From Sipunculus nudus (Eukaryota; Annelida; Sipuncula; Golfingiida; Sipunculidae), in NCBI GenBank assembly GCA_026874595.1, contig CM049309.1:48964079-49028078 (forward strand): a DNA stretch of 64,000 nucleotides. The letters are read 5' to 3'. A program made the translations under genes and the position numbers. The notes beneath the pieces were generated by a model. It did not search any database. It was given only the letters and a program-made list of their open reading frames with translations, and was not told the origin of the DNA. The first letter of the stretch is position 1. Each line of letters opens with the position of its first letter. This document shows, piece after piece, positions 1-64,000 of the stretch.

Positions 1-10
1 TGAGATACAG

Positions 11-282
11 GCTTTACACCGTTGCCGTGGTAGCGGTACCGGGGGAATCATCACATAAAATAACTGACGCGAGTTACTTTCTCTCTGCACGGTTCGGTAG
101 TTTCAGGTGTCATCAATTTGAAACCAATGCGGTACTTCTGTTTAATAATATTCTGCTGTTTCGCTTAAGTTTCAGGTGTTGGCCGAAAGTAATAGTAACA
201 GCTCGGTCCCTAACAAGTGTCAGTTATCTGATGATCACACGGGTGCCGTTACCACGGCAACGGCGTGAAACTCGGAGTAATA
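11..282. repeat. Foldback inverted repeat, about 80-bp arms
   Basis: The left arm (about 11-95) is an imperfect inverted copy of the right arm (about 190-281). The best match is CACCGTTGCCGTGGTA in the left arm against CGCCGTTGCCGTGGTA on the reverse strand of the right arm; a second block, ATAACTGAC, is also shared. The two arms could fold into a long hairpin around a loop of about 95 bases. No target duplication is visible, and the left edge is close to the window start, so the true ends are uncertain. A non-autonomous DNA transposon or a simple inverted duplication would both fit. Confidence 0.6.
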
Positions 283-1252
283 ACACGATGCGCCAACGTG
301 CTTAACATTTAGGTAATCTACTATACCTTAGCTGTATTCAGCACTAAACTGCAATCACTGGAACCTACTTTGGATATATATATATATAAATATAAAATTT
401 CTAAAAAAAATACAAGAATTTCATTTAATTCTTTTTGCTTGTTTCACCATTTCAAATTGGCTTTACTAATTAATTATTCGAACGAGCTCACTCTAGATGC
501 TTAGTATATTAAAACTGTCCAACCTTTTGCATATATATTATGTCAGTTTACATACTTATATTTTCCCAAATAACTGAAAATATGATAAACCATGAGACTT
601 TGGCAGTATTTTCATAAGCTGCAGAAAAGCTAAAAGAAACAGTAAATTTCAGCAGTTATCTAAAATAGGTGGCTATCATGATTGGGTAAAGACTATGACT
701 CTAACATATTATGCTGACAGCTCCTGCTGTTACTGGGAAATCTGGTTCTAGATTTAGGTGTGTAAGCATGCGATTACCTGAAATCGTAAATCTTTGGTTT
801 GTATTTTTTGTGAAAATAAACCATTCCCACAAGTAAATTCCATTGGAGTCTCACACATTTAATATCTAGTGTTCTAAGATAGCGCTGTCCATGATATGAA
901 AGCTAAATTGTGAATATTTAATTCAAGATAAAGGAGAAAATACCGTTTCACCTAATAGAGCAAAAGCCACAATATGTGGTTCCCTATGCAGGCAAATGTC
1001 CAGTAGCAGTCACATGACCAAACATATGTGCCAAATATGGTAATGATAGGTGCTGCGGTTCCTGAGATAAAAGGGTAAAAATTTTAACAGGTGAAATCAG
1101 ATATTATAGCGTCAGCAAAATTCAACTCCATGTGGAAACATCAGTTTGAAAATACTGTTTAATATTATAGTATTCATTAATTCCCTTAGAACGTAGGAAT
1201 CCTTGTATATATGATTTGAGGGCCGAAGTGTTCTTATTTACTCACTTATCTC
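283..1252. other. AT-rich DNA with no recognisable feature
   Basis: No open frame above about 60 codons, no clear repeat and no RNA gene. A short TA run lies near 376-388. The 5' part and left terminal repeat of the piggyBac element that starts at 1253 may be hidden here, but I cannot recognise them. Confidence 0.5.
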
Positions 1253-1735
1253 AAGGAAATGTTATAGTTCCTTGCCCTGATATTCCTTAGTGGTCTTATT
1301 GTGAAACCTGCCATTGCCACTCTCTGGTAGACAGACCCGCTGATACATCCTCCTATGTTCTCTCAGATGATGCGCATTTTTCAGTTAATAAAGCAGCTGA
1401 GCCTGGGGACAGATTGTCTAAAATACGTGACATACTAGATATTCTGCTGAGAAATTTTCAGCCGTCGTACATATAAAACCGGACATATCAGCGGATGAGG
1501 CTATGGTATTGTGGCGCGGCCGATTAGTATTTCGCCAGTTTTTACCAGGAAACGCCACAAATACGGAATCAAGCTCTATTAACTGTGTGAGGGGACGGGT
1601 TACGTGTGGTTTTCCAAAATTTATTGTGGTTAAGGGAGCAACACTGCTGGGCTTGGACACGCGGAGACGTAGTATTTAAATTACTGAAAAAAACTTCTTG
1701 GTCTCGGTTACAGATTGTTCATGGACAATTTTATA

Positions 1736-2112
1736 CACAGGCACTCGAATCCAGCACTAAAATGGCCTAGAAACCGAAAACATATTATGACGTCAACCTC
1801 CGCAACTAGTAAATGTATACATGACAAATGGCGGTGTCGCAGCTGGAATAAACGTGCTGGAATTCGCGGTTAGTGTGGGGAACTTTTATATTTGGAAGTT
1901 TAATCTTGTAAATAAAGATGTTTTCAACAAAAAGGCGCGCGATCATGCTTGTGAAGCGGATAATTCTCCGGAATTTGGACTTGTGAAAAAAAGTTGTCTT
2001 GCCCGCGTAGCGATGGAGTTCATTACCTTGTTCTTTAATAATGGGTATATCGCCCATACTCAATGTGTTTTCGGTTTCTAGGCCATTTTAGTGCTGGAAA
2101 AGAGTGCCTGTG
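1736..2112. mobile_element. Non-autonomous hAT-like MITE with 47-bp inverted ends and perfect 8-bp TSD
   Basis: The left end (1736-1782) and the inverted right end (2066-2112) are 47 bp long and differ only in one block of 3 bases. They begin CACAGGCACTC and share TCCAGCACTAAAATGGCC. The flanks ATTTTATA at 1728-1735 and 2113-2120 are identical 8-bp target duplications. The 283-bp interior has no transposase similarity; open frames on both strands run through it but look incidental. An 8-bp duplication is typical of the hAT superfamily, though other 8-bp families (P, Merlin) are not excluded by length alone. The element sits inside the PiggyBac pseudogene, directly after the second catalytic Asp codon, so it is younger than that transposon. 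Confidence 0.9.
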
Positions 2113-2208
2113 ATTTTATACTAGTGTGCGGTTAGCCGAACGCTTATTAGAATCAGATACTTTGCTGTGCGTGACGTTTCGTAGAAACAGGTAGTGTTTA
2201 CCATATGC

Positions 2209-2211
<3 letters not shown>

Positions 2212-2244
<33 letters not shown>
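2212..2244. repeat. 33-base poly-A run inside the PiggyBac relic
   Basis: An uninterrupted run of 33 A residues. It falls where PiggyBac transposases often have a Lys-rich stretch, so it probably grew by slippage from AAA lysine codons after the gene died. Confidence 0.85.
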
Positions 2245-2249
<5 letters not shown>

Positions 2250-3035
2250 AAAGAAGTGAGAGTATTTTTCGAACTAATGGACAGGTGCTAGCTTTGAAAT
2301 AGAAAGACAAACGTGGTTTTATTATAATTTCCACTATTCATGGACCTAGGACTGTAAATATGGGGAAGAGGAATAGAAAAGGCAAGATTGTGTCAAAACC
2401 TAAATGCATCCTTGATTATAATAAAAACATGTGTGGGGTTGATCGCAATGATCAATTGACTCAGTATTATTCATTCACTGCGTAAAACTCTGAAATGGTA
2501 TCGCAGGATTACCCTTAAGCACCTTGATATGGCCATCACAGATTCATATTTGATTTACAAACGAGTAGGTAGGGGGAAACCACTTTTGTGGTTTCGCAAA
2601 ATTGTAATTATAGGTCTGCTTCACACAATGATACCTTCTCGGATAATGGTATGTCGGATACGGATGTAGAGCCAGAAACTGAAGGACCAGGTATCGGACC
2701 CAAAAGATACAAGGCAAGTCAAGATATCCAATTGTCAGAAATTCCCATTTTCCAGAAATGATACTTCCCACATCAACAAAGAACAGACCCCAGAAACGCT
2801 GCCTTATATGCGTAAAAAAAAAAGGAATCGCGCTATCAGTTTAAAAACTGTCCCAAAAAGACCGGTCTCTGGGTAGTGCCATGCTTTAAAATTTTCCATA
2901 CAGAGTCGGATTTATGTACTGTTACCAAGATGATTGTACTATATAATTATATTTTACTCATTGATTATATACACATGATATAAAATTGATCACTCTATCT
3001 TTTATATATAACAGAAGTTGATTTTTATATGTGTG

Positions 3036-3119
<84 letters not shown>
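3036..3119. repeat. Compound (TA)n(GA)n microsatellite
   Basis: About 50 bp of TA repeat, broken once, passes directly into about 35 bp of AG repeat. Compound TA/GA arrays also occur at 37.03 kb and 54.68 kb. Confidence 0.95.
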
Positions 3120-3124
<5 letters not shown>

Positions 3125-3354
3125 TCTTTGGTATAACGGATTATATAAATGACATCAAATAATATATATATTCTATTTTACTCATCTGTAAATTTACAAT
3201 ATATTTTTTATAAAAATTGATTTTTGTAATTAAAATATGGAGAGATGGAGAGATTCCCATATATATATCGGCTTCCAGTATTATCATCTGTAAATAAATT
3301 ATATATTATTATAAATATTATAAATTTCTATTCGTGATTAAACATCATCACTGT

Positions 3355-3520
3355 TGTTACGGGGTAACAAAAAAGTGGACCGAACTGTCTCGCTAGTGAA
3401 GCATGCTTTTCTGGCAAATTTTCTAGCGAAGTGATTGGAACGCCGGACATGTGCGCCACCGACATGGGTTCGAATCCCGGATCGGCTCATTTATCCCCTG
3501 AGCAATTTGTATTCGTAATT
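3355..3520 (+). repeat. 5' LTR of TRIM copy A
   Basis: Begins TGTTACGGGG and ends in degraded form GTAATT. It contains a 12-bp local insertion near 3414-3426 compared with the right LTR. Its A-box-like motif at 3424-3434 has one substitution at the end; its B-box at 3467-3477 (GGTTCGAATCC) is perfect. Confidence 0.8.
3424..3477 (+). promoter_or_regulatory. tRNA-type Pol III promoter boxes (A and B) in the 5' LTR
   Basis: TAGCGAAGTGA at 3424 resembles the A-box consensus TRGYNNARNGG with the last base changed. GGTTCGAATCC at 3467 matches the B-box. The boxes start 43 bp apart, as in an intronless tRNA gene. The flanking bases do not form an acceptor stem, so this is a promoter-like relic of a tRNA rather than a tRNA gene. 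Activity is inference. Confidence 0.6.
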
Positions 3521-3523
3521 AAA

Positions 3524-3536
3524 TGGGGGCTCGTCC
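3524..3536 (+). other. Primer-binding site complementary to tRNA-Pro 3' end
   Basis: TGGGGGCTCGTCC begins with TGG, complementary to CCA, and continues with the complement of the tRNA-Pro acceptor stem. The same tRNA-Pro primer site is known from gammaretroviruses. It lies 3 bases after the LTR, the normal position. The equivalent site in copy B has one change. Confidence 0.8.
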
Positions 3537-3647
3537 AAAACGTGTGCCTGGGGATGGTGGTTAGAAATTAGAAACAATTACCGTCACCTAGTTCGCCAAA
3601 AGTGTGACTCCTGGGATAGTCTTGTTCTGATAGCAGAGCACCCCCCT

Positions 3648-3659
3648 AAAGAGGGGGTG
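3648..3659 (+). other. Polypurine tract of TRIM copy A
   Basis: AAAGAGGGGGTG, purine-rich except for one T, ends immediately before the right LTR. In this copy it also forms the 3' arm of a 7-bp hairpin (3639-3645 with 3653-3659), a feature absent from copy B. Confidence 0.7.
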
Positions 3660-3815
3660 TGTTACGGGGTGACATAAAAGCTGACCAAACTGTCTCCCTA
3701 GTGAAGCATGCTTTTCTAGCGAAGCGGTTGGAACGACGGACATGTGCGCCACCGACATGGATTCGAATCCCGCATCGGCCCAGTATTTTCCCCTGAGCAA
3801 TTTGTCTTCGTAACA
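3660..3815 (+). repeat. 3' LTR of TRIM copy A, with A- and B-boxes
   Basis: A 156-bp repeat running TGTTACGGGG to GTAACA. It holds a perfect A-box, TAGCGAAGCGG (3717-3727), and a near-perfect B-box, GATTCGAATCC (3760-3770), with starts 43 bp apart. It is collinear with the solo LTR at 24519-24675 over its whole length. Confidence 0.8.
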
Positions 3816-4256
3816 ATGTACATCTTTGCTGCTTTTTATTTGGGACTGTGAATGGTTTATGGTAGCAAAGACTACCACGCTAATTGGTTCATATTATTCA
3901 TAAAGGTTCATATTATTCCCTTACCTGGACTGTTAAAATACGAAACTGTAAAGTGCACTACTGGCAGTATTCTATGATTTTAAAGATATTTTTATACAAA
4001 AAAAAGTTTTGTTATATAAAAATTAAGATTAAAAAAACACCAAGAAAACCCTTGAAATGCGACGTTTTCTGTAGAAATACCTATAAATTCCCTTATATAC
4101 CAAAAGCATCAGTTATCCGAACGGACTTCCACAGTGCAGTTAAGGGCGACTCAGTATAACTGCGGGAACAATTGTGTTAACGAGGGGTTTCCCGGGGATT
4201 AAATCAGACCTGTTGGCCAAGCGTCTCTGAGAATGGCCTCGGGCCGCTAGGTCCCC
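3816..4256. other. No recognisable feature
   Basis: AT-rich DNA up to about 4140, then a transition into GC-rich sequence leading to the minisatellite. The open frames here have no family resemblance. Confidence 0.4.
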
Positions 4257-4375
4257 TTGCTTAGGGGCCGACTTTCTCTGGGGCCGAGTGTCTCTTTGGC
4301 CGAGTGTCTCTGGGGCCGAGAGTCGCTTGGGCCGAGTGTCTCCGGGCCGAGTGTCTCTGGGGCCGAGAGTTCCTG
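4257..4375. repeat. GC-rich minisatellite, 16-18 bp unit
   Basis: About seven imperfect copies of a unit close to GGGGCCGAGTGTCTCT. Overlapping open frames on both strands repeat short Pro/Arg/Thr-rich or Gly/Ser-rich motifs and are by-products of the repeat. Confidence 0.85.
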
Positions 4376-4381
4376 TTGTGG

Positions 4382-4410
4382 AAAGCAAGATCCAATTAGG
4401 ATCTTGCTTT
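4382..4410. repeat. Perfect 12-bp hairpin
   Basis: AAAGCAAGATCC and its exact reverse complement are separated by a 5-base loop, directly after the GC-rich minisatellite. Function unknown; it may be the end of a foldback element. Confidence 0.8.
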
Positions 4411-4541
4411 TCTTCCAAGCAATTAACACCTCTCTAGAATTTATGGACCCTCCAGCATCTGGACTTCACATCTCCTTAACATGCAATAAGCACCCAGCAC
4501 TGGTCCATCAACAGACCCTGGGGACAGTTGCTGACTGCTCC

Positions 4542-4637
4542 AACCCCTGGGCACTTGGGGTATAATAAGCTGGGCAGTGAATGTGCTCTAACCCCTGGGC
4601 ACTGGGGGTATAATAAGCTGGGCAGTGAATGTGTTTA
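4542..4637. repeat. Two-copy 48-bp tandem repeat
   Basis: Units 4542-4589 and 4590-4637 are nearly identical, each containing AACCCCTGGGCAC and GGTATAATAAGCTGGGCAG. It lies just outside the next element. Confidence 0.9.
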
Positions 4638-4656
4638 AGAAGATCACAGAAAGAGA

Positions 4657-6005
4657 TGGGTCTGAGTACTTTTAAAGTACTCGATTACGAGTACTGAGTA
4701 CTTTAAAAGTACTCGAGTACAAGTTTGAGTACTTTTGGCTCTTTTTAAAAAGTACTCGAGTACAAGCACTGAGTACTCAAAATGTACTCATGAGTACTTT
4801 GATAAGTAATTTTTGTAACCAAACTTATTTATTGATGCCATTAAGTTTATACAGACTCCCAAAATATTTTTTTTATTAATGAACATCCAGGACAAAATAT
4901 GAAATATATATTATGTTGTGTTATGCTTAATCATAATACTGAAACAAAATGCAAACTCTAGGGCATACAAACAGGCCATAAACACTTGAAAATATATCAA
5001 AGCATTAACTTTTACGATATATTATGACAACCGGTATATGTGTAAATAGTATAAAACAACATATCTGACAGACTGACCGTGTCATTCATCATGTGTAATA
5101 TTTATCAACAAAAGTTACATCAGTTGCATATTACAACATGGAATGAGATGAGAGTATACGTATTACCTGATATTAATAGAATATAACAGGATTTCAAAGT
5201 TAGTAAGAGTAATATTACTATTGATATAAAAGAAACTTGAACTAGTAATAGTAATAGTACCCCAAGTAATAGATTAATAGCTATTACTTTTCTATTACAA
5301 CCCTAGGCTAACATCTGATGAATGGAGTGTTTGCTTGATTAGGTTGATAGAGCACAGAAAAGAGCCCACGGTAGTGTGATTAGCTAATGGTGGGTGCTTT
5401 CATGGTCCAGTAGGCACTGGACAGGAGACTTTGGCTTGAGTTTAACCCCTGGATCTTTTTGTTGATTCATTAAGTAGGCTTGGTCATTAAACATTGGAGA
5501 AGTCCTTTGTGAGCTTACACAGTATGTTGGGCATGTTATTGTCAGCTGATAGTAGAATTTGATGCTGCAGCCTATGTTGTAGTTGCTACCGAGGTATGGT
5601 CTGATAATCACAGCTTTTCATGGGTTAATCAGTTGTGCCACAGACTGTGAATAGAGCTCATCACATACTGCAATTCCAAATGAAAATCTGCTAAACCTAC
5701 AATAACATTAAGATGTTATATAAATATCAATTCAAGCTTGATTAGCCCAGGCCCCGGAGCACTGCTGAGTTTATGTTATGTTGAACAGGTTCTGATTATA
5801 TTTGATAAACTATAACTATTATTATAAAATGAGATTAAATTTTATTTAGAAATGTTTGTGAAATATGAAATCCAAAAGTACTCACAAATTACATTCAAAG
5901 AACTCGAGTACAAGTCCGAGTACTTTTGTGATTTTTAAAAAGTACTCGAGTATGAGTACTGAGTACTCAAAAGGGTACTGATGAGTACGAGTACTTTTAG
6001 ACCCA
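4657..6005. mobile_element. Probable hAT-like non-autonomous element with AGTACTCGAGTAC subterminal clusters
   Basis: TGGGTCT at 4657 and its inverse AGACCCA at 5999-6005 bracket 1.35 kb. Next to each end is a dense cluster of short palindromic motifs related to GAGTACTCGAGTAC (4665-4800 and 5876-5998). Inverted ends with subterminal motif clusters are typical of hAT elements, where they bind transposase. The interior (4800-5875) shows no transposase. No 8-bp target duplication could be recognised, so the exact ends may lie a few bases further out (a CAGA is present outside both). Confidence 0.55.
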
Positions 6006-6669
6006 AATCTGAATTCACAGAGAGTAGTTCAAAAGAGGTGATGCCACCTGGATGTTATCATCACATGTGAGTCATGTGATGAATATGTCTGAAAGATAAG
6101 TAATTGAAGCAGCAGGGATATTTAGAGATATTTGATAAAGAAAATGGCCCGAAATAAGATGTCATTATAGTAGGCCTCCCTTTACTTCGGGAGACTGGTT
6201 ATATCCTGTTAAATAAATGTCGTAAACTGCACATGACAGCCTGCGATGTCCATTGAATTATTTTTTGCAATATTCTTATTATGGCCGAACCTTTTTCTAA
6301 TCTTAGCATAGGCCTTATTGTATAGAATGAAGGCAAATCCAAAGTTTTCAAACTATTTCTTAAACGTATACAATTAATCCAGGAAAAGATTTCTTTTTTT
6401 TTCATAAAACTATGTCCCATTGAAAAAGGTATAGATCATTGTTCGCATGCAGGAAGTGCCATTAGTATTAGTGTCCTAAGCTTTCTAACATTGTAAAGAT
6501 GAAATTGAAGATGGTTACCAAAGGTTAGACTCACTCCAACCATGCAACATGAAAAAAAAGAAAGAAAGAAAGCTGTGAAATAAAAATGTTGTTTCGTGCA
6601 ATGAAGATTTTCACCTCATACAAAGCTTTTATTCCCTCAACCACATCAGGGCAAAAGTGTACGATAGCA

Positions 6670-7135
6670 AGTGATGTAGGACACGATCCCAGACTTGGAC
6701 TCGAGTTTATTTTTCCCAGGGACTTTAACCCGGACTTGGACTCGAAGATCCTGGACTGGGACTTGAAATCGGAGGTAAGAACTCGAGAATCAGGCCGTTT
6801 CCATCTCGAGTCCAAAAGAAAAATCTTGTAACAGAATCACACTTAATATAACAATCTTTCCTCAGCATCGGGAGCTGTGAATGTAATTAACCATTATAGT
6901 AAAAGTAGTGTAATCTAACATAAAAAGTGAACATGATAATCTTAAAATGCCATTGTAAATTTAATTTTAAGGATATTTGTATTGGACTCGGACTTGGACT
7001 CGGGTTAAAAATGTCTCAGACCCGTTGAAGGTGGACTCGGACTCGAACCTCAAGGACTTGGACTAGGACTTGAGGGGTCTGGACTCGGACTTGCACTGGG
7101 ACCTGGATGGTATGGTCTGGACTACATCGACTCGA
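6670..7135. repeat. GGACTCGGACTTG motif clusters, possible second hAT-like element
   Basis: Degenerate repeats of GGACTTGGACTCG occur at 6688-6810 and 6980-7130 with about 170 bp of AT-rich DNA between them. GATGTAG near 6674 has an inverted counterpart, CTACATC, near 7123. The layout copies the preceding element on a smaller scale, but no target duplication is clear. Confidence 0.45.
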
Positions 7136-9979
7136 CTATCACGATTAGCAGCATTTAAGTTTGACAAAATAAAAATCAAATTTCAGTGGAACAGCTAAAC
7201 AATCATTAAATGTTTAACTTGTACACGTTTTAGACGTCTAACAATATGACTCTAAATAATAGGATATAAAATTCATTGGATATGACAGTTAGCTGTCTGT
7301 GAACTATATATTAGATATGATGTGTTTCCTTTTAATTCGTAGTCCAACAGATGTCCCGGGCTCAGCACATGATAGAATGACCTGTGGAATCAAAGCCAAT
7401 AATTTCCTGATAAGACTATTAATGAAGGAGTAAGAATGATCAATCTGTCCTGAGCGCTGATGTCTCAGGATATTCGGATTTTTAATTAATGGCCTGGAAA
7501 GTAGAGAAGACAACGAGACATACGTCATCCGGAAAAAAGATAATTATTGATTACCCGCTGCTTACTTGAAAGATTAATTAGCTGTCGTATTTTAAGCCTG
7601 GCAGTATGTGATTCCTGATGAGCATGAAAGCTGAATATCACTTCTTGGAAAAAATGCATTTAATACCCAGCTTTTTTTTAAATAGCAAGCAATATTAATA
7701 AAATGAAATGCTAGCTATTAAACCGCATTTTCCATCTGTCCTGAGAATCAATTTACCTTCAACATTTTTTTGGTAGTTTGGAAAAGCACACGTTCGTGTC
7801 TATACGTATCTTCTCCATAAGCTATTTAACATACGTTAATTAACAAAATATCCAGAGATACTATATTTTATATCTTTAACGGGCCCGGGCATGATTTAAG
7901 AATGACACTTTGGAGTACGATTTTACAGCATGACCAACAGGCGTTCTAGGTTGTTGCAATTGATGATTCAATATCTTTCCAACCATGCACATTATTTTCT
8001 CTATGTGTTGTGCCTTTTTATTAGCGACCGAAACTTTTCACAAGCAACCATGCATATGCTTCTCAGAACATGTGTGTGCCTTCTGTGTTTAGAAGACTTG
8101 TAGGTAAACAGTTAGTATACGGTTCCGGATTTTCGGAGCAGGGTATAGAGTACGACAGGGTTATGGACTTAGATCACCTGCATAATTTCAGAACAGTTGA
8201 TTTGCGTTTTATTTAATTGTCTTTTCATAAATCCACTGATACGATCGGTAAAATACTTATTTATTGGTACAAAATCCCAAATTGTTTATAATAGTCTCCT
8301 TTGTCGTAATTAGCAAAATCAAATAAATTAGATTTAAGAATAAACTGAACACTGAGGTGAACAATATCTCACTAAAACTGATAGGAAGCAGTGATAACGT
8401 ATTCGATTAAATCAGATTATTTTTTTTATTAAATCTCGGAATGAGTTTAAACCGACGACATTATTCATCAAAGAAGAGATATATATATATCATATGTTTC
8501 AGTTGCCAGCGCTATTATTTTGATCTGAACCAGAATATTGCACATGTCCTCATTTTCGAAGATGTCCATTACTTTAAAATCATCCATTAAAAAATCAATG
8601 TGAAGAGACGAGCAATATCCCGGATTACTTCATGTTTATTCCGCTTCTCGTTTCAGAAAATGAACAACAGTCAAAAGTTATTACAGCACGGATTACCATG
8701 TCTATAAGTTATTTACCTTGGATGAAGACATGATTACAGAATTTGTGCGAGTATAACCCATAGTATATGACGTCAATTACCATGAATAAACCACATAATC
8801 AGTACTGTCACTTAATAAGAAACGCTATCATCGTCAGCGGTAGACATCATTCCGTAGCTGTTTATATTTCCGTAAAAAATGTTGGTGCCAAGAAACATAA
8901 AGTTATCAGATTTTGTTCGTAAAGATATGAAAATAACTCTCCTTCAGAAGTATTTTTATACATCAGGCAAACGTGGCATAATAATTCATTAATAACATGT
9001 TTCAGGAGCATTATGGTAGCCTTAACATTAAAATTTCTACGTAAACTAGCTCCGAAACGTATTGCAAACCATTACCAGGCATCCGCGCCAATGACGTCAT
9101 AAATTCCAGTGAAGCACCGCGTATGACATGCCAGGCGAGTTTTCTATAATTCATTCATTACATGAACTTTGGTTTTCAAACTTTTCAGACTTTTAATGCG
9201 AACCCATTAGTGTTGATCGGCATACTATGACTTTTTGATAATCTTTAAGATAAGTTACAGTGCACCGAGATTGATACCACCAGTCAGCTTTATCGATTGT
9301 TCACTGATATTGCCTACCGTTATTAAATGCAACAAACTCAGCTATAGCAGGTAAGCCATAATCATACCGATTAACAATATATCTAAGTTACCAAATTTGT
9401 TTACTTAATGTTTCGTCTTCATAAGAATTCGATTGATAATACACCTAGTGAATCAGAGACGCTGTGCACTTAGTTCCATCATATATAGTGTAATTCAGCT
9501 TACGCACTCTGTGTGAAGGCTCATGTTTGTTTGAAATTAGATATTTACTAAATAAAATAAGCGAAGTTAGAAATAGCCTGTCCGCAACCTGATTGGACCA
9601 GACTTGTGAAAATATTTTGCTGTTGTTGCTTTCTTTCAAATTATTTATGTGTCTAAACATGTGTCAAATGATAAAGTATATTAAAATATGAACCTGTTAC
9701 ATTTATACTTAAGCATAGTCTTAAACCAATTGTCCTGCCAAGGTTAAGATGGAATATATTTCAAGTGCAGGAATCCTCACCTGAACATTTGTTCATTACC
9801 TGATCATAAAACTTTACACCTGCCCATACACCTACCTTTGGAAAAATATATTTTTTTTATTTCTAGCTTCCTCTGTGTACATATTAATAATCTAAGAGTA
9901 ATTTTGTTTGTGAAATATCCTTATAACTTCTTCATTAAGGATGTATGAACTTGTTTATCAACAACATGTTTGTAAATAC
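7136..9979. other. AT-rich DNA with no recognisable feature
   Basis: Nothing beyond short TA runs and chance open frames. No repeat shared with the rest of the window was noticed. Confidence 0.5.
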
Positions 9980-10250
9980 AGTAATGTTGACAAAAGGGAA
10001 AAACGTGTAACCTGAAGTGGTAGGTCGCATATATGGGAGGTAGAAAGGTCACTAAGTCTTGTTGCGAAACACCATTTGCAAAGCTCTTTCTTATCTGATT
10101 TGCTGTGAGATGCCTTTGTTGATTTTTGTTTATTATTTTGGCTGGCCCCTACATATAATAAACAGGTTGATATGAACAAAACAAGCAGCCTGTGTGCGGT
10201 GATATCCACGTTTTCTGGCCTATTTGTATAAGAGCTCCAAGGGATTATCT
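9980..10250. repeat. Diverged dispersed repeat, partner at 41.6 kb
   Basis: Collinear short matches to about 41615-41860 in the same orientation: AATGTTGACAAA, then TGTAAC, GGTCACTA/GATCACTA, CCATTTG, and a GGC(T/G)GNCCCC(T/A)ACAT segment. Identity is only moderate, so this is an old family and not a recent duplication. A minus-strand open frame of 143 codons (9958-10389) covers it but resembles nothing I know; its partner region is not open in the same frame. Confidence 0.35.
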
Positions 10251-11059
10251 TGAGTTTATGAAGGTCAGATATGTGATTGGGTCCCTTAAACGTAATATGT
10301 GATATATTGTGATAAAACCTCTGCGTGTCAGAACCACCGTAAAAATGAGCACTCGCAGAAGACACAGGGACTGTCGTTAAAACAAGCAAAAGACACAGGC
10401 ATTTAGGTTCTTTTTAATCAGCATGGCTGTTTGATTAACACGACTGCACTCACGACTTGTACGGCTTGCAGTCTTTGATAATAGAGATCAATAGAGAAAT
10501 CCTTTGCCGGAGGGTATGTTATTACTTGTGTTCAAAGACTTACGACAAAAAGACCAAGCTTTTGTTACATCAAACGGGTAGCAAGGGCAGATGGCTTAAT
10601 TGCTGGTTAAGGTTTCGGTTTCACTCATTTAACATCCCACACGAGAAAAGTACTGATTTACAACCCTTTTAACATCATGGGCTATTACAACACCATTATC
10701 CTGACCGCCGGGGTTCCTCACCTAGGCAAAACCACATGACTGCACTAATACGCCCAAGAATGAAATCAGCCGCACCAGAGTCTGGCGTTAAGATTATTGC
10801 ACCGGCAGTTCTTCAAACAATGTAAATAATCAGAAAGTTTTGTATATCTTCTATAAGGCAACTGTACTCAGAATGAACTTATGGAGACATAAAAAACTTT
10901 TTTTTTACCTGGGGTAACAGTCATTTGATTATTATTTAATTAAAAAACCTGAGATAATCCCTTATTATGATGTTCGCAATTTTCTTAATACTTCTGGTTA
11001 TAATTTGTTAAAAAATGGATAACTGTACAGGTATATGACGAACTCTGTGGCTTCAACCG

Positions 11060-11272
11060 GTTTATGTGGCTCAGGGTTATAGCACAGGACTCGAATCCTG
11101 GAGATTGTTAGTTCGAATCTCAGCAGAGGCAGTGAGTTTTTTTTTTCACTGTCGGCCCCCAATCTGCCGGCCTAATGAGGAGACTATGCCCAACAGAAGT
11201 ATTTCACTCACAAACGAGGTAGATATATACACTCAGGAACCGCAGGAGTGGTATACCGAGCCTGGTTGACAC
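11060..11272 (+). mobile_element. tRNA-derived SINE, copy 1
   Basis: The head GTGGCTCAGGGTTATAGC (11066) resembles a tRNA D-arm with an A-box, and AGTTCGAATCTC (about 11110) is a B-box. A non-tRNA body follows with TTTTCACTGTCGGCCCCC and ends in GCCTGGTTGAC near 11271. The copy at 20046-20309 on the other strand shares the head, the body motif and the end, which shows that it is a dispersed family. The anticodon arm pairs (CAGGA with TCCTG) but the loop is one base short, so this is not a working tRNA gene. Confidence 0.75.
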
Positions 11273-13900
11273 CAGGATTATCAGGTGTAAGGCCCTGTCA
11301 CGTTGTCCGAAACCTGATGGAAAACTGCAGATGTACAAAGTACATAGTTAAACAAGCATTAAAAAAACTGAAAAAAAGAGATGAAAACTACACATGGTAA
11401 CCTAATAGCTCGGTGCTTGTCTCTTCCCGAGAAACATTTTTCCGATTTGCTCTGCTCCTCTCCATTTTGTGGATTCCGCAACAAGCTTGGTGCATAAACA
11501 AAAACTTTGCCTACAGAACGGGTATCTATCCCCGACCCCATTCTTTCTTTCAGTCGATTTAGTTTTTTAAGGTGCTTTTTCATGAGCAGAATGTTAAGCA
11601 GGCCATTTTGAACTACGCTGGCTTGTGAGTGAGGTAAAGTAAAGGGGTCATGAATTATTTCAATATCAATATTTGATTTCAGTGTTTATTTGGGGGATGG
11701 CCTTTGTAGATTTCACCGAGTGCATACCCAACGACGAGATGTTTTTGCTCGAAGGCTCGGCGATTAAAATTGTATAGCTTAGCCAAAAATATGGAGTGAC
11801 TTCAGTCTGTCCCGCCCCACCGCATCGGCCTTCGGTGCTAGGAAAATATGAAAACTCTGAGAAAAATTATGTGATTCCCCACGTCCCTATTAAAGGATTG
11901 GCCATAATATTTTGTTACGTGGTTACAACGTGAAATCCAGATGGTTTAAAGAACGTATTTGAATTTAATTACTTTTTCTTCATTCTCATATAATAAAAGT
12001 GCATATGTCAGTTAAGGCCACCAACATGTTATCTCTATATATAAAGTATAAAATAAACATTTCTTGGTCACACTATCATGCCAAACTCGAGCATCACATT
12101 ATGCATGTGAACTGTCTACCGGCCAAAGTGCTCATACATCTTCATACTACCAAGTTTGTGGCAGCTACGCGTTATAGACCTTGAGTAGGTCTGGCATTTA
12201 CTTCATGAACAACATACACGGCAAATTAACTAAGCCAATGGCTCGCCTAAACTTGCCAAATCTCGCCTGCATGGTGCTCGTTCCACATCAAATCTTTTGC
12301 ACTGCAAGGTCATAGAGAATTTGAAAAAAATCAGATCTTGTTTAGACGGAATGTAAACAGTGTATCGTTTACATTTTGTTCTCTGGATTTGATTGGCAGT
12401 TTTAATTTTATTCCGAAAACTTGCAAACTTGTTCATTTTCCAAGAAAGAGGCGGTATAGCGGCTAGACCCACCCCTCGGACCCATCCTTGTCACTTAATC
12501 CGAACCAACTTTGAACATGCATCAGTCTTTGGAACAGTGATGTATTAATCAATGCAGCCAGTGCCAAACGATTAACAATTATGATATATACATGGCTGCA
12601 AATGTATTTTTGACAATAGACTTGCATACTGTTTGTGACAGACTTCCTGCAGCCCATTTGGAATTTTTTATGCTATTTACTAACTACATTTCATGAGTTT
12701 TGCTTATGGTGTTCACAAATAGGTTACAGAGACTGAAAGACAGCTGAGCCAAACATTGAATTCAATAAAGGTAAGAAAAAAATGAGCAGTAAGATATTTT
12801 TCAGTAAAATGTATTCTCATTCTGGTTATTATTTGTTGATATCGGACATCCTACAAGCGTATTTCATTTCTGAATCGATAATAGTTATGTCAGCCTTAGA
12901 TCCGTCCCTTACATATTTGAGTTCTAATATCAGAACAGTCATAATACTGTAAACAGATTTTAAAAAGACCCAGTATATCTGGTATACAGTGTCCAACAAT
13001 CAGTATTTTTCATATTTATTTAAGTATTGAGCAGGGTACCAATCATAATGGCTACACTTGTGTATCATAAACGAACATACCTGAAAGGAAATAAAACATG
13101 TAAAACAGTGGAGCTACCATTTAGATGATTGCATCTTGACTAGGATAAAAACAATGATCTACTTTCAATGATAAATTGAAAAGCTTTACATTTACTCAAA
13201 ATATGTTGCATTCTTCTTAGTGGGACAATTTACATAATCTAATCATATATTTTTCATATTGTCATATTCTTCACTGTGAAATCCGATATTTTTTCAGAAG
13301 TTTCAGTAATAAAATGCGTCTATAGGGTTGATCTGGCTCGTGTAAAATATTTCAAATAAAAAATGCTATTTTAATGACTTACAGTGTGACTATATTTAAA
13401 ATTTTTGTTTGCCTAAACTTAAGGCAATTATATATAACTGATTTTTTTCAAGCAACCACTAAATTATGTTTTATACTTTGACAAAGAGTAAATTGTTTCG
13501 AACTTTTGCAGAGATATTATTTCAGATCCAGGCCTGTTTAATTATTGCGACTCTACAGTTACTCTCCCGGAATTTCATTAAACCTATCACATATAGGTGC
13601 ACCTATAGGAATTCGGTGAAACATCTAAGATACATAGTAGCATGTTACCTCTAGAAGCACATGTTCCTGCTTTACACACATGCATATGCCATATGTGCCC
13701 AAAATTACTGTTTTTCTTTTGGCCAAAGAAAATGATTATCCATCTATAGAAGTTAGAATTTTACATCTTATTATAGTTTTCCTAATGCTGAGATTTCAAA
13801 TCCTGAAATCCGATTGGCTCACACATAAGAAAGAAACCTGACACGGTGCAACGTGTTGCCAATAGAAAATGGAAGCGCTTTCATTCCATGAATCATGTTT
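11273..13900. other. AT-rich DNA with no recognisable feature
   Basis: No gene or repeat I can support. Open frames here are short (60-80 codons) and show no family motif. Confidence 0.5.
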
Positions 13901-13914
13901 GAGAACATTTCAAA

Positions 13915-13990
13915 TGTAAAACATGTTATCATACATACATACAACATGTTGCGCAACATACATGTCCCGCAACATGTTGCGTAACAAATA
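13915..13990. repeat. Cluster of palindromes based on AACATGTTGCG
   Basis: The exact palindrome ATGTTGCGCAACAT (13946-13959) is followed 11 bases later by AACATGTTGCG (13971-13981); ACATGTTA (13921) and GCAACGTGTTGCC (13848) are related. It may be the core of a small foldback element, or simply a local palindrome. Confidence 0.5.
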
Positions 13991-14534
13991 CCATGTGCAT
14001 TTAACTTTTAAATCGGAAAGACCAACGTCTGGTATGATGTGGAAGAACGGAAACCTTTTATCTTCGTGCATTTGCGTCCTAAAATAAAATCGCATGATAA
14101 ATCAATAGACTAAACAATTTAACCCTCAATTTATAATGGCCCAATCATATGTTTGCAAAATAATAAGCCTAGTTTCAGCCACCCTGGGAAATAATAAAAT
14201 TTATCTCGCGAGGACACTTCTAATCTTTTCTTCTGAGACACCCGAAGTAACTTGCTTAGTAATTATTTTTCCTTCTTTCAATTAAACTTTCTGTATTTGT
14301 GAGATAACGAAGTTCCCACAATTACCGGGGCAATGCTGATCAATAGCATGTCTCACTAGGCCGATGGCTGTTTGAGTTAACAGTCGAGGCCACAGATATA
14401 TCAAATTAAGTTTTATTATATTAACGTTGGGTTGGGAATAAATGTTCCACTTCAGTAAATTGTTACAACTGTGTGGATTAATGATTTCATGTTGGAATTG
14501 TATATCATTATGTGACATTCATGTTTCATCACAT

Positions 14535-14640
14535 GAACATATTTATTTATTTATATTTATTTAATTCAACGATGTTTTACCAGGATGGCCTATTCAGCAC
14601 AATATGCTGATTTTCAATAGGGTCCTGTGTCCTGTAAACA
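14535..14640. repeat. (TTTA)n followed by a short repeat-like segment
   Basis: A TTTATTTATTTATATTTATTTAA-type run leads into ATTCAACGATGTTTTACC. A TTTA-rich tract joined to a short fixed sequence resembles the end of a retroposed element, but no second copy is present in this window. Confidence 0.35.
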
Positions 14641-14837
14641 TATAATGTATACACATGAATGGCAAATTTATGTAAAAAAATATAAAATGCTGAACATATA
14701 ACATGAAGTTAAATACATGAATAGTACGCGAATACCTAAATAGACGTCTAAGATAATTGTACACTCTAGGATATTAACTAAAACATATACAACAATATGC
14801 AAACGAGAATATGATAATGGCATACATAAGGTGAGTG

Positions 14838-14839
14838 TA

Positions 14840-14875
<36 letters not shown>
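14838..14875. repeat. (TA)n microsatellite
   Basis: About 38 bp of alternating TA with one G interruption near its start. Confidence 0.95.
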
Positions 14876-14878
<3 letters not shown>

Positions 14879-16034
14879 GTTTTGGATCTTTCTATAATAT
14901 ATGAAAGCTAGAACGCATTATTTTAAACGCTGTATACAACATTCTGGATCTTGAGACTCGTGCATTTTAACAGGAGCCTTATCAGTCCTAACAGATAGGA
15001 TAATGTAATAATGTAATTTGATGTGAACACGGACTATTTTTATGTTTTGAAATATATGATTTATACATAATTTAAGGTATATGTTTCACTAATAGATATT
15101 TAGTGTCTGAAATTAGAGATAAATTCATCGTCAGTGTTGAAGGCAAAGTCGTGGAAGGGGTGGCCCCCTTCGGCACCCTCTTGCTAAGGCCCTAAAGTTA
15201 ACGTAATTTTATTCTTCTCATTAATCATTGCTTGTGTGTAAAATTTAAATTTTGCTAATGTTATAACATTGCAAACGAAGCGTCTCTAATATGTTAAAGT
15301 TTTAAGTAAAGTAATGCCAAATTTATTTTAGTAGTACAGAAAAGCTTATAAACTTTAGTTTCCACTAACTCTTTAGCCCTGCGAAATAAGTCAGTGTAGC
15401 TATATAAAAATATTTATTTTTTTTAAAGCCCGAAACTGATGGAACATTTTAGTTATTTTATATTATTGTTCACAGAAACCGATTCAGCATTTGATAAAAA
15501 TGAACTGAATTCAATATCAACAGAATAAGCAGACTGGTGAATAAACTGATGAATAAAAAAAATGGAATTATATTATTAATGAGGAGAGAAAAAAAGCTTA
15601 AGCGTGGCTTATCTATACCATTTCCAATACAAGCCTCTTTTTTATTGTGTTAATCCCATGATTGAAGTAAATCATTTGACCTTTAATGTTAATGCTATAA
15701 TACTATGGTAGTCACATATGTATAGGGATTTAATCAGTCTGATCTGCTGTTCCGTATGTCATGATGTTAAAATATGTAGAAAGGATTGTAGATATTAAAC
15801 TTTATAAAATTAGTTTGTTTGCTTACTTATATAAACAAATAAAACACTTCTTTAAGTGCTGGGGGACGTGCGGTAAACGTGTCTGACCAATGAGTCTGCA
15901 CACACGGAGGGGTTGGCTGGTTCAGATCGACACCGTGATATGAGGGGAGGGTGCGTGCCAGACCGACACACGTTTGGGAATAATAAGCAACCCGCCCCAT
16001 TACTTTTTTTAATGATATAAATACCAGAATAATG

Positions 16035-16129
16035 AAAGATGTATATGATAAAAGTAATGATAATAGTAATGATGATAATAATAATAATGATAATAATAAT
16101 ATACACATCATTATTATATCATATTATTA

Positions 16130-16167
<38 letters not shown>

Positions 16168-16185
16168 TTATTATTATTAATATTA
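16035..16185. repeat. Inverted trinucleotide microsatellite, (ATA/GAT)n facing (ATT)n
   Basis: An (AATAAT/GATAAT)-rich run (16060-16105) is followed by a complementary (ATT)n run (16115-16170) around a short centre, so the whole can fold into a hairpin. Long open frames of poly-Ile or poly-Asn/Tyr on both strands are by-products. Confidence 0.85.
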
Positions 16186-16700
16186 AAAAGTTCAACAATT
16201 TTAACTGCTTAGCCGGCTGCCCAACGCACCCAATAAGAGCTACAGATATTTGTTGGTGCGGAGTAACTTGCTGATTTCATCGTCCGCAGAATGAAAATAA
16301 CCGCACCTGCAGGCGTGAGGCCAAATAAAAATTAGATTTTCTCTATAAATGAAGAATGCACATGCCGAAAGTTCTGCATGAGATTGGTGTTGAAATGTTA
16401 ACGCTCAGCAGACATGTAAACTATTAAAAACATACCTTGTTGGGATAAATTGTATTTTAGTTTTATGGAAAAAACAACTTTAACCAGCCTCTCATCTCAC
16501 GTGATTGGTATGTGTTAGTGACAGAGTATAACGACCTTAACACGGATTTGGGCAATACCAAGTCCGGGCAAAACTCATTTCATGAATTTTACATGTGTTT
16601 ATAACGAAGGCAGGTTACATCAAAAGTCCTGGCAACAGCTGGAAACATTGCCAGATGACTGTTTCAAGATTTGTAATTCATCTTTTTACATATTTTTAAT

Positions 16701-17087
16701 CTAGATCTGTTTGAAGCTAGATTGAATGATCTGTTGGTATGGCACGGGGCTGCGTGGCACAGGGGGGCCCCGAGGCGAGCAACCGTTTGATGGCAAGGAC
16801 ATGGCGACTTTAATCACATGGTTTGCAGTCCCGAGGAAGTCTGAATAAGTGCCAGTGATTGAAAAGCAATTCCAATCAACCCTAAAACCATAAATCATAT
16901 TGATTTTATCATTAATTTGGTACTTGCCTTCGGGACATATGGATGGCCGCTCGCTGAAAAACCCAGGTCTCTCGTGACGCACGGGCAGCGCAGTAAAATC
17001 ATTGACTGCCCGACCCACGGACACACTTCCATTAGGAAAATTACCTCTGCGCAGAGAACTGCTTGAGAGATCCTTAGTTTCCTGCAT
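16701..17087 (-). CDS. Unrecognised 128-codon open frame
   Basis: This is one of the longer open frames in a stretch otherwise full of stops, with a mixed, not low-complexity composition. It has three Cys (CPEGK, WNCFS, NGCSP) and a Pro-rich C-terminus (RGPPVPRSPVPY). There is no signal peptide or membrane segment. The start codon overlaps TCATATGCAG, which also looks like an acceptor splice site, and CAGAGGTAATT downstream resembles a donor. An exon of an unidentified gene or a chance frame both remain possible; chance is more likely. Confidence 0.15.
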   Translation of the reverse strand: MQETKDLSSSSLRRGNFPNGSVSVGRAVNDFTALPVRHERPGFFSERPSICPEGKYQINDKINMIYGFRVDWNCFSITGTYSDFLGTANHVIKVAMSLPSNGCSPRGPPVPRSPVPYQQIIQSSFKQI

Positions 17088-19600
17088 ATGAGATTCTTAC
17101 CAAATGCCGAGGAATAAACGTTGTATATTTAAAAATAGCAATTTTTACGAAACGAACTGAACCTGCATTATTTTATTATTATTTTCTTTACATCATGTTG
17201 TATCTTCTTTTTTTAAATGAACTTTTTTTACAGAAACTGGAGTGCATAATGTAATAACAGCATCGGTGATCCAAAACTTTATGGAACATGTTCTCGGAAT
17301 AACTTATTAAGTATATATAATAAAAATATGATGTGTATGGTCATTATCGTTATATTAATAGGCAGTGACCAGTCAAGAAGTTGATGTATTCTTTTTACAT
17401 GTGTCTTTAACCAATTTTTATTATTAATCAATGCTTGTCCTTGAATTTAAATCTGAGAAGAATTCGAGAAATACAATCAAACGTAAGCATTGAAGTCCGT
17501 CATTATTTCAAGTTTATTGAAAAAGACACAGAAACACAGGAAAATATATTACCAAAGTAAATTATACTTTCATGGTCAAACGACGTCTTTAGTCTTCGCT
17601 GAATAGACGTTTAAAGTCTAATGCAGTGTGTTTCTTTTCCACTTGAAACAAAAGAGGTAACAGTCATCACGTGACGGTGCTACATTTTCATCACAGCTGA
17701 CATTTGGTTTTTGGGTTCTGATGGATGAGTAAACCACAAGGAAGCTGTTGTGAAAATTTCTTATGGACCTTTGGCAGAATGTCACTGACACGCTTACATG
17801 CCCGCGGTGGATCAGTTTTTTTTTAAATCTTAAATACCATCTGACTAAAATAATATTTGTTTAAGCAAGCTTTTTTTATGTTTGTATGATCACTTTTCAA
17901 AGTCTAGTTCTTCATGTACCCGTCCCTTTTAGAAGAGACACCTATGGAATGGACTCCTTGGTCGGAAGGTTTTCACGGGGGAATCCTGTGAAGACGTAGA
18001 TCAATTTAAATTTATTGTTCTGATGTATTAAAGTCCCGTAATCAAATTTAAGATTTACCAATATTGCCTGCTTCCTGTGTGCAGTGTTATAGGTCAGTTC
18101 AGGTTATTTAAAGGTTATATTAACAATATTTCAGAAGTGAATCATCTTATCTTGAAATGTGCATCCTAGATACATGCCTCCGCCTTAGTAGCACAAGTTT
18201 AAAAACACACTGGACACCGTTACTCCAAGGTGCTGGGCGCTCTAGTGTGACCTCAACAGTTGGCCAGGCCACACTGATGAAGCGGGACCTGTGAATTCAC
18301 TTATTTTGAGCCCATATTCACAGGTTTATTCGTGCATAAGTAACCGTACATTCGAGAATATTCCTTGATGACGTGCAAGAGATGCTAATCGAGTTTTTCT
18401 TAGCCCATTCCCGAAAAGTCCTAAAAATTCATGAGAATCCGTTCATGATTGTGAACGCATACCCTCAAATATCAAAATGAGGAGATATGAAAACGAGCAT
18501 TAACAATAGCTTCGCTTTTATTTTTGGTAAAAACAGAAGATCGAACCGCCTATTTTATTATATTTTGCCAACTTTCAGTCTTACCACCTTAAGCATTGAA
18601 TGTTCATGTACACTGTTATAGGAATATGTCGATGACCTTTTTTGTGGCATTGTCTTTTTTAATGTGATTGACGGTAACCATATGTTAACAATGGCATGAT
18701 ATTATTCAGCCGTCTAAATTTTATATAGTCGGGGACAGGTATAATCATGAAATCGTAATATGTAGTTGAGATGTTTTAGCGAATCTCTAGCTATATTTTG
18801 TTCGCCCCACTCCAGCTTATTACTTCATAAATCTTCATAATTATTCCCTTTTATAAAACAAAATTGTTCATGTCGTCGCATATTTGAGAAGGTAGTCGTC
18901 CTTAACCACTTTTTCTTCAGCATCTGCAGCCCTTTTTTCTGCATCATCCTAAGAAATTAATCTGACACTGATGGATTTTAAGCAGGGATTCCTGGAATTA
19001 TTGAGACTGATTAAGTACTTGTGACTACTCCACATCAGTTAATACTTACTAATGCCTAAAGACTGATCACGTGGGATACCAGGAGGCATTTCCCGAAAGC
19101 AAAGAGTAAGTTGGCATTTGTCACGTGACAGATGCGAATGTTGCATCTTCTTCTGACTTATGTCTCCAGACCAGTAGTTTTTGAAGGAAGGCCGTAATAT
19201 AGACTCAAACACAGTTCCCTATATCACACATTATGTAAATTTGAGACTCCTTGGTCAATCCACAGGCGTTCTTTTCAAATTATCACCTAATCGAATCTCG
19301 CGAGCCTAGCAGTCTGCTATTAAATCAATTGTTCCCAGCATCTACCCTTGTGTTTCATGGGTACTTTGGTATCAAGCCAGATATCCTCACGGGCTTACGG
19401 CTAGTCCTGCGCTAATTATACCTCCTCCAGGCTGCGACAGGAAATAAACTTTACCCTCGGTTTATCTATCAATAAATTTATGCCACAAGTTCTGAACCGA
19501 CTTTGTTGCAATTGCGTTGAACAGTTTTTGTTGGAGGGTTAGGAAAACACTCAATGAACAATCCATGACATACATGCCCATTGTTACGGCTAGCTATTTC
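17088..19600. other. AT-rich DNA with no recognisable feature
   Basis: No repeat, RNA or gene that I can support. Short T-rich tracts only. Confidence 0.5.
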
Positions 19601-19656
19601 TTTTCAGGTCTCGAAGCCTAGAACCTTTGTTAAACCGGTCTCCCATCAACCGATAT

Positions 19657-19694
19657 GTTTTTTGGCCGGCCATTTTTTTAAGCGGCCAAAAAAC
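19657..19694. repeat. Perfect 12-bp hairpin GTTTTTTGGCCG
   Basis: GTTTTTTGGCCG (19657-19668) and its exact reverse complement (19683-19694) surround a 14-base loop. The surrounding 250 bases are T-rich with scattered CCGG motifs and could be a small foldback element; no target duplication is visible. Confidence 0.75.
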
Positions 19695-20045
19695 TTCAAG
19701 TCTCGACAGCCGGCGATTTCTTTACAGATAATTTTTACAGATTTTTTTCCGGTAATTTTTGGGTTATTTCTTATCTCTTTTCTAGGATTGTAAATGGAGC
19801 CAGGGTTGGAAAAAAAAGATGGAAAGGTAGGTTTTAAATCAGCCGATATTTTCGGAGCCGTCATGATATCTACTGTAAAGACGTTTAAAATCAGAGAGGT
19901 ATAAACCTTGAAGGGTCATGGTCAATCTCGACCCACATTTCTAATTTTTTTAATGCCAATTTAATTACGTATATTTACATCTACAGAATTCCATTCCGGT
20001 TTCGGACTACGAGACGGGGCAATATCACACGCTTCCTCTCATTTT

Positions 20046-20309
20046 ATATCCTAACGTCAACCAGGCCCGGTGACTACTGCACCTGCGGGCCCTGGTTGTG
20101 TAATGGTGCCAATTGCTGGGTCATACAACCTATGAACCCCCTAAAGCAGCACTCGTTTTTGAGTGAGACACGGCCTTCCCATAAAGCCTGCAGAGCGCTG
20201 AACCTGGGTTGGGGCCGACCGTGGAAAATCTCATCGCCTCGGTTGACATTCTAACTCACAATCTCCCGGCATTGTGTACTGGGCTCCACCCAATGAGCCA
20301 CAGAGGCCG
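20046..20309 (-). mobile_element. tRNA-derived SINE, copy 2
   Basis: Read on the minus strand, the head GGCCTCTGTGGCTCATTGGG holds an A-box, and GAGTTAGAATGTC is a decayed B-box. The body motif TTTTCCACGGTCGGCCCC and the end GGCCTGGTTGAC match copy 1 at 11.06 kb. Its head lies only about 28 bp from the left LTR of TRIM copy B. Scattered mismatches and length differences from copy 1 show an old insertion. Confidence 0.75.
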
Positions 20310-20336
20310 GTCAGGACATTTCGGGAATGGGCCTAT

Positions 20337-20713
20337 TGTAACGTGGTGACATAAACGCGGACCGAACTGTCTCGTTAGTGAAGCTTGCTTTGTTAGCGAA
20401 GCGGTTGGTATGCCGGACTTGTGTGCCACCGACTTGGGATCGGTCAAATGTTTTTCTCGAACAATTTGTCTTCGTAACAAAATGGGGGCTCGCCCAACGT
20501 GACGGAAAACTTTGTGGCCCAGGGAATAAGCTCACCAAAGTGTGACTCCTGGGACAGTCAAGTTCTGATAGCAGAACGTTCTTAAGAGGAGGTGTGTTAC
20601 GGGGTGACATAAAAGCGGACCGAACTGTCTTGCTAGTGAAGCATGCGTTTCTAGCGAAGCGGCTGGTACGCCGGACTTGTCCGCCACCGACATGGGTTCG
20701 AATCCCTGATCCC
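20337..20713 (+). mobile_element. TRIM-type miniature LTR retrotransposon, copy B (3' LTR truncated)
   Basis: The left LTR at 20337-20479 runs TGTAACGTGG to GTAACA. Three A residues follow, then the primer site TGGGGGCTCGCCC (20483-20495), one base off tRNA-Pro. The internal region shares GTGTGACTCCTGGGA and GTTCTGATAGCAGA with copy A. The purine tract AAGAGGAGGTG (20584-20594) abuts the right LTR, which starts TGTTACGGGG at 20595 and breaks off after AATCCCTGATCCCGGG near 20713. The left LTR has lost the B-box through a deletion; the right one has a perfect A-box (20652-20662) and B-box (20695-20705). Finding LTR, primer site and purine tract in the same order as copy A makes the TRIM assignment firm. 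Confidence 0.8.
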
Positions 20714-21683
20714 GGGTGGTTTATTTTGTATGAAAGGTTTTAGGGATTATCATTAGAAAATTGACGTCATATATCAGAATGGTAGCCTTTAACTGGCAAT
20801 TAATTACCCGTCATTCAACGCGTCTCTCCTGTACCGGTGTATAGAGAATCCACGGCTGCGATTCAGCAACGGAATCGATGCCATTTACATATATAAGACC
20901 CCGGGTCAATTCACTCTGTACCACTGTCAGTGTTATCAGGTGCCATTTTTTATTCACCAGGGAAAAATGCGGTAAAGATTTGTTGGCTAGTCTTTATCAA
21001 AATTTAAATAGTTTTCGCAGTCTGGACTGGTACAGAAGAGCAAATTTTGGGGGGGGTTTTTTTGTTTATTTTTATTTACATAAACGTTAAGTACTTGGTT
21101 AATTTCCATGGGTGACAGGAGTCACTGTATTAATGACCAGCACATCAGAGTTTGTTACATTTGAAGTTACATGAGTTTTTTCATTATGTTAGGTGAGTTA
21201 CATTTTAACTTCTGTTGTTTCATTATTCGACACCAGTAAACTGCGGGTGGTCTGCCCATCTGGTGCAAAAATGTGAACATCAGTAATCACTGGTGTTAAT
21301 TACTGATTGTTTGATCACTCTAAATATGAAGCAAAACCATTGCAGCCTTTTCATATATTAAATTTAAAGAGGACTTATTCTATCTTAATTTATTCTTATA
21401 CCTTCATTATCTTATTCTCTTAATATGTGGTTCTCTGTAATATCTTTCACAATCCAGTGTAAACAGCTCATGAGTAGAACAATAAAGCTAGATTATGTTT
21501 GAAAGATATAATGAATATTTTCCAAAATAGCCCTGCTGTCATTATTTTAAATAAAACCATGGTTGGTAGATAAAAAATAAAGTAAAATTAACAATGATGT
21601 AAACATTATATATCTTTTTCATATTCAGGAGATGATTAGCACATCCGTCTGAATCATTTCTTCTGAGATCTTAATTTCGGATT

Positions 21684-24480
21684 AAAAGGGACATAATCAG
21701 GAGCAATATTATGCCTTTTCTTTAACACTATCAGTTCAGTTTTGCTTTTCGTTTCTCAGCAAACCCATCCCAGCACACAGTATCATACGCTCTGAACACA
21801 GCGCGTTACCTCCCGGCACAGTGACCTTCCACTCACACGCTGTGGGAAATAGCAGGATTTTTAAGGTTTGGCAACACTAAGTCAGTTTGCGCCAGATAAA
21901 TTAAAATCCGATTGGCTCTGCGTTTTAAAAAAATCTGCAGAACTGGTAGATGAAATCTGATTGGCCTAGCGCGCGTGTACAGACATAGTTATGCGGGGCA
22001 AGCTCGTGCGGCGCGCAATACAGGAAACAGCAGGCAGCGGGGGATAACTGACCTCAGACAAGTCAGTATAAAGACTGTGTTGAAAGCTGACGATTGCATC
22101 GTGTGTATTCCAATGGGCGTGAAAAGAGTCAGTGTTACCAAGCGTTTTCCACAGCAGTTTAAAGTGAACGGTACCTCGAAGACCATCCGTTTCTGCTAGC
22201 GATACCTGCAATGTGTTTGGTTAAATATAACGCAGGGGGAATTCCAAAGAGACAGCACCGCCTAGTGGCCAAACCTTACCGGCAAGCGCGATTTAATGCA
22301 GCGGTTAGTGTAGCGAATAGTTGAGCGTAGCGTTGCCGCTGCTGATGGAGCGTAACAGTATCAGTACCCCGCAGACGGCTGCTTAACACATTGTTATTGC
22401 TCTGCGTGTTGGTAACCACAGTCCAGTTTGTTTGTTTATCATAAAAAGACCGCGTGAAAAGAGGTCTGATTGTGAGCCATCCAGTGTTTTATCCAGCGGG
22501 AACATGTATTACATTTTTTTGGACCATAGCATCTATGATGCTCATGTATTTCATTTTAGTTATATATATTTTAAACTTATCTATTAATTCGTTGTGAGAT
22601 AAAAAAAAACATATCTCCAGTATGCTTGGTGATATCTTTAATACTTGTTATTCCTGCTCTGTACATAGCGTTATTGTAGACAATGGTGTTGTGTACTTTT
22701 ATATGAGAATTAAAGAATATTAGTTCTGATAAAATTTCATTACATATATTAACATCTTGAAAGTTATATGTACCCCAAATCTCAAATACTTCTTTCAAGA
22801 AAGTATGATATGTGTTCTTGAAGTAACTGAAATATTGTGATTTTAGATTGCATTTTAATATGAGGGGACCTATTTTTTTAAGCTGCACATTAACTATTTG
22901 TCCCCATCCATTATCAATTGGACCAGAAATAAATCTTTTGATCCATCGAAGTTTAAAAGCTTCCATTTTAGATTTTAAATGAATCATATCTAGCCCACCT
23001 TTTTTTTTAATTTCTGCAATTAAGGTTGCTCTCTTTTTTTTCCTGCTTACCCCAGATAAACTTAAACAACAGACATTCAGTTTCTTTTATATAAGTGAAC
23101 GGAGGATTTTGGAAGATTTGTAAAGCATAAGTCAACTGTGATAAAAAATTGTGAGATTTTATAATTGTTATTTTACCTGATAGTGTATTAGATCTTGTTG
23201 ACCATATATTTAAAACTGATTTTATTTTACTCAAAATTTTCTTGTAATGATATCTGTCGTTATCCGCCAGTCTGGATGTATGTAAATACCTCAAACTTTA
23301 ATGGGGTCTGTACACCATTTCAATCCGAAATTGCGGATACTCTGATATGTATTTTTGTTATCTTCTATTACTGGCTTTACTTACAGTTTTGTCTTAATTA
23401 ACCCTAAGACCTAATATTTTCTGAAAGTGTTTAAATGTTGAGATTGCTTCTTTTATTGAGTGTTAACCTCCAGTCAGAAACAGAACAGTGTCTTCAGCAT
23501 ATTGGATTACCTTATGTTTCCTGCCTGCAACATTTATTCCTGTTATTTGGGGTTATTACGTATTTTAATTGCTAATATTTTTCAAGCTAAAACAAATAGT
23601 TATGGTGATAGGGGACACCCTTGTCTGACATCACAAGTTATAGGAAAATAATCTGTGGCCCAGCCTCTGTTTATTATGCAACTGTTAATATAGGTGAAAA
23701 GTATGTTTATCCATTTTTTTTATATATTTCCAAAGTTAAATAAATCCCAACTATTTTGAATATATGTCCATTCTAAGGAAACGAAAGCTTTTTCAAAATC
23801 AATTGATATAAGGTAACTTTCAATATTATGTTTTTGAATTGGCAAATAAATCTGTAATTTTGAAAATATTTTCTCCAATATATCTGTTTTAAATAAACCC
23901 GGAAATGTTAAATTGTCTAATACATTCTTAAGTCTATTAGCTAGAGTTTTAGAAAAAAATCTTGTAGTCAGTATTTAACATTGAGAGAGGACGACAATCC
24001 TTTAAAAGTAATGCATCCTTGCCTTTCTTTGGAATTAAGCAGAGAATCCCTTGTCGTAAAATGGATGGTAAGTTGCCTATTTTGAAAGAATGTTTTATTG
24101 CATTTATATAATGTTCTTTTATTTCTTCAGAGAAGACTGTAAAATTCTACCGGCAGACCATTATGTCTAGGTGTTTTATCTAGCTGAAGAGATGTTAGTG
24201 TTGCAAATATTTGTGAACGTGTAAATTCTCGATCACAATCTTGTTTATCATCTGTAGACAATGTTTTGATAATATTTCTAGTTTTATAAAGTTTTTTTCT
24301 AAACTTTTCAACAGTGCCTATTGATGTATATAGAGGCTGGTAGAATCGGCAGTTAAAGATTGATTTTAAAGAGTTAAAAGCTATTTTTCGTGTTAATTCA
24401 ACATGCTTTATTGTTGACTGGTAACCTTTAAGTATAAGATGGTGGATGACAGTATTTAGTTGTAATTATCTATGGTCAGT
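21684..24480 (-). pseudogene. L1/Tx1-like LINE ORF2 remnant (reverse transcriptase), 5' truncated
   Basis: On the minus strand, from high to low coordinates, the frames show typical non-LTR reverse transcriptase blocks. These are LQLDKT(P)...GLPVEFY (24190-24140); LIPKKGKDALLLKDCRPLS (around 24040-23985); LISIDFEKAF (23808-23783); VRQGCPLSP (23630-23607); QYAEDTVLFL (23501-23490); STRSNTLSGKITIIKS; FIWGK; and MEAFKLRWIKRFISGP. The C-terminal part reads on to about 22513. The catalytic YADD box is YAED here. The endonuclease domain is absent, so the copy is truncated at its 5' end. Frameshifts and stops occur throughout. From 22522 to 21684 the sequence matches a second copy at 51.4 kb and is taken as the end of ORF2 plus 3' UTR; it is split by an insertion at 21786-22354. 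The enzyme would copy LINE RNA at a nicked target, but this copy is dead. Confidence 0.85.
21786..22354. mobile_element. 569-bp inserted element with 9-bp TSD and TACGCTC inverted ends
   Basis: ACAGTATCA occurs at 21777-21785 and 22355-22363, directly flanking a segment that begins TACGCTC and ends GAGCGTA. The second LINE copy near 51.5 kb is collinear across the same point (CACACAGT, CCAGTACC) but lacks the segment, so it is a natural empty site. A 9-bp duplication is typical of Mutator-like elements; Merlin (8-9 bp) is an alternative. The inverted ends are short (7 bp perfect, then weak similarity). The body is GC- and CpG-rich for this window, contains two ATTGGC (CCAAT-type) motifs near 21910 and 21960, and encodes no transposase. 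Confidence 0.8.
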
Positions 24481-24518
24481 CATAGATAAAACTAAGTGAC
24501 AGGAAACCTAGATTAAAC

Positions 24519-24675
24519 TGTTACTAATGCAAATTTGCTCAGGGGAAAACATTGGACCGATCCAGGTTTCGAACCCATGTTGGTTCCGCACAAGTCCGGC
24601 GTACCAACCGTTTCGCTAGAAAAGCAAGCTTCACCAGCGAGACAGTTCGGTCCGCTGATATGTCAACCCGTAACA
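24519..24675 (-). repeat. Solo LTR of the TRIM family
   Basis: Read on the minus strand it runs from TGTTACGGGTTGACAT to TAGTAACA, a complete 157-bp LTR with no internal region beside it. The A-box TAGCGAAACGG lies at 24618-24608 and the B-box GGTTCGAAACC at 24575-24565, 43 bp apart. Solo LTRs arise by recombination between the two LTRs of an element. No flanking target duplication is evident (TAAAC and ATACA). It lies about 40 bp from the 5' truncation point of the LINE. Confidence 0.8.
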
Positions 24676-25420
24676 ATACACACAGCCCTATGTCTAACCT
24701 ACTGCTGTGGGTCATACCCTTTGGCTAGTGGGCATTGATTGTACCACCTGCTACTTTGTGGCCAGCTTACAGATGACATCTTTAATTTTTCATCATTACT
24801 GTATATACTGATACATAAGGAAAATCCTGATGAAGAAGCTAATTAATGGTTTGAATATGCCGAACAATATTAAACCGCCTACCCTGATATTACGACAACG
24901 ATATTTTAAATCAAAGAAGGAACAATTAAATTGTGTGTATATTATAAAGTAAAATCACAAAATGTGTCCTGCAACAAGCAAATAAGGAAAAGAATCTATC
25001 GGATTCTGGTAATGTTTTCCAATGTATGTGAAATCTCTTTCTAAATAAATTTCCTTTACAATAGAATCTAATGCATTAAATTAAAACATATTCCCATATA
25101 CATTTCGTATTTTTACTGGGGTGTTCACAAAACGACCACCAAAAAAAACCAAAGGAGAAAGGATTTCAACTGTGGTGGTAACACTCTATTTTTAACATTG
25201 TTATTACAAGATTTTCTGCTCTTGTAATCACTTATATTTTGCTTCTACCCATGGAAAGCAAGGCAGACCTGTTCCATATACAGTGATGTGTGATATGCTG
25301 ACCATTGCAGTCAGGAACAGATTCGAGGTTCCATTAAGAATTCACTATTTTTCCCAGGATTTATAACCTGTCGTTAAGACATAACAGGGAATCTCTGAGG
25401 CTCATAACGAGATTTAACCA
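24676..25420. other. No recognisable feature
   Basis: AT-rich sequence between the solo LTR and the next SINE. Nothing to support. Confidence 0.4.
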
Positions 25421-25422
25421 TT

Positions 25423-25512
25423 ATGTCATTGATGCACCGGAGGGTTTCGAACCAGGGACCTTCAGCTCTGAAGTCCAACGCCTTAACCACTAGGCTACGT
25501 CCAACCTGGCGT
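25423..25512 (-). mobile_element. SINE head of a second tRNA-derived family
   Basis: The minus strand reads GTAGCCTAGTGGTTAAGGCG (a perfect A-box, TAGCCTAGTGG) and, 44 bp from its start, GGTTCGAAACC (a perfect B-box). That is the exact spacing of a tRNA gene. The acceptor stem is not paired and no CCA-type end follows, so I call it a SINE or tRNA pseudogene. The A-box half was copied again at 25981-26011 by the tandem duplication described next; the B-box half was not. Confidence 0.75.
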
Positions 25513-26467
25513 GATCTATCTTCACGCCTGACCTCAAACGGAGCACCCATTCACCTTCGTCTGATGACAAATGGTTTAAAAGTGTTAATATATACGTCGC
25601 ATGTCCAAGGTGTTTTATATACTGTGTATTCGTGATCGAGAGGAGGAATTTCGTATGATAAAAGAAGTTAATTTACCTTCTATAGTGACCGAGAGACATT
25701 TAGAAGACCGTGTTTGGCAGAAGAGGAAGGTATGTTAGCACTAGCCGTAATGATGGTCAGCGTTCATTTCCCTGTAAGACAAAAGAAGTTTGCAAATATG
25801 AGGAACTACTAGAATTATTCAGAAATACAGTTCCTCTTGGACATAAGAAATTCACTTATATGAGTACCTGATGGACTAATTGAGAAATTTTACTTCTTGA
25901 ATAATTGAGAAATACAATTCCTCTTGGATCAAAGAAGTTTGCATATATGAGTAATGACTTAAAAGTGTTAGTCCAAAAAAGTCCAACGCCTTAACCACTA
26001 GGCTACGTCCCACCTGGCGTGATCTATCTTCACGCCTGACCTCAAACGGAGCACCCATTCACCTTCGTCTGATGACAAATGGTTTAAAAGTGTTAATATA
26101 TACGTCGCATGTCCAAGGTGTTTTATATACTGTGTATTCGTGATCGAGAGGAGGAATTTCGTATGATAAAAGAAGTTAATTTACCTTCTATAGTGACCGA
26201 GAGACATTTAGAAGACCGTGTTTGGCAGAAGAGGAAGGTATGTTAGCACTAGCCGTAATGATCGTCAGCGTTCATTTCCCTGTGAGACAAAAGAAGTTTG
26301 CAAATATGAGGAACTACTAGAATTATTCAGAAATACAGTTCCTCTTGGACATAAGAAATTCACTTATATGAGTACCTGATGGACTAATTGAGAAATTTTA
26401 CTTCTTGAATAATTGAGAAATACAATTCCTCTTGGATCAAAGAAGTTTGCATATATGAGTAATGACT
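25473..26467. repeat. Recent tandem duplication, 508-bp period
   Basis: Segment 25473-25959 recurs at 25981-26467 with about three substitutions in 487 bp (for example ATGATGGTC versus ATGATCGTC). The junction at 25960-25980 (AGTCCAAAAAAGTCCAACG) contains a short microhomology, AGTCCAA. The duplication starts inside the tRNA-like SINE head and includes the 7-bp hairpin GGCGTGA/TCACGCC at 25510 and 26018. Confidence 0.9.
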
Positions 26468-27420
26468 GAGAAGAGATCCTACGGGAATGATTGAGATATA
26501 CTATTTCTGTTTGACAAAAGAAAGTGCATATATGAGTAAATAATTGAATTATTTAGCAGAGTTCCTACTGGAATGATTGAGAAATACAACTCCTGTTTGA
26601 AAAAAGAAGTCGGCACACGTGAGGTCCGATTAGAGTGATATCGAAGATGAATTTGTTGAACAAAAGGGGTTTGCGCCTGTATCTGCTGGAATAATAGAGG
26701 GTTGTGCAACGTGGAACAGCTCTTTTGTTTATATAATGGATAGACTGATTTCCTTTTGAGTAAAAAGTGGCGTATGTGTGATCTGCGTGAATCTTGCAGA
26801 TAGAGTGAACTTTCAACGGAACGTCCTGTTGTTCAAAGAATGTTTGACTTTATGAGAACCGACTTGAACGAACAAACGAAACGTTGACTCCAGCAAGCCT
26901 GGGCACGCACCGGCTGTCTCACCAACGACAGTTCAGAAAAAAAAGTTCAGAAGAATTAGTTCCCAGGTATGAGCCTCCAGATATTGTAGAAACAAAGAGA
27001 AGCGAAGTCTGGGTATATATTTGTAGATGCCACACCAAGGAGAGCGTAGAGGTATCCAGGACGCCTTCAAAGATTATCTCCAGAACATCCAGCACTGAGG
27101 TCAAGACGAGAAGTCAGACGAACTAGCAGAACAGCAGCAACCACGTCCACTCTGTGATGAACGCCTGAACACCCTACGCACCTGCAAACAGTTTGGCACG
27201 AGTCTAGAACCTTTATTTTGAATGAGAACCTTCCGGAGTCTTCAGGCAAATGGGTTTTAAGTTGGATAAAAGAGATTAAGTACATACTTGCGTGACCAAG
27301 GCAATTTCTCATTGAACAAAAGAGGCATGTGAGTACAATGTGAATAACAATGGGGCTAAACCAGAGGATGGATATTTCGTTTGACAAATGAAGCACCAGC
27401 TGGACACGGGCCCAGAATTT
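25770..27420. repeat. Degenerate tandem repeat, 60-90 bp units
   Basis: A theme close to GACAAAAGAAGTTTGCATATATGAGTA, followed by an ATTGAGAAATACAATTCCTCTT-like part, recurs irregularly at about 25783, 25838, 25928, 26286, 26440, 26510, 26600, 26660, 26840 and 27310. Units become more diverged to the right. The 508-bp duplication copied several of them at once. Short open frames inside (such as 26884-27126) show no family motif. Confidence 0.6.
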
Positions 27421-27549
27421 AAATTCGCCTTTTGGCTTCTCGAACATGCCAGAGGGGTTTGGGACGCTGTCGGACAATCTTGTAATTAAATTCCGACGTA
27501 AAACCCTTCTGAAGTAGGAGTATATGTTACTTATAAAAGGTGACGAGCC

Positions 27550-28262
27550 ATAAAACTATGGCTTGAATATTTAATTTTCGTACAGTTCTATGCAGAATGT
27601 AATGAGGTGAATATTACCCCTCCAAGCAGTCCGAAATAACCACCAGGGCACCCTTTCTTTCATTGGCTACAGATTATAGGATGATTGAATTACATCTATA
27701 TGCCTTTTTTAGATTATGCTACCTACATATTATTTTAAAGCCGCCTGCCATAATAGCTAGACCACAGCGAGCTGAACGTTTGTTTCATTTTGCGGGATTA
27801 TGCCCGATTAAGCTGAATAATTAATAATTTTAATATTTCCCCATTAGGTGCCCCTATTTCTTTTGTGCTGCAAGGTCCTCCATGCCTGTGACCCTTTTTC
27901 AGGAGGCGCGTCGGGGATTTTTACTGGCCTGTTAAGACCGTGGCCAGAGCGCATGTCCTGCCCGAAAGGCATTTCCGTGCAATACGCGGTCACGCGGGTT
28001 CAATATAAACCCATTGATCCCACATATCCATTGTTATAAAACTATGGCTTGAATATTTTATTTTCGTACAGTTCTATACAGAGTGTAATGAGGTTGATAT
28101 GACCCCTCCAAGCAGTCCCAAATAAGCACTGGGGACCTTTCTTTCATTGGCTACAGATTATAAAATTATTGATCTACATCTATATGCCTTTTTTAGATTA
28201 TGCTACCTACATATTATTTTAAAGCCGCCTGCCCTAATAGCTAGACCACAGTGAGCTGAACG
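27550..28262. repeat. Spaced direct duplication, 486-bp offset
   Basis: Segments 27550-27778 and 28036-28262 align end to end (ATAAAACTATGGCTTGAATA ... GAGCTGAACG) with roughly 10% differences and small indels. The 257 bp between them is unique. It is either an older partial tandem duplication or a direct-repeat-flanked element; the termini lack TG...CA, so LTRs are unlikely. Confidence 0.85.
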
Positions 28263-31200
28263 GTCCTCACGGCTCAGTGACCTGACATCATGAATATTAG
28301 TAGGACTCTTTGACCTTATGCGAGTACCCTGTGGGGCTGATGATATCGAACGTGATGAACATCGCTCTTCTGCTTTATTTATTGCAGAATCTTCAACATT
28401 ATTAATTCAAAACGCTAATGTTCATAATACCATCGTTCGGCTGGAAGCCTCGTCTGAAAGTGTTTGATTTCTGACCATAAAGAAAGTATTAAATGAACAA
28501 ATATGACCTGAATCCAAAGTCGGAAGTATCAAGAATTAATTATTTACGAAGACAATGTGTTTCTCTTTGAAAAGGCAGTGAAGCAGTCCGATGGGCGCGC
28601 TGTTTATTCGGCATTAGTTACCTTTTAAGTGTCAGCGTTGGCATTTATTGTCAACTCTAACGATTAAGCCAGCGTTTTGTTATTATGTATAAATCTATGT
28701 AGGTTAATATACGAGCCGCCTCTGTTGTTTGCTAAAGTTGGCTGTTACATCAAAATTTCGTTCTTAATAAAAATTGTAAAATTTAAAAAAAAGGCATCCC
28801 GGCATCATAAGCTGATAAAGGAAGATTAATAATTCATTATTGAAACTGGGATGCTTGAAAGAAACTAGTTCAGAGCCCATAGGAAATCGGCTTTTATGTG
28901 TGCTGCTAGCAGCTTTGTTGCCAATACACCCTTCACGCTGGCTGTAAATAGATATTTGTGCGCTAAACGTCCTAACAAGACGTCATTACCAACTTAACGA
29001 GTAGAAATATATTGAAGATTGAGAAATCATTGTTAAGGCACTGCCTTGATCAATCAAAAATAAAAATCATATGAAATAACAGGAAGGAAAATTACTAGAT
29101 TCATTCGAGTTGAATTTCATTATTTTTGCTATCTGAATAACGGATGGTGATGGGTGCTAAATATAGAAACTTCGTAATTGGATCTCGTGATACGGTGACT
29201 GGACACCTAAAGTTGCTCACTCCAATATATGGGAACAAACCGTCCCTGTCATACGAAGGCAATCACTCACCACCTCAATGTGGTGATTATGTGCTTTGGA
29301 ATGTTAGCGACAAGTCACAGATAAACAAAACCAGATGCAGGCCAACATAAAAAATAATTGCTCTATAGAGTCACTGCTCCTGTCTTTCATGGATATGTTT
29401 GTGTGTGAATGAGCACCACTCTTAAAGTCCTTGGTATTGATTTTGTAGATCTTGCCCAAATTTCTTCAAGGAAATAGTTATGGGCATTTATATTGCAAAC
29501 ATCATCAATTAAAAATTATGAAATATATTGTGTTGTTCATGCCATTTCAAGAATTGTTACAATTTTTTTCCTTTCTGCAGCTTTCTGTTTCATTTTGTTC
29601 CCAAAAGATTCAAACAAAACTCAATATTTTTGGTCAAAGATGCCCTAGAACAATTTATATATTCTTTGGTGTGGCCTAGTTGAATACGACTTAGTTAACA
29701 CTGCTGGTCCCATTAAATATTACATCATGTCAGCCATCAATAAGTTCAGAAGGCGATTGAACTTAAAACCGGGTGTTAGAGAAAATTCAAGGCTTGTATG
29801 TGAAAACGTGTGTCTTAATTTACTGCACAAGACAGTTGTCAAATAGATGAAGGGAAAAGGATCTTTTGGTCCGTCCATGTAGGGAAATATCATTTATTAA
29901 TATGCGTTTAATGACAGGAAAAATAAAATAATATTAAGTTTCTGGATCTGAACCTAGTAGAACTGTTGAACTAGCTCCATTCGTGATTGATGAAAAAACT
30001 CATGTGAACAGCTGGATTGACAAACCTCCTACGGCCAGTCGGCTTTATTGTGACTTTACCAAGGGCCCTGTGGTACTGGGAGCTACTTCAAACGCTATTA
30101 CTTTAGCCATTTTGCAATTTCCCAAGAGCCTGGATTTCGGAGACTTTGTGAAAGGAGACCGACATTTTAAGTATTTATTAATGCACTTCATACGTAACTC
30201 ATACTGCCGTTGGTTACGGTATGAATTTTACAAATCAAGTAAACAATGGGGAGAACAGTTTATAATTCAGGGCACCAGACCTCAGAGAAGCTCTCTAGTG
30301 CTGGAGGAGGAAATAAAGGCCAGGCAGCCATTTATGTATTTCCAGATTCTGCATAAGGTCCTACAAAGGATAATAGAGGTCAAGGGGTCACTACAATAGA
30401 GGTCAGGAGGTCAGAGGAATATGGCCGGTTCCGGTTATATCAGTATATCCACACGCTGACAAGGGGTCAAATTGATCAGTCCGGGTTATGTTGTATCGTT
30501 ATGCCCTTAGTACAATGAAAATGGGTTATCACCATCTAAAATTGGTTTATAACGTACTGAAACTGGAAATCTGAAAGCCTATAAGGATTTTCTTGTGTCA
30601 TACTATTATACAGACCATTAAAAAAATCTGTCTGATATTCAGTATTCTGGTTTACCCATTTTACCAACGATTTATCGTTTATCTTAGTGCAGAAACAGTC
30701 CTGATAGATGATTAAGCCTCTCTGTCTTTATAATTTAGACAACTACAATAAATTTCCCTAATTTTGTTACAGAATTACTGTCATAATGATCATAATTGTA
30801 ACAACAAGTTTTAATTATTTCACCATTTTATCTCAATTCAGACTGTTAGAAATCCAGTTCTGACGGTATCAAATGTATTTCGCCATGATATGTAAACCAC
30901 ATTCCAGAATGATTAATGAATGCCAACATTCCATTGGGTGCAATTACTCATTTAATGTGGAATTGTCTGAAACACGAAGCTGAAGGCGCATATTGTGTAA
31001 ACATTTAAATAATTTGTAATTAATTTTTCGTATTAGATTTATAATTTATTTTTCTCATCTAGTAGATGAGATATTTCCTAATGAGAATTAGAACTCAATT
31101 CAGGAGAAGGAAGGTGAGTTAGTCCTTTTGATTATGTAATTAACAAGTCGATAAAATAAAAAACAGAAACGGATATCTTCACCATTTACCATGAAATTTA

Positions 31201-33235
31201 CTCAAAGTATGTATGAAAACATTTATGTGAGGCGTTCCAATTGAACTGATGGGACCTAATTTGTGTCATTTTTCTAGTCCTGCCGAAAACTGCACAGCAG
31301 TGGATAGGAAGCCCATACTATTACAACGCTATTTCTGAACATCGTCGTTATAAAATAGGTCTGAGTGACGGATTAATACAAAATAATACGTGAATGTATA
31401 CTAAACAATACGTGTCTCTCATTTTCATGGTGGCTGTTTTTCTATCCTGCCACATGTCCCCCACATAATCCACGGGGGACAATGTTTTAATTCAACAACA
31501 CGCTGAGGTAATTTACCAACATGCTGAATTATATCAGTTTCTTCTTCGCACGTGGTGGTGGTAACTGTTAAAGAGTTAACATGCAGACGGCTGGTCCAGT
31601 TACCTTTTAAATTGTTTGTGAACCGTGCTGCATCGTAACAAGTTTTGACAATCTTGTTTTCCTCATCTAGATGTTCAGCGTAGTTTCGGACATTGCATGG
31701 AGTGAAACTCTGACACCCCCTTCAGACTGTTAGATGGACAAAAGTGCCCCCTGGTGTCGGAAAACATTATTTTCATGCACTTCGATAATGTCTGAAATAC
31801 TGTTGATTATGATACTCGTCCTGTCTCAGGTGGAAGAAGAACATTGCTTACATTATCATAGTATGCTCAATACAAATATTTCCCTTATAATGCACAATTA
31901 AACTGATACTATATTCTGATTTTCCATCAGGCCAAATAAGTGCCCAGGAAGTTAACATGTCAATGTGGGCCTCCCTTCTCAATCAAAGTCCGAGTAACAG
32001 GAATGATGAGGGATTTGCTGCGACATTGGTTTTATTTCTCTAACTTTTCCGGTAATTACGCTTCATTATTGTCTACCTGATTCCGACAGATTACGTGAAA
32101 AGGTTTTACAGATTTTCTCGTAGTCGTTGAAATCAGCTGCTAACCAATCTGGGAAATCCATTCAGAACTGGATCACATGCAATTTTGACACGAAAAGTGA
32201 TGGCAAATAGCAAACAGCTCCTTTTATATTTAGAGCGAGCGTTTAACAATGTTTTCAAATAGTTCGGTAACATTCATTGTCCTGGAATGAGGTGTGAATG
32301 AAACTACAGTAAAATATCCAAAAGCCCATTAATTGGTCCAGAAGAAGTCCGTCAGTGCACATCAGTAGCTTCCTAAAGCACTTCCGCTTCCCGTTAAAGG
32401 AATGAAAATATTAAAGCTACGACAAGGCCTCAGGCCAGGGGCTTTGAAATGAACTAAACCACTGAGTCTCTTGAGTGCGGAACAAGATCTCTCTATTGTA
32501 CTTACGGTAATATTGTTTTTTTACCTTAAAGACAAAGCATAATAAATCTTGTTCACACCCCAGGCACTGGCAGGCCCGAAGGACTAAACGTCAGAAGACT
32601 TTGTAGAAAACTGAATAATGGTGTTCGTTTACCATGATAATCAAGGCTGTTTTATTATTAATTTGACTGAGACGCTTTGGGTTTCAAACAAATATTTTAA
32701 CACATGTGGAGAATTAAATCCTCGCAAATGAACTATAATCACGATTTTCCATTAAGCAGAAATCATGGCAATTTCCAGATTCTACACGGAGCTTAAAAAT
32801 AATCGATGTTTATAGTTAAGTTGTCTATACTGGTTATTAACTGATAGCGAAAATCCTAAATTACCGTCCAGATATAATAGGCTAAGGGTTTCTTTTGCCC
32901 TCTTTCTCAAGCTCATTAATACATCGTGCTAATGCTGCTCAATGAAGCCAACTGGGTCCCGTCTATTAAATAATTCCATACGCAGAGTAAACACACAAAA
33001 AGGTATCGTCAACGTTCAAACTGTCCTAAATTATTTCTTACTTTTTTTTAATATATCAGAAAACCAGAGGTATTCATGGGGAATATCCGGGTGAACGGGG
33101 CTGTTATTACTAGATCTTCCGCACGTTACGTCATGCTATACGTAGGAATATGTGATGATGAGCGCAGAACACGTTTAATTGTTTGTTGGATGTCCAGCTT
33201 AATGTGAAAGATTGATTTAAAACGGAGCAAGCGAG
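28263..33235. other. AT-rich DNA with no recognisable gene
   Basis: Contains a 138-codon plus-strand open frame (29983-30399) with no family resemblance and a perfect 8-bp palindrome, CTCATCTA-G-TAGATGAG (31064-31080). No repeat shared with other parts of the window was found. Confidence 0.45.
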
Positions 33236-35060
33236 ATGGAGAGATCACAGAAAGTAAAACTATTCTGAAAGTCCGAGAAATCGCATAGAATGATTCTAAC
33301 CTGAGAGAGAAATCACAGAGAGTGAGACTAACCTGAGAGAAAAATTACAGAGAGTGAGACTAACCTGAAAGAGAAATCGCAAAGAGTGACTACCCTGAGA
33401 AAATTGCAGAGAGTGAGACGAACCTGAGAGAGAAATCGAAGATAGTGAGACTAACCTGAGAGAGAAATCGCAGAGAGTGAGACTAACCTGAGAGAGAAAT
33501 CGCGAAAGTGAGACTCCCTGAGAAAAATTGCAGAGAGTGAGACTAACCTGAGAGAGAAATTGCAGAGAGTGAGACTAACCTGAGAGAGAAATGGAAAAGT
33601 GAGACTACCCTTAGAGAGAAATCGCAAAGAGTGACTACCCTGAGAGAAATTGCAGAGTGAGACGAACCTGAGAGAGAAATCGAAGATAGTGAGACTAACC
33701 TGAGAGAGAAATCGCAGAGTGAGACTAACCTGAGAGAGAAATCGCGAAAGTGAGACTCCCTGAGAAAGAAATCGCAAAGTGAGACTTACCTGAGAGAGAA
33801 ATCGCGAAAGTGAGACTAACCTGAAAGAGAAATCGCAAAGTGAGACTACCCTGAGAGAAACTGCAGAGAGTGAGACTTACCTGAGAGAGAAATCGCAAAG
33901 TGAGACAACCCTGAGAGAAATTGCAGAGAGTGAGACTAACCTGAGAGAGAAATCGAAAAGTGAGACTACCCTTAGAGAGAAATCGCAGAGAGTGAGACTA
34001 ACCTGAGAGAGATATCGCAGAGTGAGACTACCCTTAGAGAGAAATCGCAGAGAGTGAGACTAACCTGAAAGAGAAATCGCAAAGAGAGACTACCCTGAGA
34101 GAAATTGCAGAGAGTGAGACTAACCTGAGAGAGAAATGGAAAAGTGAGACTACCCTTAGAGAGAAATCGCAGAGAGAGAGACTAACCTGAAAGAGAAATC
34201 GCAAAGTGAGACTACCCTGAGAGAAATTGTAGAGAGTGAGCCTAACCTGAGAGAGAAATCGAAAAGTGAGACTACCCTTAGAGAGAAATCGCAGAGAGTG
34301 AGACTAACCTGAAAGAGAAATCGCAAAGAGAGACTACCCTGAGAGAAATTGCAGAGAGTGAGACTAACCTGAGAGAGAAATCGCAGAGTGAGACTAACCT
34401 GAGAGAGAAATCGCGAAAGTGAGACTACCCTTAGAGAGAAATCGCAGAGAGTGAGACTAACCTGAAAGAGAAATCGCAAAGTGAGACTACCCTGAGAGAA
34501 ATTGCAGAGAGTGAGACTAAGCTGAGGGAGAAATCGAAAAGTGAGACTACCCTTAGAGAGAAATCGCAGAGAGTGAGACTAACCTGAAAGAGAAATCGCA
34601 AAGAGAGACTACCCTGAGAGAAATTGCAGAGAGTGAGACTAACCTGAGAGAGAAATCGCAAAGGGAGACTACCCTGAGAGAAATTGCAGAGAGTGAGACT
34701 AGCCTGAGAGAGAATTCGCAAAGAGAGACTATCCTGAGAGAAATTGCAAAGATTGAGACTAACCTGAGAGAGAAATCAAAGAGAGTGAGACTAACCTGAA
34801 TGAGAAATCGAAGAGAGTGAGCCTTACCCGAGAGAGAAATCGCAGAGATTGAGACTAACCTCAGAGAAAAATCGCGAAAGTGAGACTAACCTGAGACAGA
34901 ATTTGCAGAGAGTGAGACTCATATAAAGAGAAATCGCAGAGTGTGAGACTAACCTGAAACACCGAGAGATCGCATAGAGTTAAACTAACCTGAGAAAGAA
35001 ATCGCAGAGAGTGAAACTGTTCTAAGACATCATATAGAGTGTCAGTAATCAACGGAGGCA
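33236..35060. repeat. Purine-rich satellite, about 31-bp monomer in a 122-bp higher-order repeat
   Basis: Roughly 58 copies of a monomer like GAGAGAAATCGCAGAGAGTGAGACTAACCT. A diagnostic variant, CCCTTAGAGAGAAATCG, occurs at 33608, 33969, 34031, 34153, 34275, 34428 and 34550. Three of the spacings are exactly 122 bp; others are 62 or 153 bp, i.e. plus or minus whole monomers. So four monomer types alternate in a higher-order unit, as in satellites that evolve by unequal exchange. The plus strand is strongly purine-biased over 1.8 kb. Minus-strand open frames (about 70-108 codons of FLSQVSLTL-type repeats) are translations of the array. Confidence 0.95.
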
Positions 35061-35222
35061 GGGAGGTCACAGAAAAGGGTGAGACAAATCTGAGAGATTA
35101 TTAATCTAAGAAAGAGATATTGCAGTGAGAGACCTATCAGAGGGAGAGAGAGATTGAAAGAAAGAGTATGAGAGAGAAGATAAACCGCTTGAAACAAGAG
35201 AGAGACATCACAGAGTTAGGCT

Positions 35223-35270
<48 letters not shown>

Positions 35271-35335
35271 ACAGAGAATGTCAGAGAGACAGAATGTTTT
35301 CGGAGAGGGATAGAGAGTGAAAGAGACCTTTGAAC
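35061..35335. repeat. Degenerate GAGA-rich edge of the satellite with (GA)n
   Basis: Monomers dissolve into GAGAGA-rich DNA with a pure (AG) run at about 35227-35267. Confidence 0.85.
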
Positions 35336-35752
35336 ATTGTTTCAGGTTTGCAGATTCTTCAGGTTCGAACAACATATAAAAATTAAAATCCTAAACATAT
35401 TTATCAATGATAAAACCATTCTTTTTGGATGCCTGAGTTTAAATACAAAATTGGGCTGCCGTTACCAGAAAAGCAGATAACATTCAATACTTAACAAACG
35501 CTCTTTAAAATAAGACACTTTCGTCGTATTAGGAGAGATCAATTTCCCTCAATATATTTCACATCAGATTACAAACGAGTTCCGTCATTTCTTGTAGATT
35601 TTGAATGAGATTATTTCGAATTCATGGCTTTAATTGCAGGAATGCCTCCCTATTTTGAAAATTTCAATTTTCTTCAAACCTATTCACATTTATCTCTTTA
35701 GAATGGCGCTAATACTGAACACCAATGACAATCTTAGCATTTTAAGCTTTAA

Positions 35753-36043
35753 TTATAACAGAAGCAATCGAGTTTCAACTGTCTTGTTGTTAGAATTCTC
35801 CTCCTGACCGTCAATTTGTATTAATACATCATGAATCAATGCAAGTTTCGCAGGCAGCAGCGCAGGTACCTCAGCAAGAATATGACTGACAGCTAAGAAA
35901 GAACCCTCAAGGCTATAAACAATTTCCTCTCTGAAGAAGGCAGTTTTAATGACGACTCCAATGTTAAATGATCTGACTAAATTAACATCATATTCTTTTT
36001 TTGCACCTATCTCTGATGGCTTCAGCTTTCTCGCGCCCGGCAA
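35753..36043 (-). CDS. Unrecognised 96-codon open frame
   Basis: Mixed composition and no low complexity: a basic N-terminus (ARKLKPSEIGAKKEYDVN), then a more hydrophobic middle (FLAVSHILAEVPALLPAKLA) that is amphipathic rather than membrane-like. It is the only non-repetitive open frame of note next to the satellite. I recognise no family and see no convincing splice sites; it could be an exon or chance. Confidence 0.15.
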   Translation of the reverse strand: MPGARKLKPSEIGAKKEYDVNLVRSFNIGVVIKTAFFREEIVYSLEGSFLAVSHILAEVPALLPAKLALIHDVLIQIDGQEENSNNKTVETRLLLL

Positions 36044-37022
36044 GTTTAGAGACAGAAAACCTTATGAAATAAATGAAAAAAAATGAGCCTAGGGCGTCAT
36101 TGAAGTCACTTGAAATCTAAAAGAATTAAAGATTGGAGGCAGCTAGAAATTCAGAAATTATGAAAGAGTGCATGATTTAACGCAACATTAAAATCAGATA
36201 AAACATAAAACGCCAAAAAAAAATAAAGTATCATTAAATTCAGGTGAAAGTATGATAGAGAGATTGTAAGCAACATTAAATTCATGATGTTTTCATTGAA
36301 TTAACCTGGCGAGGCAGGAGAAAGTTGTTAGGTAAGGCACACGGCATCTTCTAGAGTTATTGCAATTTTCACAATGTATAAATAGCGAACACGTATTTTC
36401 TGACACTCCTTATAGTCCTCCTATACTTAGTCGTCACAGGAATTTGTCACATTCTTTTATGAGTTTTGAGTCATGAAGAACGATTATGTAACCCTTAAAT
36501 CAGAGCGTAAAATGTGAATATGAAGCTTAAACTTAACAGCAGCTAAAAAAAGTGTTACAAGAACCATCCAAAATAATCAACTAAACTTGGCATACGCGTA
36601 ACAACGGCAATTGTTGCTGTTACGATTATAAATATAATGAGCTGAGGGACCAGTTCATTTTATGTACTTAACCTTCACGAAATCAACCTTGGCTACGTTT
36701 CACAGGGGTGTTTAAAGGCTATTACTCACATGCACATGTTCAAGCCTTTTTACACACACACACACGTATACACGCATTCATTTTTTTATGTACGATGATA
36801 GACTTCATTTTTGCATTGACTTCATTCACATGTCACGTTTCCTCAAAACTCCCCAAATTGAATCCACGGTAAAAAAATGAACCTTTTTTTAACAAAGGCA
36901 TCCTGCACTGGTCACAGCAAAAACCACCTGTCTGTTTATCTATTTTATCTTATCTAATCTTATCTCTCTATCTGTCTAATCTGTATAATCTGTATATCTA
37001 TCTATCTCTTTCCCTCTCTCTC

Positions 37023-37026
<4 letters not shown>

Positions 37027-37097
<71 letters not shown>
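37027..37097. repeat. Compound (TC)n(TA)n microsatellite
   Basis: A (TC)n run of about 30 bp joins (TA)n of about 38 bp, preceded by TCTATC-type degenerate repeats from 36940. Confidence 0.95.
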
Positions 37098-37099
<2 letters not shown>

Positions 37100-39420
37100 C
37101 ATTTTGGACAAGTATCATTCCTCTGACACTTGTGAGCATAATAATTGGTTATTCCATCTAAGCAATTCGTTTCAATGCTTTACATCTTAACTAATTGACT
37201 CTCATCTTTCAAGTTTACAGTGGAACCATTACGTTAAAGCGACCAACTACATTGTAAAATTTTACTCACTTCAGTAAAGAAATTTCATTTATCTCAAGTC
37301 TCCCTCCGATCAAATAATTCGCTTAATTTCTTTGCCGAAGAGGTGTATCCCCTTTAAAACTCCCTTTGGTAACCTAGCAACCGCACAGTGTAACAGACAA
37401 ATTATTCACCAGATGAGGGCCCATGTCTCCGAACCAGAGCTGACTTTATTTCTTCGATAACTCTTGCTAATCTGTCTTCTGTCGCGCGTAAAAATGCCAC
37501 TCACAAAGTGTACTGCTATATAAACGTTCTCGAAAGCGATTATGGCAGTTTAGTAGAAACTTTTATAATGAAAGTTCCGAGACGCTGAATAGTTCGTTTC
37601 TTAGGTTTACATCGACATAATGTGGATGCCTACTGTTAGTGGAAGCTAGGAACAACGTTCTCTTGATTGTTCACTGGAGAGATTATAACACTTGAATAGA
37701 GCTCCCAATAAAAGACAAAGTTTAAAATATTAGCAGGTAAATGAAAGAAAAGATGAAGAGATTAATAAAAGACTTATTTCTTCTTATAGAAATAATGCTG
37801 TGGGGGAACTCTGTCGCAAATAATTAGCAGGCAATAATCCTCATGCCTGTAACTTTTCATTCTCAGTATTTTTATTCAAAGCTTGGCTGGCGCTAAAAAG
37901 TTTATACCATCAAAATGTCAAGAGTTGAACTGATCACTTCATCACATTTTACCTCACTAGTTTTGATCATTTCATTAACAGAATGAGATGTATCTAATTA
38001 TTGTGAAATGATTTATGCGCTGGACATATGAAGTGTAAATTCAAAATAAATCAGTAGTTTTACCGAACATAAACGATATATGGATCCTCCGAGTAACATA
38101 ATATACACAAGGACCTATCTTCACTCGGAACCTGTCAGTACATTCTCACTTAATCCTATTTATTCCCTCTGAATTATAAGCAACAGCCACAATAACCCTT
38201 CGTCTCTACACAGAAAACTACTGGTACAGCGATTCCACATATACATACGCTATGATTATATATGATTAACTTTATTTCACAGATATTATCTGCTTCCCGC
38301 TGGCAAAGAATTCCTCTGAGACCCCTGGTAATGTTTAAACCTCAAGGATGCGCCCTCTCAACCCAGGAGCGCATGCAGAGAAGGAGGGAGGGGTCCAGCG
38401 GATTCCCTTTTTCTGCCGCCGCAACTTTATTTTAAGGTTTTCAGACCAAGTTTGGCGGCCTGAACCCCCCCCCCCCTTCAATACCAGGGGAGCATTAATC
38501 AGATTTTGTCTTAAGTCCTCCTAGGTTAGCCCCCTCCTTTTCCTAAATCCTTGATTCGCCCCTGGAACTGGGACTGATCATTGGCGGGAAGGTAAATGTA
38601 GAACGAATAACCCTCTAGCACCTGTTATAGGTCGCTACTACCAAGGGGCTGAGAAAAGGGACTGAACAGACTAAAATTACACTAGGGCCATTAAGACAAA
38701 GTGAAAATTACGATGAGGCATAAGTTGTCGGTAACATAGGACTATAAAGACCAACTTTTTTATATCTTGCAACACCATTTCGCATTATTACGCCGTTACT
38801 TATATGTAATTAGTAATATGTGTCATCATCATAAGCAGAGACACTTTCTCCAAGACGTCTCATCCAGGGTTCCGTGATTTTTCATGGTGAGGTCATGTGA
38901 TACGTGAATAAACAGAAACCCTCAAGTTAAACAAAAATACAAACAATGGTCCATCTGGTAATATTTGAGAAGATTTTCTTATACAAATAAGAAAACTGTC
39001 ACCTTTATTAAAATTCTATGAAATGTTTTCATGTTCTTAAATGTTGTCAGATTTCACGCACAGAACCGAGTAAATACGATACCCTCTACTTTGCAGAATT
39101 AATTACAATGACATCAATAAGAATCAGGAAATACATGTATATGCTTTTAGCTCAATATATTTTAATATCTGACACAATCGTTAGATATTCAAACCCAATA
39201 CATTCAATGTGAGACAAACTGAAATACCTATTCCTTAATGAGAGGTAGGCAGTCAAGTATAGAGTAACAAGTAATACATGAAAGATTTTTATCCTTTTGT
39301 AAAAAAGCCACATTTTCTATATGATTGTATAAAGTACAGTCCAAAGGGATGTAGTTTAAATGCCTGACGGGAACGGGTGCGTTTTGTTGAACTGAGGAGC
39401 CACCAGGGGAACTTTGTCAA
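37098..39420. other. AT-rich DNA; one poly-C run
   Basis: The only notable items are a 12-base C run at 38465-38476 and a GC-richer patch at 38330-38530. No gene recognised. Confidence 0.45.
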
Positions 39421-39424
39421 TACA

Positions 39425-39817
39425 TTAACGTCGTTCATGATTGCACCAGCCGCGAAATGTCGTGGATTCTCCCACATGGGGGTTATAAAGGGGGCGCCTA
39501 TAGGACAGACATTTGTGTTTATTCTTATGAATCATTGGATACACTCCAAAATTATTGTATTGTAAACAGGCTTTGAGGCTGGGTGAACAATCATTCATCC
39601 TTTTCATCTCAGTCATTTGGTGTACCTTATGTTGGGTAAACATGAATTGTGATTCACCCGTTCCCCCGGGGGTGTCCCATCCCACCAAGTCACCAAGTGC
39701 AGCCACATAGACAGAACCTTCTTTATCAATGGCGTATAAAGTAGGAGAAACATTTAATTTTGCAATTTTTATTTTCCTTCCGTATATACCAGTATCTAAT
39801 TTGTACGAATAAACCAT
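39425..39817 (-). CDS. Unrecognised 130-codon open frame, faint beta-propeller-like motif
   Basis: The N-terminal half contains LYAIDKEGSVYVA, which has the flavour of NHL or other beta-propeller blades (hydrophobic, Asp, small, Gly, hydrophobic, Tyr-Val), but only one such motif is present. The C-terminal half is Cys/His/Arg-rich without a spaced pattern. There is no signal peptide. It could be an eroded exon of a TRIM-NHL-type protein, which are abundant in molluscs, or chance; the evidence is weak. Confidence 0.2.
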   Translation of the reverse strand: MVYSYKLDTGIYGRKIKIAKLNVSPTLYAIDKEGSVYVAALGDLVGWDTPGGTGESQFMFTQHKVHQMTEMKRMNDCSPSLKACLQYNNFGVYPMIHKNKHKCLSYRRPLYNPHVGESTTFRGWCNHERR

Positions 39818-40451
39818 TCATTTATCATGTTTAAAACTACTAGCAGAAAAAAGCTCGAGCTCCAATAGGTAATAACAATGAAGATATTGTTTTTTTTAAA
39901 TAAATTTTATTGATTGTTTTTTATTTATAAAGCGGAAGTAAATGAATCATTCATTTCTTTTTTATGTGGTGCTATACTATATACTGTACGAAAAAAAGTA
40001 TTTTAGATATCTAACATTTCCAATTAGGTTGTTTCTCTCAGATTACAAGGAATATTATTTAATGACATGGAAGTTTACTACCCACTCCCCACTGCAGTAT
40101 TTCCCCGGGGGATATAAATCTGTGATGATTTATTGAGGGGAACCTAAGCTTCTGCTATGTGTATGGAACTATAAAAATGAGATCAGGTGCTATTTAAAAC
40201 TAGTTTTCGCGTCCAATGTTAAGGTCGATTTAATCATTTTAACCTACAAATTTAATCTGTAAAATTCCATTTCGGACAACGTTAAAGAATGGCACCGTAA
40301 ACATTCATTCATTTATATCCTTATGTTATCCTGCGGGTTCTTGGTTATCAACCCCATCCCTGTACAATAACAACGAGGAATTCCCCGATTGTATACACTC
40401 CTTTGTGACTGTGAGTGATGCACAAGTGTGGGGCACGACCAACAATATGTG

Positions 40452-40492
<41 letters not shown>
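40452..40492. repeat. (TA)n microsatellite
   Basis: About 41 bp of pure TA. Confidence 0.95.
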
Positions 40493-40494
<2 letters not shown>

Positions 40495-41614
40495 AAAACC
40501 TTCAATTATTCTCCTGCCAGCATATAATTTATTTTGTGTTGTTTACTGTACTCTCACCATACAGCTTGAGCAATTCCGGTTATTAGACATGTATATGTTA
40601 TAACAAAGGAAAGAGAAACATACCCTTTTAGCTATTTGATATAAGTCAGTTACCTGTAGTTTTGCATTTGCCGTTTAAAAGGTATTCCGATGGTAGAACG
40701 CCACCGTACCGCTGATAATATATTTTAGTTCAGCTGAGTAATTAACCGCCATTCTTAATGAGACTTTTTTGACAATTAGGTTAACTTGATAAAATTATAC
40801 ATGATCACATAGTTTTGGCTTACCGTCATAATAACTGATATACCTTTGTCAGTGGTATTGTGTTTTATCGTAGTTAGTTATTCAATTGGTAGGATATTAG
40901 GCTGGTGTATCTGTATTTAATTATGTTTGCCTTGTTATTAATGGCTGTTGAAGACCTTTTGCCGAGGCTTAGGATAACATCAAAGTAACAATCCATTTGA
41001 TTTTAATCTGGTTAATTTGGATGATCATAATATGTTTTGTTCGAGTGATACTTCAACTATTGGGAGTTCGGGCAGTTTGTTTGTCACCGCTTAGGGAGAG
41101 AGTCATACACTGGATCAGGGCCCTTTTTTTTGTTCTGGCAAACAGAAACGATCTGTAATGCCATCATGGAGTTGGTGAACCAAGTCGTTCATTGTTCTCT
41201 GTTTGTGTTAAAGCCAACCATTCCCCCTGTCTTATCTGTAAAATTTATGTGATTTCTGGATTTTTCTCTGCGAATATATCAATTAACTTTTGTCATGTGA
41301 ATAGACATATTTATTTTGAGGTCAGAGGCCACGCTCGTACAGGAGGTTTTTACCGAGTGTGGTACCTTAGTTACTTACAAGACTTTCTATTATTTATTGG
41401 TTTCACAGGTATATATGTTCGTTCAGAATAGGTAAATGATAAGCTCTGTGATTGGATGTATCTAAGAGGCTAAGGCTGGACAATAAACATTTCAAAGTCA
41501 TGTTACCTAAGTTTCTTAGAAACTTAGTTTGTGAGTTTAGTTAACTCCTGCTCAGAATTCTTCTTATAATGCCTTTGTGACGAGATGACTCTGTGTTAGG
41601 TAATACGGTACATG

Positions 41615-41860
41615 CGCAAATGTTGACAAACAAAACATGTAACTGCGGGATGTTGTTTGCATATGTACAGATGTTTTATGATCACTAGTGCAAAACGCCA
41701 TTTGTAAGACCCTGGTTCGTCAGCTCTCCTGGTTGACAGTTAAATGTGTTTGAATGTTTTGGCGGACCCCCACATGTTGTTAACATGTAGATTTTAATGA
41801 AGAGAATAGCCTATATATGTTCCGAGGGAGCTGCGAGTTTTTTGCCTGTTTTTGTGAATG
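41615..41860. repeat. Diverged dispersed repeat, partner at 9.98 kb
   Basis: Same-orientation partner of 9980-10250: AATGTTGACAAA, TGTAAC, GATCACTA, CCATTTG and GGCGGACCCCCACAT in the same order. Old and strongly diverged. Class unknown. Confidence 0.35.
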
Positions 41861-44800
41861 GTTGAAGGGATTTTCTTTACTCAATAGACGTAAGATATTG
41901 GAATAGGAGTCTATAATATTAGTGTAACACACAGCAAAGTTTAAAGATTCTGACAAATGTGTACATATGGTCTCTGACTTCTTTAACATTGTTTTTTGTC
42001 CCATTTATAAAACATGTGTACAAAACACTAACAATCAGTAGAATTAATGACATCACGGGATCCTGAGTGGAATAATGCAATGATTTCGCTTTTTGGTTGA
42101 TATAGAATTTGAAAGTCTGGGAACTTTTGAAGTTAACTTTTCGAATTAAGGCACTCAAATATCATTTTAGAAAGCGCCGACTCTAATTAATAACGTCAGA
42201 CATTTCCTCGCAGAGATCTCAAAGAATTAATTTTGGAAATGTACTCACATAATTCACATGTAAAGTTGAATGATGCAGATTGTTACGATCGAAAACAGAA
42301 AGAATGAAAGTTATTAGATGCATTCAAGGAAACAGCGGTGCCCAGTTACCGAATGCATTGAATAAACACGTGAAAATGCACTCAAATTAGCAGAAGTGAA
42401 TTAAGTTTTAAATTACAAAGTGGAACCCTTAGAGTGACTATAACCTTATAAATTGTTGTTCAAAATGGAGGTTTAAGGTTACCGGATGGAGAATCAAATG
42501 ATGTGAGCTCAGTAATTTACCAAAAATATATTTTTTAACCTTTGCAATTAAATATATTAGGACCTTAAATGAAAATCAACGGAAAATTGCTCGATCATTT
42601 AACAAAAAAAAACACAGAAAAACAGATCGATTGCCTAAAGTTCTCGTTATTTCAGTACAGTATGTAATGAAAAGTTATTATGGCTTATGGAAAATCAGTA
42701 TATTATGAAGTATTTCCTTAGCTTAGGGGGCACATGTGTTTGTCATTTGACGAGAATTGATAAGAGAAACTAAATATCGTATATTTTACATTGACTCATT
42801 AACTTTCTACCTAATCGAAATGAAGATTCCGATGATTGCGTCAGAAAACGCTCATTGCGAATTTATCAGCATTCCGCTACTTGTAAATCCATTTCCATTT
42901 ATAATTTATATAAAGCTGATGCTTGGCTAGAAACATATATGGCACAAATTAAGAAATGTCGAAAAAACATTAACAGAAAAAGAAATGAAAATCAACATGA
43001 AGCAGATATTCCAGAAGGTTTATAAATAATTGCAATATTCATATGCCCCATTCAATCTTCTTTGCTATAAAATGGGTTTGGTCAGTGTTTAAAACTAGAA
43101 AGCACCCTCACAGCATACCCCCGAAATCATTATCATTGGGCTCATCAGGATTTGATCCAGAATATACGTCTCTCGTTTTTTTACGGTTAATGGTTATACA
43201 ATTGGCAGGGTCGGCTGGCCTGAAAAGCGTAAAGACGTGTGAAATTTCGTGAACATTGAATGAATCTCACGGCAGTTAAAAATATAATTACATGTTTGTT
43301 TTCTGTTTGTTTGACAACAATTATCACAAAAACGTTTTAATGAATTACCAAAATTTTCATCTACTGGTGTTCATGGACCAAGGTAAAAGTGATTGAATTT
43401 CTTGGGGATCGATTATGTTTCGGAGATAATGTACTTGCTTGAACAAACAAAAAACACAGAGAAAGGGGTTAAATTTGGCTGGTTCCGTATCCAGATCCGT
43501 CCTGAGAATAAACCAAATCGCGCCCTCATTTTATCGATGATCGTTTGGTGCATGTTAATCGTTTAAGGAAACTTCATTGAATTTTATCCTGTGATTTCAG
43601 ATATATTGTGGGGATATACAGACAGACAGACGTTCAGGGATGAAAAGTAGCGTCATTTGGACCTTCTGACATCAGAGACTCTACGACCAGCTTACTGACT
43701 GTCAGGATACCTTTAAATCCTTCAGTGAGGAACGCACTTCAAGGTATTATGCGGATGCGAATATATTCGTCGTTTCGATAATGACTCACGGCCTACAAGT
43801 AAGTTTTTACTTTACATAAACCAGACCAATCGTTAGCTCATTTCATATACTTTCTAACAACAACGGGGTGAGAAATATTCCGTTTCAACTTAGCATATTG
43901 TTAAATCCCTGTGCATTTTTGTTATTTTCTGACTGTATGAATACAAGCACGGCCACACGGGTTACTGGACGAGAGGCAACTTGTACGTGATACAGGAAAT
44001 GACCCCTTACCATAGAGAAGGATTTTCATTTTGGGTTGTGAGTTCACATGTATTCTGTTGTGTTAATTAATCAGCCGTAGCCTTATGTTAAGAGTATTGG
44101 CTGATTACCCCGAAACAATGCAACATTATGGAAGGCCACTAAAATGCGTTCCCCGTATGGCTTATATCTCGTATGACTCAAGTTAGCCTTACCAGCCCAA
44201 TAAATACCTTCTGAGTCGTGTATTCACGGCTTTGATGAATATCATGATATCTGAAAACGACAGGAGGTTATGACATGTATTGTCTGACATGAGTCTGGTT
44301 CCATTTTTCTGAAATGATCTAAGTATGATGAAGTTGTAAGCGCCTGTTACAATTCAGTTTCATTCACTGGTTACATCCCTGTTCTGAAACTGTGAGTTTG
44401 ATATGATACTTGACCGCTGACGTGTTTGCATGAGCTAAGCTAGCTTCTTAAAAAAAAGGGGTATTACCTAGGAGGGGTACCAGTCTACAGTCCATCAACA
44501 GGTCACACAGTTCATGAAGTATTAACTTTGGACAGAAGAGCTCAATGACAATACTACCAAATACCTGCTTAAATGATACTTAAATTGACCTTTAAACCAT
44601 GCTTTCCCTTACCGGAAGTTAAGGTAGCGCTATAATGTGGTCCAGACGATTCCATTCGCATAATCCTGGTCATTTGTGTATGGATTAAATCGGGACACCA
44701 TTTCCGGGAAGTCATAGTCTGCCCAGGCCAATAAGAGATCATTACGGGACCGTCCTGTGACCATATCACCAATTCAGTAATTCTGGTTATCTAATTTAAA

Positions 44801-45290
44801 ATAAAATTACTTAATTGTTAATGAGAACAGTAAACCTTTCGATCGGCTTTTACATGGTCAGCACGGTACACGTACCCTATAATGTGGGCCTTGTGTCCGG
44901 AGGGGAGGGGAAGGGGGACAAGTCGCGCTCATATTTTTAGGATAGAAGCAAACCTTTGCCCGCTTTTTGAATAAAAAAAAAATTAAAATGATATTGATTA
45001 TTGAACAAATGCATATAGTATCTGTCAGCTAATTAAAGTTATTATTTATTATTTTTTTCTCAATAATCTTTCGACTATACGTGACATATTGAGAACCTTT
45101 ATGAAACCATATGCGTCTGTTACCTTAATGAATCGTTATATAGTGCAAGTGACCAGTAAAGTGTACTGTAATGATGACTGCTTTTAAATATAGGTGATTT
45201 AAATCAAATTTATATTATGAAACGTTAATTGTTGAAATAACCAAAATAAGTATTCTTTAATGTGACTGAAAGGAATAACACTAAATATGG
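41861..45290. other. AT-rich DNA with no supported gene
   Basis: A minus-strand frame at 44569-44772 is discussed among rejected items. A short CAGACAGACAGACG run lies near 43620. Nothing else recognised. Confidence 0.45.
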
Positions 45291-45299
45291 GCAGTCGAA

Positions 45300-46010
45300 A
45301 AGCGACTACGTGTATCAGCCGAATCAGAGGATATGGATAAAGTGAGGCATGGAATGTCTCCTGACGTGACAGGTCTCCAAATGTGTGAAATCAGAGATGC
45401 ACAAGTACCCCAAGACGCACGAACGGACGAAACTATAAACAAATATTATAGGTTGCAACACCAGTCATATTTACAAGATAAAGCTGTTAAAGATCTTTGG
45501 ACATGCAAAATTTCAGACTGATACATCAAACATCTCCTGATATATGTGATTTTCACACACAAAAATGTAGGCCTATACGACAAATCACTCCTGAGATAAG
45601 GCATTATTGTATTCTTCGAAAATGTAACAGGATTTTGCGCCACCTGTCTTTTCTACGACAAGGCTATCCAGGATGGATAAACTTGCATCATTACAGGCTC
45701 ATACATCCATCCGCTCCTGAAATATGTATAATTTTCACCCAAAACAGATTAGTGGATGGACGCTAGGCGAAAACGATTGTAGGTGGCGCCACCAGGCTCC
45801 TCTAGGAGATTAAGACAGAAAAGATCTATGGATGAGTATATCAAACCACTCCTGAGATAAATGTATGGGTGTATTCTACGAATACGGGATTATATGTCAC
45901 CTGCCATCTGCACGAGGCAGCTATCCAAGAGGGATTAACATGCCAAATTATAGGCCGATACCTCACACCACTTTTGAGATATTTGCTTTTAACACAAGAA
46001 AAGCTCGCAG
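45300..46010 (+). repeat. Dispersed degenerate repeat with GGTGGCGCCACC, cluster 1
   Basis: Units of about 120-137 bp recur with landmarks CTCCTGAGATA (about 45533, 45589, 45713, 45850, 45971), CATGCCAAATTTCAGGCCGAT-like segments, GGATGGACGCTAGGC and GGTGGCGCCACC (45783). Short open frames here repeat related peptides (for example YRLIHPSAPEI and YRPIPHTTFEI) because they read the same unit. Cluster 2 of the family is at 61.68 kb. Confidence 0.7.
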
Positions 46011-48950
46011 ATGGAAACACCGAGGAAAGAATTGTATAATTAAGCCGGGTATCAGAAAGACCCGTCTTAGGGTCTCAGAGGGGTTCGGCGTATTTCTTCG
46101 GTGGCGGAACCCGCGTGAAAAGATAGTATCCACTAAACTTCATTTACAACTATGATATTCTAGGAGGAGGGTGGGCGTAGGAATTATTTTGTCGTTATTT
46201 TGTCCGGAGGATATTTTAACGGGGTCGTTATTTCAAGGAAGGTGGCTTTTATGGGGAAGGAGCGGAGTGTTCTGTCCGTGCTTATGTGCACTTTTTTACT
46301 CATATGTTTTTCAGGAAACTTGGACCATGCGATGTTCTGACCGTAAATCTAAAAATGGACCCTAGTAATTAAAAATTGCCGGGAAGACGTGGTTACTTCA
46401 GGGAAAAGGATTCCTTTAATGTATGTTTGCACCTTCGAAATTTGTTTGAAAAGTATAATAGTACCTCCTTTTCAGAACAAATTATCATGATAGGTATTCA
46501 AGTGTCCTATTTGCGTCATGATATTTGTAAATACGTCTTAAACTTCGAATGCATGTAAGCAATGCATTTAACAGGAATATCCAATAGTCATAGTCATTGA
46601 ATATATATTAAATATGTTTTCCTTTATTTTTACCAACATCTAATATACTTTTAATTTTTCTTCAATCACAGTTCAACAATAACTAGGTCATATGTCAGTG
46701 TGGCCCTACTGAACAGTGTTGGGTGAAGGACCTTGACCATGAATTTTCGGTCGATATTAACTAAAAGCAAGACGCTCCTAAACAGGACGGCCATAAATAA
46801 AGTATGTATGTTTCAAGGCAATTGCTGCAAAATTTTGGCCTGAAGACAAACAGACAGACAGACAGCTAGGGAGGACAGACAAACATTAAGGACAGTCGAA
46901 CTAAAGATGTAGAATCATGCACTTTACAAAGATTATCGGGATGAAACAAGTAAAACTGTCAAGCACTGTCATATTTTCAGTTGGCTCATGTAAAACTTAA
47001 ATTTATTATAACACAAATAAAATAATAAAAGATGGTTCAAACATAATATGGCTGAAATTAAGTAGACACGTGCGCCAACACATGCTCGTTTTATGACTTT
47101 AACAGTCTGCTTTGGGATTACTTCGTCAAAATGTAAGGTTCACCCATAAACTCTTGATGAGCTCCATTCACCTATTCCCCCCCCCCCCCCCTTGATAATA
47201 AAGCACTTAAATATTGAGTAGTGTAAATATTGACGTAACACGCTGAACTGAAAGGCATTTTTCAAGAACTCGAATCTTTCTTCTTGGAATCTTAGAAGGC
47301 CTGGTCCATTTCAGAGAGCGTCAGACTTTGTAGTTAGGTTGGTTTTGATATGCTGACCCTATGATATTTTGTACCTTACTGTTGTATACGGCGTACACGG
47401 ATGGCCTTTTAACCGTAGGCCTCGGTCGTCTAGCACCAGGCTTATTATCTCGTAGATTATTTAAATGATCTTCGTAGTACGTCAGGTCACACAGAGACGA
47501 CATCTGGAAACACTTTTAGCTCATTTAAGCTCAAGTAACGTTCCTCCAGGTCGAAGTTGAATTGTTTAACTACGGTTTACCGCCATCAAGGTTGGCCTTA
47601 ACAACAGGTTACAAAACCTTCAAAGTGACAACGCGCACGCTTGAGCCCATGATGTCTTTTTTGGGCTTACATAAAGACGCCGTAAATAACCCGGTGATGC
47701 TGTCATCCTGCAGCCAACAGGAGCTGTTGCTGTTTATAGAGGCTGTTGCCGCTGTGGGCAAGTTAAGAAGTAGGCTATACTTGATTCATAATGTTATTCC
47801 ATCCTTTCTTTGCAGGCCATATTCGCCCATCCTGAAAAATCGCTCATTGGCAGTACTTTCATTTTAACATAAACCCCATATGAAGAAATGATTTTTGTGC
47901 AAAAAAAGTAACAAATGATCAATGTTTATGTCCCACAAAATGTCTTCTCAAATTGGCAGATTCCCGGTAGAATTCAGACTTGCCTGCATGTAGTCTGGCT
48001 GTTGATAAAAAAGGTATTATATTTGTAGTTTGGAATGGTGCAACTGTGGCACTCGCCCCCCTGGAAGCTGCTGGGACCGCGACGTTTTAATTATACACGT
48101 AACATTTTTTCCAGAGAATAATAATTATGATGGCTCCTGTCACCTTTTTTTCTGTTAACTTATTTTATACGAGGCTTACGTATATAACAGTATATAAGTC
48201 ATATGCTGTTTTCCTGCGCATTGCCCCCTTCTCAGGTGATTCAGAAGAGGTATATATTCGGTATATTTTTCAATTTAAAGAACAGTTTATTCGGATTAAG
48301 AAATTTTTACCAGATTTGATTGAACTGGGTATATAGAAAATATTTGGTTTTTTTTCTCGTGGATACGTTATATACCAGACATACGATTAAGAATAAACAA
48401 GAAAGAATATCTCCTATTATCTTGTGCTTTAACAGCAGTATGTCTTGTTTCCCCAAGTCTTTTTTATATATTCTTATCTCTTCTCACAGTGTATTACCAA
48501 TAACTTAAACACATTTTTAATTTATACTTTGTATATCATTAGCGCAATGTGTGTGTTAAAACTCTCATAGAACTCTCTGCCAAGATATGACAGGTCAAAC
48601 CAAATATGTAAAACAACCGACCCCTCCGTCTCTTGGCTAAAGAAGCGTCACAAATAAAGTATGTCATGATGTTATACTTGAACCCTAAAATGACATTAAA
48701 TTTGATGAGATATAGACAAACATACATTCAAAGAGATACAATATATGCAAGTGTACTTATCCAGTGCAGATTCCTCCCATATAAACCAAAAGATCAGGGA
48801 ATGTCATTAATAATAATTAAAAAAAATCTAACATGATCGCGAAAGGAGGTTGAACTCTCTTATATGCATGGAAGTGCATGATTAATTGACTGCGTGCATT
48901 AATTTAAAATTTAAAGATGCAAAATTTTAATCTGTCGCGTGCGTAATCAG
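46011..48950. other. No recognisable gene; poly-C run
   Basis: Contains a short CAGA repeat near 46854 and a 15-base C run at 47177-47191. Open frames at 47321-47503 (minus) and 47562-47867 (plus) show no family. Confidence 0.45.
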
Positions 48951-48954
48951 TATT

Positions 48955-50205
48955 TAGCTCAGCTGACTGTAAGCCATCTGAGCTATAGCGATCACCCTTT
49001 GTCCGGCGTCCGTCCGTCCTTCCGTTAACAGGGCACAAATCGAAACCTTTAGAATTAGAAACGTTGAACTGTACATCCAGGGAGGTCCCAGGCAAATCTC
49101 TTTTGAAATTTGAAATTAGGTCATTAGGTCACCTTTTGGCATAAAACATGAATTTGAACACCCAGACAGTCACGCTGGGCACACATTGTATCCATTAAGG
49201 CCCAGAATCTTCAACGTATCATTCAAGGAGGTCCTGAGCAAATGTTCTAGGAAACACGAAATAAGGTCACCATATAGGAAAAAGATGTCATATATACATA
49301 ACACCAAGGAAGGTTTTTGACAAATCTCCTTGAAAACCTGAAATAAGGTCATGAGGTTCTTATTCGACGACCTATTGGCCGAAAATATGATTTTTAACAC
49401 CCAAACAATCAGATAGGGTACAAATTGTATCCATTAGGCCTAGAATATATTCTAACGTTACAATCTTGGAGGTCCTGGGCAAAAGTTCTTGCAAACATGA
49501 AAATAGGTCACTATGACCTATATTCTACGACCTATAGGAAAATTAGAACCTCCATTGACCCTTAAATTAGGTCAATGTGACATACGTCAAATACGCACGA
49601 ATCATAATGGTTGGACCTAGAACCTTCTAACTTAAAATTCAAGGAGGTCTTAGGCAAATCATCTTCAACATCGTGATGCACTATATTCTATGAGGTACGA
49701 GAGGAAAAACCTTATTTTGCGCACCCAGAAAGTCAGACTTGGCCATAATCTTAAATTGTGGATCCAGAAACGTGATTAAAATGTATCCTTGGAAACCAAA
49801 ATAAGGTCACTTTGAGTATATTCTGTGAACATGATTTTAGCATCCTATCAGTCAGATGGGCACAAATGATGCAGTTATACCTAGCAATTTCTTATTTAAT
49901 TAAGATCCAGGGATGGCTCCAGATAAGTTAGATTGACACAAATCGTAGGGGTTAGACATAGATTTAAGCATCCAGGAAGTTAATGGTAAAATCTTTTTGG
50001 AACCCCTTAATAAGGTCGCTGTGTCCTATTTTCCAAGGCCTATGGACTAAACGCCTGATTTCGAACACTCGAACTCCTTTTATTCATTGTTCAAGATTCC
50101 TTAACAAATATTTTACCAGATTATAACATTAATAATCAATACACCTGTATTAATCACCTGTATGTCATATTCAGCTGAGCGTCATGGCCCATGGGCCACT
50201 TGTTT
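48955..50205. repeat. Long mosaic repeat with degenerate internal units
   Basis: It is bounded by AGCTCAGCTGACTGTAAGCC at the left and CAGCTGAGCGTCATGGCCCA plus TGGGCCACTTGTTT at the right. Inside, GGGCACAAATTGTATCCATTAGGCC, GGAGGTCCTGGGCAAA and AAATAAGGTCAC recur irregularly (GGAGGTC near 49080, 49229, 49470 and 49645). The palindromic GGCCCATGGGCC sits near the right end. The CAGCTGAG motifs at the two ends are weakly inverted, suggesting a non-autonomous DNA element whose interior grew by duplication. Confidence 0.6.
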
Positions 50206-51396
50206 AAACATCCTTTATATGAGCCATCATAGTATCTTCTGCGCTTCATTTTATTTTCTCTGCCTGTCTACACACACGTTCATTCATGTATATATCTATA
50301 CATTCTTAATATAGAAAACAAACCTCCCCTAGGTGGCGAGGTAGTCTATTAGCAACTTTTTACTCAAAATTACTTAACTAACTGTTTTATTAATTGTTGT
50401 GGAGGGTTGGGGAAACATTTATGGAAAAACAAACACGAAATTATTAAGGTGTTATGGATAACCATTATATATTTTAAATTTAAAGGGCAATTTCTTTATC
50501 CCGACTGAGCGGCAGTCTATTCATGGTATTAGTGGCAGACATTTTCTATCATCTGACCTATATTTCTGTCGCAGTCACGAATTGGTTAATTTAATAATGT
50601 CACACACACATGTTAATTATACATCACCGGTGCTCCCCATGTGAATATTACTCTAAATCTACTTAACAAATCTAAGACTTTTGCAGAGGAATTGATCTAT
50701 TTAAGAGGAAGAAAGACATAAATAACTTCCAAATTATACAACGAATGTAGATAAAGTTTTTCACTTTAATATTAGTCATTGAAATATTAGGCATATAATA
50801 AACTTTATTATAATTGGTTTTAAAAAATGGCCTCTCTTCCAAATAATTTAAGTGCTACCCTGGGCTATAAAATGTTAATGCCATCAAAGTCCAAACTGGC
50901 TGTTAATGCTCAGGCTTCAAGAAGATTGCATGTTAATATCGGAACATTAAATTTAATGTTTCATTTCAGAGGTGTTCGTTCACCAAGCCATTTAAAATTT
51001 AATTACTGGAGTTTTGGCCTCTGCTAATTAACAGGACGGTTTATTATAGTCCAGGAACATGCGAACATGACATGGTGAGGTCTTTAATCAGAAACTAAGT
51101 GTAGAATTTCGTCATCAGCACGGCTTGATCAGAAGGCAAGTTATAGCATGCCAAAAGGGGATATAGGGAAATTTTTAAATATGCAAATGTAAAGAGGACA
51201 TTCTTAGGCACCTGTTACATAATATGAGGATTTTCTCTTCCTTAACAACTATTCTCTTCTTAGATATTTTCGCGAATGCAACTGGGGGGGGGGGGGGGTT
51301 CCTCGGTGTCATGAACTAGCCGAGACTCCATCTTTCGTGATATAAATATTTGGATTCTATCTTATATAATAAAGAGTAAATCACAAAGCTGTTCAT
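50206..51396. other. AT-rich DNA; poly-G run
   Basis: A 15-base G run at 51284-51298. No gene recognised. Confidence 0.45.
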
Positions 51397-51960
51397 TAAA
51401 GGGGCATAATCAGGAGCAATATTATACCTATTCTTTCACAGTATCAGTTCAGTTTTGCGTCAGACAAAAGTTAATTAGCAAAGCCACCCAACCACACAGT
51501 CCCAGTACCTTGTATACGGCTGATTATCACCTTGTTATGGGTCTGCGTGTTGGTAAACACAGTCCACGTGTGTCTGTTTACCATAACAAGGCCGTGTGAC
51601 CAGAGGTCCGATTGTGAGCCTTAACAGGCGGTGTTTCAGCCAGCGGAAACTTGTATTACATTTTTGGGGTTAAGTCAGTCAGGGCATCTCCTGATTGACG
51701 TGTTGTGGCCAGGCGATGCACGCGCTGCGTTTATGTTGACACTTTTGACCGCGCCCGGTCAACTGTTTTTAATACTCGTTTACAGGAGTATGGAAACGGT
51801 TTCAGGGCAATATTTTGGCAACTACAAATTTATTTTAAAGAGAAGAATCTATTTTTTTATGTTAACTCAACATGCTTTTATAGGTGATTGGGCACCTTTA
51901 ATATCCTCAACTTCTGAATTGGAAAGTAATGAACAGTTGATAATTTAATAATATAATTGT
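51397..51960 (-). pseudogene. L1/Tx1-like LINE copy 2, internally deleted
   Basis: On the minus strand, 51960-51800 matches the beginning of the other LINE copy (shared AAAGCATGTTGA(A/G)TTAACA and CTCTTTAAAAT), while 51690-51397 matches its end (AAAAATGTAATACA, CTGCGTGTTGGTAA, TATCAGTTCAGTTTTGC, AATATTGCTCCTGATTATG). The reverse transcriptase core between them, about 1.7 kb in the other copy, is missing here. This copy carries the uninterrupted version of the site where the other copy has the 9-bp-TSD insertion. The plus-strand open frame 51631-51948 is a shadow of this relic. Confidence 0.7.
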
Positions 51961-53485
51961 TAGGGAATAAAAAATGAAAAATGAAAATTCATTAGAGAAT
52001 AAATGGGAAAAAATAGATATAATGAGATATGGTTCAACTCAACGGAGGGGGGGGGGGGGCGCCGCGCTCCCCTCTGAATCCGCCACAGGCATTTGTAGCT
52101 TTTTCGAGAATTTTGGTGAACATCTTGATGGTGCTCGGCGTTTAATATATATAATAATTATATATAATTTTATGTTGTTTTGCCTGGAACAAGGTAAATG
52201 GACTTTAGTTTTATAAATGATATATGTAAAGATAGTGAAGGACAACGTCACATAGGAAAAGTTAATCGCCTTTTATTTACAAAGTGTTGAAGCTCAATAT
52301 GAGTCGTTGTGCCAACACACTATAATGTTTATTGTATTACTAGCATTATTCAATTTACTTTCTTTACACTGTATTACGTATATATATTTTATACGAGTTC
52401 AAATGAACATATATCATTTGCTGGACGTGTGTGTAAGTTATTCTGTGAGCAATGTCATTTTTATCATGGATCATTCATGTAGATATATTTTAGTTTACAT
52501 TTGGGTATATTTTCATCTTTTTTACGGTAACTTTATCGTCTATAAAATAACAGGCTTCGTTATATCAGAAGTTGACTTGTCATCCAAGACGGGATAATCT
52601 CGACTGGAAAACCCCTATTAGCTGTAACCTGGATATTAAATCTTCAATTAGAAAGCGGCTTAATATTATTAATTTATAGCAGGAGATCAGATGGTAAGCT
52701 ATACAGAAGCAAAACCGAGAAATAATACAACTGGCATGGGATAAACCGACCTCATATATTCATTTAACATGCTCCGTACTTGGCATAATATGGCCGCATA
52801 AAAAAGCTCAATCCCTGAAGGAAATTAGATTTATTGTACAAATTAATGTCAGAGAAAAAAGTAGAAATATAGCTTAATAAAAATATATTGCGAGATTAAG
52901 CAAGATTGTTGTTCTCTGTAGTAATAATGGCTTCGAATAATACGTGATTCCTAGAATCAGGAAAACTGGCAGAAGGACAAAGATTGTTTACTGACGTAAA
53001 GTTTAAAGGTTTATTGCCAATTACATCTAATATTTAGATCTCTGCTTATAGTAGCATACATATGTGATTAATTTAAAATAACCATAAGAAAAAATAATAT
53101 ATGAAGTATTGATGCACTTTAGCCATGCAGTATTAATTGACTAAAATCATACAAAAATACTGCCGGTTTTTAATTAACTAATTTTATCTAGTGCAAAGGA
53201 ATCACCCGTTTCTTAATATGCAAGTTTCCCTGGCGAGACCAGAAGACACGTTTTGACTGCTCAGTAAAAATTAAACGGTATATTTGTGGGGGTGATTTTG
53301 TTTGTATGTATATGTATGTATGTTTGTATGTATCCATCAGTCATTCCTCTAACATTTGTATCTGTCAAACTCTATCGATCTATATCAGTAATTTACATAA
53401 TGTATTTATCAATCCATCTATCAATTTTTCGATCTATCTATCTATCTCTCTATTTAATCTGATCTAATCGAATCGATCTGTCTAT
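51961..53485. other. AT-rich DNA; poly-G run
   Basis: A 13-base G run joins GCGCCGCGC at 52047-52065; the GC-rich patch that follows (to 52110) resembles the end of a mobile element, but there is no second copy here. CTAT-type simple repeats lead into the next microsatellite. Confidence 0.4.
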
Positions 53486-53489
53486 CTTT

Positions 53490-53491
<2 letters not shown>

Positions 53492-53532
<41 letters not shown>
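53492..53532. repeat. (TA)n microsatellite
   Basis: About 41 bp of TA preceded by a degenerate ATCTATC tract (53415-53490), a context also seen at 36.94 kb. Confidence 0.95.
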
Positions 53533-53534
<2 letters not shown>

Positions 53535-54674
53535 CTTGCATATTCTAGCCTGAGTTTTTCTAATCTATTAGCCAAAATATTATACGATCCGTAAAACAGA
53601 ACTTAAGTACATGTGTATGCCATAAATGTGTGTGGTTTATTTCGAAGTAACGTAGTGTTTATATAAAGTATTCCACAATTCCGAGCAGACAGGTCATCCA
53701 CAGGCCTACAACTAGAGGCCTTATACTTCTTACTGATCCACTATATGGATCATACTTTGTAAATCCCTCAAAAATCATATCTTTCCAAAACGGAATATTC
53801 CACTCTGTGTATCGTAAAAATGTACATCCCATTTTGACCAGAATGTATGTATAAATGAGACGTTGACACATATATGCTGTTTATATGTTGTGTTGAATAT
53901 GAATTCATGGATCTGTGGACCAACTGGTCTTTCACTTGGATGCATCGGTTTTTGTCCTAGTATAAAAAAGGGAGGAAAAAATCCTGTCTAAAGCCTCCTG
54001 CCAAGAATCAGGAACGGATAAAGAGAGATTTATATGTTTGTTATTTTGAGTTCTCGTCGTTCCAACGTTATCTTCAGCCGTATTGTATTGAAATGGTGAG
54101 CGCTATCGGCAGCCCTTCTTCAGTTTGTCTACCAAATCAGCCTGTTTTCAGACTATATCAACGGCCCGCTTATTGTGGTTTCTATAAGTTCTTGTGCTAG
54201 TTTTATATGAACGACCGGCCCAGACGCAGTGGGATACCTTATGGCAAGTGTTAACAGAGAGTAATGCAGTGTGACAACTAGACTCGACTCAGATATATAA
54301 CTGTGCTTTAAGACCGGAACTTCGGGGGCCCATACAGTATTCGGAAAGGTCAGAGCCTTCATTTTTCGATTAAATTGAAGCAGCGTAAACCCAGCGTGGC
54401 TTATGTAGTCTCAGGCCCTAGTCTATAGAGCCCTTTTTCTTCTACAAACTGTCCCCGCCATACTATAACTGATTCAGGCTTCATTGTATAAAGAATATTT
54501 GCACTGTAAAATCTCATCGTGCCGAATTTGCTGCAGCCCAAGGGCCCTTTTGTTTCATATGATGTTATTTTTTTATGCGGTTTTTATGCTGCACAACTTC
54601 TAACTTGTCATGAGGTGAACATTTTTACCACCGGTGCCATTTACTCGCCTCCTTCACACACGCGCATACACACC

Positions 54675-54679
<5 letters not shown>

Positions 54680-54722
<43 letters not shown>

Positions 54723-54786
54723 TAATATATAAGTATATATATAAGTATTTATAAATATATATATATATATATATTTTATATATATA

Positions 54787-54819
<33 letters not shown>

Positions 54820-54849
54820 ACTATATATATCATATATTGGTATTTATAA

Positions 54850-54885
<36 letters not shown>
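54680..54885. repeat. Microsatellite cluster (CT)n, (TA)n, (CTGT)n(CT)n, (TA)n
   Basis: (CT) at 54680-54719, TA-rich 54724-54786, CTGTCTGTCTGT then (CT) to 54819, and TA-rich to 54885. Confidence 0.95.
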
Positions 54886-54887
<2 letters not shown>

Positions 54888-54904
54888 TTATATGTATTTG
54901 AATA

Positions 54905-56045
54905 TAAGATCCCTGCGCGGATTGAATTTTTCATGATTTTACGGTGCGGATGCGGGTTGAAAACTAGAATTTGCAGGAATATAGATGATTTCTTTGTGCG
55001 AAAAAAATACCGCAATAGTTAAAATGAGTAGATAATTACATTAACTAAAATTTAATGCAGAGGTTTGTTCATGTTCCTTCGATTGTTCTCTTTTTTTAAA
55101 TACATTATTTTATACAAACGTAGTGCATTTGTGACTCTTAATTCTCTGCATCTTTACACATTTTTTAGTAATCTTTGCAGTGACTAGCTGGTCGTGACAT
55201 TGTACAGAGGTACCTGGCCGTAGTGTTGCAGATTAAGACCCTTGGGCACTGTAGGCTTATACTTGCGGCCAGTCTCACATCTCACATATTACGTAACATA
55301 TGGCTGGGAGTAGAGCACCAGCATGATTACCCGTTAGCTTATAATAGCCAATGCATTGGCTGCATCTGGCTCTGTCAACAGCTGGATAAAGCTTCCGCTT
55401 CCTCTCAACTCCTGAGGTATCTTCCTCATGGTTGGACCAAAGACCATTGACTGGTTTAGAACTTGGGCAAAGCAGAATGCTATGAAGAAGCCACGGTCCA
55501 TTTATATATATATATATATATATCTGTGTATAATACCTGTACACAGAGCCAGACACCTTCTGTAGTTCCATACCCTTCCCCCTTTCTACTAAGTAGCTGA
55601 TAATCACTGACTAGGGTTAACCTTGCGACCCTATCTTTGTAAAATATGAGGTAAGAAATGTGATGACCCAGTAGTGTCCTCCATCTATTACATGTAGCTC
55701 TGTGTACACACATTTAATAGAACGTCATACTATCAGCAAAACATGGCAATGCCTTACTCTAATAAAATATTGTCAATGTATGAGAAAACTTTTTAAATTT
55801 TAAAAAGATTTTATTTTCGTTTTCACTTATGTTTATTTGCGGGTTGAATGCGGGATGAATTTTGGTAAAAATGCTTGGTGGGGCGGGTGAGTGGTGAAAG
55901 CTAAATGTAAAGGGCAGTTGCTCGCCGTTTTTTTTTTTTTTTTTTTTCTTCTTTTTCCTTAGGTGCGTTGCGGTGCGGGGCAGGTTTTTACATTGGCGGT
56001 GAGGGAGTGTTTTCCTGATGCGGGGCGGGACGGTTGCGGTACCTC
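54905..56045. repeat. G-rich TGCGGGTTGAA-type repeat pair, possible hAT-like element
   Basis: ACGGTGCGGATGCGGGTTGAA near 54940 and GCGGGTTGAATGCGGGATGAA near 55840 share a motif in the same orientation; more GGTGCGGGGC motifs follow to 56040 around a 20-base T run (55928-55947). About 850 bp of ordinary DNA lies between. G-rich subterminal clusters of this kind flank some hAT elements, but I could not define inverted ends or a target duplication. Confidence 0.35.
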
Positions 56046-56171
56046 CTTCACTAAGAGACCGTGTATATAGTTCTATCTTTGTCCGTCATTTTGTCACTCC
56101 CGAGATGCAACAGTTTTTGTCGTGCAATACTTGCAAATAGCAAATGTTGACTTTGGTTGTCAGTTTCCTTT

Positions 56172-56615
56172 CCGGCTGACCAACTTTTCACGGTTTTCTC
56201 GTATCGTCCCGGCTGACCAACTTTTCACGGTTTTCTCGTATCGTCCCGGCTGACCAACTTTTCACGGTTTTCTCGTATCGTCCCGGCTGACCAACTTTTC
56301 ACGGTTTTCTCGTATCGTCCCGGCTGACCAACTTTTCACGGTTTTCTCGTATCGTCCCGGCTGACCAACTTTTCACGGTTTTCTCGTATCGTCCCGGCTG
56401 ACCAACTTTTCACGGTTTTCTCGTATCGTCCCGGCTGACCAACTTTTCACGGTTTTCTCGTATCGTCCCGGCTGACCAACTTTTCACGGTTTTCTCGTAT
56501 CGTCCCGGCTGACCAACTTTTCACGGTTTTCTCGTATCGTCCCGGCTGACCAACTTTTCACGGTTTTCTCGTATCGTCTCGGCTGACCAACTTTTGACGG
56601 TATTCTTATTTCGCC
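56172..56615. repeat. Homogeneous 37-bp minisatellite, 11 identical units plus 1 diverged
   Basis: The unit starts CCGGCTGACCAACTTTTCAC and contains GGTTTTCTCGTATCGTC. Copies begin every 37 bp from 56172 to 56542 and appear identical; a twelfth at 56579 has several changes. The reverse strand has open frames reading the unit in all three phases, each soon closed by a stop. Confidence 0.95.
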
Positions 56616-58350
56616 AAGGTAGACCTTCTTCCTTAAAATTCGTGAAAAATGCATTTTTACATCCATATTCATTGCTGTGTCTGTAAATATTGCCCTGTTT
56701 TGCAGGTGTTTATGGATTATGATGTTCACGTTTTGTTCAAGTTTACCCACAAAGACAATATGAAGGCATATGAACTTTTAAATTTCATAAAAAAAAAGAA
56801 TTTCTAAAATTTAATGAAAAATACGGACTTATCATGCTCCGCTACATTTATACTCCAGCACTTTAAAAGTATTTTTAATTTGGTTGCCGGGAAGAAACAA
56901 TTAATATAAACATTTATTTTGTTGTTGTTTCCAAATATAAAGTTTAATTCAATATTTTATCCATGTGAATTTCAGGAATTACTTTCGCTTACAGGAAAAA
57001 CAAAAAGAAAACGGTGAATATCTTTAAGAAAATGTGTATCATTGTAAATTTGTCCAAAATCTGTATCATTTCCGAAAATAATTAAGTTAGGCCAATAATA
57101 TATGTAACCTTCTATTTAATTGTATATATAGGCTCTAACATGTATGGTTTACAATAACACTAAATAAACCACGGTGGCCCATAAAATATTTTATTCCTAA
57201 ACAAATATGGATATTGAAGAAATGAACGGATGTAAAACTAATTTCCAGAGCTAGTTGATTGGCTTACTATTTTACAATCGCCAGCGGTGAGAGTATAAAT
57301 AAAGATATACTCCCCCGAGAACCGACGCTTACGAGACATCCTGTATAGTTTATTAGCATTCTCTTTATGCATTATAACGTAATGAGTGGTCAAGAATAAC
57401 GACATAGTTTACAGGTAATAGCTGGTCTCAAAATGATCCTGTCAACGACAATCTTTTTTATAATCGTGTTTTCTGAATAAACCCGTGCCTGGGAAATTAT
57501 ATGAATCATGTTAACACACTTTTGTATCAACCAATAACACTTTTTCACAGCTTGTTGATAAAACAAGCTCTGAGGCACGAATAAATCTATTTGTCCTGGC
57601 TTTATCCTGAAACAGACAAAGTCTTGTCTCAAAATATTTATTTTGGTTCTCACCAGACCTTCTGGCCTTAATATAGTGATAAATGTATCGTTTTCTTATA
57701 AAAAAAAGGAATTGCTCATGTTCAGAAATTCCGTGCCAGGTATACATTTTATTTTCGTTTGTTATAGTCAATTATAATAAACGAAAAACTGCTTCTATCC
57801 TTGCAGGATTGGCGGTAATGTATGACCTTACGTTTTGGCGCTATTGGCTATATTTGTCGTACTATCCAATACTGATATATGTATCTTTGATACATGATGC
57901 ATTGAGCCAAAGCATTATTTACTCTACATACTTGACAGGATATCCTATCAACTTTTGATAAATAACGAATTGATATTCTTATTTTGAAAACTAATAAGGA
58001 AATATGTATTTTCAATTATCGATCACAAGAAGGAGAGATCAACTAAATACGAAGCGCCGGACGTTTAACTGTTTTTCATTGAGAACGATAAAAGAGAACG
58101 TGTATATTTTAATCTTTATAGGGAGAGGTTATTAATACAAAGCACTACATTTCGCCCTCAGCAACATGTGCTCGACGTAATAACCTGCGAAGTAAGTTGA
58201 CAGTAATCGGAAGTGGTAGGATGACAATGTAATTACATACAGTTAGTGATCTAGTCGGTCATCTAGACTGAAAACAATAATCTCGAATTACTGAATCAGG
58301 CATGCATCATCAAGTGCAAAAAAATTTTGCAGGCAATGTAGTAAAGAATT
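56616..58350. other. AT-rich DNA with no recognisable feature
   Basis: Open frames of up to 91 codons show no family motif. Nothing to support. Confidence 0.5.
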
Positions 58351-58353
58351 TTT

Positions 58354-58381
58354 AAGCCTCCCCCGTAAGAAGGGGAGGCTT
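58354..58381. repeat. Perfect 10-bp hairpin AAGCCTCCCC
   Basis: AAGCCTCCCC (58354-58363) pairs with GGGGAGGCTT (58372-58381) over an 8-base loop. On the plus strand it is followed by TT only, and in this eukaryotic setting I do not call it a terminator. Confidence 0.8.
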
Positions 58382-58470
58382 TTAGGGGTTGATGAGAATG
58401 TTTCTATATTTATATTTGAGTAAAATTAATTTGGGTCGGCTAACTTAGGTCCCCCGAATGCATCATCGAA

Positions 58471-58670
58471 TTTTTTTTTTTTTTTCGTTTTTTTTTTTTT
58501 TTTTATTTTCATTATGCCATTTTCAGCGTTATACTAGAACTCGAATACGTCTGATTTAAAAAAGGTGACATTTGTCTACAATATTGGACGAAAGTCACAG
58601 ACGTGCACCTTATTTCCATAGCCGATTTCCCATTATCGCCCAGCTGGGTCCCGGGGGGGGGGGGGGGTGA
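58471..58670. repeat. Homopolymer cluster: two poly-T runs and a poly-G run
   Basis: 15 T (58471-58485), CG, 17 T (58488-58504), and later 15 G (58653-58667) followed by TGAGGGGGTGGCGGGG. Simple tracts with no defined role. Confidence 0.9.
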
Positions 58671-60480
58671 GGGGGTGGCGGGGAGGATTCAAGTGATCGC
58701 TTGGCGATTGCATATATATCTAGCTTACAGTTGCAACTTATAAGACAGCATATAGATCTACAGAGACGTTGCAAGACATTAGGTTGACATTTGCTCAAAG
58801 TACTGGATTTTTAGAGGTGTTTATTATGAGTAGTTAACCTTTTTAAAATAAAATTCTTAACAGTCTTGATACTGAAAGAAAACGCACCACTATTTTGGAA
58901 CCAAATTTTTTTTAATATATTGATCGACCAGAGGAAAATATGTCCGAAAAATACAAAATGGGTGATTTTAAATTCATGAGATATCCGAGGCGGCCTATCA
59001 ATCAGAAGCTATAATTTACACCATTTCAAATAATTAATCTGTATATTAGTTGTTGTGTGCAGCACAATATTCCATTTTTCAGTTTAGATCATTTGTACCA
59101 CGCAAGGCTTACCTCAGAAGGCTCAGAAACTAAAAACTCGTATGAATACCGCATCAAGGTGCAAGATTAGTTTTAATAAACCGGAACATTTTCTTCCGTA
59201 ACGCTTTAAAAACCTTAACCTTACGGTAAATAGACGAAGTTTTTACTTTAGTCTAATATCTTTTTAAAACAAATTAATTGGTCGGTAGAAATACATGAAA
59301 AAGAAAGAACAAATTGAAAGACTGTTTCAGCCAATTACTGAATAGAGGTTATATAAAAAAACACGTTTCTGGTAAGAAACAAAAAAGTTAATTCACTTTT
59401 CAACATTACTTTCGGAAGTAAGCATAATGGAAATATTAGAAAATTGCCATAAATGTTGGTAATATGATGATTGCAAATCATATATATAGACTCTTTATTT
59501 TCCTGTACATCGCGTGCTTCTTGGCAACCGTTCAAGTGAAAACAGGTCATGTGCTTGTTAGTTTCAAGTTCCGACAAGGTGGCATCTGGCACTTTATAGA
59601 CAGTGTGCCTTGAATGTGGTTTTTAACCGTTTAAACAAATGGCGTCTCCTTTTCGGCGCCGTCCCAATCGTTTTGTCTCCCTTAACATAGTTATAGACCA
59701 TCTTGGGCACATGTGGCGTTATTTTTGTATACTGGGGTTAATCTCATATAAATATAATACAAGTCGGGACTAATAAAATCTGATTTAAAGGGGAAGTTTA
59801 AACTCTCAGAGAGTTTTTATTTGACCATATTGGTTTATTCGACACAATAACGTTTCTCCTTGTATGAAAAAGGAATCTGAAATCTGATAACATTTAATAT
59901 ACATAAAAAATATATCTTTGAAAAAAACGAATGAAACGTCTTGGTGTAGCCATTAAGATTGTATTTGTTACATTTTACCATTTAAATAATTTTTGACTGG
60001 ATCGGTTCATTAGGAATTTCGTATGGCACGAATAATCTTGCATGTATAGTTATATCAAATTTTCCACTCTAAAGTAGGTCCGTCCCACTAAAGGACGTTC
60101 ATCCAAATTTTGGAGATATTTATTTACAAAGTTTATTTCTTTTAAATATTACTCATCCGTCAATCAACCAAGCATTCCGCGAGTTTTATTATAATAAAAC
60201 CACCACCATATATTTCATGGAATTTGGGTAAAACAACTAATTTCATATCTTGGAAAACAGTCACCTTGACAGGGTCAAGGTCACTTTTTCGCAAACGTTA
60301 ATTGGTTCTTGATACCATATTAAATGATCAAATATAATTTCACAAGCAAAGTTATAGAAAGTTCCAAAGTGTACATTTCATATGTTAGGCTAAAATGCTT
60401 CATTTTCTATTGCCAGAGTTCTGATAACTTGCTGCCATTTTAACAACCTGGACAGAAATATCAAAGTTCCATATTGTCCA
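58671..60480. other. AT-rich DNA with no recognisable feature
   Basis: Nothing I can support apart from a GGTCAAGGTCA motif near 60270, which matches a nuclear-receptor-type half-site pair but could easily be chance. Confidence 0.45.
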
Positions 60481-60489
60481 AAAACCTAT

Positions 60490-61655
60490 AGGTGTCCCTG
60501 AGTGGCAAGTTTGAGATGATTTCATACAATAAATTGATTTATGAGTTCGCACGCAGTAAACACAAATGTTTTGAAAAACTATGGGGACCTGAGCTTTTAT
60601 TCTATTTCTTAGCCCTGTTTCCCCAGCTGAAGGCAAATGAGGCATTTGAGAGCAACGTGTCCACAGCACTGGGTCACCAAGGAAAATTGTGACGTCAACA
60701 GCTTAAACAATGAAATTGACATGAAACTGACATTTTCTATCCACACGTGTATAGGCTTACACTGGTCATATAAAATGACGGAATATGTCTTGAAAAAAGA
60801 CCAATGAACAGAGTGCATGGGCAAGAGTCGAAACTGTTCAAGAAGTGACAGCCCAGAAGAACAGAACTGACAGTACAAACCAGAAGCGGAGATTAAAAAA
60901 AGTATTCTGTTGGTAAATTTGCATCTAACACGTGGTTTTATAATTTTAGTCAAAATGACCTGCATCAAGTTATAAGACAATGTACACTTTTTCTCTTATA
61001 CTTATTGTGAGCATTATATGATCAACACCAAAATTATGTACAGCTACAAAACTCGAGTATCAATTTTAAGATGCACATTTTCAGTTACAACAGAGATATA
61101 TGAAACCTGGATACTTCAGAATATTTTATTATTAGATGTAAACTTTGTATTCTTGTGATTTAGTTATGTGCTGTATTATTTTGTCTTTAATTCATACATT
61201 CTCATCATTTATGTCATTGGAGTATGTATTAAACATAATCATATATCTGCAAGAACCTAACGGTTAGCTGACAGCCACATGTACGGCCAAGGACCTGCAG
61301 GACCTTGTGTGGTGACAGAGCATTTTGTGCAGCTGGACATTAATTATAGAATGCTATTCCTCTGGACATCAGATCTAGTCAAACTATGCCAATATTCAAA
61401 TAAAAACCAAAGACTTATCTATTCAGAGAAGCTTTCAGAGGGACTGAGTGCTAATTGACTGATAATTTTTTATCTTGTGTTCTCTCGTGTTGTAGTATTT
61501 TCAATATTTATCGTTTATTTGAAAGGTTTTAATGCATCCTTTTTTAGTTTATTGGTATTTTATTCTTTTGTAGTACAATGTAAAGCGACTCAGAGCATTT
61601 TATAATGAATTTGGTGCTCTATAAATTTTAAATAATAATAATAATAATAATTATA
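60490..61655 (+). mobile_element. Probable non-LTR retrotransposon 3' end with (AAT)n tail
   Basis: The right edge reads TGTAAAGCGACTCAGAGC, then GGTGCTCTATAAATTTTAAA, then (AAT)n to 61651. That pattern, a short GC-containing stem region followed by CTATAAAT and a trinucleotide tail, is common at LINE 3' ends. Upstream, a frame at 60492-60620 (YNKLIYEFARSKHKCFEKLWGP) faintly resembles the C-terminal end of L1/Tx1-type ORF2, but the link between the two parts is inference. Confidence 0.45.
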
Positions 61656-61679
61656 TCGTTAATATCAAGTTTCTAAATT

Positions 61680-62110
61680 TTAGGCAGACAAGTCAAACCA
61701 CTACTTGTATATGAGTGATTTAATCGCACAGCAAACAGAAGGCCCAATCGGTTGAACGGTTCCCGAGATATGAGCTTGGATGTCTTCAGCGTAAACGTGA
61801 ACGAAGGTGGCGCCACCGGTCATAAAAATCAAGAAAGCTGTCAAGGATGTATACACATGCCAAATTTCGGGTCGATAAGTCAAACCACTGCCGAGATATG
61901 AGTGATTTTATCCCAAGACGGATGAACAGATGGACGCTGTGCAAAAATGGTTGCAGGTGGCGCATCCATTTTTAGTGTATGTTAATAAAGCTTTCCAAGG
62001 GCTAAATTTGTGCAAAATTTTTAGCCTGATCAGTCGAACGGTTCCCGCGATATATGTGGGTTACTGATTGGGAACAGACGCACAAATTGACGCTAGGCAG
62101 AGAGGAAAGG
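61680..62110 (+). repeat. Dispersed degenerate repeat with GGTGGCGCCACC, cluster 2
   Basis: Landmarks shared with 45.3-46.0 kb: AAGTCAAACCACT (61690, 61876), GAGATATGAG, GGTGGCGCCACC (61806), CATGCCAAATTTCGGG (61857), GATGGACGCT and TTGCAGGTGGCGC. Units are about 125-155 bp. Same orientation as cluster 1. The stretch 62210-62240 next to it has a GC-rich GCGGCGGCGGCCGCGGCG core. Confidence 0.7.
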
Positions 62111-62240
62111 TCAGAGGTCAACCAAAAACGAGTGCGCAGCAGTTCACATATGACCCGATCATAATTCCGAATTTCAAAATACTCCGCCCAGTGGTTACGG
62201 AAGAGTTCTCCGGAAGCCTAAGCGGCGGCGGCCGCGGCGT

Positions 62241-64000
62241 CTGACTAAAAGCATAGTATCCGCAGAACTGATAATAAACGGTATGTGATATTATACGCGA
62301 GTCAACATGGATGTCCTTATGGGTCACAGAAGATGCGTCATGTGTCGAATGGTATCAACTATATCGACAATACAGAGGAAGCAGAAACTGTCAATGGAGT
62401 AGCACATGATTAAAAACGGGAATATGACAATATTTGGTGGTATTAAACGGTCAGATAAACCATGTATTGTATATATAGGAAATGGTTGGGATTTCGAATT
62501 TTTTTTATAATAAACGGGATTTTCTTATAACCGATATGACACTAAACGGGCTTGACTGTATTTTCAACGGCGTGGTTTGTGTCGAGTTCTAAATGCAGTC
62601 TCTGATATAACGATTTCAGTAAGAATTAATACTAAGGCCTTTAGTTTGAATTTTTTATTTTTAAATATTGTTTGACATGGGTCCTAAAATATTTATGGTA
62701 ACTAATAAAAGACACTCTCCATGGCTCAGGCTGTGGCGTTAGGTATTTTCTAGAGATGGAGAAAGTCGAAGACCCTGAAGAAAACGACCGACGGGCCACT
62801 ACAATCAACTCTCATTGACACCCAGGTAATTGAACCCGGTTCGTCAGAGGGCACAGTGGAGCTTGTGTCACTCGACTGTTCTTGTGGCTTTCCTGTAAGT
62901 GCTATCTGTCGTCTTTACAGAAAACTCAGAGTACTCATCGGTAAAACCGACTAGAACTTTCGTAATCAACAGAAATAAACGTGTGTAATTATTCCTGAAT
63001 TAAAAACTGATTTTGTGTCGTCTTTGGAGCAGAATTGATCACCACGGGTATCAGTATTGCTGTTTTCATCAACTGCGTGCGAAACTTGGCAAGAGTCTTA
63101 ATTAAAATGGCAGTTAAACATAGGACTGGCAAGTAATCAAAGGCAACTCAACGACCATTTGATGCCGAAATCCTTTAGATTACAGTTAATCATTATGTTA
63201 AAAATAACACATGATTTTACCTCGTGTGTCTGTTCCATTGATTTTAGCATGCCGACCTATTTCACAGTTTCATCTGTGACAGTTAACATACTTTTTGCGT
63301 ACGAATTTTCAATTGAATCCAGAGATGTTTATTAAGAGATTGATTCATGTGGAAGGTTTTAGTCCTTTTCAGGGGACGAATGAAATTTAAAACTGACCCT
63401 GTAATACCCTTGAATGATCACTTCATATATACATTAAGTGAATGTTATTTGCCTTTGAGCAAGTACGTTATTTTCTTTAAAGCAAAGGGTACTCGGCATG
63501 AAATAAGGATTTGACGTTTAATCAAATTTCTTTATAAATCATCTGGTCAGTTAAATATGTCAACTGGCTATTGATACCATTTAATATGTATATAGACTTC
63601 ATCTTATTAAATATGTAATGGGTTGAGACGAATATGGGTAGAACGTTATATCCTAGAGTTTTTTTTTCATATATAAATACATTCATCTTTAAATTTGTAA
63701 AATTTGTGCGGACATATCCTCTCGATCGACGCTATATGATAACCTTATTTTTCGGCCTATGGTCAAACAGTGCCCGACTTCGTGGAAGCAGATTTTAAAT
63801 TCATAAAAATAATATATGATAATAATATACTATATGTATAATATGCATAACCAAATAGCGTATCGTGATTTGAAAGCCTCTGGGAAATGATGCTATGGAC
63901 ACAAAAAAATGCAGAAGCGGCAAAAACATCAAGGCTTAAGGAAATCGGATAAAAACAAACACAGGTTGTGTTATGGGCTATGTGATAAATTGCTGTATGA
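62241..64000. other. AT-rich DNA with no recognisable feature
   Basis: No open frame of note, no repeat and no RNA gene recognised up to the end of the window. Confidence 0.5.

Follow-up and report, generated by a model that had tools for sequence, protein, structure and literature searches.

TRIMs with tRNA-derived sequence in their LTRs were described by Kojima in 2024 under the name Helenus (TRIMp3) (PMC10886601). In that account, Helenus elements are hosted by fungi, six animal phyla and one lycophyte, are 311-1263 bp long, carry a primer site (PBS) and a polypurine tract (PPT), produce 4-bp duplications in animals and leave solo LTRs. Bivalve families take tRNA-Lys, His, Ile, Pro, Glu or Ser as their primer, and in Crassostrea gigas a Gypsy element is primed by tRNA-Pro (PMC10886601). 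The tRNA-derived part of the LTR was detected by Censor comparison with tRNAs and SINE2 elements, and Pol III transcription was proposed, being stated as not validated for Helenus, with an additional argument drawn from Cassandra (PMC10886601). Cassandra is a plant TRIM that likewise bears a Pol III-type promoter within its LTR, derived from 5S rRNA and not of the tRNA type seen in the element reported here (PMC10886601). Ajax, a nemertean TRIM of 421-434 bp, also has a small-RNA promoter in the LTR and differs from the present element in its 5S-derived LTR, 5-bp duplications and tRNA-Leu primer site (PMC10886601). Another animal TRIM, biv-TRIM of bivalves, shares the terminal repeats, short interior and PPT; unlike the element here, it has repeats of 202-218 bp, an interior of 77-80 bp and no canonical PBS identified (Satovic 2019, PMC6934838). 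Judged by titles and the beginnings of abstracts, the literature search returned no further relevant work on such elements.

The window analysed here is a 64-kb stretch of the Sipunculus nudus genome, in which a complete element of 461 bp was found at 3355-3815. We consider, at a probability of roughly 90%, that it belongs to an old non-autonomous Helenus-type family of LTR retrotransposons, that is, a TRIM with a captured tRNA-derived promoter in its LTR; this promoter probably came from a SINE. Paired LTRs, a primer site of apparent tRNA-Pro type, a PPT, the lack of a recognisable protein and boxes at tRNA-like spacing can all be read from the DNA itself. The features are as follows.

3355..3520, plus strand: 5' LTR of copy 1, 166 bp, with a 12-bp insertion before the A-box
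3424..3434, plus strand: A-box of the copy 1 5' LTR, TAGCGAAGTGA, two mismatches relative to TAGCGAAGCGG
3467..3477, plus strand: B-box of the copy 1 5' LTR, GGTTCGAATCC, 43 bp from the A-box start
3521..3659, plus strand: internal region of copy 1, non-coding, 139 bp
3524..3536, plus strand: PBS of copy 1, TGGGGGCTCGTCC, tRNA-Pro type, beginning 3 nt past the 5' LTR
3648..3659, plus strand: PPT of copy 1, AAAGAGGGGGTG, abutting the 3' LTR
3660..3815, plus strand: 3' LTR of copy 1, 156 bp
3717..3727, plus strand: A-box of the copy 1 3' LTR, TAGCGAAGCGG
3760..3770, plus strand: B-box of the copy 1 3' LTR, GATTCGAATCC, one mismatch relative to GGTTCGAATCC
20337..20479, plus strand: 5' LTR of copy 2, 143 bp, A-box at 20394, B-box lost through a 12-bp deletion
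20483..20495, plus strand: PBS of copy 2, TGGGGGCTCGCCC, one mismatch relative to TGGGGGCTCGTCC
20584..20594, plus strand: PPT of copy 2, AAGAGGAGGTG, abutting the 3' LTR
20595 to about 20706-20712, plus strand: 3' LTR of copy 2, truncated directly after the B-box, A-box at 20652, B-box at 20695
24519..24675, minus strand: solo LTR, 157 bp, A-box at 24618, B-box at 24575 (GGTTCGAAACC), flanks GTAT/GTTT

A BLAST search of the parts of copy 1 against the 64-kb window placed the LTR family at five positions in three places, whose flanks are mutually different. The five LTRs can be aligned over their length except for one insertion, one deletion and one truncation; the 12 bp inserted in the copy 1 5' LTR, which adjoin the A-box on its upstream side, resemble a tandem duplication. 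Paired LTRs, PBS and PPT occur together at two of the three places (one with the truncated 3' LTR), and the third is in solo-LTR form. Copy 2 extends from 20337 to about 20712 with an interior of 115 bp, and the interiors of both copies agree with the non-coding 115-139 bp given in the first-pass annotation. The paired LTRs bounded by TGTTAC and GTAACA that it had reported are equally borne out by the alignment and the termini: TGTTAC opens four of the five LTRs (TGTAAC the other), and GTAACA closes three of the four that keep their right end (GTAATT the fourth). The copies are decayed, as the LTRs of copy 1 are 82.5% identical (17.5% different over 166 columns, gaps counted) and those of copy 2 differ by 14.2% over 106 bp. 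A possible tRNA-type SINE fragment, recognised by eye, adjoins copy 2 at 20236-20311 (minus strand) and has a 74% relative at 11056-11130.

The primer site reported earlier as tRNA-Pro was recovered in both two-LTR copies, where TGGGGGCTCG begins three bases past the 5' LTR (3524 and 20483). Set against the complement of the tRNA-Pro 3' end, 13 of the first 13 nt agree in copy 1 and 12 in copy 2; over 18 nt, 14 and 13 agree, respectively. The PBS 10-mer occurs twice in the real window versus 0.025 times expected per window over 200 dinucleotide shuffles. The polypurine tract, which had also been claimed, lies immediately 5' of the 3' LTR in both copies having two LTRs. Between PBS and PPT, the best-kept interior part is a 39-bp stretch with 92% identity (3599-3637 in copy 1, 20537-20575 in copy 2), which may, as a guess, represent a packaging or helper-recognition signal. 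Flanking bases could be compared in copy 1 and the solo LTR, the right end of copy 2 being lost. With a 4-bp length, chosen with the published Helenus value in mind, three of four bases agree in each (CTGT/ATGT and GTAT/GTTT) and neither pair is perfect; a 5-bp reading gives agreement at only one of five bases in each. Imperfect target duplications are to be expected given the divergence of the LTR pairs (14.2% and 17.5%), and the flanks would fit degenerate 4-bp duplications as weak evidence.

Within the LTRs, the A-box TAGCGAAGCGG is exact in three of five (3717, 20394 and 20652), has one mismatch in the solo LTR (24618, minus strand) and two in the copy 1 5' LTR (3424). The four A-boxes listed in the first-pass annotation (3424, 3717, 20652 and 24618) are thus all present, and a fifth, at 20394, had been missed. 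The B-box GGTTCGAATCC is exact in two LTRs (3467 and 20695), carries one mismatch in two (3760 and, on the minus strand, 24575) and is absent from the 5' LTR of copy 2, where the loss by deletion described earlier proved to be of 12 bp. As had been stated, the boxes stand 43 bp apart, a start-to-start spacing found in all four LTRs that keep both. Windows shuffled by dinucleotide (200 replicates) contained on average 0.1 relaxed A/B pairs, versus five in the real one: three in LTRs (3717, 20652 and 24618) and two, overlapping each other, in a SINE-like head at 25441-25497 (minus strand). Chance pairing of the boxes was rejected, as relaxed pairs far exceed this expectation. The relaxed pattern misses two LTRs because the A-box at 3424 is decayed and the LTR with the A-box at 20394 has no B-box. 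A stricter A/B pattern, whose A-box is one base longer than the A-box here, had zero matches in the window.

Whether a tRNA gene lies behind these boxes was addressed with tRNA models. ARAGORN (bacterial setting) reported no tRNA gene in the window, Rfam at gathering scores gave no match, and Rfam up to E 10 over 3300-3900 and 20200-24760 gave no tRNA-family match. The lax Rfam search returned six matches at chance level, one of them to a tmRNA fragment of 13 nt that covers the first B-box (3466-3478, E 3.4). A functional tRNA gene was rejected on the ARAGORN and Rfam tRNA-family results, from which it follows that the boxes represent a promoter-like relic of tRNA-type sequence and not a tRNA.

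It may also be asked whether the whole unit is a SINE duplicated in a tandem-like manner that mimics an LTR element, a reading that we regard as very improbable. The tRNA-like part of the LTR does align with the SINE-like head at 25441-25497, at scores reached by 17, 31, 24 and 0 of 1000 single-base shuffles in four LTRs; one of these four alignments covers only the 13-bp B-box, and the fifth LTR was omitted because it has no B-box. However, the LTRs run well past the tRNA-like part to sharp common ends, PBS and PPT abut them in both two-LTR copies, and the third place is bounded by identical LTR termini, as expected of a solo LTR. A pure SINE was rejected, as LTRs, PBS and PPT are all in place. 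The SINE-like head, whose A and B boxes are spaced by 44 bp, lies partly inside a 495-bp unit duplicated in tandem at 99% identity (25471-25965 and 25979-26473).

The coding capacity of the element is consistent with a non-autonomous TRIM. The longest stop-to-stop frame within copy 1 has 75 codons; that within copy 2 has 125 codons on the minus strand and is part of a 142-aa frame spanning both LTRs. None of the four frames of 77-142 aa that overlap the two copies gave a Pfam match above the curated cut-off: two had no match, and two had one match each at E 0.02-0.03. Among the 119 window frames of at least 70 aa, 18 were scanned against Pfam with three sub-cut-off matches: a weak one to reverse transcriptase, at E 0.003, and two others in the range E 0.03-0.08. 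Four patterns searched in IMG/VR and one searched in prokaryote genome contigs had zero matches to the element, and the first ten letters of the LTR, searched as text in the literature, returned seven papers, of which, by title, none deals with transposons and one deals with lentivirus LTRs.

Other repeats are present in the same window. An apparent LINE reverse transcriptase remnant, assigned to LINEs by eye, occupies 22577-24465 (minus strand), with a sub-cut-off RVT_1 match at 23720-23974 (E 0.003). A 229-bp direct repeat with 92% identity, its units 486 bp apart (27550-27778 and 28036-28262), is possibly another terminal-repeat element. A long tandem array of imperfect units lies at 33239-35018, and another, with a 37-bp period and 95-99% self-identity, at 56172-56606. 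The dispersed pairs 21685-21745/51398-51458 (92%) and 22355-22518/51496-51665 (81%) possibly belong to one family.

Judged by the published description of the class, the present element is very probably a Helenus-type TRIM. It shares with Helenus the short non-coding LTR design, tRNA-type A and B boxes in the LTR, a tRNA-complementary PBS, whose tRNA-Pro type is among those given for bivalve families, a PPT and a solo LTR (PMC10886601). Its 461 bp lie within the Helenus length range and under 1000 bp; it has a pair of LTRs and lacks protein genes, the PBS follows the 5' LTR and the PPT precedes the 3' LTR. Both tRNA-type boxes are found in four of five LTRs, though with no match to a tRNA model. 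A difference resides in box A, which reads TAGCG..CGG here and TRGCY in most Helenus (PMC10886601). The anatomy reported by the first-pass annotation, a TRIM with a tRNA-type A/B pair in its LTR, was therefore confirmed in its paired LTRs, PBS, PPT and boxes, and its analogy with Cassandra is right and was also drawn by Kojima (PMC10886601). Its statement that no equivalent had been described does not stand, as the 2024 article on Helenus had already set out the class and this line of argument (PMC10886601). Since the class was already published, the element is one further Helenus member and not a discovery.

As for its life cycle, Pol III would begin transcription upstream of the A-box of the 5' LTR; a Gypsy-type element would provide Gag, reverse transcriptase and integrase in trans; the first strand would be primed by tRNA-Pro and the second by the purine tract; and integration would generate the 4-bp duplication. 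Recombination between the two LTRs would leave the solo form.

The first of these steps, the use of the LTR boxes by Pol III, is plausible. Divergence in the box columns was 10.3% (19 of 184 comparisons) versus 15.8% (184 of 1167) in the other LTR columns, and reached 13.2% upstream of the tRNA-like stretch and 22.0% downstream. In at least 8% of draws (8.3% of 5000), two windows picked at random did as well in conservation as the boxes, which is not significant, and the true share is above 8.3% because overlapping draws were skipped yet kept in the denominator. Greater conservation of the boxes than of the remaining LTR is thus only weakly suggested. This result leaves room for an ordinary Pol II TRIM driven by a TATA-like box of the LTR, in which the tRNA-like stretch, whether captured or arisen by chance, would be a relic that does not act as a promoter. 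Such a reading, which we hold to be unlikely, draws on the TATA-like CATAAAAG at LTR position 14, present in two of five LTRs with variants in two more, and on T4 runs inside the LTR that would impede Pol III. One such run lies at LTR position 53 in three of five LTRs, and another near position 127 in three of the four LTRs that keep that stretch, the deletion-bearing LTR having a T5 at 115. On the other hand, A and B boxes stand 43 bp apart in four of five LTRs with relaxed pairs far above chance, AATAAA and ATTAAA are absent from all five LTRs and both interiors, and Helenus families described from six animal phyla have the same layout (PMC10886601). The lack of these poly(A) signals favours Pol III; Pol II is compatible with the T4 run further downstream and with the TATA-like box.

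Returning to Pol III transcription of the Helenus-type TRIM, the polymerase would tend to halt within the 5' LTR at the T4 near position 127, so that the transcript would need read-through. The LTR has a compact dual layout: the TATA-like CATAAAAG begins 44 bp upstream of the A-box, which is itself immediately preceded by a T4 run. In tRNA genes in general, Pol III starts about 10-18 bp upstream of the A-box. A start at this distance in the 5' LTR, combined with a stop at the pre-A-box T4 of the 3' LTR, would, given read-through at about 127, yield an RNA with a terminal repeat of about 10-17 nt, a scheme that we put forward as doubtful. The predicted repeat resembles the 18-bp overlap reported for Cassandra.

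These findings add one Helenus family, or another view of a known one, represented by three decayed loci in 64 kb, and bear on the question raised by Kojima of whether Pol III really uses LTR-embedded promoters. The T4 runs and TATA-like elements give concrete predictions for the RNA ends. If the scheme of start and stop around the A-box is true, it would explain as a general rule the way in which TRIMs of the tRNA type yield a reverse-transcribable transcript.
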